Shown: positions 1-64,000 of the stretch, piece by piece
How positions within the stretch are numbered: position 1 is the stretch's first letter
How the letters are laid out: every line of letters starts with the position of its first letter
NCBI GenBank assembly: GCA_963402885.1
Contig: OY727102.1
Span: 7,812,001-7,876,000 of the forward strand
Direction of reading: 5' to 3'
DNA from: Antedon bifida
Lineage: Eukaryota > Echinodermata > Crinoidea > Comatulida > Antedonidae
DNA length: 64,000 bases
The notes under the pieces: model-generated
The model's input: the letters and a program-made list of their open reading frames with translations, nothing else
Databases searched by the model: none
Told to the model about the DNA's origin: nothing
Position numbers and translations under genes: made by a program

Positions 1-555
1 TTTCTGAACATTTTGAGACCAAACTTGACTTGCTGCAGGCTACGCACGTGTAAATTAAAAAAATATAAATGTTTTTAAACATTTTCAAAATTTCGGTCGG
101 TTGGTCGGTCGGTCGGTCGGTCGGTCGGTAAACACTAACTTGAGCACGCGACTGCAGCCATCTATATGGCCTTGTTGGCTTAGAGCACACTTTTCATATC
201 TGAAATATACACATAGGTCGCGCTGATTTAAATGGTAGGGGCGGTTAAGTAAGGGTCTTCTGCACCACCTCAGTCCCATCATGGTTGGGGCTAAGGTAAG
301 AAAATGGAAACATGGATCTTTAGTTAGTACAATCGTATCAAAGTTCTCAATTCTTTAACACTAATGTTATTGATTTGTACTGTATAGGGCCTACCTTTTA
401 ATTTATGAAGAGAGAAAGTCACGTTTCTTTCTTGTTTGTGTTTAAAATTATAAGTAACCCGTTACTAGTGTGTAATAATAATCCTAATGGACATTAATGT
501 TATTTTACTTGTACAGTACTTCTTCTGTGTGTGTGTCGGGATGTATTATACTCAC
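1..555. other. Intron or flank after gene A exon 7, no exon seen
   Basis: No MAM C-terminal exon (an F-E then I-D-D-V pattern after an AG) can be read on the minus strand here. The only structure is a (GGTC)n run at about 93-129. Small open frames on both strands resemble nothing recognisable. Confidence 0.5.
93..129. repeat. (GGTC)n microsatellite
   Basis: Near-perfect GGTC tetranucleotide repeats, about nine units with one variant unit at the left. Confidence 0.9.
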
Positions 556-991
556 GGTGAAATTGCCATTTGTTTGCGGCAAATCCATCTGTATTTGTTT
601 CCATTGCTTTACGCCTGTATTTCCACGAGTATACACTTTCAAAAATGGATCAACTGGTAACGCTGTGTCTTCACCAATGGCCTGATCCATAATGTGGATG
701 TGTAAGGCTCCTTCAGGACATAAATCTCCAAGACAACGGTAGTTGAATTTCAAACAGTTAGAAACGCTATTGCTGTAAATGTATGGCGTCCGATAAGCCC
801 AACCAGACTTTTCATACGTTATTCCTAAATAATGTCCTATACAACAAAATATAGGTACAATAACAAGATTAGTATTATCTTCATGTTTATGTAAAAATCA
901 TCACCATTAGTAAAAGAAGATCACCATTAATGTCATAATAGCGATCACCATCCCAACTGCGTTATTATTTCATCATCATCATCATCATCGC

Positions 992-1028
<37 letters not shown>

Positions 1029-1313
1029 TTGAATCATCATCGTAATCATCATCATCATCATCATAATATTCTTCATCGTCATACTTCCAAATGTTTCATA
1101 TTGTGCCAAAGGTTATGTCACTGACAGATTGCATCTTACCATTTCCTCCAACAGTATGGTCATATCCTTGCTTTATTCCCCAACTTGTCTCCTTCTCATC
1201 ATAGGGACCATAGCCACAGTCATTTTCCTCAAATGTACAACCTGCGTCTTCTATGTTTATCACTTGCCACGGAACTTCGGGTTGTTTCTTTGGAGTGGGT
1301 GTCGTACTATGTT
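556..1313 (-). CDS. Gene A exons 6-7: MAM domain 3, C-terminal exon missing
   Basis: Exon 6 (1313-1140) starts with a Thr/Pro linker (HSTTPTPKKQP) and then CTFEENDCGYG and YDHTVGGNG. Exon 7 (836-556) gives GHYLGITYEKSGW, NCLKFNYRC and LPVDPFLKV, ending at a GTGAGT donor after codon F-T. In gene B the next exon follows after 110 bp. Here the left 555 bases contain no acceptor plus IDD motif, so that exon is either beyond the window or lost. Confidence 0.8.
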
Positions 1314-4274
1314 CTGTTTTCAATCAAATATGATATTATACATTGGTTATATGTTGTATGTATGCACACATGTCTAGGTTGGAGCTATAACAGATTAAGA
1401 GAATTCTTGCAACTTATAATTATATAATTGTTTTATTAAAGAATTATCCGATTGTCAAACGGTAGTATGTCTAAAGACAATACACTTGTGGGGCTATTTA
1501 TTTTCTCTAGATGAAAAGATGCCCAGAAATGTCATTGTTAGAAGTAAGAAGCACCTGTATTTTTAGGTGTTGACATTACTTATTTGATAATGTATAGTAT
1601 ATATATAGGAAGAAGGTTACACCCAGGAGACAAAAAACTGCATATTATATTGTATCTAGGAGTAGTAGTTGGAGTATCAGGTGCATTAATAAAGCAGTTA
1701 AAACTAATTTAGTACTAAGTGTACATTTAACATTCCTGGAGACATTAAAACGCATAATCAAATAACCAGGAAGGTGAGTGGTACCTCAATGGACAGAGAG
1801 TGAACTCAAATTAATGAAAGACTTGCGATAGTGAGTTAAGATAGGTGAGTGGTACCTCAATGGACAGAGAGTGAACTCAAATTAATGAAAGACTTGCGAT
1901 AGTGTGTTAAGATAGGTGAGTGGTACCTCAATGGACAGAGAGTGAACTCAAATTAATGAAAGACTTGCGATAGTGAGTTAAGATAGGTGAGTGGAACCTC
2001 AATGGACAGAGAGTGAACTCAAATTAATGAAAGACTTGCGATAGTGTGTTAAGATAGGTGAGTGGTATCTCAATGGACAGAGAGTGAACTCAAATTAATG
2101 AAAGACTTGCGATAGTGTGTTAAGATAGGTGAGTGGTACCTCAATGGACAGAGAGTGAACTCAAATTAATGAAAGACTTGCGATAGTGAGTTAAGATAGG
2201 TGAGTGGTATCTCAATGGACAGAGAGTGAACTCAAATTAATGAAAGACTTGCGATAGTGAGTTAAGATAGGTGAGTGGTACCTAAATGGACAGAGAGTGA
2301 ACTCAAATTAATGAAAGGCTTGTGAGTTAAGATAGGTGAGTGGTACTTCAATGGACAGAGAGTGAACTAAAATTAATGAAAGGCTTGCGATAGTGAGTTA
2401 AGATATATCTAGTAAATCGCTGTGATTTATCTTAGGTTTATCAAAGAATTCAGAGATTCCGTCATTGGTCTGGAAAGGATTTTTTAGAATTATAAACATT
2501 AAACTTACCACAAACTCCACTAAAAACTTCAACGTCATCAATGCAGAATGCACCTTGACTCGCATATTCCCCACGAATTGCTTCAAAGATCAGTCGAAAT
2601 GAATCATCAGTGTTTGTTAGTTGAAAACTACCTTTGCGCCACAACGCTGGTAGATAATTGAAGTCGCCCGGAAAGTTCCACATGATATCTGTTTTGTTAC
2701 TTTGCTCTAAAAGCACAAACATTTCACCTTTTGAACGATATACGTAGTACCAAAAAAACACACAATAGTCGTCTGCAGTTTTGTTATGAATTGGTGATAC
2801 AACTATAGCTCTCTGACCTGTAGAGCGTGGAGTAGTATCTGGGTCTACACACAAATAATGTCCTATGTGGAAAAACAATCATTTGTAAACATAATTAAGA
2901 CTTTTCTATAAAATAAAAATGGTAAGGTAAGATAATGCTGTCTCTATACATCCTCTTTTAAAATTATTGTTGTCGATATTGACGTACCGTAGTCAAATCC
3001 AAGTGTATGGTCTTCATCTGGTCCATCTCTATACCCCCCTTTTTCTGCCTGCTGTCGTATCCATTCAACATCAGCAGTAGGGTCTGTTTTGTATCCACAG
3101 CTGTTGTATTCAAATGTGCAGGATATGTTAGGCTTTTCAGAATCTGAAATACGATCATGTAACAGTCACTTTCTGATACTACTATTACTAGATGGAAATG
3201 AATATTTTAACTAAACTGATTTTATACAAAATTTACTTACATATTCCCAAACATCTTCCATCTGTCAGGACAATATCATCAATTGATATTGAGCTATCGG
3301 TGGGTTGCTTAGCTTCAATAATAGCCTTAAAGAACAAACAGACATAACACTATTCGTTATTAAATTGTTTATTATATATGTATACATTATATTGTTTATA
3401 CTTATTTATTTAGAGAGATTTTACCTAATTACAAACATTACAAATTCGTATTATTATTACCTTATAGTTTGTACTACTTGTTAGATCCAACTCAATTGGT
3501 CGCCAATCATTTCCAAAATCACCTCTAACCTTCCAAATTGGCTCATCATAGATAGTACTGTCATTTTGTTGATATATACGAAGGGAACCGTCATCATAAC
3601 GGGTGTGATCGAACATATTATACCAAAAAGTCAAGCATTTTGGCCCACCGTCAACTACTTCTATTAGAAGCCGTGCAGTTCCACGTCCATGGACAGACAT
3701 AAAGAAACCTATAGAAACAACAGAAACATGTAGGCCATTTATTTTGTTTGAAAAACACATAATAATTGTGATAAATAGCCCATTTGCAGTTTTCACATTC
3801 CAGTACAACGTGGTATAATTATTAGATACTAGTAAGTTAGAATAGTCTTTGGTATGATTTAATCCCAGTAGTTTATATTATCAATATGTTTGGATCTTAC
3901 AGACATTGCATGTTTAAACGTTTTTTAATGAAATATTTCTACATAAACTAGCCAAAATACTTATCTTGAGAAACATACACATACAAGCATATTAAATCAT
4001 CAGGTATACAACTATGCATTATTTTATATACAGTAATAAACTGGTGTGTTTTTTTTTAAGAAGCTGCGTTCTTACCTGAATTATTACCGTAAGTATGATC
4101 AACAAAACCTGCAGAATCCCCTGACCATCTTATCCAACGGGCAGTCGTCCCGTGGTCTTTCTGTATGGTGCACGTGTCTTCCTCAAAGCTGCAGTCTATA
4201 TCTGTGGAACAATGTACACTTGATCTACTCACTAAAGTAGAAATTATTAACAGAAGAAATATATGTGTGGTCAT
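556..4274 (-). CDS. Gene A: MAM-domain cell-surface protein, 5' part (3' end lies left of the window)
   Basis: Seven coding exons, in transcript order: 4274-4076, 3708-3461, 3325-3241, 3143-2988, 2862-2509, 1313-1140, 836-556. All have AG/GT borders and the phase closes (499 codons). The start is the ATG at 4274, which begins MTTHIFLLLIISTLVS, a signal peptide. An upstream in-frame codon would add about nine residues before the hydrophobic core; gene B has no such extension. Three MAM domains follow; the third lacks its C-terminal exon. Exon sizes and phases match gene B one for one (for example 85, 156 and 354 nt in both), so A and B are tandem duplicates. MAM domains are extracellular disulphide-bonded adhesion and oligomerisation modules. 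B ends in a transmembrane helix and A probably does too (inference). The remaining exons were not found in 1-555. Confidence 0.85.
969..1063. repeat. (ATC)n microsatellite in gene A intron 6
   Basis: About thirty ATC/CAT triplets with a few substitutions, between exons 6 and 7 of gene A. Long frames through it are a repeat artefact. Confidence 0.95.
1772..2403. repeat. 71-bp minisatellite, about 9 copies, gene A intron 5
   Basis: Copies begin at 1772, 1843, 1914, 1985, 2056, 2127, 2198, 2269 and 2334. Units are 71 bp except one shortened to 65 bp. Substitutions are few, so the array is young. On the plus strand each unit starts with AGGTGAGTGG, a splice-donor-like string, but the host gene is on the other strand. 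I found no counterpart in the matching intron of gene B. Confidence 0.95.
2509..3143 (-). CDS. Gene A exons 4-5: MAM domain 2
   Basis: Exon 4 (3143-2988) encodes CTFEYNSCGYKT and EDHTLGFDYG. Exon 5 (2862-2509) encodes the core (YCVFFWYYV) and the terminal FCIDDVEVFSGVC together, so the usual phase-0 intron between core and C-terminal parts is missing. Gene B has the same fusion, so it predates the A/B duplication. A 71-bp minisatellite lies in the intron after this domain. Confidence 0.85.
3241..4274 (-). CDS. Gene A exons 1-3: signal peptide and MAM domain 1
   Basis: Exon 1 (4274-4076) carries the signal peptide and the MAM N-part, with CSFEEDTC and DHTYGNNSG. Exon 2 (3708-3461) carries the core with KCLTFWYNMF and the W..G..W strand (EPIWKVRGDFGNDWR). 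Exon 3 (3325-3241) carries the terminal ISIDDIVLTDGRC. The four MAM cysteines are present. An RGD tripeptide occurs just before the conserved tryptophan. Intron phases are 1, 0, then 1 at the domain exit. Confidence 0.85.
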
Positions 4275-4822
4275 CTTTGACTCCTTAGTATGTACAGGCA
4301 TAGTACATCAGCATGGTTATTTATCTGTTATCGGTATTATTAAAATAATGTATATTATAATACCGCGGGGCCGGTAGTATCATGTTTTCTTTGAATAACA
4401 TTTAGGAATGTTTTCAAGAAAATGTTTTAGTGACAATACACATATACGTCTGGGAATATTTCCGCACTTTAATAACTTCTTGTGGTTGCATGACAGCAGC
4501 TGATATCTTTAAATCTAAATCTACAATGCGCTAACATCCTTATTATCTTTCTTTCTATTACTGTAGGCCTAAGGTTATTGACCAACCTGCAAAAAAGGTT
4601 CAATTGTTGTCGGCTACAAAATAACAAATAATAAATTAAAATGTTTTTTATTCTTGTTTATCATTATTTTAACTTAAGGCGATCTCACTATTTTTATACC
4701 GAGCATAATGCTTCCTTTCTTTCAGCTCAGTGTTTTTTTTTATTAAAATCGTTAAAGTTATTATTATGAATATACACTCCAAGGTATATTCTTGAACTTA
4801 TTCTTTATTGATTATGGTTACA

Positions 4823-4889
4823 GCGAGTCAAATTGCCGAGCGGCAGGGGCGCCGTTTACCGTACCTAAAGAGCCAACAATAACGGCATG
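4823..4889 (+). repeat. tRNA-derived SINE, left piece (interrupted)
   Basis: The sequence contains a box-A-like GCCGAGCGGC. It continues at 9287 with a box-B-like GGTTCGAGGCC after removal of the 4.4-kb element between them and one copy of ATG. It matches the order of motifs in the SINE at 54688. Confidence 0.6.
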
Positions 4890-5904
4890 TAGACTAGGCT
4901 ATGAATGAGGTAGGTGCCACCCGGAGAGGTAGAAATTCTCATATGACTTTTCTAGACCAGTTTTTTCTGGGGAATCCAAATATATTGGGTAAACGGGCTG
5001 TAACCTGAGAACTTTCGCGTGAGGGCGCTTTTTTCAAAATGGCTACCAGTTACAGTAGGCTATGATATCTTGGCAACCACTGGTCATAGAGAGTTGATTT
5101 TTGTGTCAAATTGTTCGGAATGTACATGTTCCTATTTGATTTAATAGAACATTTTGTCCGAAAATGGCCGGAAATACCTATATTGACCTTTGACCCAATA
5201 TCTAACAGATATCATATCTCCGTAACTACTCGACACAGAAAGTTGTAATTGGTGTCAAACTCTCCAGAATATAGATGTTTATATTCAAACTAATAGAACA
5301 TTATCTGTAAAAATGACCGGAAATAACGTTACTGACCTTTGACCCAAAATGCAATTTCTCCTATCTGATCACGTTAATCCTGTCAATTAATTCATTTTGT
5401 GCCAATTGGAGGTTGACATTCTCATATTATTTTCTGGACCAGTTTTTCATGTGCAATCCGAATATATGAGATAAATAAGCCATAACAAGGCCAAGAATTT
5501 AATTATTTTACTACATACATGCTTCCCTTTAGTGTTTCAGTCTGTATGTCGTGTATTAATCTTCAAGATCGCTCACATCACTGCAATCTGAAAAGTCTTC
5601 CTGGACATCCGTGGGCATCACTGTCTCAATCCATTTAGGCTCCATTTGTTCGTTCCATCCATTGTGTGTACTGTTGTTGACAAAATCATTGACGTCTGCT
5701 GATTGCCATTCTTTAGTAATGAAGTTTGCTCTAAGTATATGAAACTCAAGGGTCTGCTGACATGGTGGCAGTAATGATATATCTGTAATCTTGTTGTGTC
5801 TGGAAAACTTTCTGTTGAAGATAGCATATCTTGCTTGATTTACACTTTTCCCCTTCACTCCATACAATAGTGAAACATACTCTTCAAGTTCCTCATACAA
5901 CTCT

Positions 5905-6081
5905 GGGGACCCCTTTGGAAACAAGCCTCTGGGCTTAAAGGGCCATCCCCTGCTTTCCATGCTTTTTTCTTGTTTTATAGTCTTGTATTTTTATATTTAA
6001 TGTTTCTCTTTTTATTTCATTTACATTATACTGTTTTATAAATTTGTACTGTATTTGGAAAGCAATAAATATTACTTACTT
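5905..6081 (+). mobile_element. CR1-like LINE 3' end inserted in the transposon gene
   Basis: 177 bp absent from the right copy. It starts GGGGACCCCTTTGGAAACAA and ends with AATAAATATTACTTACTT, typical of CR1-type 3' ends. The target duplication is ACTCT at 5900-5904 and 6082-6086. It interrupts the coding frame between the SKE and LYEEL positions. Confidence 0.75.
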
Positions 6082-6732
6082 ACTCTTTTGATGGAACATC
6101 TGACACTCCAAGGTTGCAGAATGTGTCAACAAATTTTTCTTTTGATTCCAGAAGCTTCCAGCAGGTACGTTTTCCTTTCCGAAAGAAAGCGGAGTTATAA
6201 ACGTTACCTGTGAAAGCATGGAATCCAATAAGGGATGATTTCTGCGCTTTTGTTAAATCAATGTCACTCAATTTCAGTACCTTTCGGTATTTCCCAGTGT
6301 TTGTATCAATAATTACCCTCTGCCCATCATCTATGAAATGAGATAGTGCAATGACTTGAATATCAATGTCTCCAGAATGGGAACGAATTATTGCTACGCC
6401 TTGATTATTATTTGTTAAAGCATGCTTTGCATGCAGGATGACTTTCGTGTCGGCTTCTTCTTGGCTACTATTAAGCTCCGGAACCAATAAAACATCTCAG
6501 TTAGTAACGTAGATGCATTCTTTGTACGATGAAAAGTAGATAACATCACTCCTCATATCTGTTAGAATGCTTTCTTTCTTTGACACTAGTACACAGCGAA
6601 TAAGCTCAATCAATCTGGTCTTGTTCTCGCCGTTGGCAAGGAAATTGTTGAAATCAATGGGCAACTTTGATATTGTTGAGCTTACAATTACTTTTGGTGC
6701 AATACCGCGTCTGTTTCTCTCAATATACTTAA

Positions 6733-7359
6733 AGACCCCTTCCCTGCAATTTTGAACGTTTTTTGGAAAATAATACATATATATCACTTTAAAAACATTA
6801 AACCATGTCATTCCTTGTCTTAAATGTACGTTTTATGGTAAATTATGATAAAAAGTGAGAAACAATGCACTACCTAAGTAGCTCGCGGCGATCGACCTCT
6901 CGTGGACGGTCTTAGGCCTAGCCTAGCTAGGCTTAGTTTTGTAGGCCTAGCTGGTAAACATCGGTAACGTACGAACATCGTACGCTAGCTATATACCTAG
7001 CCTGACGTTGTATAGTTGCTGCATTAATTGTCTTTCTATTTTTGCCAGACTCCGTTGATACAAATTGAGGGAAAACCCGGTATTTTCGCTGAAAAGTTAG
7101 GAGTCTTCCATTTGTTTTGGCCTCACGATCGATCGAAAAGTGGGCGAATTACAGGTGAAAAACAAAAATATCAATCCGCGCGCAATGCATTTTGGGATTT
7201 ATAGCGGGCCGCTATAATTATTAGAATCGACTTATTTTTCACATTTTTAACCGTTTAAAGACGAAAAAAGTTATCGCAATAGGACCATATAGTATTATTT
7301 TTACATTAAATATAGTTTGTGATCTTAAATTAGATCTAAAAAACGTAGGGAAGGGGGCT
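6733..7359 (+). mobile_element. TTAA-flanked MITE, copy 1
   Basis: 627 bp with terminal inverted repeat AGACCCCTTCCCT and AGGGAAGGGGGCT, flanked by TTAA at 6729-6732 and 7360-7363. Removing it with one TTAA restores the host transposon frame (PKSIK then YIERNRRG), which fixes the boundaries. It contains palindromic GCGGGCCGC and repeated TAGGCCTA motifs. TTAA targets are known for piggyBac and Kolobok; which one applies is undecided. Confidence 0.8.
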
Positions 7360-7654
7360 TTAATGCTTTTTGGCAAGTATGCATCGGTAACAATATCAAC
7401 ACGCTTGTATCCTTTAGGGATGCTGTTGAAAACCTTTGCTGCAAGATCCTCGTACGTATCAGGGTAAGATGTAAATGTTCTGATTAATGCCATCAAGTCA
7501 ACAACATAGGCAATGACAGTAGCCTTTGCTGGCAGTGCTCGACCAGGATCCATAACACAATCTCACTTTATTTTCGAATAGTGGGAAGAAACTCGAAATC
7601 AAGGCAAATGGGAAAGTAAAAGTAATATAAGCTAATCGGGATGTTTTAGGAAAG

Positions 7655-8616
7655 CTTCTTGCCACCTCAACAAAGCATGGTAGAAAAATTGACTTTAAGA
7701 AAGCCTTTGAGTATCCACTTACCCCTGTCCCGCTAAGCCTGGCTAATGCAGATGGGACAAGACGAACAACTCAGAAAAGTGTCCTAATGGAAATTCTCAT
7801 CGAAAGTTCAACAGATGTTATGGATCCTGGTCGAGCAATGCCAGCAAAGGCTACTGTCATTGCCTATGTTGACTTGTAGCAAAGGTTTTCAACAGCATCC
7901 CTTTACATGCTTTAACAAATAACAATCAAGGCGTAGCAATAATTCGTTCCCATTCTGGAGACATTGATATTCCAGTCATTGCACTATCTCATTTCATAGA
8001 TGATGGGCAGAGGGTAATTATTGATACAAACACTGGGAAATACCGAAAGGTACTGAAATTGAGTGACATTGATTTAACAAAAGCGCAGAAATCATCCCTT
8101 ATTGGATTCCATGCTTTCACAGGTAACGATTATAACTCCGCTTTCTTTCGGAAAGGAAAACGTAACTGCTGGAAGCTTCTGGAATCAAAAGCAAAATTTG
8201 TTGACACATTCTGCAACCTTGGAGTGTCAGATGTTCCATCAAAAGAGTTGTATGAGGAACTTGAAGAGTATGTTTCACTATTGTATGGAGTGAAGGGAAA
8301 AAGTGTAAATCAAGCAAGATATGATATCTTCAACAGAAAGTTTTCCAGACACAACAAGATTACAGATATATCATTACTGCCACCATGTCAGCAGACCCTT
8401 GAGTTTCATATACTTAGAGCAAACTTCATTACTAAAGAATGGCAATCAGCAGACGTCAATGATTTTGTCAACAACAGTACACACAATGGATGGAACGAAC
8501 AAATGGAGCCTAAATGGATTGAGACAGTGATGCCCATGGATGTCCAGGAACTGTTTACACATAATGAATATGAAGACTTTTCAGATTGCAGTAATGTGAG
8601 CAATCTTGAAGATTAA
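7655..8616 (+). pseudogene. Broken XPG-like transposon nuclease, right copy
   Basis: An upstream block (about 7655-7880) reads FEYPLTPVPLSLANADG, then MDPGRAMPAKATVIAYV, and hits TAG. Two internal deletions remove the middle of the protein, including the N-terminal acidic motif and EEADTK. The frame then stays open from about 7909 to 8616, with SGDIDIPVIAL, GFHAFTGND and the full C-terminus ending NVSNLED. It is nearly identical to the left copy where they overlap, but keeps TGND and a longer acidic tail with an extra LFTHNEYE segment. Confidence 0.7.
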
Positions 8617-9286
8617 TACACGACATACAGACTGAAACACTAAAGGGAAGCATGTATGTAGTAAAATAATTAAATTCTTGGCCTTGTTATGGCTTATTTA
8701 TCTCATATATTCGGATTGCACATGAAAAATTGGTCCAGAAAATAATATGAGAATGTCAACCTCCAATTGGCACAAAATGAATTAATTGACAAGATTAACG
8801 TGATCAGATAGGAGAAATGTCTTGCATTTTGGGTCAAAGGTCAGTAACGTTATTTCCGGTCATTTTTACAGATAAAGTTCTATTAGTTTGAATATAAACA
8901 TCTAAATTCTGGAGAGTTTGACACCAATTACAACTTTCTGTGTCGAGTAGTTACGGAGATATGATATCTGTTAGATATTGGGTCAAAGGTCAATATAGGT
9001 ATTTCCGGCCATTTTCGGACAAAATGTTCTATTACATCAAATAGGAACATGTACATTCCGAACAATTTGACACCAAAATCAACTCTCTATGACCAGTGGT
9101 TGCCAAGATATTATAGTCTACTGTAACTGGCAGCCATTTTGAAAAAAGCGCCCTCACGCGAAAGTTCTCAGGTTACAGCCCGTTTACCCAATATATTTGG
9201 ATTCCCCAGAAAAAACTGGTCTAGAAAAGTCATATGAGAATTTCTACCTCTCCGGGTGGCACCTACCTCATTCATAGCCTAGTCTA

Positions 9287-9345
9287 ATGGGTTCGAGGCC
9301 GTAACGCTCCTAGTTCTGGTGATGGTGGTCTTTTGCAGATAAATA
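9287..9345 (+). repeat. tRNA-derived SINE, right piece
   Basis: Begins with the duplicated ATG, then GGTTCGAGGCC (box-B-like) and CTAGTTCTGGTGATGG, matching the SINE at 54688. Its tail appears to resume at 9922 after another insertion. Confidence 0.6.
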
Positions 9346-9689
9346 CTATATTTATTATTATTTTATTTTCAATCTTTTGACAATCAGAAACAAAAAACGG
9401 TGCTGTCGAGGTAACGCAAAAGTTTAAAGAACTGTCATTAAAAGATGTGCTTAACCAAACCCACGTCAACAAAACATCAAAACAAAATAAAACATAACAA
9501 CAACAAATAAAATACTGTGCACAAATAACATTAGAGATGGATTATAAAAATAGATGCTTATACAATAAAAAAAAAGGATTATTGTACATTAGAGATTGAT
9601 TTATAAAAATAGATTATTGTACAATCGTCATTATATTTACAAAAATGTGTATAAAAATAGACTTTGAAGTCGAAAAAAATCTAGAACAA

Positions 9690-9938
9690 TTAAACATACT
9701 TAACATAAACTTGTTTTAAACTGGCTTTAAACTTATGGAAAGGCTCTTCAATGAGAAAATTACGGATCCCCACATCGAGTACAGAAAATGCCTTTGAAAA
9801 ACTAATAACTCCGGAATATTTGTACGCATCAGTCCTAGCGATACCGTGATGAAACGTAAGGACATCTTGATGCCTCTTGTTAATAACAAAAGATTCAATA
9901 AAATTGCTCATAAACAGTACAGTAGGTCCAGTGTACAC
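9690..9938 (-). pseudogene. Possible LINE reverse transcriptase C-terminal remnant
   Basis: An 82-codon frame contains YKYSGVISFSK and IRNFLIEEPFHKFKASLKQ. This layout resembles the C-terminal region of non-LTR polyproteins (Y-S-G, then W-N-L-P-like, then F-K-x-x-L-K). The W-N-x-L-P core is not preserved and no RT core is present. It lies where the SINE is interrupted. Assignment is tentative. Confidence 0.35.
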
Positions 9939-9980
9939 AGTTTACATGTGTGCACCAGTTCATCATCCGGGACGAGTAGG
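9922..9980 (+). repeat. SINE tail fragment
   Basis: Shares GTAGGTCCAGTGTACAC, a GTGTGCAC element and GACGAGTAGG in the same order as the SINE at 54688. Confidence 0.5.
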
Positions 9981-10285
9981 TCAATATGAAAGTCAATGAA
10001 TCGATATCTCTATCATTTTTAACAACAAAATCATTTAGTCATTAGTTTAGAGGAACGAATTTTGTTAATTATTATTTTATATGCGAAACATATATTGTAT
10101 TTTTTTCGTAACCTCGACTGTCATACGTTACTAAATACTACACATTTTTGGAACTGGTGATAATGCTACAAACGCTTCCCTGACTTAACAAAAAAATGTC
10201 TTAATTTTCTTTTAGTATAGGGAACAACGCAAAACGAACCAACCAGCCTTCTAGCCAATGTTAAGACTAAGGTTACAGTGGTTAT

Positions 10286-10368
10286 AGTACCATCCAGAAA
10301 ACACCTACTCTTCATCGCAGAAAAACTGTGTTTCTGCGATTAAGGATACATGTTTTCTAGATGGTACT
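10286..10368. repeat. Nested hairpin
   Basis: AGTACCATCCAGAAAACA pairs with the end of the segment (TGTTTTCTAGATGGTACT). Inside it, CGCAGAAA and TTTCTGCG form a second stem around AACTGTG. It could be a tiny foldback MITE. Confidence 0.6.
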
Positions 10369-10393
10369 GTATGTTAAAAGTGGGATGTTCTAA

Positions 10394-12157
10394 ATGAATA
10401 CTAAAACGTTTACCCAATTTTACAGATTGTTTCGTGTACTAAAATTTATTTTTAAAATATATTTTATCTTTATTATAAAAAAAATACAAATTTGGCACTT
10501 AGTCAATAGTTCTATAGAAGTACAACAAATATCCTTGGACCCAAAAGCTGTGAGACGGTTTGCGGTAATTCTTGAAAAGGCTCAGCGGATAATACTTGAA
10601 ATTATAGACATTATAAATCGACAATATATTATTTCCTGTACCGCAATGCATATGGGAACTGAACTCATTTGAAAGAATGTATGCATATGCGTCATATGGC
10701 CTTGCAATGTAAGCTATTGTTTAGTTTATTTGAAATATTATAACTAAAGGAAGAAGACTCTGGCGTTTCAAAATAGTTAGCTCCAAACATTTAAAACGAA
10801 AAATCGAATGTTATTAGTGTAATCTATAGTACTATTTAAGGTGCGCGTTTTAAATAAAATTTAGGCATTTGTGGCATGATGAGATAGTAAGAAAGGAGGA
10901 GTGAAGTGCCAATTACGTGTGTAACAACAGTTTTATTTGGTTTCAATTTAGTAATGAGATAGAGTTCATGAATTGTAAACCAGTAAAATAACTAAACTTT
11001 AAACAACTGGTCTCATAAATTACACATCAAAACCATCCAATCGGTATCGTAATGATGTTAATTATGATTTATTACTAGTAATGCTATATAGATTAGAACA
11101 CTTTTGTTACACATGAAGGAACCGTCAATTGAGTCATCGGTCACGGAAACAGTCTCTGAAGTGGAAACTAAAAGCACAGTTTATCAATTAAAAGTGACAA
11201 TAGATGATGTGCTTTTAGAATTGGTATCAAAATATCATAACATCATCTTGTTTAGTTGAGAAGCATTAAACGATAATTAAACAGACTTTAACCGTTTTTT
11301 TTTTCATATCGGGCATAGTAACACTACAGTATTAAGCAGATGAGGTATTTCATTTCTATATATAAGTTTGAAAATTATATTAGATAAAGTATTAGGTCAG
11401 TTAAAAAATAATCTTTTACAATAATTAACAAAAAACGATTATTTAAGTAAGAAAATATTCAGTCAGCATTGTCCTGTGATAGCGGTAGTTACACTCCGTT
11501 ATACTTATACAATTCCTAATACATAAACGGGCATACATAGGAAGAAGGGCTAGTACTCGTGTGTCCATTACGAGTACGGTGTACGTGTTATACATACATG
11601 TTATTGGTAAGTCAGAGATATTGTAGATAAAAGAATGAAAACAAATGAATGTAGTGTTGGTTTTCAGTTTTCGTCATGAAATTATTGACCGACATAATAA
11701 TATGGTGGAGAACCCGGTTTAACACACGTCTTGTTAGCGTTGAATTCCGTTGCTCGATTGTATGAATGGCTGTTTTGCATGGTATGCCGATACTTATTGA
11801 GACCAACAAAGAAACATGTACCTGATTGTAATGGCGGTACAAGAATGTCGAACGAATGAGTCAACACGTAATATATAACAATTTCAGTACGTAAGCAAAA
11901 TGTTCGGCCTGTCGGTCGATTGTCTCTCAGTCGGTCAATTTTCTATCGGTCAAAATGTTCGGCAGGCTAAAGTTTTGGTCGGCAGGTAGATTTTCGATTA
12001 ATTTTTCTAACCAGTAATTCATAATAATACTACCCGTAGTTAATTTTCACCAATTTGAATTTTTATTACGTACCATAGATTGAAAAAATATAAACATAAA
12101 TAAATAATAAATAAACAAGAATTTTTGAGTAAAATGACTTTAATTAAACTTTAATCC
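10394..12157. other. Spacer between gene B and the transposon block
   Basis: AT-rich sequence with no exon, RNA gene or clear repeat family that I can recognise. A 92-codon plus-strand frame at 10394-10672 has no recognisable motif. Confidence 0.5.
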
Positions 12158-12163
12158 TTTATT
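12158..12163 (-). promoter_or_regulatory. Candidate poly(A) signal for gene B
   Basis: AATAAA on the minus strand about 200 nt past the gene B stop codon. Such hexamers are frequent in AT-rich DNA. Confidence 0.35.
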
Positions 12164-12369
12164 GTACATTTGCTAAGGCATGAACTATGATAACTAAATA
12201 CAATTTGACCGTAACAAGTAATATATTTGTAAGCTTTCAAAAGACTTATAAATTATAGAATTATAAAATTGAATTGAAATACAAAAGCTTATTATCAAGA
12301 TTAAAAGATAGCAAATAGTCTACAACTTATTGTGTTTGTCTTGCTTACATTATAACAATATAAGCAAAT

Positions 12370-12611
12370 CTAGGTCTGTACAGCGGTCAAAGTATGTATG
12401 TCCGCTTGATCCACTTCTATCAGTTCATTTTCTTGGTTTGTGTCACCGGCGGAGGATTTAGGTTGGTTTAACATTTTCCAATGATAGAGCAAGAACAGTA
12501 CAAGTACAATCATTGCAGTTGCAAAAAATGCTGATAAACAGGCAATTGCAGTCGAATGAGACGATACTTTATTGGCTTCTGGTAGTTCTGTTGTTTTCTC
12601 CAATTGAGGTC
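12370..12611 (-). CDS. Gene B exon 22: transmembrane helix and cytoplasmic tail
   Basis: A Glu/Lys-rich stalk (EKTTELPEANKV) leads to a hydrophobic helix (about AIACLSAFFATAMIVLVL and the next few residues), stopped by HWK. The tail is acidic (NQENELIEVDQADIH) and ends TLTAVQT before a TAG stop at 12370-12372. No ITAM, kinase or SH2-type motif is seen. Confidence 0.88.
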
Positions 12612-15600
12612 CTTCAAATGAAATGATATTTAAACTTACATAATATATAGCTTAAGAGAATAACATCCATTCATACCAAACTAGATTTGCAATAAGTAGT
12701 GTTACAAAAAAAATATATATATAAGTTTGCCAAGAAAAAAAATGCTTTTTGAACAAAACTATAGAATAGTTTAGACCCGTTTTTAAAATCTCAACCAACT
12801 TTTCTTCCTTTAAATTCAATATTAAAAAGCTAAGGCAGATAAGCCTTCTGTTCTGATTTGTTTTTCACTACTTCTTATTGCCTCCTTTGTATTCCCTATC
12901 AACACTCATAAATATTTAATGATTTATCAAGAAAATAAAATGTATTAGGCCTATTTGTGGAAAATCAATAAACAACAATATGATATCACAGACAGGACGA
13001 CACAAAAAATAAATAATGAATATGTATTTAGATACTGTTTGTAATCTAAGATTGTAAGCAATCAAAAACATGTACATTTCATCCTTTAAAAAACATTATC
13101 TTATGCCTATGACATGTTTTAAGAAAAGGAAGCTTAACAAACTAAATAACAAATGAACTGTTGGCATGTGTGCAACACCAAATTGCTCAAGGACATATTG
13201 TTATATTCTTCTTTTCGAGACAACCATACTTTCTTTAAATAAAAAGGCACAATAGATAACTGCAATAAAAACAATATAACATACCATACCATGTTATAAT
13301 ATAAAAGCGTAGCTTACGCACTACAAACCTTTAGCACATTTTCCGTTTTTAATCAGAATGTCATCAAGCGCCATGATACCGGTTCGTTCTCGACCGACAA
13401 CACCTTCAAACAGTACCTAAAAATGTAAGTTAGACAGACAGAAATAAAATGATATATTCTAATAGGTCCACATGTTTTCATTATTTTCATGACACAATGG
13501 CATAATTGATTAGGCCATTGTGTTTATTATGCACCAAGTTTTTCTATTATCATGTGTTGACATGACGGTAGTAAAGAATATTATTCAACACTGAATGTAC
13601 CGTAAATGTTTTTGCTTTAGGTAGAATGTTAACTGTGTGTTTACTCCATGTTGACTGATGTCTTCTGGATAACGCGTCAATCACTTTTACTTTTTCTGAT
13701 GAATTTGTGTAGATAGCCATAACGAAATCACCAGTACTGACATACGAATAGTGTAGACAATAATGTAAACCAGCCGAGATGTCTGGTGATGCTAAGCCAA
13801 CACGTTGACCTGTTTTTAACATTTCTGCTTTTGTAAAGATGTAAGAGCTTTGATCTGAAGAAGAATACAAATTTGAAATAACTTTACTTATTTAACTAGG
13901 TGTATAGTATTGTTGGTTTGCTATAAGTATATTTTACCACAAGACGTTGATGCATGTTTATTCATGGTAAAAGTAAAGTTTATCAAGTATTGGCCCTACT
14001 TTTATTGGCGCATTTTATGTAATAACAGATGCAACATTGTAGTACTTCGTTTTCACATTTGCTAAGTGCATGAGCTAGTATAATAGTGTTTTGTGTTTAT
14101 ATAACATTCAATATAAGTATTTAGTAATATACGTTGAAACGTTTAATGTTTTTGTTTATTGTTTTAATTTCCACTTTTTATCATCTAGTTTCATAAGTAC
14201 AGTGTATAAATGTTATTCAAATCTCTCAACACTATAGTTTGTGTCGCATATTGATGAAAGTTTTAAGTGTATACATTATTTTCTACATGTTACGTATACA
14301 AGATAGTTTTAAAGCACTAAAGATAATTATTTTAAGGTAATACATTACTTTGAGACAGTAAAACATATATATCATTTGGTTGATTTCCAACTATTGATGA
14401 TGCATTGAAGAAGGTCCAATTCACAATGTTTCCATCATACTTCCCATTGCCGTTTATTTTGGTGTTTTCTTTAAATCCACATCGTTCTACCCCATTTTCA
14501 AAGTCGCAGCTAGTTTCAGTAACTGGTGGACTCTTAGGATGAGGATCACATGACATTATGACAATTTTAACATCATCAATCGCAATATCACCTTCATATC
14601 CGAATCCAACTATGCCTCTAAAATGTACCTGCAAATACATTTTTTTTAAACATATAAATGTATGCCCTATTTTTACAGTACCTAGAGTACTGTAGGTGTA
14701 GGCTAGATACATTACTTCAAACTATTACCAATTTGTGCGCATGTTGGAAAGGCACTGATAGACGCTTTGTATCTCCTGACACAGTTTTTAGGTCCAGGTG
14801 ATTCTTTAATAGGCCTATAACAATTATTCGTTTCTGCAATTCTATTTAAAATGGATTCTAACCTTCATTGAGTGGTCAAGTATCTCCTTAGAACCGTTCT
14901 TGAAGTATCTTTTAACATTCAGTGGAACAATTGCTTTTCTCCAGTGATCTCCTTGCTCTCCATGTTTTGACCACAACAAGGTCTTTTCACTACGTATTGG
15001 CATTACTCTGTACACCTCCAAACTACCTACTGACTTTCCATTCATGTGATACCAAAAATGAAGACATTTTGATTTAGTTGATGGGGGTAGAGGTGGACTA
15101 GATAATTCTGCAGCGTCAAATGGTATTCGTGGAGGTGACGTTTCGATGTACATATATTTTCCTATTTAAAAAAAAAATGAATTATATAAATTACGTGCAA
15201 TTCCACTAAACACTACAGTTATAGTTATAGCGTATCCTAAAGACAGTTTAGTTTATGTCTTATAACCAGCAACCAATTTTGTTTTATACCATTTTTTTAT
15301 ATTTTGAAAACACAATAAAAATAACTTGAAATTGAACGATCACATAATGAGATAAGTCAATAAAGGCATACCGCCAATGTGTGCATTTAGTGCTACAGTA
15401 CATTCAATACCTTTATTATCTTCATTCATATATGTGTGGTCCTGTATTGGCCCAGTGCTCGTTGTTTCTGTTCTTCCTCCATTTCGCGTCCAATTGAATG
15501 TTGCCGTATGCATACTTTTATAGCCACAACTGCCACTTTCAAAGTCACAATCAATGTTAGGTTCAGTAACTGAAAGTAGAACGATTTTAGAGATGTCACC

Positions 15601-18600
15601 AGCATTTAAATCTATTTAAATTTAAATCTACAGTTTTGTTTGCATTGTTAACAATGTAGTATAATATAACACAAGAAAGTCATAAGAAAAGTGTTAAAAA
15701 GGTACGTTTGAATGATATGTTGGATAACTATAAAATAAAGATTTAATTGTAATATAACCTTAATGACTGTTTTACTACCTTTACTACATGATTTGTCAAG
15801 AAGGAAGACATCATCAATTGCAATGTCAGCGTGGTGTTCACCCCCGGATCTTGGTTCAAACACAATCTAACAAGTAACAATTTATCATTCTTAAAAGCAA
15901 ATCACATATTGAGTAGATTTTGAGTGCTTTTTGCCGTGATTGGTTAGGCTATTTGTATTTTCTTCTTATTAAATGCACACATACCGAGTAGTTTCCTTTA
16001 GTGTGTCCAATATCTATTTGAACGAGGTTCCACCGGTTGCCTTTCTTGCCTACAGAAGACCATATAGGATCAACGGGAAAGTGCTTAATTGATTCATCAT
16101 CGACGTAAATATTGAGAATAGAAACTGCGTTTGAATTCATATAATAATAAAACTGTAAGCATGTTTTTGTTTTAATCATCTCTATTATTGGTGTACGAAG
16201 AAAATTTCGTTCTGCCTGCGGTTGGGTATGTCGAAATGAGATGAAATAATAATGACCTGAAAATATTAAAGAAGAAAAACTTTGGTAAATATAACAAAGT
16301 GTATAAGTATACAAACAATGTAACAGTGTCTGAATCTCTATTCCTATAATAGAAAGTGTTTATAAACATATGAGCGAACCATTACTGCTAATAGATATCA
16401 ACTAAATTGTATGTCTTCATAGTAAAATACATCGTGTCACGCATTTGAAAGTGATCAATTTCATTCACAAAAAAACACATTACTCACCTGATGGCGTTCC
16501 ATACGTATTATCAACATTTGGTAACTTTTTATGTTTGTAAGTTTCTTTATTTGACAGTTGCCACCCGTTAGCCAGTGATATGTTGGTAAAAAAACCACAA
16601 TCCATCTCGAAATTACAGTCTATTTTATCCACTACACCAGGTACTGAAAGAACAGGTAGCACCTCATTACTCAATGTTCTTGTTGTAGATGATTGATGTC
16701 AATGTAATGACAACTGCAATACTGTACTTACATGGGCAATGTCCTTTGTTGATCATGATGTTATCTATTGCTACAAATCCGTTTCTGTCGTTACCTATTC
16801 CGGCTTCAAATATAATCTAGGAAATGTAAATATATCTATGCATTCAGTTAAAAAACATATCGTGTTATAAGATTGTTATGACTTACTTGGTATCTATCAA
16901 AAAAAGTAAAATACTGTAATTGTATAAATGATAGCATAAGCATGTAATTATTTAGTATTATATAACACCTAAATTAATATCTGTCATTTGATTGGACGAT
17001 TGTGGGTGACATTGTGTACAGCGCAATAGTACACACTATTAAACGATCGTTTAATAGTACTTTATTTCGTGTACAAAAAAAACAAATCTTTTCGCATTTG
17101 GAAAACATTTTTTTATACTATTGCTTTTGAAATACAACAGCGCCACCTATTTTGTACTTTCGCCGCGAAGATTACATGTTATGACTGGTTTCGCGAGGGA
17201 AGTACATTTTTGGAGAGATATGTACTTATTTAGATCAAAACGGCATTTAAATTAGCTTTAGATCGTTTGTAGGATTTTAATTAACTAATGGGAACAACTC
17301 TCCCGTTGGAAAAAAATAATTAGCCTAGATGAGTTCTAGTTGTCTATCGATGTTTCGTATTTGGTATTGCTGCCTTTCAGCCTAGCTAGTAGGAGGCCTA
17401 GGCATGTTAGTATTAGACTAGGCCAAGGCGTTTTAGCCTTGCTAGGCCTAAGATTGTTTGGTCGTTTGTTGACATAATTAACACTACAGTAGGTGTGTTT
17501 ATACAATTCATATAAATATAATATTTAATATAATATTATTAAAAATCAAAATGTTACTGTTTCAATCAATGTGAATCAAATGTAGGCCTTGGCTACGCAT
17601 ACTTTTATTTGATTCAAATGACAGGAATCTATTTAGATGTTATATAAAACAAATAACGAATGTTTTATATTCGTGTAATGGTACAAATAATGGCATTTGG
17701 TGAATGATGCAAGGTTCCTTTCATCATTCACCTCATGTCATTATCCATCATACCAACACATAAAGTCAAACATACATTCCAATTTTTCCGCATGCGCATA
17801 ATGAATATATATGTGACTAGGTTGCCACAATCGACTCAAAGCTCTCTTAATGTATGTATAATGCACAGAACACTTGGCATGTGGCCTGTCAACGAGCAAA
17901 TCTTAACAAGGTGTACTTACCGTGAACTGCTCATCTGGTTTTGTTGGCTCAAACTCTAGAGTGTATTTTGCCCACGATGGTGCCATTTGTCTCCTAAGAG
18001 AAGTCATCACCGGTTTCATCGATTCATAACCAAAATTTGCATTCAAACCAAAATCTTGCTTGATTATATATGACATTTGTAGACAATATAGTTTGGCGTA
18101 TTCAAATTTAGGAGATTCAATCGCTACATACTTATCTATGGTCTTATCAGCGTATAAAAATGAATTCACACCTGATAGAAAAAAATAAATAACAAATGTT
18201 ATAATTTATCTATATAAATTACGTACATTAGTATTATTATCATTATCACCATTTTAAAGTAAATCTTCCGTAAATAAAACAACCCTAAGACAATCTAATT
18301 ATTTAAGGTATTTTTGTTTTAAAAAAACAAAAAGTACAAAAATACCAATTTTTATTAATTATATTTATAAAGGCTTGAATGTCGTATAATTAACTAAAAA
18401 CTAGAAGACCAAAAAGTTGTAAAATATGCCTACTTGAAACATTGATTTTTGATTGATGTTTCCATGAATGCCATTTATTATTTGGACGATAATCGTTGTA
18501 GTTACATCTGTTGGGGTGACTATTGAATTGGCAATATGAATATGTAACTGCAGGTTTCGGTGGATTGCATACATTATCAACAAGTGTAATATCATCAAGT

Positions 18601-21600
18601 GCAACATCTCCTTTATGTCCACCAGAAACAAACGCTTCAAAATAGATCTGTAATCAGATAATGACAAAGACGATCGTTAAAATGGAACATGTATTTTATG
18701 TATTTTTTAAAGTATTAAAGCAAAATTGAAATCGATATCTATAATTGTGTGTATGCCTTCATACGGATTAACTGCTTCATTCATCTATTTGAATCTAATG
18801 TAACAGTTTTTTTCGATACAACAACATAATAAAACATATATAACATATAACAATTTTTTTTTTAATAAAGCCTGATTCCCACTTGGAATGGATGAGGCGC
18901 AACGTAATAACCAATCTCAAATCCCAGCAGTTTGGATGATCCATCGCGTTGTGATTGGTCAATATACTTATTTAAGCGTGGTTCCCGCAAGGACGCAACG
19001 CAAAGTGATTTGGCCAATCACAAGCGATAGATTATTCGAATAGGCGAGTATCATTGGTCAACTCGCTTGCGTTGCGTCTACGCCCTTGCATTGCGTCGTA
19101 GTGGTAACGAAGTGTCACCGTGGGTTTACGTGACGTGACGTTAGTGATGTTTGATGTGACATCTAATGTTTAATATATCGGGCACTATTTTTATACTCTA
19201 AAAGGTAACTTATTTAGTATTACTGTTGTATATACCTTCATTTGTTTATCATACAAGTCTATGTTTTCCATTTCAATATTTTTGAGTTTCCAGCCCGACG
19301 TAGTCGATGATGTACTCCAAATTGTGCCTTGGTAAGTCATGTCTCTACGAACATTCAATCTATCTATGTGTTCTCCTTTCATGTGATACCAAAATCGAAG
19401 GCACATCGGTCCATGAACATGTTTGAAAAGGGGTGTGCTGATAAGAAAGCTTGTTTGTCTTGATATGCCAGATGCTTCAACGTATATATAATGACCTTAA
19501 AGGAATAGTATATAGTTGTTATAGTCGTCGTAGTCGTTTAAATCGTAGTAGTTGCAGTGTTCTCAGTCGTCATATTTGTTTAGTAGTCGTAGTGTTTGTA
19601 GTCGTTGTATTTGTAGTCATAGTAGTCGCCATATTCTTAAAGGTAGTCGCCATGGTCGTATATATAGTAGTAGTTGTTTTAATCGTATTAGTTGAAGTAG
19701 TTTTAGTTATCGTAGTTGTCGTAAAGACTGAGATTAATTGTAAAAAATAAAATAGACCTAATCTTCAACTGTGCTAAATTATAAATAGTAATATTTAATA
19801 TATGGAATTGTTAAAGAATATTTAATACTAAATTACCTTTGCCTAGAAGAGTACATAATGTAATAAAACAATATAATATAGGGTATATTTACTCTAATAC
19901 AATCAAAACTATAAGAAAAGAATCAATAACAGTAGCAAAGCTGTATATTAGTATGGGTTATTCTCACCTTCTGTCGTATTCAAAGTATGATCGTTGTCTG
20001 GTCCAGTATTAAGCGAAGGTGTTGGGCCTTGAATTCGTGTCCATGCCTTGTTCCTGCTGTACATGCCTGTTCCTTGGATGTATCCACATATTTCACCTTC
20101 TTCGAAATCACAATCAATTGTTGATTTAAATGGCTCCTTCGTTGGCTTTACTACAACTACAAAAAAAACAAATCATTGGTTTGCAACTTTTGTGTATACG
20201 AGTTTTAAAAAAAACAGGTACATTTTTCCGCGAATGGGAATAACTATGTAAAAAATATATTATTCCTGTCCTAAAGTTATTATTTTTATATTTGAATTAA
20301 TTAATACGTAATCGTTTCGTTATCCTTCATGCCGAGCAGCAAAGAACACGTCACAGAGAGAAAATTCATTACGCTACAGTAGCCTTTCCGAAGAGCTGCA
20401 AATTTCTTTTCCATCGTGGTAAATCATTTCTTGAGCTCTGATTGGTTGCGATATTTTTCGATTCCTCAAAAGGAAATAAAACTGACATCGTCACAAAAAG
20501 AGATTTGGAAGATGGAAATATCAATACACGTGCGCAAAAGTTGACGCTTTAGATTCGCGCGGTTAAATTCGTTTAGTAGAAACAGACTTTATGTTTGTTT
20601 TAGTCACATTATGGTCGTTTTGCACACATATCTTACATTTTTTTACGAAATGGTGGCCGTTTAATTTCACAATAATTAAAATATGCCAAATCGCTTTATA
20701 CCAGTGTTAGACATATGAAAATAATGAAAAATACCTTCTGCTGAACATTCATGATTGTAAAACTCTACGTCATCAATACCAAATACATTTCCTTTATACT
20801 CTGGTTCGAAAACAACCTATTTAAAGACAAAATAATATTATGAGATTAAGAAAAACCCACCCAATCGGCAATTGATGTAAATATGATTTGATAAATATAG
20901 TTTATTTAACGGCAAAAACAACTCACTGTAAAATTGTCATTTGTTAGAGGCAAATCTATTCTTATCTTTTCCCATTTTGTTGAATATGTTTTTACTATTC
21001 GAAATGGATCAACTGGCAACGCATTTTTTCCATCTGCCTGATCAATAATGTAGATGTTTAAATATCCGTATGAACAGTAATGTATAGTGCATTTGTAATA
21101 GAATGTCAAACAATTGGAAACGCTATTACTGAAAATGTATGGCGTCCGAAAAGTCCAACCAGCTTTCGCATACTTTAAACCCACAAAATGTCCTATAAAA
21201 TAATAATAAATACAATAAATAACATTTTTGTACTTCAGTAATTTTGAAAAATTGTTTTTCATAATAATGATTAGTATTGTTGTTCTTAACATTATAATCA
21301 ATATGATAAACGGAACTACGTAAGTGATACCGTCTAGTTATGTGGGTTTTATTCCAGATTTGGCAGCTTTTAGGTTCACATTTTTTTTAAATACAGTACA
21401 GCCAAATTTCTGTTTCTGTTCCTGATAATGGAGATGAAGGCATTGTATTGTATAGGAGGTTGTGTTAACCCCATGGAGGAAAAAATTGATTGTGATTAGT
21501 CCTTTAAAAATGACCCTAACTTGCTAGTAAAAAAAGATACAGCTTTCCTTGTTTATTGTTATGTTATTGGTAGTATTGTTGTATGTAGGAGTTAGTGGGT

Positions 21601-24600
21601 TTTCAGCATTAAGCTTGTCCAGACTAATCTGCCTTGTATAATAATATTATGAATGAGTGCCTTGATGTCCCATGCTAGTTTTAGCTTGAATGAATAAATT
21701 ACAGCAAAAGCGGGTATATCAAAACATTAAAGGCATGTGTTTATGTAATCCAAAATGTATACAAAGTTGAATGGTAAGCTTAAATGACTATAATTATCTA
21801 GATTGAAGGTATAATTATCAATTTTACCAGGACATTATTGTCTGAACTCACACATTTTTTCCACTTTTTGATAGTATAATTCTTCTCGGATAAGGCCAAT
21901 AAACCGTAGGTCTAGTGTACACAAAATACTGATGTCCAATTTAAAGAATGTATTACATCTCTCGAGACGAGTTGGGGATTATATATAAGATAAATGTATA
22001 CCTTAGCTATCAAGGATTATACTTATATCATTGGTTTCAATGAAAAAAGTATAACTTACCATTTGTTCCAACAGTATGGTCATATCCTGATTTAACCCCC
22101 AAACTAGTCTCTTTCTCGTCATATGAACCATATCCACACTCATTGGTCTCAAATGTGCAACTCGCGTCTTCTATATTCTTCACTTGCCATGGTGTGTCAG
22201 TTGGAGTGGGTGAGGTATTTTCTATTGGAGATATAACATAACGTAGAAAACGTAAACATATATTTTCCATTTGAAACATTTTTGCAAACATTTTAAAAAT
22301 GTTGTTCGATGTTGTAGGCTAATTGTTCACAACATCAAAGCCGAGATATTTAATTCAATTCCTTCAATGTAAACAGGGGATCAATTACATGTGTAGGCCT
22401 ACCTAATAAGTGTTAAAATGGGGGAGAATTAGCTTTATTTGCCTCGTTAGATGCAACATTAAATCCCCATTTTACTCATAAACATTCATCATTTATATAA
22501 TAACCAACTTACTCATAAAGTATACAATATATTTTGTGTAAATGGAGGATGTTGGTATTTTTTAGAATAAACTGTTGGTATCTGGTTCAATTGATTATTT
22601 CAATGAACGCATTTCATTTGGGAATTAATTAATAGTAAACTTACGTATTGGACAACTTCCACTAAGAACATCAACGTCATCAACGCAGAAGGAACCTTGA
22701 CTTGGATTGCTTCCACGAATTGCTTCAAAGATCAGTCGAAAGGGATCATCCGTATCGGTTAGTTGAAAACTACCTCGATGCCACGATGATCGTTGATCAC
22801 CTCGGACATTCCACATTAACTCTTTCTTGTTATTTTTCTCTGAAAACACTTTTAGTTCACCTACGTTTACACCAGATATGTAATACCAGAACAATACGCA
22901 GTAGTCTTCTGCAGTTATGTTCTGAATTGGTGATGTGATTCTAGCTCTGTGGCCTTCATATCGTGGCGTATTATCTGGGTCTACACACAAGTAATGCCCT
23001 ATGTTCAAAATGAATATAAGTTGGAATTTGAATAATAATGTTATAAAAGTAGAAAATATTATTAAGGTAAAAAAGATGAATTGCCTGGAAAGTAAGACGT
23101 ACGTAGTGATGTATGTGACGCACTGGATGGCTACATCTTTTCGGAAATTGCAGTTTTTCAACATAATATTCTTTTTTTCTCTCTCTCTCTCTCTCTTATT
23201 TAAAGCTATGCTGACAAAATAATATCATTAATTGAAAAATCACGTTTTGTGTACAAATGTCCAAAGCGACACTCAAAATGTATTAATCAATTTTATATCT
23301 AATCTTAATTTATCACAATTGTTTATTTTTACTAAATATTGAGTGAGAAAGAGCCTTTTAGATATCGTATTATATTTTTTCTAATATTGAAGTAGCCTAC
23401 CATAGTCAAATCCAAATGTATGGTCTTCATCTGGTCCATCTCCTGACATCCCATCGTCTGCCTGTTGCCGTATCCAATCGACATCAACATTAGTGTTCGT
23501 TTGGTAACCACAAAGGTTGTATTCGAAGTCACATGATATGTCAGGCATTACCGAATCTGAAACATAAACAGTAACCTTACACGTATGGCCAATTCTACAA
23601 TATGCTATATTTGGATAATATGAACTAATTTCCTCTATGTTTGCTAACTAGCCTATATTATAACACCTAAATATATTCATGTCATGTAATAGTACGTACT
23701 ATTTAACGATCGTTCGATCTCTCGTTCAAAAAGATCAGAAGAACAGCAATAAAAAAAATCTTCTTACTGTAGATGTTCCATAAATGAAATACAGTAATAC
23801 TTTTATATATATATTCGTGCGTGGTGCAAATAACTTTATTGGGTGAAATGTAAATTTTATCTTTCACCTTATGACATTATTTGTACCACAGCACTGATAA
23901 ACATTCATTATTTATATACTAATCCATCATATGTCACACTAAAAAATCACATTTAATCCAATATTTAGTTATTTTTCTTACGTGTTCCCAAACATCTTTC
24001 ATCTGTAATAACAACATCATCTAATAACACATAGCTATCGGGACGTCGTTCAGCTTCAATTACAATCTTCATTAAACCAAAACAGAAATGGTAATTAAAT
24101 GTCTTACATTACTAATTACTACTCCAATTTAGGAAACCCCATCATTGAGGCGATACTTGGTTATTGTTAAGGGTTTCCTTAATAGACGTTCTACTGTAAA
24201 TTGTAAAGATTAGAATTCGGGAACTCTGGTCTTCGCTACATCACTCTAAATGTCTCGTATTCGGACGACATAGAGTATACTGTATCATTAGGCACATCAT
24301 AACATAACACAACATGCCAATAAATAAGATCGATGATATGATATATGATTGTATTACTATTTCAACATTTATTTTGTAGTGATTACCTTAAAATCAGTAC
24401 TACTCGATAGATCCAACTCAATTGGTCGCCAGACCTTTCCTAAATTGCCTGTTACCTCCCAAATTGGCTCATCGAAATAGGCACTGTTGTATGTTTGGTA
24501 TACACGAATTGTCCCCCCTCGGGCATTTTTGTTTGGATTATACAGTTTATACCAGAAAGTCAAGCACCTCGGTCCACCGTCGATTACTTCTATTAGAAGT

Positions 24601-25156
24601 CGTGCAGGTCCGTTGCCATGAACAGACATAAAGAAACCTGCAATAATATAAATCATCATTTTCTTCTAAAGACATAATATTATAATAACAGAGTTAAACA
24701 GTCTCTCACTTTTGTCCGAGATGCGCGACAAACAGAGATAAGGCAGTGTACTTACACTTACACTGTACTTGGCACTGTACTGTAAGCGTAGCATATAACT
24801 ATTATTATGACTATTTATTATTTTTATTGTCATGGAGTACACAAGCCATATTTTAAAGAAAGGTTTGTTTAGTAAATGTAATGTCGTTATTTTATATTTT
24901 ACAGAAAAGATACATGGTGATTTCAAACAATGTGCGTAAAATACTATAGCAGGTCTGTTTTCTTACCTGAACTATTACCGTAAGTATGGTCATTATGATG
25001 CTGATCTGATTTTCTATTCCATTGGGCTGACGCTGTCTTGTCTTTTGTTATGGTGCATATGTCCTCCTCAAAGCTGCAAGCTATCTCACAATTGACTGTT
25101 AATTCACTCACTAGAGCAGAAATAATCAACAGAAACAATACAGTATATGTGCTCAT
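12370..25156 (-). CDS. Gene B: single-pass membrane protein with eight MAM domains
   Basis: Twenty-two coding exons, 4383 nt, 1460 aa: 25156-24967, 24637-24387, 24066-23982, 23556-23401, 22998-22645, 22221-22060, 21192-20927, 20816-20735, 20156-19968, 19495-19236, 18647-18434, 18171-17921, 16816-16732, 16643-16488, 16256-15985, 15866-15779, 15569-15411, 15161-14863, 14628-14349, 13854-13601, 13416-13329, 12611-12370. All junctions are AG/GT and the phase closes throughout. Layout: signal peptide (about 1-20), MAM1-8 (about 24-1380), transmembrane helix (about 1401-1423), and a tail of about 37 residues. MAM modules mediate adhesion, dimerisation or sorting in proteins such as meprins, receptor tyrosine phosphatases mu/kappa and MAMDC4. 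MAM-only architecture makes a cell-surface adhesion or receptor role likely, but the ligand is unknown. Nothing in the tail suggests an enzyme. Confidence 0.88.
13329..14628 (-). CDS. Gene B exons 19-21: divergent membrane-proximal MAM domain 8
   Basis: The N-part in exon 19 has CDFENGVERCGF and NWTFFNASS. Exon 20 (13854-13601): SYIFTKAEM, YCLHYSYVSTGDF. Exon 21 (13416-13329): VLFEGVVGRERTG and MALDDILIKNGKC. No D-H-T/G loop. The closest relative in the window is gene C MAM5. Confidence 0.83.
14349..15569 (-). CDS. Gene B exons 17-19: MAM domain 7
   Basis: Exon 17 (15569-15411): CDFESGSCGYKS, FNWTRNGGRT, QDHTYMNED. Exon 18 (15161-14863): KCLHFWYHMNGKSVG, LLWSKHGEQGDHW. Exon 19 (14628-14349): VGFGYEGDIAIDDVKI ending the domain at MSC, then continuing into MAM8. 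Gene C has the same C/N fusion at its last domain pair. Confidence 0.87.
15779..16643 (-). CDS. Gene B exons 14-16: MAM domain 6
   Basis: Exon 14 (16643-16488): CNFEMDCGFFTN and NVDNTYGTPSG. Exon 15 (16256-15985): GHYYFISFRHTQ, TCLQFYYYMNS, FPVDPIWSSVGKKGNRW. Exon 16 (15866-15779): IVFEPRSGGEHHADIAIDDV ending KSC. The phases are the standard 1-1-0-1. Confidence 0.87.
16732..18647 (-). CDS. Gene B exons 11-13: divergent MAM domain 5
   Basis: The N-part is fused to the previous C-exon (YCQFNSHPNRCNYNDY). Exon 12 (18171-17921): YCLQMSYIIKQDFG. Exon 13 (16816-16732): IIFEAGIGNDRNGFVAIDNI ending KGHC. The usual D-H-T/G loop is absent and the core strand is atypical, but cysteines and exon phases are kept. 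The intron 17920-16817 holds a MITE-like repeat. Confidence 0.82.
16955..17755. repeat. MITE-like repeat in gene B intron 12, copy 1
   Basis: The left end (ATAACACCTAAAT, then an AATAGTAC run and AACGATCGTT) and right end (GGTGAATG, CATTCACC, ATGTCATTAT) match the shorter repeat at 23655-23890. The middle carries TAGGCCTA-rich sequence. Exact borders are unclear. Confidence 0.5.
18434..20156 (-). CDS. Gene B exons 9-11: MAM domain 4
   Basis: Exon 9 (20156-19968): CDFEEGEICGYI, NDHTLNTTEG. Exon 10 (19495-19236): GHYIYVEASG, MCLRFWYHMKG. Exon 11 (18647-18434): IYFEAFVSGGHKGDVALDDI, ending the domain at VDNVC, then running on without an intron into the N-part of MAM5. Confidence 0.87.
18975..19115. 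repeat. Degenerate inverted repeat with ACGCAACGC motifs, gene B intron 10
   Basis: GCAAGGACGCAACGCA on the left is mirrored by TGCGTTGCG and CGCCCTTGC on the right. GTGGTTCCCGC and GTAGTGGTAACG could be decayed hAT-type termini. No target duplication is evident. Confidence 0.4.
19509..19735. repeat. Degenerate (GTAGTC/GTAGTT)n trinucleotide tract, gene B intron 9
   Basis: Long imperfect GT(A/C)GT(C/T) triplets. They create a low-complexity Val-rich frame on the plus strand that is not a gene. Confidence 0.8.
20735..22221 (-). CDS. Gene B exons 6-8: MAM domain 3
   Basis: Exon 6 (22221-22060): linker NTSPTPTDTP, CTFETNECGYG, YDHTVGTNG. Exon 7 (21192-20927): GHFVGLKYAKAGW, NCLTFYYKC, LPVDPFRIV, with a GTGAGT donor. 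Exon 8 (20816-20735): VFGIDDVEFYNHEC. Two extra cysteines in exon 7 (YYKC and HYC) are shared with gene A (YRC and LC) and may form a domain-specific disulphide (inference). Confidence 0.87.
21881..21976 (+). repeat. SINE tail fragment in gene B intron 6
   Basis: TCTTCTCGGATAAGG, AAACCGTAGGTC, AGTGTACAC and CGAGACGAGT occur in the same order as in the SINE at 54688, without the tRNA-like head. Confidence 0.65.
22645..23556 (-). CDS. Gene B exons 4-5: MAM domain 2
   Basis: Exon 4 (23556-23401) encodes CDFEYNLCGYQT and EDHTFGFDYG. Exon 5 (22998-22645) joins core and C-terminal parts, with YCVLFWYYI, LMWNVRGDQRSSW and FCVDDVDVLSGSC. It contains an RGD tripeptide at the loop before the conserved Trp. 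Sizes 156 and 354 nt equal those in gene A. Confidence 0.88.
23172..23197. repeat. (CT)n microsatellite
   Basis: A pure CT dinucleotide run preceded by a T stretch, in gene B intron 4. Confidence 0.9.
23655..23890. repeat. MITE-like repeat, copy 2 (gene B intron 3)
   Basis: Shorter relative of the repeat at 16955-17755: ATAACACCTAAAT, AATAGTAC, AACGATCGTT on the left, and GGTGAAATG, TTTCACCTTATGACATTAT on the right. Confidence 0.5.
23982..25156 (-). CDS. Gene B exons 1-3: signal peptide and MAM domain 1
   Basis: The ATG at 25156 begins MSTYTVLFLLIISALVS, a signal peptide. CSFEEDICTI and DHTYGNSSG follow. Exon 2 has GGPRCLTFWYKLY and EPIWEVTGNLGKVWR; exon 3 ends VLLDDVVITDERC. Exon 3 is 85 nt, as in gene A, and exons 1 and 2 differ from A by multiples of three. 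Confidence 0.88.
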
Positions 25157-26315
25157 CTTTGACGTTGTTTAATGTGTACAGGTCTAATACACCAAAAACA
25201 TGTTTGTGTTGTGTGGTATATCTACTAAAATGATATACTTATTGCACCCGATAGTACCGGTTCTTCCTGGAATAAACATTTTGATTGCTTCTATAACGAC
25301 AATGCACATGTATATTTCTAGGAACAGTTCCGTGTTTTGCGTTTTAATAATTCCTGTGTTTCAGGTTGCCTTTTCCGATTTAATAATGTGCTGAAATCCT
25401 CATTTCCACTGTGATTCCATTGTTATAAGGTTATCAACCTTCAGTTAAATTATCTCCAAAATTGGTTGCATGTCATTTTTTTTTATTACTAAAATACATA
25501 CACTTCAGTTAACCGTTCAATAGTTGTACAAACTTTTTCTTTGGATACTTCTGTGGATATATTACTTTAAATCTCAATACTAATAATCATTCACATCAAA
25601 ACCTTTGTTCTATAATAGGAGTCGTTCAACTTTCGTCAAAAATGTCGTCTTACTTGGTTGTGTTGTGTGTAAAATGAATTCAACAAACTGCCAAAACCAT
25701 CTTTAGTTTTAAAGGAATAGGCACTTGTACTTTAATACGTGTACAGTCTTCCTAACATAGCCGTGGGACGGTAAATGTTGCGGTAATTCATGGACGCCGG
25801 TTTTTGTGTAAAGGATCACAAGGGTTAAAGTTATTGAAAAACTAGACACTATTGAAGCAATAATATTTCCTCTACTGAAACAAAATCGGAAAATAACCAG
25901 TTGTTAATGGGCGTAGGCGTATGTGTTATACATGAACCATGTATTTGTATTGTTTTATCATTGTATAATTCATAAATGTTTATTATAAATAGTATGTACA
26001 AAGTTAACAACTTTCCATACCAATATAAGTTTTTAAAAAAAATTAAAGATCGTATGTAGTTGTTTTGCCTTTTGCAAAAACAATACAACAAACATAAGTC
26101 AGTAGAGAACTAAGCACATAATACAACCATGCTATTTGTGGAGAATTTTGTAGAGTTGGAGGTTGAAAATGCTGTTGCTGTTCGGTGTGAAATATGGAGT
26201 AACGAGTATATTTCTCTGTATAAAAATTATTATTGGACTGGAATAAACTGTACTTGGTGTGCAAATGAGGTGGTCGCATTAATTGTAGGACTCAATTGAA
26301 CGTACGTTAAATATA
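25157..26315. other. Upstream region of gene B
   Basis: The first 150 bases share short blocks with the region upstream of gene A (TGTACAGG, AATACA/AGTACA, GGTAGTA versus TAGTACCGG), so the leader was part of the duplication. No core promoter can be fixed. A minus-strand frame at 26279-26043 ends in a hydrophobic stretch, but no splice or homology support was found. Confidence 0.35.
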
Positions 26316-26544
26316 ATCCCTCCAAAAAATATATATATATTTTTCTGGGAAAAAAACCTAAATTGCCTGTCAGACAATGGTTTGTGGTTAAAACTAACCG
26401 TTTCTTTTGTCTTTTTATAAGTGAAATAAAATATTTTTGTTGATTTTTTTTTCGACAAAAGTGAATAACTTTAATAAAACGGCAAAATGGCCTATTGAAA
26501 GTCTGATTTTATTAATCTTTATTTTTCAGGTTTTGGGGGGACAG
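26316..26544. mobile_element. MITE with TA target, copy 2
   Basis: Terminal repeat ATCCCTCCAAAAAAT and TTTTGGGGGGACAG flanked by TA. The interior (GGCAAAATGGCCTATTGAAAG and nearby) matches the copy at 31285-31617. TA targets fit Tc1/mariner-type elements. Confidence 0.55.
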
Positions 26545-27663
26545 TACATCTTTTTACACAAATAGAATAAAAAATGATACTATAAAGTGTTACACACTTT
26601 GAGCCCGATATAAAAAAACAGACACTAGTATAACAATTGGTATAAAGTTATGTAATATGAATGGCAAGTCATCGTTGCAGCATGCACGTAATAGGAGAAC
26701 ATAAAAAAGTAACATTGTGATGCTCTGAAAGGGCCAGATACACATGTCTCAAAATCGTAACTAAAAACAAAATAAAGAGGGAGAGGAGGGAGTGATATTA
26801 TGTTTAATTGATTGAAAACTAGTTTAAATATTATATTTAACTATAAAAGGTTAACAAGGCATAATAAGCTCTTCTACCTGCAGCGCTTATAATATCGCAT
26901 TTATTTTCATATTTTTGGTATCAACCGATTAGGCATATCCGGTTTTCGCAAACAATTTAAACAATAGTAGAATTAGCACAAAACATTGCTATACTTTTCA
27001 AAGATCATCAAGAGGAAAATGAGAATAAAATTGGTACAATTGTTTTTTATTATCTAAAACATTAAAAAATAAAACCTAGAAACCTCACACCACAGTGATT
27101 CTTAATATGAATTAGTTTAGGCATTAAAATAATCATTATTCGCTCTGGGTTTGAAGTAGCAGCTTGATATCGACAATTTGTTGAAGGTTGACAATAAAAT
27201 ACGAACCATGATAAAATAGCTTTCTTTTATTTCCGTTTAAAAATAAACTGCAAAGTTCTAATTTGTCTAACTGTTATGCATTTTTGCTGCGGCAAGCGGG
27301 TTTACATGAGAAATTCCGACAAGTTAGGTATCGAAGTCAAACGATGTTTGTGTGTCCATTTCCTCTGTATTTAAATCAATTGAAGCTTCTTTTTTTCCAT
27401 TAAACTTAATATCTTTACTTTATAAATACAGAATGCTCCTAAAGTGTATAATTTATTTATTGTCAGTTTCGAATAAAAGCCTTTTAAAAGAAAAAAAACA
27501 GGATAATGTATGTTTACTGCTCTAATTATTCTGTTTATCTCTCTCCATAGACATTTTACTGTTATACACTCTGCTAACATATGTTTATCATTCTCTCCAC
27601 TTATGTAATCTTTTATTTGTTGGCAATAATAACAGTTATTACAAACATGAGATGCATTTTCTA
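26545..27663. other. Spacer, nothing recognised
   Basis: AT-rich sequence between the MITE and the MAM relic, without an exon or repeat family I can name. Confidence 0.5.
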
Positions 27664-28105
27664 CTTTTTTATAACAATGTCGTCAAGCGCCATGAAACAG
27701 CTTTTTTTCTTTTCCAACTATGCATTCAAGCACAAACTAAAAATGTCAATTATTATACACATGGAGTTTAAGTTATTTCTCCATGGTATACAAATATTGA
27801 ATGTTATGAGTTGGATAGTGATAAAACATATCATGAGTTAAAAAATTACCTGCTGTATACCTCCATATTTGGTAAATCTATTCGTATATATTCCCATTTT
27901 CCTATGTTTGTATGTCCGTATCTTACTTTCCAAAATGGATCAACTGGCAACGCTTCTTCGCCGACTACAATGTAGATGTGTAAGTGTCCATATGAACAAC
28001 GACCGTGATAACACTGGTAATAGAATGTCAAACAGGTTGAATCGCTATTGTTGTAAATGTATGGTGACCGATAAATTGACCCACTACTTAGTTTTAAAGA
28101 ATATA
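27664..28105 (-). pseudogene. Relic MAM core and C-terminal exon pair
   Basis: A core-type exon (28105-27861) has an AG acceptor, a phase-0 GT donor and an open frame: LKLSSGSIYRSPYIY, CLTFYYQC, ALPVDPFWKVRYGH. This is closest to MAM3 exon 7 of genes A and B. Downstream, 27736-27664 resembles the C-exon of gene B MAM8 (VGKEKK and MALDDIVIKK) but needs a frameshift and ends at TAG. No N-exon, signal peptide or membrane exon is visible nearby. It is probably the debris of a fourth paralogue. Confidence 0.65.
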
Positions 28106-29202
28106 CTATACAAATAATACGTCAGTAAATACAAGCCTAGTAATTATAAATTGTTAGTAATTATCGTAAACAATGATTTATTATTATCTTCATTTGCATC
28201 ATAATAGGCCTAATGGAAGTACACAAATATACATCAAGAGAAATATCTAGCCTAACATAATGTTATGATGACAATGATACATCGCTATGCCATTACCCAT
28301 TATCATAAAATAGCAAAACCCTTCACCAGTGTCAAAATGGTCTTTTCCAGGATCAGCAGTAATTACCCATCAATAGGGACTTTTAGATTGAGTGAACGTG
28401 CACACGACGGTCACGTCCACATGGATCGTATTCGACTGTTCGCGTCGACAGATATATGAACATTTAGATTATGTTGACATTTACGTTGACGTGCCGGTGA
28501 ACGTATGACGTAATGAGTCTGGGAGCGTGGTGTTATTCCACCGCCAGGCCAAGTGATAATACCCAGGCCATAACCTGTATTATTAAAAGCTTTATTTAAA
28601 ATAAGCAATACAAATCAATAATTCACAGTTTGGAAATAAAATTTAACTGAAATACACTTTACTATATTCGCAGAAAATCATCGCGAGATCATTCTCGGCC
28701 ATGATTTTGGTAAATGTTGTCGCTTAGCGCATGCGTATATCATAAAAATGACGTAATAGGGTAGCAGTTCTCTGTCAGCTTCAAAATTAACCTGGGTAAT
28801 AGGGCCTATTGACCGTGTATTCAAAAGGATACATAATATCTTGGTACACATTTCCATTTACCCGGGTCAGCACTTAGCAGTCTCTTAACCCAACTAAGCT
28901 TTAAAGAATTAACCATTGTGCTAAAGTGTGTCATGTTGGGTCCTCCTTCTGTAATAGGTTTTATAAAGGCTTTTCTTTTTATTTTTTTTTACACCCATAA
29001 AAAACTGTATAAAATCTGCTCTACCTTTGAAAATACATACTTAGGTACAGTTATAATGCTAGCATTATATACAAGCTTTGAAATTGTAAAGGCTTTTATG
29101 ATTATTATTATTCTACCAAAAAAAGAGAGGTTTCTGTTTTTCAAGGTGTTGTCTCACTATTTTTACTGGAACCTATCCACATTCCTTTATTTTTTTCTTT
29201 AT

Positions 29203-29600
29203 TTAATTGTAAACCAGACATACTGCAAAAAACCTATTACTTGGCAACATGATGCCTTTACATTGTGGATTTTTTCTTACATTGATGGCCATTATTTCTA
29301 CTGATAATATAAATAGGATAGCAGACAGTGGACATTCTTGCCTCACTCCACTTTTCATCTGAAAACTTTCAGATAGCCACCCGTTATTTTCTAAAACACA
29401 TTCTGTGTCTTTGTAAATCAGTTCAGTCAATTTTGGTGAACGAGATACCAAATCCAAACTTTTTGAGACATTTTAGCATAAAGCATCTATCTAAAGAGTC
29501 GAACGCTTTTGCAAAATCTAAGAAAACCATTGCTCCAGACGAGTTACTTATATCGGCCTGGAAAAGAACGTCATCTATACTAAGCGTATGTTCTCGCCTC
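29203..29600 (-). pseudogene. L1-like reverse transcriptase core fragment
   Basis: FLDFAKAFDSLD (RT motif A type), KFGFGISFT, then NNGWLSESFQMKSGVRQECPL with Glu where Gly is usual, and AILFILSVEI. At least one frame change near 29458 is needed. The YxDD block was not found intact. Confidence 0.65.
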
Positions 29601-31284
29601 CAAACCGTCCATTGATGTAACTTTTTTGGTTGGAATCAATGATTTATGCAATAATTTTTTGTATTCTACTTAACAGGGCATGGGCCATTATTTTGTAGTC
29701 AGCCTTTAATAAGGTAATTGGCCAATTTGTTATTAATTCACTTTTTCTTTTTTTTTAATTTTAGATAAATTATTTTAACTGTAACTATAATTACATGATG
29801 TACATAACATTTTTTTAACATAAAATTCCACAGTTAGTCCATCATATCCTGGGCTTTTGTTTAAGTGCATTTTATGAACGACATTCAATTATATTTAGTA
29901 GACCTTCACATTGTTCGCTGTCTTCCACCGACAGTTCTTTTGCTTTTGATTGGTCAAGATGACTTTTTATGTTATCAACCGGAATTTTTTTTTTGTACAA
30001 GTGTTTGTAGAAATTAACTTGTTCACTTAGTATTTCACTAGTATCTGAGGTGTACTTTCCATTAGATTTTAGTAACGTGGTTATTTGTTTTCTTTCTGGA
30101 TTATTTTTTTCTAGCCTATTTTCACACCATTCTATTCTAGAACGGATTTGTGCTCCTTTGGTCTCAATCATGTATAGGCCTATGTCATCAAGTTGTTTTA
30201 TTTTTCTTTTAATTGGCATTCTGTTTCTTGATTACAAATTAAATTCAGGTTGTTCGTCAGTTCGGTAACTTTTTCAATTAATTTCGTTTTATTATTAATA
30301 TTTCTTCTTTTTTCTTTTTAGAACAGTATATACATGTGAATTCTTTTATTTTAACTATTAGACTGTCTGGTTTCAAATTATATTCATTTTTTTCGTTTTT
30401 TTTTAATGATAGGCTTACTTATTATGTTTAACGCGTATATTTCGTCATTCAGAACACTATTGTTTAATTTCCAAAATCCCGGTCCTCTTTCTTTCTGATC
30501 ATTTAAAATTTGTTGGGATATAGCCTGGTGATCAGAGAATACCTTAGTTATTTATATGTCTCCGTTTCTAACGAGGGCGCTAGACGTCTAAATGTCTGTA
30601 TGTATTCTTTCTTCTCCAAGTGAAATGGGATTTATCTTTATGGTATCATATCCATATATCCATTAAGTGAAACTTGTTCATACATTTTTGTAGTATTAGT
30701 GGTGAATTATCATAGCGACTTACACTATTTCTTCTCTAATATACTTTTTTATCTAGTATACAATTCATATCATCTCCTATTAATACATATTCATTAGCTA
30801 ATTACATACAGTATCAATTGTTTGGGCGTAAACATTTATCAAGGTAATAACGGTGTTATTATGATTTATACTTATAATGAGAAGTCTACCTTCCTCGTCT
30901 CTATATTTGCACTTTATGTCATTTAAATCAAATCCTGCTTTAAATAGGATAGAGACACCTCTACTGTTTGTTGTACCGAAACTGTGATAGGGTTCGCCTT
31001 TCCACAATACATTTTTAGAATTTTAGTTTTTCTCAAAATGTGTTTCTTGTAAAAATACTATATTTTATACAGCTTTTTTCTCTTCACAGTACACTTTTCA
31101 TTTTTTATAATTTTTTTACATACCTCTGGCATTTAATGATATTAAATGCAGGGCTTTATTTTTTGATTTTCTATTCATTTTTTTTTTATAAAATGTACTC
31201 TTTTTTTACAATTGTGTAATCGGGCAATCTAAGTAAAATACAATTACAAGAAATAGAGCTTATCTTAACTTGCTTAAAGATATA

Positions 31285-31617
31285 TTGTCCCCCTAAAAAA
31301 ATATTTTTTTAAATTTTTTTGTTGAATATGTTATTTTAATGTCACATACTAGTTATTCACTCTCACAAAAAATTGGGTCTAAAAAAAATTTATTTACCTG
31401 AGAAAAATGTAATTTAAAGCAAAAAATGGTCAAATTGTCTGGAAGACAATGAGTTTTTGGGTAATTTAACTGTTTATTTTGTCTTTTTATAGGTGAAATA
31501 ATTTTTTTTCCCCGTTTTTTTTTTCTTATGGAAGTGAACAACTTCATTAAAACTGCAAAATGGCCTATTCAAAGTTCGATTTTAAAAATCTCTATTTTTC
31601 ATGATTTTGGGGGACAA
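31285..31617. mobile_element. MITE with TA target, copy 1 (nested in the LINE)
   Basis: 333 bp with termini TTGTCCCCCTAAAA and TTTTGGGGGACAA, flanked by TA (31283-31284 and 31618-31619). The interior matches 26316-26544. Confidence 0.7.
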
Positions 31618-32093
31618 TACATCTTTAACCTTAAGAAGACGTTGTCTTTTCTTTTTTGGTTTTTTACAGAACTAGATGACGAGCGGCTGTATAATTTCTG
31701 AGTAACATGTTCGTCGGAAGTTTTGAAGGTTTCTGTTCTTGTTCTTGATTGTGTTCTTGACTATTGTTCTTTGCTTTGGATTTGGTGCCACGATGAACGA
31801 TGTAATTTTACTTTGAATATTATTATTTGCAAGCCTGAGACCAGAAATTTCTTCGTTTTCATTTGTTTTTCTTCTTCTTCGCTATCTCCGATTGATTAAT
31901 TATTATGATTCGTGTTCATGCTCGACGTTTCCCTTGTTGTAGAATGTTTAACTTTCATAATTTTGTCGAACATTTCTTGGCTTAAAAAGCGGGTCCTCTG
32001 GTTTGGGTGATGGTAATTCCATTGATGCAGTACGTTTTGGTGTATTATACTGTTCACTTGTGTGTCATGATGATCAGTGGTAGGTCTATTTTT

Positions 32094-33031
32094 TTAAGTA
32101 CAGACTATTTCATTGTGCCCATCATTTCTGCATTTTTTGTACGTAAGTTGAAACTTTTTTGGGCACTGGTTCGCTTTGTGACCGTCTTCATTACCGTTGA
32201 AACATTTGCTTTTTCTGTCAAGCTGGTCATTATGGAACAGCTTCGCATTAAATCCATTGATTTTTGTGAATCGTGGTAGACTGTCTTTAAATGGTACAGC
32301 TCCGTCACCATTAACGAATCTTGATAGTTTCCCATTAATTAAACAAACATTAAATTCATCATTGTGAACGGAGATCGGGACGTCTTTTATTAACACGGTT
32401 GTTCGATTAGAGATATGGATTTGTATCTAATGTATAATAATATGTATGTAATTACGTGTTTGGAGTTGATGTTAATACCCCTTAAATAACTTTGACCCTG
32501 AACGGAGATCGGGACGTCTTTTATTAACGCGGTTGTTCGATTAGAGATATGGATTTGTATCTAATGTATAATAATATGTATGTAATTACGGAGATCGGGA
32601 CGTCTTTTATTAACACGGTTGTTCGATTAGAGATATGGATTTGTATCTAATGTATAATAATATGTATGTAATTACGGAGATCGGGACGTCTTTTATTAAC
32701 ACGGTTGTTCGATTAGAGATATGGATTTGTATCTAATGTATAATAATATGTATGTAATTACGTGTTTGGAGTTGATGTTAATACCCCTTAAAATAACTTT
32801 GACCCTGTCTTCATGACGATTTAAGTAAATCCTCCAGAGGTTTCTTATTCGTTGTATTCCAATAAGGTTTTCGCCATTAATTAGTTCGCACAGTGTGAAA
32901 TAGATGTTGTCTTCTGTTAAAAAGCTTTCTTTGTCCTTACACACGTCGTCGTCGAGATCGACTTTCCGCTTGGTAAGGTTTGATAAAAATATAAAAATGT
33001 TTGGTAAATCGTTTAGAAATAAAATAGACAC
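32094..33031 (-). pseudogene. LINE ORF1 with zinc-knuckle remnants
   Basis: The first part (33031-32780) has LIGIQRIRNLWRIYLNRHED and RVKVILRGI. After a duplicated stretch comes VLIKDVPISVHNDEFNV, then CFNGNEDGHKANQCP and CRNDGHNEIVC, CCHC-like knuckles with altered spacing. An ORF1 gag-like RNA-binding protein is the likely origin. It is broken by the tandem duplication at 32369-32810. Confidence 0.6.
32369..32810. repeat. Tandem duplication inside LINE ORF1
   Basis: Four copies of a block starting GGAGATCGGGACGTC (near 32370, 32504, 32590 and 32682). The first and last carry an extra segment of about 48 bp containing GTTTGGAGTTGATGTTA. Confidence 0.85.
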
Positions 33032-33039
33032 ATATTTAT

Positions 33040-33983
33040 CCAGTTCTGTTTATGGTACACTTTATTATTCACTACCTTATATCTTTTTTCCAAATATATT
33101 AGCAAGTAATACAATGTAAAACTATACGTACTGTATTCAATATAGCTCTTTTTTAATTCATTTGCAAAATAAATTGATGAATTATGTTTGAATAGTTCAT
33201 AATTTATTTATAAAATATACTGCGTATCATGTTATTCTAGTATAGGATGAAGATCACATTGTATAGTCATAGTTGAAGAAAATACGTGCATTTGAAAGTG
33301 CTTGCTATGAATCAAACATACCTAATTACAAAAATATTTGTTAATTTTTAATATTGTATAATCGTTTCTGTGTACAGACAAAAAACACCAACTAGTTACA
33401 TCTTCTTTTTTTAAAAGCGCAGACATATTCTGCAGTTTCTTATGCTTTGGAATGTTTATAATAAAACACATTGCTACATTTAGGCTCAGGTGAGGTCATT
33501 ATCAATCTTTTTTAGCAGTAGGCCTATTGTGGACAACGCAATGAAATAACTAAGTACTGAGTATTATTTTATTTATTATTTCCATCGGAGGGTTTGGATT
33601 TAGCTTTGTTTCTGACCGTGTAAACAGACTCGGTGTTTCTTAATGTTATTCCCTATTTTAATATTATTTGGTTTCAATGAATAAAAATACAATGTCGCGA
33701 ACACTGATTCGAAATTGTTTTAACTTACAAATACCATACTCCACACGATCGTATCAACATAACAGTGTCATTTATGTGGGGGTATTTAGCAAATGTATTG
33801 TAATTTGTATTCATTTTGTTTAGGCCCCAGTCAGGCATAGTTACGTATCCTACCCATCAAAGGTAAAGATTAATTGGGCCCATGAAACCAACTTTAACGG
33901 GTAAATAACTGAGCCCCTAGTCTCATCCTTAATTAGTAAGAACTTGCTTATGTTATTAAAGAAAGTAATAAAAACAAACATCA
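33040..33983. other. Gene C 3' flank, nothing firm
   Basis: AT-rich region downstream of the gene C stop. AATAAA-type strings occur (for example minus strand near 33568-33573) but are too common to choose among. Confidence 0.4.
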
Positions 33984-34195
33984 TTAACTAAAGTTTATAT
34001 CAGGATCGTGTTCCCCACCTTTAAAGATAGCATTGGTATTTAATTCTTTTGTGTACCGAGGTAATCCTTGCCTTCTATTATAGAATAAATACGCGGCAAC
34101 CAAAATAAAGCCAATAATTAAGACGCAGATAAGAAAGCCGATACCTATACCCATACCAAAGTTTGATCCTTCTTCTTCTTTTTCTGGCTTTATTT
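33984..34195 (-). CDS. Gene C exon 15: transmembrane helix and tail
   Basis: A charged stalk (KPEKEEEG) precedes a Gly-rich helix (GMGIGIGFLICVLIIGFILV), then AAYLFYNRR. The tail is LPRYTKELNTNAIF, then GGEHDPDINFS and a TAA stop at 33984-33986. The tail shows no similarity by eye to that of gene B. Confidence 0.86.
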
Positions 34196-37100
34196 CTGAA
34201 AGATAATATATTGAACATTAGATACAATTTGCATTACTTTTGACAGCAAAATCTACACTCCATGTCATAATAATTATAATGTCAATGGTTGTGTATACTA
34301 AATGTTTAAAAATGTAATCACGCATACGTTGATATTGAACATAATATTCAATCTAGTTTTCATGAACATAAAATCAACTCCTGATACAACTTATACGTAT
34401 AAACCAGGAAAAACAAAGAAACATTGGTTCGAGCGATATTGATAAGTCTCTTATCCCTCTTTCACACAAAGATGTGAGACGGTAATATTACGTGGATTCG
34501 TGTATATCTTTTATGATGTGAAAGGGTTATTGAAGGAAGTATACCTTATTCTAATTTGAAATATATTTCGGTATTGGAAAGTAAATCGGGACAGAATCAT
34601 GACAATTTTGAAGGACATAAGCCTATGGCCATATGATCTTTAAAAAGGTAGCTGCTACTACCTACGTAGTTAGGTATGATATATTTCAGGTAAAACGAGG
34701 TTTTTATCTATATCTATTTTTAACTATCGATAGAAAAGGGAATAAACGTATACGTACTACTGCATGACATTTCGTCAATTTTAATGTTGTCAATTGCAAT
34801 CTGTCCTTTATCTGTTACACCGACAACACCTTCAATTCCATACTGAAAATAAAGAGTAGAAGAGAGATGAATTACAGTATTACAATGTATTGCAATGCAG
34901 TGCAAACTTAACCAATGCAGGTGACTTTCTGAACAAATGTCCTGTATCAAATTACTTATTGTAGTAAGCTGTGCGGTGGAAATGTTGTTTTCTTTTACTA
35001 CTTATGAATAATTCTCATGTGACGATCGGAAATTTAGATTTGATTGAATTAAATATGTGTATACTTACCGTTACATTTTTACCATTTGGATTAATATTAA
35101 TATACGCTTTTTTCCAAACATCTTCATTGTGTCCAACGATGCTCTTAAGGGGCTTAGAAACACCAGGTCCATAATAAGAATTCGATTTGTACATAACGAC
35201 ATTTATTCTTTGTGTTATATCACCAGTAATTACATATTCTAGAGACATACAGTATTGCGCATTTGGTTTCACAGCGATGAATCCTATTATTACAGCACGT
35301 GTGTGGGGTTTTTTGCCAGCCATGTCCAGTGCCATAATATTTCCATGATCTAAACAAACAAAAACAATTATATCTATCTATGTCTATATGTCATTAATGG
35401 TGGCAGTTTATTGGCCCTAATTTATACAATTCCCTCTCTGAAAATATCACTAATTCATCCACCAAACACATTTATTTTTGTAGTATTATTTATTGTAAAA
35501 TGAGATAAAAACAGAAATGTTAGATTATTTGTCTGTAGCCATTTTTTAAACAATGCCTCCTTCATTCTTTTATGTATATTGTAAGAAATTAGGTTTGTTT
35601 GTGAATGAAGGATAGAAATGTTATTTTGATTGATTGATTGTAAAAATGTAATTTAATCATTAATGTGCAATATTAAATCATTATTATAATAGGTATTTTT
35701 TAATCTTTTATCAGACTAATGTGTTGTTTCTGTGTTGTTAGCATGCTAATTCTTTGTTGTGTAATTTTCTGTGTATTTTTACTGTTTTATTTATATTTTT
35801 ATATGATGATATGCCAGTTTTTTAAAGCAAATGTCTGTTAATTTCAGTTTTAATGGACAAATAAAGATACTATGACTGAAAATGAAATAATTAATAAAGC
35901 CTATTTAACTGTTGAAATCGAGAGACCAAGGAGAATCTGATAAAACAAGACAATTGAAGAGCGGGAGAAACAGAATTGCAGTACGCAGAGTACACAGTAG
36001 GCTTTGACCTAAGTATCTTCATGTTAATAAAGAAAAAATAGGTAGAATAATTAAATAATTATTTTGAATTGAAATGGAAATGCATATGAAATGCATATTT
36101 GTATGTAAAATCTGAAATAAGTCTTACTTTTGATATACGGTTTGTATTTCTTGTAGTTACTTTGTACTGATTTATTCATAGAAATCCAATCGAACTCATC
36201 TCCAATAGCTTGATACATGCCACATTTCTCCAATCCCGATTCAAAGTCACATGATTTTGTAATTGGCGGTTCTTCTGGTGCTTCTGGTTTACAAGATCCG
36301 ACTTCAAACTTTATATCATCAATCGCAATGTCGCCCTCATGACCATCGCCAACAATTGCTTCAAACGAAACCTGTAACAAAAAATGTCATAGTAATCATA
36401 ATCGGTATTCGTTTCTATATAGCGCTCATTGCACAATTATTCACTTCACCAAAACACGTATGGCAACATACTGCAGCTAGTAATCAGCGCAAAGTTGTGT
36501 CTTGACCTAACCAGATACCCATTTATACACCTGGGTTGAGAGAGGCAAACGTAAATAAAGTATCTTGTCACGATCATCAGTCCAACATACTGCGCCGCAC
36601 GCCCTCACGCACACACTGCGCCACACGCCCTCACGAATTATTGTGGGATAATTGTTGCAAAACTTTCACACAAAGGGCACAAACTGATGATAGTATACGT
36701 CAGTACTATAATATTAACTTGCTATGACCAATAATAATCTGCCACTTGACCCAATCTACTACTATCATTCTGAATAGGGCAATTCTATGAACCGTATGCA
36801 TTGTTAAATTTCTAACTGACAATCAATGTTATTTTAATGGCAGGAAGAAATTAGGAAGTTTCTGAAGTATTCGATTTCCTTTGTAAAACCGATATTGCTT
36901 TTTAGGTAGCTTGATTGAAGAAGTACGTTTCCGAAAGTACGTTTCCGAAAGTAGTATAATTGTCTACTTTTTTCACATTCAAATTCAAATTTCAGCAAAT
37001 TATGATTGATTGGTGACCAAATTTTACTTAATTAAAATAATATGTTAAATTATCAATCAATGCATAAATTATTTGGTCAAGATCAAACAGAAATAGAGAA

Positions 37101-40100
37101 AACAATATTCTAACATATAATTTTGTGTGACATTCAAATATCTGAATATTAATTTTTTAAACAATATATTACAACACTTGTTTTTTGCCAAAATGTGTGC
37201 TTTAGCAGTAAACTAACGTTTTTCATACATTGGGGGCAGAGGGCACTAATACATTGTTTCTCTTCTACTGACTTTACTATGTAAAGTATGCCGTAAGCAT
37301 GGACATAACTACAAATCAGCGCTTCCAAGAAATCGATAGCTTGTTGCCAGAGTGATCCGTGAATGATTTTTCTTTATTTTTCGTTGTGTGGCAGTGGTAT
37401 CCAGTAGACTAGTCCAGATAGTCACATTTCCACTCTAATAAGATGCTGTAAGCATTTCGTGTTAAAAGCGAACAAATATGTGTTTTAGGGTAATTTTGGG
37501 GTGCTGAATTCAAATCTGCTGTTTACCCGGCTCAATTAGATCTTCACCCTCAAAATGTGAAAAACAAAATGTCCGCCATTTTAGACTTATTTTGGCTTAT
37601 AACTTGACTTTTAAGTGACGTAGCAAGTTAAAAATGGTGTCTTTACCATGTTTGTGATACTGAGGATTCCAAATATATTGCTATTAAAGTTGTAAATATA
37701 CTATTTCAGCCGCCATGATGAAATCCAAGATGGCCGCCATTTTAAATATATTTTGGCTTATAACTTGACTTTTAATTAACATAGCAAGTTAAAAATGGTT
37801 TCTATGCCGATATTTGTGATACTGAGGATTCCAAATGTATTGTTATTAAAGTTGTAAATAATCTATTTCAGCCGCCATGTTGAAATCCAAGATAACCGCC
37901 ATTTTAAACGTATTTTGGCTTATAACTTGACTTTTAATTAACATACCAAGTTAAAAATGGTTTCTATAGTCCAATAAAGGTATGGTTCAACCTAGAACAA
38001 ATTGCAACAGAATTTCTGTTTATTTTGTCTGGTTGATATGGTCCAAATGAACATCATATTCAAAGTTTACTGAAATCGGACATCGAGAAGTGGTTAATTA
38101 GCATAAATTAAGCATGGCCGCCATTTACCATTTTGAAGCCCTGTATCTCCTTAACAGTTGGTTGGTTTTAGACCACCTAAGTGCATTACGAGTAGAAATA
38201 AATGTGATATTAAACTTTCCAATTAGGATAATTTTATTACCATATGATGTACCTATGACGTCATAAGAGGGTTGTACTTACTTCATTTTACACTAATGAT
38301 AATCATATTATCATGCTTCTGCCTTAACATAATACACACTGTATAATTACCTTAAAACTGAGATCCACAATGTCAAAGGTTCCACTTCCTTCGTAGTCTT
38401 GATTGATCAAAACAGAGGCTTCTTTCCATTGTTTTCCTTGGTTACCATTTCTGGTCCAGATTGACCGTCTGTAAGTACTGCCTGTATATATTTTATAAAC
38501 GTTTAATGTTCCAACATGCTCGCCTTTCATGTGGTACCAAAAGTGAAGACAGATTGGCTCATCACGTCCAGCGATAGTCTGAGATGTGATTTTAGCTCTT
38601 TGGTTTGGTCGACGTGGGTCAGATGTTTCTATGTATATATAGTGACCTATAGTGTAGAAACAAAGAGCGATTGCAGTAATTTCACATGAGGTCAAATGTC
38701 ATATTTTGGTGTAATGTAATGCGAGTTCACTCTACCTATCAGTTTTACCTAAAATGAAATCTATAACTTTTAATGGGCTTGGTACACCAATATTGCTTTG
38801 AAATGTTATAAGTCGACCATTTTGGAAAATGAAATACTTTAATTTAGTAATGTTGCAGCCATTTTGTTTTTATGCACAGTACACAATCGTCTTCATATTT
38901 AACAATATATACATATGGCTCCCATTGCATCTTGTTAAAATAAACTGTCCTTTCCGGTATCACTAAATATTTGTGTTTCAACAGCAATTTCCTTCCCTAA
39001 GTATAAGCCTACTCAATATTTACCCAAAAAATATGGGAAAGGAATCCGCCATTAAAATAATTTCTGACCTTAAATTGCAAAGTTATAAACATAATGTATG
39101 TATGTATGGGAACGACTGTATAGTTTCAGTTATGTTATGAGAATATTTTACTGTTATGAGCAATGTATTGGTCTTAACCATTCCCTGGTCCTAAAGAATA
39201 GATTCCTTTTGAAACACTGCAACAACCTCTCTCCTTTTGTAAAACGTTTACCAACTTTTGATTAATAAGATTAATTTAAAAACTCATTTATACGCGCCAT
39301 TGATCATCTTTTTGGAATTAGCGCTATATAAATGTTTGATTATTATAAGAAAAAATAATGAATTTTTAAAATCTGAATTACCATTTTCATTTAAATTTAT
39401 AAAATGAAAATGATCTTCAAGATTCTATACTTACAATTGTTTTAAAATGTGTGATAAATAAAAATGAAAAATATAAGTCAAATATAACAACAGCCAACAA
39501 CAATGTCAAAGAGAAATGTACATTAGTCTAATTAAAGTTAAAATGGTTTTATTTTCACAAAAGACGAGAAATAGTAAACTGAGAAAAGTAAGATGCCTAA
39601 AAACTTTGTGTTTGTGACATGATAATAATATTATGAGTTTAATACTTCAAATAAAAAACAATTTTTCCATTGGAAGTATTACCTGAAGCATCGCCTTTTG
39701 TATGGTCAACTGCAGGTCCCGTGTTGTCTGAACCCGTTGATCCTTTGTGCCAGACCCAATCGAAGTTGTCAGTTGTGTCTTGTTCATAGCCACAAACAGT
39801 CATGTTCTTCTCAAAATCACAGTCTGCGTCTGGAACACCTGGTGTCGGTGTAACTAAAATATTTAAAACATTATAAAAGTTATTTGATATAATAAAGGCA
39901 ATTTAACAACAAGGCACTGGGCTCGCCTTGCCAATATAGGAACTCGTAACAGTGTGTTTTATCTCCAACACTCATCATGTTGCTAGATTGTCTTGATATA
40001 ATTTACAATGTATGGGGGTTTTCGGTTATCGATAATTCAATTCAAAATTGTTATGGTTGTTAGTTGTTGTTATGCTGGTATTATTATCAAAATACTTTCT

Positions 40101-43100
40101 GTGTTGCAATACTTTCTTCTATTATTATGACTAAACCAGGTGACATCCTATCATGTCTCTTCCATCCAAGGACACGAAATTAAGTACCGTAAGTATCTAA
40201 GAATATCGTTAAAACGAATACTGTTCTTGGGAACCATTTGATGATTTTATCAGTTGTAATTCAATCATGTAAACGTGGTAGTTAAAGTTTATAATATGCA
40301 TCGACTTACCAAATTATAGATATGTGTAAATTAAATCAAATCTATCACCAGAAAGCTTTTTTATTCTTGTTTCAAATAAATTACAATAATATTGTATCGA
40401 CTAAATTAGTGTAAAGGTTTCGTCAACAATTACAGGAAATCGAAATTTCCTAAATTCCTAAAGTAAGCTAAAATACAGTTGGCGCCATTTTAAACATTAA
40501 ACCAAAATGGTACTTCCATAGAATTTGGCGCCATTTTTCAAGGCTAATTGTATCGACTACCGGTAGCGATATATACTTACTGACTTTACAAACTCCACTC
40601 GTTGTTGTAACGTCATCTAATGCAATATTTGGATAAGTTGATGATCCTTTTGTCCCCACAAACATAATCTAAACAAGAAAATAAAAGTACGGTAATGAAA
40701 ACAAAATTGTGTACGGTATGCCTACATTTTAAAACATTTTTCAGTTGCCATAGTGTAAATCATTTCTCATAAATCGTTTTTCGGGTGTAAAAATTAAGAA
40801 AGATTACACTCAATTAAAGTCTTTATTTTTCTTCTTTTTTTTTTTGGTTCGTATACTCTTTCATAGCATTTTGTTTATTCTAGCACATATGCAGTATTTT
40901 TAAAAAATAACTTGGTTCAAGTTTGTGAACAAACGCCCAGAGATCCAACAATAATCAATGAAACTTTGAACTGTTTCGAACTGTAATTATGGTGTGTTAT
41001 CATAACACTGTGTTCCTTCCTTAAGTGCACTTATTGGCCATTCAGATGAATGATCACATGGTATTAAGTCATCTAATATGACAAGTTGTGGGACTTAAAT
41101 ATTTCAATTTGTGTAGAAGAATATTTTTTTTTTCAGAATTGGTATTGGCGATTATTTTTTCTTTACTAATCAATAAAATAGCAGAACTGACCCAGGGAAG
41201 ACTGTCCATCTAACCCTCTTCAAACTCAAATGTTGGCAACAATGTATGTAGATAGGATATGCAGGATATTTTTATTCAATCAGGTGTTATGGTTAATGCT
41301 AACTGTAGGCTACTAATTATTTGTCATTGGAAAATATTAAATTGTTGACGTTTTGTAAAAATAATGCATACCAAGTCATTCCTTGTATTTCAATTGTACG
41401 TTCTAAGGTTAAAGACACTAGACCTACGGGATTTTTACCTAATTTAAGGTCACACACTACATTTTATGTAAAAACAGGGAGATGTAAAATAATTTTTAAA
41501 ATAAAATTTATTTTACATCTCCCTGGTAAAAATAAATACTATTACTATTTTTTTCGTATTTAAACGGTTAATTGTGAAAAATAAGTCGATTCTAATCATT
41601 TTAGCGGCCCGCTATAAATTCCAACATGCATCGCACGCGGATTGATATTTTCATATTGAAGGGGTAAACAAATACAAAGAAAGAAAATACCAGGTCTTCC
41701 CCAATTTGTATTAACGGATTCTTTCAAAAAGGGATAGAAAATTATTTCAGCAGCGAGACAACGTTAGACTAGGCCTTAGCTAACGTAGGCCTACGATGTT
41801 CGTATGTTACCGCTCTTCACCAACTAGGCCTACAAAACTAAGCCTATTTTACTCTCGTAGACGGTATTATGTCTTAAACAGTGAGCTTATAAGCATAGAC
41901 ACGTCTACGATAGAACTTTCGACGCGAGCTACTTAGGTAGTGCATTGTTTTTCTATTTATATAATAATTAACTATAGAACGCACATTTAAGACAAGAAAT
42001 GACCTGGTTTAATGATTTTAAAGTTATATATATGCATTATTTTACAAAACGTCAACAATTGCATGTCTTAAGTGTCTTAATTATGATAAAAAAAGAAAAA
42101 GAATACACTATAAGTACCTCGCATTTTTCCCTTTACGATCGATCGAAAGTGGGTGCATCACAAAAGCAATATGAAAATATCAATCTCGTATTTATAGCTG
42201 GCCGCTTAAATAATTAGAATCGACTATTTTTAAGGGTTTTCATGCATTTATGTTTGTGACGTTAAATTAGATCAAAAACGTAAGTAAAATGTCTTTAACA
42301 ATATAAAAACATATCTTACATAGAAGTCTGAATCCTGTGGGTATATTTCAAGATCTTGCGACTGCCATGTAGAAGACCTTTGGTTGTAAATCGCCCAAAA
42401 CGGATCAATAGGCATACTATCTCCTTTTAGTACTACATATACAGCAAATTTATCTACTGACCAATGGTTGATATAAAAATAAAATCGCAAACACATTGTC
42501 TCCTTGTTCATTTTAATCAACGGTGTAACCAGTCTGGCGTCATCTCCAATAGTGTTTGAATACAGTGGATTTATGTGAACAAAAGCCCCTAAACAGAACA
42601 ATAAAAACTGACAATTATTAGAACAAAGTTAACTATATACTGTACAAATAAGGACAACATTTATTACAAATCATAGACCTAATTTAAATTTAAAATAGAA
42701 AGCATGTAGGTGACGCATCACATTAGCTAGGCTTGCCCCAAGTCTGTATTTATTGTTTTTTTTATTTCGATTTGTTTCTGAAAATACAAAATCTGAGTAT
42801 CCAAAATCAAGTAGTATTTTTTTTTTTTTTTTTTTTTTTTTTAGGTATAAAACACATATACAAAACAGCAGCCATTGGCTGATAACGTTTGCTTACAATC
42901 AAAATACAAATTTAAAGTAAAAGAGGCACAATTATAAACAGTATAGAAAAATAACTATATACTATAAAACACAAAATACTATATAATTCGTTAATAAAAT
43001 TAAGTACGTAATTATTATTATTATTATTATTATTTAAGATTATTAATAGTATATACATTATTAAAATTATTATAAAAGGTCGAAAGGGCATCGAGAAAGT

Positions 43101-46100
43101 GAAAAATAATCATGGAAATCTACCAATATCAGTTAGCATTAATAAACTTAACAATCGTAGGTATGGCAGACCTTTGGTATCGTTCAGTTTTACACCTGGG
43201 GGGAAGAAGACTTCCGGTTGTATTAGTTGTATTAGACCTAGGGTTCTCTTCTGCCCGCGGCAAGGAAGTAGCATGTCTCGAAAATAGTTGGACTTGAGTA
43301 ACCCCCTGCCAAAGGACAACACAAGAGTGCCTCTCCTTGCTTCGAGAGAAGGTAACCCTGTAACCTCTAGGGCATTGTCATAGGAAATGTAGGTAGCACC
43401 TAACATTATTCGACATGCTCTTTTCTGGATGGTCTCAATGCTGTTGGCCATTTTCTTGGTAATAGCACCATGCCATACCTGGCAAGCGTATTCCAAGATG
43501 GGCCTAATGTAGGAAGTGTACACAGTGATTAGGTCATCAAGAACAACATTGACTTTCTTTAAAATACATAGAGCAAAGAGTCTTCTTGATGCCCGTGAGA
43601 CGATATCTTGGGTGTTGAGGTCCCACTTCAAATTACTTTGAATTGTGACGCCAAGCAATCTGTTCTACTACATCAAGGTTGGAGCCATTTAGATTAAAAA
43701 TGGGAGACGCAGCGTCAACGCTGATGTCTTTCAAAAAGTTAACAGTCATTATATGGCACTTAGAGGGCTTTGGGATCATATTATTCTTTCTACACCAATC
43801 ATTAACATCATTAAGCATCTCTTGCATTGCAGGCCTTGCTCCTTTGCTAACTACCTCTCCCAGGGTGAGGTCGTCTACGTATTTCCACCTTCTGCAGCTT
43901 CCGACACATGCATCATTAATGAGCACCAAGAATAACACGGGACCAAGCTTAGTCCCTTCTCCCATCCAGTATATTTGGTATTCATGGTGCGATCAGTGAG
44001 GAAGCTGCAGATGGTGGGAATTATAGACGACCTCACCCCGATGTCGATTAACTTCTTTATAAGAATGGAGTGGTCAACGAGGTCAAAAGCTTTGGTGAAA
44101 TCAATTGCGCACAGATTAACGTAAGTATACGTATTAAACGCCATATGTGCCAAAGTATTTATCTTTTTACTAATATTAAGACAAAACTCTGTCTGGAACC
44201 CAGACTACGCATTAACCTGCTATGCATTTCATAATAAAAGAAAAAAAAAGAAATATCCTTATTTAAATACTCATAAAACCATTATTGTTGTGATAAAAAA
44301 ATGTTTTACATATTGATAAACAGGATTCAAGATTAAGATGCATGCTTGCTTTTCGTCAGAAAAAAAAACCTTTTAAAAATCATTTTTATATCTACTTCTT
44401 ACAGTACTGAAATGCTTCGCCGTCTAGATCTTAAAATATTTCAGTATTCCTCCTCATTTATATATTCAAGACAACATGGTGGGCCTCATCAACGTTGAGT
44501 CTCTATATCAATTTAACCTTGATAGAGATAACTCGCTTGCTAGTTGTAATGAATTTTAACGGTGTGAATACGTTTACCCACATAAAAGTAACTTTGCTCG
44601 GCCTTTTAAATAGAGCATTCAGTCGTTCAACTCATGACATATTCTTCCAATAAGCATTCATTATTTGTATATCAGTTAATAGTAGTAGAAAATAAACTAA
44701 TGTTTAAATTAAAAAATTAATAATCTGCATACCTTTATCGGTTCCTAAGGTATGATCAACACGTGGTAGTACGTAACTCCGGTATCCGTCACCCGTATAG
44801 CGAGCCCAGTCAAACTTGTCGCCAATTCCCTGAGTGTAGTTACACATATCAACTTCAAATGTGCAACCCACGTCTTCCATTGGTGGAGGTGGTGCCGGTG
44901 TAGGAACTAAAATGTATTTCAATAATATAATGTGAAAGCTAAAATCAGATAAATCAACCACAACTAGTGTTTTTAAATGATCAATAAAAATGTTTCGATA
45001 TTCTGCAATCTCTCCATCCTAGATTAAATTAATATATGTCAGATTAGGAAAGCATCTGACCAGTCACTCACTAGTTAAATACAATTATCATACATTAGTA
45101 TGGTTACATAAAATGATACGAAACGTGTACGATCAATTCATCGGCATTTTACTCTATGACAACTTCTACGGACGAGTGTCGTCAAAATAAGTGAACATAA
45201 GATGATCTCCCTGCTCTACAGCTTGTGACGTAGAGAATATATGCCTGAGTACTGTCGAACGCAGGATTTCGACCGTCACAAATTAAAAGTACATTTTTTG
45301 CGAAAATTAAAAGTTACAATCAGAGAATTGATCGAGCGGAGTGAGATAGAATATCACATTTCTATTTAGTGCCGTTATAATATAGATTGATATTCGGTTT
45401 CATAAAATGGCCGCTTCATTATAAGCATAAGCCTATAGCTTTTATGTTTACGTAAAGTGTTGGGAAAGTTCCATATGCATTATGTTTGTAGATTAAGGGA
45501 TCATCATATTATTCATTACAGTAACAAATTTCTAAATGTTTTATTTCCAACTATAATCCCGAGTGGAATCCTGACATTATAATAATGCCCTTGTTCTACT
45601 TATAAGTATTAATTCCCTTCAGCAATAACAATATTTTAAAGCCAACGTTGAAACACAATTTGGAATGAGTAGGCTAAAAACAAAAGAAATGTTTGAACAC
45701 ATGAGCAATCTTATTTGATCAGGGGAAAATACTTTAGGCCTATACTTATTATTTCCCAAGTTATTTTTCAATTCGTCTAACTTAATTCAAGAGTGTGATT
45801 CAAACAAAATAATTATATAGTCCTAATAGATGAACACATCTTACTTTCAGGGCACTTTCCTTCATGTACAAAAACATCATCAAGAGCAATGTCCCCATAG
45901 TCTCCCTCACCTCTCACTGCTTCAAACACAACCTGAAAGATAAACCTACAACTGTATTGCTATCGTTGGTTTTCTGTTTTACTGCTAGAATATAAATCAG
46001 TCTACTGTATTACATTTGTTTTACTGGTGGTTTTATTCAGTGATGTTGACAAAATAAGTCCACAAACCTCAAAATAAACGACATTACATAATTATGTTCT

Positions 46101-49100
46101 TTTGTCAAGAAAACTCATTGAGTTATTCGGTACTATGCATACAACTCGGAACATATAAATATTACAAATATTACAATCTCCATTTTTCAAAGCAAGCTCA
46201 TACTTCAAAATGATTCTTGAAGAGACATCAAAGAAGAAGTATCAGGAAAAATAAATCATGCCTATATTGATTTCCTTTACACATTTAGAACTATGTAGTT
46301 ATTGATAAATATAAATAAAGACATTTAATAACAATACAAACAGTCCTATTTTAGCGACATGTTTCGAGAACCATTTCCCATCATCAGTACAATCTAGTAG
46401 TAGCCTACAGTCCTTATAACCATCTTAACAATATATAAATGTGGAGATAACCATTCTTATCATCAGTACAATCATCAGTAGTAGCCCACAGTCCTTATAA
46501 CAATCTTAACAATATGTAAATGTAGCAATTAATTAGCATAATAAAGAAAGAAGCAGAAAAGAAACAATCAAATAGCAAGCGTGACGTCTATGTTGTAATT
46601 TTGGTGGTGGTATTATACATTATGTAGTTATTGGTGGATACCATTACTTCATTTATGTATACATAAATAAATGTAAGAGCTATATTGTGAGAATATACAG
46701 TACTTACATAAAATGATTTGAAGTTTGTATCAACAGTCACCGTACCACGGTACCATTTGTCTCCATGATCTCCTGCCTTTGTCCAATCTGCTGAACCAAG
46801 TGGTTCAGATTTTGACTCCTTAACAAATACGTTTAGTCTCTCAGAATGACGACCGTGCATATTATACCAAAACTCTAAGCAATTATCCGTTGTTTTGTTC
46901 ATAGATGGAGAGATTAATCGGGCTTTGTGGCCAGAAACTACTGGGTAGACTGATGTCTCCAAATACATGTAAAATCCTATACCGTAATAAAACAATAGAA
47001 ATGGCTTTGTCATATTTGGAAAAAAAAAACTCAGATCATAGATAGTGATGATAATTTATGTATGTTTCAAAAAATGAATAAAAACTAAAGAACTAGTTTA
47101 CCATTAACAATTTCAAACAAGTGAATGTTGAGAGATAATTATTCAAAGATACAACAGTTAGATGTGTAATTGAATCAGAAAAAAATATGGAAAATGAAGA
47201 TTAATAATAATAACAAAATAGACTCTGATTTGGCCATTTCGCGATTTTAATCAAGACAAAATAAACGGTTAAATTCAACTATTTTAGCTTTAAATTTATA
47301 GTCTTTCTAATAGTAGTCTTTTTAAATATATACATTTTTATTTATGTTATATGTATGTGTTTTATACAATTTAATTTTTAGGTTATTTATTTTAGATTAT
47401 AAAAGGATCCCAATGGAAATAAGCTAAGCTTTTTGGCTATCCGGCAAAATCTTTTATAAATGTTTTTATTTGTAATGTCAGTCATGTCATGTTATCACTT
47501 TGTATGTATTGTTGTGATGATTTTTCTAATAAATTAAAATCAAATCTATTATGTGAAAAATTGCATAACCAACAAAAACATTTTTTCTTGTTAATAGAAG
47601 AGGAACATTGATGAGAGGTGGTCTTGGAAATAGGCATGATATTGGACAGAATGTTCCTTGTTTGCTATGATCTATTAGACTTGCTCTTTTTCATAGAGTT
47701 GACTTTTCTTTAATACGAGCGAGAGTTACAGTAAATATTAATGATAATAATAAACATACCAAACTGATCGGTTCGTGTATGATCCTTTGATGGGCCAGTT
47801 CCAGATGTGTATGTTGTTCCACTACTCCATACCCAATCCATATCATCCGAGTTATCTTGTTTATAACCACATATTTCAAAAGATTCAAAGTCGCATCTAA
47901 TTCCAACATATTCGGTTTTATTTTCACCTGTAGTTTAAAGGGAAAAAATAACATTAGGAAATGGAAACAGATACATTGTATGTGTATTTTTAATGGTTTA
48001 TTTGAAAAATATAAAATGGTATGTAGCAGGTTGCTTTGTAAGAGCAACTTGGTTATTTACTGTCTACTATTGAAATTTGTGTTTAGAAAAAACAAAACAA
48101 AGAACCAATGGCATGAAAAGCAAGTGCGAACAAGTGCAGTTATGGGTTGGAAGTTTTAAAGCAGTCAAAGCTTCTGGCATTTCTAGTGCGTATTACTATC
48201 CAACCCAATACCGCCTTAAAACAAATGTAATCGGCGTTTTTCATTACTGTCACTATAAGTATAATTTATGTATTTTTTATTTAAAAGGTTTTACTGACGT
48301 TTACTGCACTCAGTTGTCGTAACATTTACATCATCAATTGATATGCCCTGTGAAGTGGTTGTCTGGTGACCTTTGAACGCCAACTGAAACAAATTCAAAA
48401 TAGCTTTATCATTCATAAAAAGAACAATTTAAAGTAGAACAATGATTCATTTCATTGTCAAGTAAATAACATGTACCCAAACAAATGTTTAAAATTGCTA
48501 TATAACAGTTATATATAAAACATAGTTTTAATAAGCATGTAGACCTACATTTTTCTATTAAGTAACAAAACCTTTTATTGAATGTGTACTTACTTTATCA
48601 ATAATAAACCCTTAGTATTATTTATCAAAACAAGTAAACTATATATATAATACATTTCCTTGCAAATGCATGTATATTATCTTGTATCCTTGTATTATAT
48701 GAATGTAAAGAAGATTTTGTTTCAAAAGATTTTTTTTTAAATGTACTAACTGATGTTGAGAGAAAGTACTACTGCAGCAGATCCTGAGGGCAGCTTCATG
48801 GCCCAAACTCATTAATAGGTGTGGTTTAGTGTTAACGTATTTTCTTACATAGGAAAGTGTCCCCTTAATAGGGTGTCGCAATGAATGGATAATTGGAAAC
48901 ATTGCGAAAATATTAGAGACTCTTAAAAATGACCGTCGTTTCTTATTGTGTTTAAGTTAAGTAACGTTTATCATTCACCAAGAATGTATTCAAAACACAG
49001 CAATCTGTGTACTTTTGCCATTGTGTACTGGTGCATTTTGGTATCCTGAATAATGCACATGTATCACGTTATATATTGTGTATTAGTTATGAAACTCATG

Positions 49101-52100
49101 ACAGAGATATCGTGTATTAAAAGTACTCAATACAGTCAGTCAGACTAGTAAACTTGCAATAGTCTGTTAGTGTTAGCTAGTGACAGCTGTAGAATCTGGT
49201 ACAATACCGTTATCAGTAATGTCTTATGACGCGTATTGGTATTAGTATCAGTCATGTGTTTTTGTTGATTTCAATTTTAAATGGCCAAACAATAACAGTT
49301 TTACTTTCCATGTTTGTTTTAAAGTAAACAAACAGTTGTATTGATAAACTTATGTCATACTGTGTGATATATAAACTAATCTCGGTGGCAAAAAGAAAAG
49401 TTTATCTTGAAAGCATTCAATACAGTATTCAAGGTAATAATATACAAACCATGGACTGTGTTTTACTATTTATGCTTATGGAATATTGTTATAAGTATAA
49501 CATCTTTGTTTTATTTTATCAAATTTTTCAAAACCTGAGTAGGATAATATCTACTTTCAAATATCCAAATCAACTCAATCAATTCACTTTTTAAACTTAT
49601 TATGGAATTTTTAGCTAGCTTGAAATTTACAACCGTTATGTGGCTACAAATTAAAAGACGCCACTTTTTCTATTCCTTCGAATTAATGTTAAAATTACAT
49701 TTTAAAATGTTATAAAAAAACAATTTTTCTTTTTTCATATTAATAGTTTTATTACTCATGAGATTACTGTGATTTTGTTTCAATTTAATATAATAACTCT
49801 GATGCTGTAATAATAAATACACGATAATAAATATAATATAATATAATACGGTGGAAATAATCTTTGTGAAAAATGTGTTTTGGAGAACCTACTTTGTAAA
49901 CACCATCTGGTATCGGCACTTCAACTTGCCTCCATACTCGCCCTCTGCCACCATTCAATGTCCAAATAGCAGTACCAGTATCCGTGTCATTATACAAAGC
50001 CAATACTGATAGCTTAACCTCATTTACTTGGCCTGTTACTTGATAGTAAAATGACATACATTTGTACCCGGTATTTTTAAGCTCGGGTGAATATAAATGC
50101 CCATCGTATACAGAATATCTTGTTTTCATGAACGCATATCGACCTAAAAAATGTGATAATATCTTTACATATTGTAGTAGATATAAAACGCTACTTTTTG
50201 CATGAAGCACATAGGACCCTGCATTATACTATTATTTTTATGAATACATTAAAATAGAACAATATAATGTTGATATAATTCACAAAATAGGCCTATTCGT
50301 TGAAAAAATCAGTATAATAATAAATTGATAGTCAATTTAACAAAAAAAATCAAGCATTTAGAATGTTTTGATTTACATTAATGGTTAGTTAGCGATGTTC
50401 TTATACAACCGACAAGACCCATCACTTTAGATCTAACTGGAAAATACACGTAGACCCACATCATGATAATCAAAAGCAAATAAAAAGGCTGACATTCATT
50501 GTCACTGTTTTTCAAATTGCAATTTTGGTGGGTGAAAAAGTAAATACTGTAAGCCTTCAATAGTAGTTAGCTGTAAAGCAATCGAGGCTATCTGGTACTC
50601 CTTGAGGAAGCGTGATAAGATTATTACGCCCAAATAGTAACGGATATAATCTTTCCGTTTTCCTATCGTGCCGGAAGCAATTTTAGTAAATTCATACCGT
50701 AATGTGTTTAGCGACTGGAATACCATTTGTTTGTAAATTTAAATATCTATATTCTATTTAAAATTACACACCAATAAGTAATTAAAACATTGTGTTATGC
50801 TCTTGTCATCAAGAAACATATTCAAGGGTGGGAAACGTGTGGGTTAAGGAGGAACTTACCGTAATTATTTGCGGATTAAGAAAAATTAATACGGAGAATA
50901 GAAAGAGTTTCAGTATATAAATACATGAAAGTTTTAACTGATAGTACACCTACTGTATATTTGTGTTGCGTACTTTTAACATAGGAAAATAATTTTGCTT
51001 TTACGTACGTTATTGTTAATGTTCGTGAAATGCAAATATTATTTAAAAATCACTGCAAATTAATGCATTTGTTATAGAGAAAGAATAAATAAGTGAATCT
51101 CCACTCATTATCTTCTATAATTGTAAATGTAATACATATCGGTACAACAATAATGACTGAGAATAGTTTATATTCTTATTCATCTTATATTAGCGAGCAT
51201 TAAATCGATGTCATCTAATTAACTATTTGATATTTTTATGCAAATTGGAAATGTTATCATCGTTAGTACAGTTCAATGTGTGGTCACGTGGAACGCTGAT
51301 ATTTACAATAATAAACATTTAAAATCTATTTACAACATATGGAGATGATGGCTAATTCAAGACCTAAAATAAGTAAGAACTATGTAGCTATAATGTCGAG
51401 AGTTAAAACTTTAAAGGCCCATTTACACTTGGGCAACAACGATCGACGATAAATAGATAAACATACATTTTTCTTGGATAAAACAAAAGAAATTACAAAA
51501 GTTTTCGTTCTAGAACTATAGGATAATCATGTATGCTGTATTTAATAAAACTAAAATTTTTGAAAATACAATCAAATGACGTCATGATCAATAAAAACAA
51601 TAAAATCGTTGTATCGCCCTAGTGTAAATGGGCCTTAAGAGTTAGTTGAAAAAAATAATCAATGCTTTACATTAGGCTGGATGAATAGCATAAAATAGGT
51701 TTTAGATTAAAGATGTGTGTCTCCACCCAACTCCCACTCACATCCTTGAACGGTTCAAAGATGGCTTAATAGATCTGAGAAGAACATACAAAAAAAAGAT
51801 CCCGAACTACAAACATATCTACTCAAATTCGAAACTCGTGTTACGTAACATAAAGTAATATTCGATATGATAACAATTACAAAAAGTAAGACCCGAGTTC
51901 GATTCCTGTGACTTTCACTCTCGTTGGAATGTATGTGATTGCACAACCACACAACTATAGAACACTATTTGAGAACCAACTTAATTAGGCAACATTTTAT
52001 CGAGAAAAATAACGTTTTTTCAAAACAAAAACGACTAGAAATTCTATATTTTGACAACGAAAAGTGTAGATGGACACAGAAATTTTGTTTGCAACACTTT

Positions 52101-52708
52101 AAAATAAATATGATATCAACTGGAAGTTTATTTTCTTAACGAACAACAATAATGAGAAACGCACTTAGATTTATTTCGCATATTAAAAAAAATATTAACT
52201 AGCTACTTCTTTAGATTAATCGATGTACATGGATCAGGGCCCTGCGAATTGATTGATAATGTCATATGTATCTCGCCTAGAAATTAATGATTCGTTGGAT
52301 AACTTAATACATCTAGTTAGGCAGTTAAGAATTAGTTTTAAGATAAATTTCCCGAATTAATAAAGACAATTATATAAATTACACTTACACATGATATTAA
52401 CATAATTATCGTATTTATTTCTAATGCATTTGTGTTTAAACACTTAAATTACTGGTTTTAAATATGTGACAAGTACAGTACCTACGTTACGCTATGTTTT
52501 TCTTACCTGTTCCATTTCCGTAAGTATGATCTGTTAGTGGAATGTAAGAAACAAATCTACCAGTACTTTTGGACCAACGTAAAAATCTTGCAAGTTCATC
52601 GTCTGTGTCTACCTCAAAGTTACAAAAATCGGTTTCAAAATCACAAAAAAGTGAATAACTACTTGATATCATCAGTAGTAAAATGCAGTATTTTAATATC
52701 GACACCAT
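33984..52708 (-). CDS. Gene C: single-pass membrane protein with five MAM domains
   Basis: Fifteen coding exons, 2883 nt, 960 aa: 52708-52507, 50143-49893, 48383-48299, 47927-47760, 46976-46708, 45932-45845, 44906-44733, 42588-42320, 40668-40581, 39853-39683, 38646-38351, 36371-36128, 35349-35069, 34842-34758, 34195-33984. Borders are AG/GT and the phase closes throughout; the donor after exon 3 (GTCAGT) is the weakest. Layout: signal peptide (about 1-19), MAM1-5 (about 21-890), transmembrane helix (about 904-929), and a tail of about 31 residues. The last two MAM domains share a fused C/N exon, as in gene B, so B and C are paralogues. The role is probably extracellular adhesion or recognition (inference from the domains). 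Confidence 0.88.
34758..36371 (-). CDS. Gene C exons 12-14: divergent membrane-proximal MAM domain 5
   Basis: The N-part is in exon 12 (CDFESGLEKCGMYQ, DEFDWISM). Exon 13 (35349-35069): YCMSLEYVITGDI, VWKKAYININPNG. Exon 14 (34842-34758): EGVVGVTDKGQIAIDNIKI ending MSC. No D-H-T/G loop, as in gene B MAM8. Confidence 0.84.
36128..39853 (-). CDS. Gene C exons 10-12: MAM domain 4
   Basis: Exon 10 (39853-39683): ITPTPGVPD, CDFEKNMTVCGYEQ, FDWVWHKGSTG, VDHTKGDASG. Exon 11 (38646-38351): GHYIYIETSDPRR, ICLHFWYHMKGEHVG. Exon 12 (36371-36128): VGDGHEGDIAIDDIKF ending GSC, then joined to the N-part of MAM5. Confidence 0.87.
36506..36680 (+). repeat. Possible SINE tail segment in gene C intron 11
   Basis: CACCTGGGTTGAGAGAGGCA followed by AAATAAAGTATCTTG resembles a tail motif seen in SINE families of many aquatic animals (from memory). 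A short CGCACGCCCTCACG duplication follows. No tRNA-like head was found. Confidence 0.35.
37571..37975. repeat. 160-bp tandem repeat, about 2.5 copies, gene C intron 11
   Basis: Copies begin at 37571, 37731 and 37892 with CCGCCATTTTA, then TTGGCTTATAACTTGACTTT and a GATACTGAGGATTCC block. Confidence 0.85.
40581..44906 (-). CDS. Gene C exons 7-9: MAM domain 3
   Basis: Exon 7 (44906-44733): proline-rich linker IPTPAPPPPMED, CTFEVDMCNYTQ, FDWARYTGDG, VDHTLGTDKG. Exon 8 (42588-42320): GAFVHINPLY, MCLRFYFYINH, MPIDPFWAIY. Exon 9 (40668-40581): NIALDDVTTTSGVC. A LINE sits in the intron between exons 7 and 8, and two MITEs sit just beyond exon 8. Confidence 0.87.
41413..42067 (-). mobile_element. 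TTAA MITE, copy 2 (gene C intron 8)
   Basis: Inverted relative of 6733-7359: the AGACACTAGACCTACGGG end, GTCGATTCTAAT, TAGCGGCCCGCTATAAAT and the CATTTAAGACAAG end all match in order. Flanked by TTAA at 41409-41412 and 42068-42071. It contains a private hairpin (GGGAGATGTAAAATA and its complement) near 41477-41525. Confidence 0.7.
42072..42294 (+). mobile_element. TTAA MITE, copy 3, internally deleted
   Basis: Direct-orientation partial copy with CGATCGATCGAAAGTGGG, TAGCTGGCCGCT, AGAATCGACTATTTTT and AAATTAGATCAAAAACGTAA, ending at TTAA 42295-42298. It abuts copy 2 across the shared TTAA and lies about 25 bp from the exon 8 donor. Confidence 0.6.
42817..44155 (-). mobile_element. CR1/Jockey-like LINE, 5'-truncated, in gene C intron 7
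   Basis: The RT runs 44130-43110 with two frame changes: VNLCAIDFTKAFDLVDHSIL, then TKLGPVLFLVLIND, KYVDDLTLGE, then LLGVTIQSNLKWD and YTSYIRPILEYACQVWH. The 3' UTR includes an (ATT)n run near 43008-43036 and ends in a T tract at 42818-42842, which is a poly(A) tail on the coding strand. Confidence 0.8.
43110..44130 (-). pseudogene. LINE reverse transcriptase fragment, frameshifted
   Basis: Carries RT motif A (AIDFTKAFD), the L-G-P-V-L-F block, the catalytic YVDD, the thumb with WHGAITKKMANSIETIQKR, and a C-terminal part ending MLTDIGRFP. Frame changes near 43955 and 43650 break it. No endonuclease remains. Confidence 0.8.
45845..47927 (-). CDS. Gene C exons 4-6: MAM domain 2
   Basis: Exon 4 (47927-47760): CDFESFEICGYKQ, MDWVWSSG, KDHTRTDQFG. 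Exon 5 (46976-46708): GFYMYLETS, NCLEFWYNMHGRH, WTKAGDHGDKWYRG. Exon 6 (45932-45845): VVFEAVRGEGDYGDIALDDV ending KC. Confidence 0.87.
45960..46580. repeat. Gene C intron 5 with an 80-bp tandem duplication
   Basis: ATCATCAGTACAATC, AGTAGTAGCC(T/C)ACAGTCC and TTAACAATAT occur twice (about 46380-46445 and 46460-46520). The preceding GCGACATGTTTCGAGAACC resembles retroelement-derived sequence, but no coding match is secure. Confidence 0.5.
48299..52708 (-). CDS. Gene C exons 1-3: signal peptide and MAM domain 1
   Basis: The ATG at 52708 begins MVSILKYCILLLMISSSYS. FCDFETDFCNFEV and DHTYGNGTG follow. Exon 2 (50143-49893): KCMSFYYQVTGQVN, IWTLNGGRGRVWR. Exon 3 (48383-48299): QGISIDDVNVTTTEC. The first intron is long (52506-50144) and holds a TIR repeat at 51414-51636. 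Confidence 0.85.
51414..51636. mobile_element. TIR MITE in gene C intron 1
   Basis: AAGGCCCATTTACACT at the left and AGTGTAAATGGGCCTT at the right are perfect inverted 16-mers, followed inward by TGGGC and GCCCT. AGAGTTA occurs near both flanks but not in an exact duplication position. Confidence 0.7.
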
Positions 52709-54687
52709 CGTTGGCAGGTAATTATGGCACCTTCAGACGTTTAGAAGTGAAACACAGTATACTTCCTCCGTTTAAGAACTTCACACTATATTACTGTTGA
52801 CCTTTCCAATACTATTGTCTGTTTTAGAACTACCACATTGGTGGAATATGCTCATCAATGAACGCAACCACTGACCTGTGACCTTTCTGCGTTGACGAAA
52901 GGAAATAATTGTCGTTAAAACAATGTAAAATATAACCTTGTTCGGAATACCTATAATACTATATTTTCTAGTCATTAATATTGTCTTCTTTTCTATTATT
53001 TTGAAATTAAACTATATGCAGTACAACCCATCTCCAACCACCCAATCTGGTCACATCAGTAGGCTATCATGTTTTTAATAATCTAGGGATTAAAACTCTA
53101 AACTGCTGAAATAGAAACGGTTTAAACGGTAATTTTTGTACAGTTTTAGTTTTGGAAATACTTTCAAACCTCAAATTGATCTGTTGTTAGTGTACTTTGT
53201 TCATGTTGTGATTTTTCTCAGTTATTAGTTATTGACTTAGTGTTTCTTCAGTAAACAGTGTATGTCATATTTAATTAATATTGATATTTTTGTTTGATAC
53301 TTTTATAGATAATTGGCTTAACAAAATTAAATATCTAGAGCCTTCCCTGTAACCATCCATCCTTCCCCAGCTAGCTTGTTGCCATTCAACCAACAACATC
53401 TCCTTCCATTTGATCAAACCGGTATACAGTAATTATTCTCATGGACAGACCAAGGTTGAAAAAGAGACTAGCATCACTGACAGACGGAAGCCTACATGGG
53501 AGCTGAAGTAAGGAGTAAGTAAATAAAATCAGGTGTAATCATTTATTCCATTATTGATATTGAGTGTTAATTACTAATTTCTGGAAAATGTTTAAGATAC
53601 ATGTCATGGAAAAGTGGTATCTAGTGTGTTTTGTGTGGGGGTTAATTACTAATTTCTTGGAAATTTGTAAGATACATGTTATTGGAAAGTGTGTGTTTTG
53701 TATTTGGGCAAGCAATTAAATGTATAAATTATGTATGAAAATTAAAAGAAAAAACATTAATGTCGCTGGAAAGTAAATTAGGCATTATAAATATGAAATA
53801 CATTTATAATAGAGTATAGTAACAGTACAGTATCTTTAATTGAAGTGTCAGTTTTAAGTGCAATCACTGCTATCAAAAGGTTGTAGCATTGATTGCATCA
53901 ACCTGACTTCAAACCCAATGGTACCTACTTCCAGTACTGTTTTTACCACCTCATAAATTCAACTATACTAATTAATTTGAGTTTGATAATGAATAATCGA
54001 CGATGAAAACAAATTTAGGTTAAACTATTTGCCCAAGTGGTAAGACTACACGCTTCAATGATGAAATGTACCCGCACAAAATAATACAATGATGGTTCGT
54101 AGTCTTATCTCTCGAATACAAGAATTGTCTTTTATTTGTTGTAATTTGGTGAAATAGAGGGCGCAATTGTATTAAATAAATTAGCTTCCATTTTTGGTGG
54201 ATTGGAATGAATTCTGTTAGTTGATAAACAAATGGTTGGTCATCATTCTGTTCTAGTCTATATAGGCCTACACATAAATATCCCATGTTTGATGAAGCTA
54301 GGCTTTTAGGGAGAAGAGCTAGCCTGACTATGTATAATGTCACGGAACACATCGTTTTGTCGCCAGTTAAACGCAAATGTCCTATTTTGTGGTACATTGC
54401 TATATAAATACACACACAATAAATAAACTTCATTACTGAATTTGAATAAATAATACAATAAAATTCTTTGTTTGCACATCACTCTCATCCCTCAAATGAC
54501 AATGGCGTGTGCTGCAAATGACCAAATGGAAAAAACGCCGGATGGCAACAGACCACGTGGAAAGAGGCCGATTGCTTACTGTATTTAATCAATTAGACTA
54601 CAGAATCGAAGTTATACACTTATAAGCAGTTGGTATCGAGCTATACAGTAGGACAGATGCACTGAGAGTTTGTAACATTTAAACAGT
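52709..54687. other. Upstream region of gene C and spacer
   Basis: No promoter element can be assigned. A tandem duplication of about 80 bp with TTAATTACTAATTTCT and AAGATACATGT lies at about 53565-53700. Frames within it show no recognisable domain. Confidence 0.45.
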
Positions 54688-54985
54688 GAGTGAGTGGCCG
54701 AGCGGTTAAGACAGTGGAACCGTAATTACGTAGCCATAACATCGGCAGGGGTTCGAGGCTCACTCGCTCCATGGTTCTGGTGGTAGAACGAGTCTTCTCG
54801 GATAAGGACTATAAACCGTAGGTCCAGTGTACACATCTAGCTCGTGTGCACTTTAAAGAACCTAGTACATCTTTCGAGACGAGTAGGGGGTTACCCCGGT
54901 GTATTAGTACATCACAGCCACTGATCACCAACTGGGCCCTCTGGGAGACCAGTCTTTGACTGAAGAGGTTACCCAGTATAAATAT
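54688..54985 (+). mobile_element. tRNA-derived SINE, forward copy
   Basis: GAGTGAGTGGCCGAGCGGTT forms an acceptor plus box A of tRNA-Ser/Leu type. GGTTCGAGGCTCACTC provides box B. A tRNA-unrelated body follows (TCTTCTCGGATAAGG, GTAGGTCCAGTGTACAC, CGAGACGAGTAGGGGG). This is the best full copy in the window. Confidence 0.8.
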
Positions 54986-55190
54986 ATATTTCAATCATTC
55001 AATCAATTTCAAACCTCAGTAAATCATAGTCGCACGAACATAACAAATACTACTAAAAACATAGTAACAACCATAGACTGATGATTTGAGTGTAGTTTGA
55101 GTGATTTACACTGACCATCTTCGTCTTCACTATCGTCGTGGTCGTGAGTTCCACAATCAACTAATTGATTAGTACGGAATTAGTAGTTCA

Positions 55191-55395
55191 AGTACACCGG
55201 GGTAACTCCCTACTCGTCTCGAAAGATGTACTAGGTGCACATGAGCCAGATGTGTACACTGGACCTACGGTTTATAGTCCTTATCCGAGAAGACTCGTTC
55301 TTACACCAGAACCATGGAGCGAGTGAGGCTCGAACCCTTGCCGATCATGGCTACGTGTTACGGTTCCAATGTTTAAACCGCTCGGCCACTCACTC
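55191..55395 (-). mobile_element. tRNA-derived SINE, reverse copy
   Basis: Inverted counterpart of 54688-54914, ending with CTCGGCCACTCACTC. Together the two copies form an inverted pair with a spacer of about 200-270 bp. Confidence 0.8.
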
Positions 55396-56529
55396 GACCA
55401 TTCTCAGTATAGTATGTGATGTGAACGCGTTCGCAAAATTTGCGATTGATATCATAATACTGCCTATCAATATGGAGTGATGAGTGAAAGTGGATAGTCT
55501 AATAGACGTATTCAAAATGAATTCAAATCCAGATGTATACTTCACTACTCACCAACTCTTCACCGTTACGAGATCATCTTGTCCTAGCTTAGCACTGCAG
55601 GATACGTTTCTACAACGAATACAATACGTTTCATATAAATTTCTATACGATCATAATTACAGTTTGTGTAAACGTAACCTATCTATGATTTTTTTTTTTT
55701 AATCCAACAATCCATCAACCTGAAAAGCTATTTAAAAAAAACATACCTGATGTTTGATTTGAAAGACTGAAAGATCTGCAATACAATTCACATTTCATAA
55801 AAAAAATATATTTATCTCAATGGATTGTGATGTGCGGTTGCCCTTCCTTGAGTGACGTCAACTTGTCAGATTGGTGGCTCCAAATTAGATATTATAGTAT
55901 TAGACAATTCAAAACGCTTGCAATAAATGGTGTAACTATACGATAACGTTGAAATGTTATATAGTAACTAACAAATATGACCTTATTAATATCATATTAT
56001 TTTCCAGTACCGTATTTACAAACGGTCCTTTGGGCATGATATGTTGACAGTTGACAACGTTGTGGGAATTCTTATAATTTCAGTCGTTGAAAATATAATT
56101 ATTATCATTATTATAACCATGCATTGATGCCACGTTTTTTCGACGAGCCTTTTAAAATGAATAATTACAAAACTTTTTTTCCACCATAATAATATATACG
56201 AACAATATAGTAATAATTATATATAGTAATTTCCCATAAGTATCAAAATACATTTTAAAAACTAATAATTATCTTATACAATACAATGGTAAAATAATAA
56301 CTATCGATCTATTTCTTTTTTATATAAGCTATAGTTTATCAAAACAAGTAGACCTACGTGTACTTTTTACATTACATTTTTTTTCAGCCGTAGACAAAAC
56401 CTTTTGGACTTATCATTAGGAACATACTCTCAGATTTAAGTTTTAATATTAACCAACATGTTAGCTGTTTTTTAGTTCCATTCCAACATTGTTTATATCT
56501 ACCAAGCTATCCTTCTTTGTTTTCTACCC
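55396..56529. other. Spacer, nothing recognised
   Basis: AT-rich sequence between the SINE pair and the long-TIR element, with no gene or repeat I can name. Confidence 0.5.
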
Positions 56530-56532
56530 TTA

Positions 56533-59500
56533 TAGTAGAGCAGTTAATGACATGAGGTGTGCATTTTATTACCAAAGCATGAAACTTGGCACAAAGTTTC
56601 TTTAATGTATATAGATTCAAAATATCGGGGGGTGCCAAGTGTCCAACGTCCGGTATGGCGGCCATCTTGATTTCAAAATGGCCACCATAAAAACAAAAAA
56701 TGTTCATATCTTGGCAACTATACACATTAGAGACTTAATTCTGGTCTCAAATTGTTTACAAACTATATATTTCTATTTGCTCTAATGAAAATTTTCATCC
56801 AAAAATGACCGGAAATGACGTTTCTTTTAGTTTGACCTTTGACCTCGTATTTGTATATCTCTGTAACTACTGGTCATTTTCAATCGATTTTGGTGTCATT
56901 TTGTTCAGAATAAATACATTTATATTTGTAGTAATGAAACATTTTCACATAAAATGACCGGAAATACAATTTATGACCTTTGACATTTATTTATTGATTT
57001 TTAATTATGTGAATATACTGTATGTGGTTTTTGTTGGTCTTAAATGCACCTAATTTTGAACTTTGACCTGATAGGCGTAATTATATTAAATGATTAATGG
57101 ACTTAAATTGTATATAGTACATAAAATTGGTAAACATTGTGCTTGGTGGTACCATTAGTTCAGTGATGTTGGCACCTTCTGATTCGCTAAAAGTTTTAAT
57201 AGTTTGACAGAGGAAATAACATACATGTTATGGAATACCGTAAAACCTCGAAAAGGTGATAGTATGAGCTTCTTTTCGAGATAGACTGTATTTGAATGTC
57301 AAATGAATAGTATGATGATCGTGTTTATATCAATATATTATTAATGACCTTACAAAGAACCCTTTATATTTCAACAATCAAGCCTCAGTTATTCTACAAT
57401 TTATTGTTTTCCAAGTGGTAGGCCTATTTTGATTGCATCTTCTTTGTGTATGCTTCCTCGGTTAATATGGTCCTACCCCTCTTTCTTTGTCTGTAGATGG
57501 TTTTATACCCCCTTCTTTGTCTGTGGATGGTCTTCTACCCCCTCCTGTGTCTGTTGATGGTATTTCACCCCTTTCTTTGTGTGTGGATGGTCTTACACCC
57601 CTTTCTTTGTCTGTAGATGGTCTTACACCCCTTCTTTGTCTGTGGATGGTCCTACACTCCCTTCTTTGTCTGTGGATGGTCCTACACCCCCCTTCTTTGT
57701 CTGTGAATGATCCTACACCCCCTTCTTTGTCTGTGGATGGTCTTGAACCCCTTTCTTTGTCTGTGGACGGTCTTATACTTATTACTTATACTTATACTTA
57801 TGGATGGTCTTATACCCCCTTCTTTGTCTGTAAGTGGTCCTATACCCTTTCTTTGTCAGTGGATGGTCTTACACCCCCTTCTTTGTCTGTGGACGGTCCT
57901 ACACCCCCTTCTTTGTCTGTGGATGGTCTTACACCCCTTTCTTTGTCTGTGGACGGTATTATACCCCTTCTGTGCATGTGGATGGTCTTATACCCCCTTC
58001 CTTGTCTGTTGATGGTATTACACCCCTTTCTTTGTCTGTTGATGGTATTACACCCCTTTTTTTGTGTGTGGATGGTCTTGCACCCCTTTCTTTGTGTGGA
58101 AGGTCTTACACCCCTTCTTTGTCTGTGGATGGTCTTATACCCCCTTCTTTGTCTGTGGATAGCCTTACACCCATTTCTTTGTCTGTGGACGGTCCTACAC
58201 CCCCTTCTTTGTCTGTGGATGGTCCTACACCCTTCTTTGTCTGTGGATGGTCCTATACCCCCTTCTTTGTCTGTGGATGGTCTTATACCCCTTTTTTGTC
58301 TGTGGATGGTCTTATACCCCGTTCTTTGTCTGTGGATGGTCTTATACCCCCTTCTTTGTCTGTGGATGGTCTTATACCCCCTTCTTTGTCTGTGGATGGT
58401 CTCATACCCCCTTCTTTGTCTGTGGATGGTCTTACACCCCTTCTTTGTCTGGACCCACTACTTTGATTGATTAAATCAGACATTGTTTCTTGTATGATTA
58501 GGAGACCAAGACCTTCAAAGTGAAAGTCCACAGGTGGATGCCTAAAAAGGTCTTGTACAGAACAGTATATTGTACTGTAGGTCCATGTCACTAATTTGAG
58601 GATTACTTGAATAATTATATTGAGATGTCTTTTACGAATTGATTTGGTTCAGATTTTGCTAAAAAATCAATGACTAGAGAAAATCGAGGAAAAGGATTCA
58701 GATGGTTTACAGCAAAGGCCCATTACCATAACAATTGAGTACATTTTTTTAGATGCAACGAAATTAAACAAGAATTATCTGAGTTTCTGACTAATGAAAG
58801 TAGGTCTACTGCACAAATGCAGGATAAGTTTGTAGTAAGTACTTTGAAAATGAGAACTTTCCGAACTTGTCTCATATGCAGCATCAAAGAGGCCAACGAA
58901 AGAATGCTACTTTACATAAAAAATATTTCCAAATGGCATCTACCAATTCAATTAAACTTTTATTTCAGACAATTGTCCCTATGGTATAATACATTTTTAA
59001 AAAAAAGAAAAGATGAACGATTGACACATCACAGTTTAGCAAACAAGTCGGCATAGATGAGCTCAGTGATTGCTGTTTCTCAGTGATCTGTCATACTTTA
59101 CGCCTATCCTATCACATCAAAAGTAAAAAATTCAGAATAATAATTCCTGGTCATTTTTGCATTAAGTGTCATTTATTTCGTTAAAAAAAATTAGGTGCAT
59201 TTATACCAATGTAAACCACATACAGTATGTTCACAAAATTATATATGTCAAAGGTTATAAATTGTATTTCCAGTCATTTTATGTGAAAATGTTTCATTAC
59301 TACAAATATAAATGTCTCTATTGTGAACAAAATGACACCAAAATCAATTGAAAATGATCAGTAGTTACCGAGATATACAGATAAGAGGTCAAAGGTCAAA
59401 CTGAAAGAAACGTCATTTCCGGTCATTTTTTGACGAAACTTTTCATTAGAGCAAATAGAAATATGTGGTTTGTGAACAATTTAACACCAGAATCAAGTCT

Positions 59501-59708
59501 CTACTGTTTATAGTTGCCAAGATATGAACACTTTTTGTTTTTATGGTGGCCATTTTGAAATCAAGATGGCCGCCATACCGGATGTTGGACACTTGGCACC
59601 CCCCGATAATTTGAATCTATATACATCAAAGAAACTTTGTGGCAAGTTTCATGCTTTGGTAATAAAGTGCACAACTTGGCTATTTTTATGGCGTTAACTG
59701 CTCTACTA
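56533..59708. mobile_element. Long-armed foldback element with minisatellite core
   Basis: Inverted arms of about 500 bp (56533-57052 and 59191-59708) start TAGTAGAGCAGTTAA and contain GGTGCCAAGTGTCCAAC, GGCGGCCATCTTGATTTC and ATGACCGGAAAT. The flanks carry TTA (56530-56532 and 59709-59711). The TAG start, 3-bp duplication and subterminal CCGGAAAT and TGACCTTTGACC strings resemble the element at 4890-9286. No transposase is visible, so it is non-autonomous. Confidence 0.75.
57475..58452 (+). repeat. 30-bp minisatellite, about 32 units
   Basis: Unit CTTCTTTGTCTGTGGATGGT plus CTTATACCCC, varying mainly in the last ten bases and by one or two bases in length. Because 30 is divisible by three and the unit lacks stops, several frames stay open for 200-300 codons as ten-residue repeats (for example SVDGLIPPSL). 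I treat it as non-coding. Confidence 0.9.
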
Positions 59709-59916
59709 TTACTATCTCCACCCTCTATTCACCAGCCTGTATCTAATTTGTTGAATTTCTTTTATTCCTGTCCACTCAGGCAGCGCTTGTATGATGAAGG
59801 GCTAGTGTTGCCCGAAAGCTTTGCTAACTTTTCTGACTGTTTTACTTTATCGTTTCGATTTACGCCGAGAATGTTAAAGAGTCGCTATCCAATCGGGTTT
59901 AAACTATACCATGAAA

Positions 59917-59987
59917 GCCCCAGTGATCTAATGGTTAGGACATCTGCATATCAAGAAGAAGGTCCGGGTTCGAATCTCGGTTGGGTA
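59917..59987 (+). tRNA. Degenerate tRNA-like sequence
   Basis: GTGATCTAATGGTTAGGAC (box-A-like), an anticodon-like arm TCTGC-ATATCAA-GAAGA with four of five pairs (loop triplet ATC), and CCGGGTTCGAATCTCGG (a good T arm). The acceptor pairs in only five of seven positions. T5 follows just downstream. It could be a tRNA pseudogene or a SINE head. Confidence 0.4.
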
Positions 59988-60155
59988 GACTTTTTCACAT
60001 TCTCACAGATTTCCGCATCTTAGCATTTCAAATTAAGTAAGTAAATTTCAGTATATCACAAGGCGGTTTAGAATTGATGTTCTATGCCTAATGTGTTTAT
60101 ATATATTATTAGAATAACTTTTGAATTCATTGATTGTGAGTCATTTCACATTTTA

Positions 60156-61005
60156 TTTAGATCCTATATTAGACCTCACTTGGAATATTGTGTGCAGACA
60201 TAGTGCCCATACTATACAAGAAAGATATTCAAATGTTGGGAAAGGTCCACATGTTCAGATCCATGGAGTTATGCTTTCGTATCGCAAACAATGTCATATT
60301 ATAATTAGCGTCGTAACAGCAAAGTGTTCAGATTTGCCTAGCTAACGCTTTCGTTTCAAACTGAATTGTCACCGATTTGGGTGAACATCTGGTATGCAGG
60401 AGTAAATTTGATTGGTTACAGGTCAAAATTGTTGATGCATGACTTTCGTATCATAAGCGGCGTCCACTAATCGTGTACCTTGAGCTGTCGTAACGAACGA
60501 AAGAGTAGTGTCGCACGAGGTGGCTTCCACTAATCTTTTCCTGGTTCAGACCTATGGAGTTGTACGCCGCGTACAATACGAAAGCATAACTCCGTAGGTC
60601 TGAACATAGTTTCAGACAAGATCTATCATGTGAATTGCGGTTTCAACAATTAAATAACTACCCACTAGCAGTCAAAAGGTTAAGAGGACACCTAATAGAA
60701 ACATAAACAATTCTTACAGGAAAAGTGGATAGGTCCTACTAGTTCTTCAATATTTTTACCTATACATACGGATAGCATTACCCGTGGGCATAATCTGAAA
60801 TTATATAAGCCTGTAATGAAGAAGAGTTTAAAACTGAGAAAGCACTTTTTGAGCTTGAGAATAATAAATCAGTGGAACGCATTGCCATGTGAACGTTTTT
60901 GAAGGAAAAGTAAACAAGCATTGGTCAAATAAGGACTTTAATACCATTCTGGGCTCCGAAGCATAACTGGCTGTGGGTCACAAGAGGCAAATTAGCCTAT
61001 GAAAT
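60156..61005 (+). pseudogene. CR1-like LINE reverse transcriptase C-terminus, split by a MITE
   Basis: FRSYIRPHLEYCVQT, stop, CPYYT precedes the insertion. After it come YPLAVKRLRGHLIET, stop, TILTGKVD, then RGHNLKLYKP and LSLRIINQWNALPCERF. The end has WAPKHNWLWVTRGKLA in another frame. The order and motifs are those of the CR1/L2 RT C-terminal region. Several stops show decay. Confidence 0.75.
60251..60607. mobile_element. Foldback MITE inside the CR1-like fragment
   Basis: Termini ATGTTCAGATCCATGGAGTT and its near-complement ending TCTGAACAT. The right end is itself a hairpin (GTTCAGACCTATGGAGTTG with ACTCCGTAGGTCTGAAC, 60544-60606). No exact target duplication was found. Confidence 0.7.
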
Positions 61006-62662
61006 GTATACCAACACGCAATCAGTTTTAATACAACCCATATCAAATACCTACATGACTATTAATAAGTTACTAGTTACATTAGTAAAGTGTATCGCCA
61101 TACGCCAACAATACTTTCTACAGAGTAGGCCTACAGTATAATCACACTGTGTATGTATTTTGCAAGGCACTGAATCATTTTTCTGCTCATGTAGCGTTGC
61201 CTAACAAATAACGAAATAAAAGTTATCTTGGATAGGCATAAGAACAACAAAATGAGTGAACAGCAATCATCACAAAGCAAAAGGTTAGTATTGCAGTGAT
61301 TATTGACGCGTGTAAATGTGTATGCACATTAGTGATAGCCATGATAATAAAACCAGTAAAATCAGGGAAATCTAACAACAGGATGCTGAGCTCCGGAGAT
61401 CAAATTGTTTCTCTGTGGCTGCGACACGATCAGTTCCATAATTTAGGACCAGCAAAACTAATAGCAATTTCTTGTTTAATGCTAATTATAGAAAGGGAAC
61501 AGATCTATCTGATTGCTTGAAGCAATTATTGGCGATAATCTTGAGTTTGTTTTGATACTCGGATGCAGGAAGATCTCTTTTTATTCTATTATAATTAACT
61601 TATGTTTTTGTTTTTCACAAAATAAATATTTATTGCCAATCTATTAGATGTGTATATAATGTTGATTGTACACTGCATGTTTTATTGCCTAATTTCAAAA
61701 TATGATTTATTTCTCTTATTATTGAATATCTCTAAAGTTATTGTTTTGTTTGATCAACAATATAATAAGCATATGGATGAGAAAGGATACAGTCGATACA
61801 TTATAATAAAATAAAAGTTGATAACAAAAATCCCATACATATAAGACTGAAATGAAATTTAGGTCTAACACAAACATAAACAAATTTTTAAAAAAGACGA
61901 TGCCCGGAGTGCCCAATAAAGTTCAATGACTTATTTCCATTGAAATCTAAAAAAAGAGTAAAAACCAATAAAAAGAAAACACCGTATTTGTTGTTTACCG
62001 TCCCGATGATGCGAAAAGCTCCCCATTGTTTATAGCTGCGACGGTATTGGCGTCCTATAAAAATAATTTTGGTCACGCCGCCAACGCCAATCCGTGTTCA
62101 CTTTCCTATTTCAGTCTGACCTCGATCAGTGGTATTGTATCACATCTTTCTATACTAATCTATATCTATAATATTACACTAGTATATTATTCTTATTCCA
62201 GACAGTGATACTGTAAGTATGTGTAGTAGACTATTGAATATTAAGAATATTTGGCTAGCTAGGCTAAAACACTTGTTTTTGAACGGCTATTCATTGGCCC
62301 TTGCCAAGGAAAGCTAAGTAAGGGTCCTAAAATAAAGAATAAACAGAAACCAAACGAGACTCAGAATGTTGCAAATACCTACCAAACGAGAGTAGATAAT
62401 TGTTAATTAATTGTCAAAACACACATTTTATAACAAAAATTGTCCGAATTTATGTTAGAAACATGAATTTAGCAACAAAAACACTAAAACCAAACGTGCG
62501 TATCTATGGCACGCACAAAGTGCCTTTAATTGGAGAACAATGAGTATTGAACAACAGCAGATCGTTATCATTTGTGTTTTTACTTTGATCGTTTTAACAT
62601 AATATAATAATTTAGGAAAACATGACATTGACCTTTGATAATATATTAAAATATGATTTTAT
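61006..62662. other. Spacer, nothing recognised
   Basis: No exon, RNA gene or repeat family identified on either strand. Short frames lack recognisable motifs. Confidence 0.5.
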
Positions 62663-63056
62663 TAAGTATATAAATGGGTTATTATTTATTTTAGTACATA
62701 AATATACGAAATAAGGTATGCGAATGGAATTAATATAAATGTATAGTTTGGTAAATAAAAGGTTGTTTTTTGTTCATAATTGATTTAATCATGGTACTGT
62801 ATGTTTTTAAAATATTATTTAAGCTTTATTATAAATATTTCCAACTAAGTATATAAATGGGTTATTATTTATTTTAGTACCGGTACATAAATATACGAAA
62901 TAAGGTATGCGAATTAATATAAATGTATAGTTTGGTAAATAAAAGGTTGTTTTTTGTTCATAATTGATTTAATCATGGTACTATATGTTTTTAAAATATT
63001 ATTTAAGCTTTAAGTATATAAATGGGTTATTATTTATTTTAGTACATAAATATATG
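62663..63056. repeat. Tandem repeat of about 165-183 bp, about 2.3 copies
   Basis: Copies begin at 62663, 62846 and 63011 with TAAGTATATAAATGGGTTAT. They share TAAAAGGTTGTTTTTTGTTC and differ by small indels. Confidence 0.9.
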
Positions 63057-64000
63057 TTTCATAAAGTCCCAATTAGTGAGTTAACCGATGACGCCCTGCT
63101 ACTTGCCCTAAGTCTGTATTTGTATTGTCTTTTTTATGTCCACCCATCGCACAGTCGGCCAGATCAATTCAAAGTGTGCCAAAAGTCCAAATTGTGTCTT
63201 GTAACCATAGAAACTCTGGAAGAAACCATGAAATTTCACTTAATATGAGCAAAAACAGTTTTGATGAATTCCCTATTATTTTTTCTAAAAAATTTGGATT
63301 TGATACTGCATGACATTTTTATCTATTATTAACCATATTAGGCAGTAAAAATAAAATTCCCATTATTGCTTTATTTTGGGGTTAAAGGTCACCAAATATA
63401 GGCCAAAATACAAAAAAATCGCATTTTTTAAATAAGTTACACCACCAATGCTGTTGTGCTTATTTATGAATTACCCTTACCCAATTAACGTTTGTTACAC
63501 TTCACCATAATTTAATTGTGTGCATATTTCTGATATACAAATAATCTGCAACGCTTGTATAATGTGTAACATTTTATACTAATATTCAAGCTGTTTATTT
63601 AGGCTATCGATCTCTGTAGAGCAATAGCCTATTGTTATTCTCAAGTTTTTCATTTTGTCTGCTCATATTTTGTGCACCGCAAATCTCTATAACGGCGAAA
63701 GCAGTTATGTTGTAACTTGGACTGCAAACGCGTGATTTTCTGAAATTGACTATTGACTGAAATTTAAAACTAACGGTTTTTGGATTAAACTTGACACACG
63801 TATGCTTCATGTCAAGGGTCATTTCCCTGTATCATCAGCAACATTTTGAAGGGTTTTTTTAACGTACGCGCGCTTTGAAAGTTAAATATGCTCAAATATA
63901 ATTTCCACTCAAATTTCAGGACATTTTAAGCATTTCTCGCTTTTGTGCACACAGCTTGTACGCAGATTAGAACGACCGTTTTGCACACTTGATATTTGTT
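63057..64000. other. Right edge, nothing recognised
   Basis: Mixed-composition sequence without a gene or repeat that I can support. Confidence 0.5.

Follow-up and report, generated by a model that had tools for sequence, protein, structure and literature searches.

Described transposon derivatives offer several points of comparison for the element reported here. Mu killer (Muk), a derivative of maize MuDR, is described as having both TIRs from the same element end, with two partial transposase-gene copies ending in an inverted duplication (PMC3440606). In Galileo, a P-superfamily transposon of Drosophila willistoni, the TIRs are reported to have grown by taking in the ORF end of the transposase (>500 bp in copy 147), and the three copies whose TIRs are significantly extended carry identical TSDs (PMC4168063). 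KolobokP elements are presented as eukaryotic composite-like transposons with a second nuclease (PMC9587614), and AcademX elements as encoding a nuclease and having TSDs of 3 or 4 bp (PMC10045372).

We compared with these systems a palindromic element at positions 4890-9286 of the window, the whole stretch of 64,000 nucleotides of Antedon bifida DNA that was analysed. Like Mu killer as so described, it takes both TIRs from one end and contains two partial, inverted transposase copies. Whereas Mu killer is described as a locus that keeps the mudrA-adjacent MuDR end and silences MuDR (PMC3440606), the Antedon palindrome draws its ends from the 3′ side of another transposase gene, and its joint is present in six insertions. 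Its extended arms are like those of Galileo; however, the Galileo account gives 7- or 8-bp TSDs and varied arm structures, whereas the Antedon palindrome has a 3-bp TSD and a single discrete joint common to several insertions. KolobokP is alike in its composite-like plan and second nuclease but differs by its long terminal direct repeats, His-Me finger nuclease and internal gene region, and it is not palindromic. The Antedon element has the architecture of Mu killer, with arms extended much as in Galileo, and because these two, rare mirror-image transposons of maize and flies, are precedents the palindrome is less unusual than a first-pass annotation of this DNA had claimed. We consider it likely, at a probability of roughly 0.87, that the element is a non-autonomous palindrome which derives from an Academ-like cut-and-paste transposon with long TIRs and was formed and moved by the steps proposed below.

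As the first-pass annotation had stated, the palindrome (locus L031) has perfect termini and a single 3-bp target duplication; the termini span 21 bp, and the duplication reads ATG on the left and right flanks. With up to 3 mismatches allowed, the terminal 25-mer has just two matches in the window, at 4890-4914 (+) and 9262-9286 (-), both of them perfect, and it had no match in 100 dinucleotide shuffles used as a control. The arms are 97-99% complementary over the blocks 4890-5354/8822-9286, 5354-5600/8572-8818, 5586-5904/8244-8562 and 6082-6424/7906-8248. The annotation had read the element as two copies facing each other; the facing arrangement is correct, and the copies are not whole. Here, two 3′ halves of one parent type lie head to head, each outer end being the parent 3′ end and each arm being 5′-truncated, such that neither holds a complete frame. 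The left arm carries two foreign inserts and the right arm internal deletions. The features are as follows, with block maps referred to the element at L044 (coordinates to 7203).

4887-4889, no strand: left TSD copy (ATG)
4890-9286, no strand: whole palindromic element (L031 1391-5787)
4890-4910, plus strand: left 21-bp terminus, 3′ type, perfect inverted match to 9266-9286
4890-7557, minus strand: arm I, parent 3′ part (L044-element reference 7203-5361), gene on minus strand
5556-5904, minus strand: arm I, final part of the reading frame, beyond the 177-bp insert
5905-6081, no strand: foreign insert of about 177 bp, ending ...ATTACTTACTTACTC
6083-6732, minus strand: arm I nuclease-domain frame (EEAD, DID and TGN motifs) with one in-frame TGA
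6733-7359, no strand: 627-bp MITE-like insert (AGACCCC...GGGGGCT) with TTAA at either side
7364-7557, minus strand: arm I, start of the gene fragment (VVDLMAL and VTDAY motifs)
7557-7558, no strand: palindrome centre, head-to-head junction (reference 5361/5099 here, 5359/5104 in the others)
7558-7815, plus strand: spacer, in arm D only (reference about 5104-5358)
7558-9286, plus strand: arm D, parent 3′ part (reference 5099-5416, 5473-5502 and 5863-7203)
7872-7905, plus strand: arm D, two internal deletions around a kept 30-bp piece (reference 5417-5472 and 5503-5862 gone, about 416 bp)
7906-8616, plus strand: arm D, open C-terminal part of the frame (parent aa 1253-1488)
9266-9286, minus strand: right 21-bp terminus
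9287-9289, no strand: right TSD copy (ATG)

In arm I, the edge of the 177-bp insert carries a TAA. The 4 other L031-type palindromes also have an arm I insert at the reference point of the 177-bp one, and all 4 lack the 627-bp MITE-like insert.

The first-pass annotation had proposed a check for genome copies with the same termini, and L044 is such a copy: it spans 7.2 kb, has a TSD of TGT and contains a 1488-aa open frame. It was the only intact transposase copy seen among 31 scored of 301 candidates, and copies of its type are likely the parent type. The palindrome arms continue from the parent 3′ end through the stop codon into the ORF, and at the 3 diagnostic columns found, each of the 10 ends in L031-L035 shows the 3′ type.

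A terminus was found in 19 insertions, 15 delimited at both ends and 4 not. Matching 3-bp flanks were present in 14 of the 15 delimited copies (in L037 they are mismatched, CAA/AAA), and the flanks of the 15 showed no similarity between loci. Six insertions, each on a different contig, share the central junction; their flanks are unrelated, and every one has its own 3-bp duplication (ATG, ACG, CAT, TTT and TAA in L031-L035, in order, and ATA in L040). A junction-spanning 301-bp probe matched over its full length at 5 places and over positions 1-249 at the sixth (13 of 13 candidates scored). Against L044, the block maps of L031-L035 and L040 run 7203-5104 (-) and then 5359-7203 (+), with later indels, and the joint shows a 2-bp AG overlap plus an extra ATG. 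The palindromes vary by internal deletions and inserts and keep their termini, the left terminus of L040 having 3 mismatches; L033 (C13) and L034 (C8) are identical over 3771 bp, and the 60 bases preceding this stretch differ. Given six insertions sharing one junction, with unrelated flanks and their own 3-bp duplications, a single origin followed by transposition of the whole palindrome is most likely, transposition being read from the insertions; the annotation had also taken it to have moved in this way.

Palindromes are a known kind of assembly error, which would favour reading the element as a fold-back artefact, or else as a local inversion after insertion (the alternative named in the annotation) or a segmental duplication. 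These readings are hardly credible, and we rejected them because one junction recurs at six loci whose flanks are unrelated and whose 3-bp duplications are separate. Moreover, the arms of a palindrome diverge by 1.4-1.8% in L031, L032, L033 and L035 and by 2.8% in L040, and they carry different inserts and deletions, which is unlike a fold-back read.

According to the preferred model, whose birth mechanism is inferred from one joint, the two 3′ halves would have been joined once, during repair of an excision gap by template switch, snap-back or end joining at a 2-bp microhomology. The palindrome would then have been moved in trans by the transposase of intact relatives such as L044, which would accept a 3′-3′ end pair, and gene conversion would keep the two arms alike. 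Macrotransposition, in which two complete tail-outward neighbours were mobilised together through the 3′ ends on their outer sides and later lost the middle, would give the same final product, and internal deletions are common in this transposon family. Two complete elements were not seen together in any of the 15 copies delimited among the 19 insertions that have a terminus, and the asymmetric 255-bp spacer and microhomology joint fit a single end-joining or template-switch event at least as well. Since conversion between arms would wipe out the record of one versus two parents, we regard macrotransposition as unlikely while granting it real weight.

The conversion step of the single-joint model was considered by comparing arms between lineages, the sister lineage comprising one complete palindrome (L040) together with L042 and L039. 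Arms clustered by lineage with support of 97/94 and 94/91, and 8 of 1340 columns grouped arms within a palindrome lineage while none grouped orthologous arms. AU tests against the orthologous-arm grouping gave p 0.0039 and 0.0028, values that assume groups named in advance, whereas these were named after the tree was seen. The two arms of a palindrome are thus closer to each other than to the orthologous arms of the sister lineage, and appear to evolve in concert. The same clusters and sites, along with support of just 71/77 for one clade holding all palindromic arms, would also be accounted for without gene conversion had two separate events at one breakpoint given rise to the palindromes of the L031-L035 and L040 lineages. 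However, the breakpoints of L040 coincide with those of L032-L035 (5104 and 5359), as does the extra ATG, and a joint identical down to its added bases makes a double origin very unlikely. The concerted arms offer a case in which gene conversion within a mobile palindrome can be measured.

Arms kept alike might also point to a function. By analogy with what has been proposed for Mu killer, the palindrome could be a mobile element whose hairpin RNA silences the parental transposase gene; the element would be a mobile, multicopy animal counterpart of Mu killer, jumping with the help of its parent, yielding hairpin RNA against the parent transposase when transcribed and having its arms matched by conversion. 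The architecture is as described for Mu killer (PMC3440606), and pairing is possible over about 1.4 kb of the window arms, of which about 0.8 kb is coding (summed complementary blocks). However, the absence of any difference over 3771 bp between two copies indicates recent movement, such that silencing, if any, is incomplete, and likeness of arms can be a by-product of long inverted repeats. We consider both the silencing role and the fuller Mu killer-like scheme improbable. If the arms did feed small-RNA silencing, transposon debris would be linked to its own control, as proposed for maize Mu killer.

The C-terminal domain of the L044 frame is supported, by profile-profile and motif tests, as a putative XPG/FEN1-type nuclease. 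The acidic residues of motifs that the first-pass annotation had listed in XPG order are invariant in L044 and two distant homologues, whereas the other letters did not hold (VADAY in L044, EEADQ in L052). Alignment to FEN1 with hhalign gave a probability of 34% and an E of 0.00042 (single comparison). In a permissive hhalign alignment, where 11 of 345 columns are invariant acids, 7 of the 7 FEN1 acids that we take to be catalytic fell on invariant acids; 300 column shuffles placed at most 3 of 7, with a best score of 25.7 versus 36.1 observed. Here, the FEN1 E-x-E pair aligned to the adjacent EE, not to the E and the D two further on. Global hhalign did not align the domains, and a default local run aligned 48 columns only, around TGND. 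XPG was not detected by HMMER against Pfam, NCBIfam, PHROGs or PDB, the best Pfam match being Elong-fact-P_C (E 0.0015 to 0.018, below the cut-off), and searching the host genome with XPG_I did not detect the element's nuclease domain. The nuclease claim of the annotation is therefore supported in profile-profile and motif tests and fails at the level of HMMER profile searches, an outcome that the annotation had named as refuting it. Scanning viral contigs for related proteins yielded 112 pattern matches, 0 confirmed, and a single-sequence AlphaFold2 model of the window's 236-aa fragment had a mean pLDDT of 34.5.

The nuclease of Academ elements is of XPG type. The Antedon element is a candidate Academ element, AcademX type fitting best, on its TSD and nuclease features. 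It resembles AcademX in TSD length and encoded nuclease (PMC10045372): matching 3-bp flanks border 14 of 15 delimited copies, and the 1488-aa frame contains a FEN1-type acid set by motif and profile-profile tests, HMMER giving no XPG match. No Academ match was found in Pfam or NCBIfam, and a literature search for Academ and XPG together returned no paper. Candidate residues for a DDD/E core in L044 are D610, D659 and E693, which do not vary in three homologues.

These results suggest that a transposon of this little-studied, Academ-like kind takes two copies of its 3′ end as a working pair, which bears on how its transposase reads the ends. The copies form a natural series of intact parent, deleted single-gene copies, fuller palindrome, deleted palindromes and small palindromes, along which the birth of foldback and MITE-like elements may be traced. 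Two further loci were considered as separate palindrome births and are not claimed as such: L036 could just as well be the palindrome after an internal deletion, and L048 falls inside the TIR. The short ends of L037, L038, L041 and L045 had the parent 3′ end as their best BLAST match, and the same ends cluster with true 5′ ends in the tree (100/95) and agree with them at 3 of 3 diagnostic columns. We classed these copies as 5′-3′; on the alternative reading there would be four more 3′-3′ elements. For L043, mapping places the left end at the parent 5′ end, yet this end is of 3′ type at the 3 diagnostic columns.

We read the sequence at window 4890-9286 as very probably a mobile 3′-3′ palindrome from an Academ-like transposon. 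The palindrome is imperfect, and the first-pass annotation had described its sequence correctly: the 21-bp termini are perfect (TAGACTAGGCTATGAATGAGG), ATG adjoins them at both ends, and the four main blocks of the inverted arms match at 97-99%. Features within the palindrome are as follows.

Features inside the window palindrome (left arm, arm I, with the gene on the minus strand; right arm, arm D, on the plus strand)
5061-5350 and 8814-9111: tandem repeat with 149-bp spacing, inside each element end; units 73-74% identical
5905-6081, arm I: 177-bp insert with a ATTACTTACTTACTC tail, at the same point in all five L031-type palindromes (the window copy, L031, and L032-L035)
6733-7359: 627-bp MITE-like insert with TTAA on both sides and imperfect inverted ends, AGACCCCTTCCCT / AGGGAAGGGGGCT

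The 177-bp insert is retroposon-like. The 627-bp insert is present in the window copy alone among the five, and its TTAA flanks suggest a Kolobok- or piggyBac-like origin. The 149-bp-spaced repeats may contain transposase-binding sites.

The likely parent type is represented by L044, a 7203-bp element with the target-site duplication (TSD) TGT and an uninterrupted frame of 1488 amino acids. In a six-frame search in which 31 of 301 candidates were scored, the whole frame was open in L044 alone of the close copies, and at least five more distant matches were found at 26-32% identity, four of the five without stops. Two of these were read, L051 (C10:16998400-17002700) and L052 (C15:4932900-4936900); both have long open frames and are alignable over most of L044, at 25 and 27% identity, respectively. 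The genome may hold several coexisting lineages of this transposon type that are possibly intact. When mapped onto L044, the left portion of palindromes L033 and L034 covers 7203-5863(-), 5502-5473(-) and 5416-5104(-), followed after the turn by 5359-6205(+) and then 6201-7203(+). The gene stop lies at approximately 6573 on this reference, so both outer ends of the palindrome correspond to the 3′ end and both arms reach into the region of the gene that encodes the C terminus. A 255-bp spacer missing from arm I is retained in arm D, which has lost approximately 416 bp as two pieces.

The host genome searched comprised 315.6 Mb in 27 contigs. A 668-bp right-end probe gave at least 44 matches (40 of 1466 candidates scored), nine of which were weak, at 71-75% identity, and represent more distant sequences; apart from one fetched region, L050, the analysis covered the closer matches. 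The terminal 21-mer, allowing up to two mismatches, occurred 32 times, compared with none for the reversed control, and these occurrences resolve into 13 pairs and 6 singles, that is, 19 insertions. Twenty regions were fetched; L050 was searched for termini and dropped because none were found there, and the other 19 are the 19 insertions. Both ends were delimited in 15 (the 13 pairs, L040 and L042), and the 3-bp flanks match in 14 of them, the exception being L037 (CAA/AAA). Comparison of flanks across the delimited copies detected no similarity between different loci; the sole match, between the left and right flanks of L040, is repetitive DNA.

A 301-bp probe spanning the palindrome centre matched in full at five loci and over 249 bp at a sixth, L040 (13 of 13 candidates scored). 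With the same centre at six loci and flanks unrelated between loci, the earlier proposal that the palindrome is mobile as a unit is well supported. L032-L035 and L040, five of the six copies, read GTGAG-ATG-ATGTTATGG at the joint, and the window copy differs from this at two neighbouring bases. The left side of the five-copy joint matches L044 up to GTGAG and its right side from AGATGTTATGG, leaving a 2-bp overlap (AG) and an added ATG; this is consistent with either error-prone end joining or template switching, which the joint does not distinguish. The L031-type palindromes differ pairwise by 0-0.75%, and L033 and L034 are completely identical across 3771 bp. L040 retains arm DNA that L031-L035 have lost and, conversely, has lost other DNA; therefore the ancestral palindrome probably had fuller arms on both sides.

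A tree built on 1340 columns clusters the arms of L031-L035, I and D alike (97/94), and places the arms of L040 with L042 and L039 in a second group (94/91). A topology with orthologous arms forced together was rejected by the AU test (p 0.0039 and 0.0028), the groups having been named only once the tree was known; eight sites link the two arms of one lineage, and no site links orthologous arms. Given one origin of the joint, this within-lineage similarity is most simply read as gene conversion between arms. Alternatively, the palindrome could have formed twice, which we consider highly improbable; a single clade of all palindromic arms reached only 71/77, and it is because of this support and the post hoc clade test that such a double origin keeps a slim share, while the mobile 3′-3′ palindrome is placed at roughly 87%.

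Three diagnostic columns distinguish gene-linked 3′ ends from the 5′ ends of L044 and L047, and at these columns each of the ten L031-L035 ends is of 3′ type. Eight of the 19 insertions fall into the 3′-3′ class (L031-L036, L040, L042), and four have no end class (L039, L046, L048, L049). The remaining seven form a 5′-3′ class (L037, L038, L041, L043, L044, L045, L047) in which five assignments are doubtful: for L037, L038, L041 and L045, the best BLAST mapping of the short end is to the 3′ end, yet the tree and the diagnostic columns both make it 5′, and L043 shows the reverse conflict between mapping and columns. L047 is missing its far terminus. L042 is consistent with derivation from the L040 type by deletion. 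L036 (1361 bp, ends of 3′ type) and L048 (738 bp) are small near-perfect palindromes with the same termini and the TSDs TAG and TAA, possibly MITE-like end-products of the same process.

The active site of the encoded protein is probably FEN/XPG-like, as judged from residue conservation and profile alignment. Across L044, L051 and L052 there is no variation at the acids of VVDxMxL, V-x-D-x-Y, EEAD, DxD and TGxD, nor at K1151, E1154, R1155 and R1158, which follow the second Asp. Against 30 FEN1 sequences drawn from genomes in the same phylum as a Halobacteriales record, hhalign aligned 48 columns around TGND (score 36.1, probability 34%, E 0.00042), compared with at most 24.7 for windows without the TGND stretch, 12.9 for the reversed domain and at most 26.4 for 100 column shuffles. 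A permissive alignment placed seven of seven FEN1 acids on invariant acids, versus at most three of seven in 300 shuffles, with the FEN1 E-x-E pair on the adjacent EE, not on E and D. Global alignment of the domain with FEN1 was unsuccessful, and HMMER searches never detected XPG; the best Pfam match was Elong-fact-P_C (E 0.0015 to 0.018), below its cut-off. A structure predicted for the window fragment had a mean pLDDT of 34.5, too low to be informative about the fold. Two of the three proteins matched TCR/CXC weakly, with a best E of 0.77.

In the literature, Academ is counted among the DDD/E-transposase superfamilies (PMC9587614), its curated elements average 5565 bp (PMC10294476), and TSDs are 3 or 4 bp in AcademX and 9 or 10 in AcademH, a difference seemingly tied to the encoded nuclease and helicase (PMC10045372). 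Among the titles listed by literature queries that did not pair palindromes with Academ, none concerned an Academ element of palindromic form, a weak negative. Close in design to the window palindrome are Mu killer, in which one end is the source of both TIRs and two partial transposase copies are inverted (PMC3440606), and extended-TIR Galileo copies, in which ORF ends were recruited into the TIRs (PMC4168063).

Elsewhere in the window, positions 59917-59987 gave a marginal Rfam tRNA match (29.5 bits, cut-off 29), and ARAGORN found no tRNA there. A tandem repeat at 57487-58470, whose open frame consists of SVDGL.PPSL-like units, is probably not a gene but a minisatellite. At 43110-43658 (minus strand) lies a 182-aa open frame, which we take to resemble the terminal part of a reverse transcriptase from a non-LTR retrotransposon.
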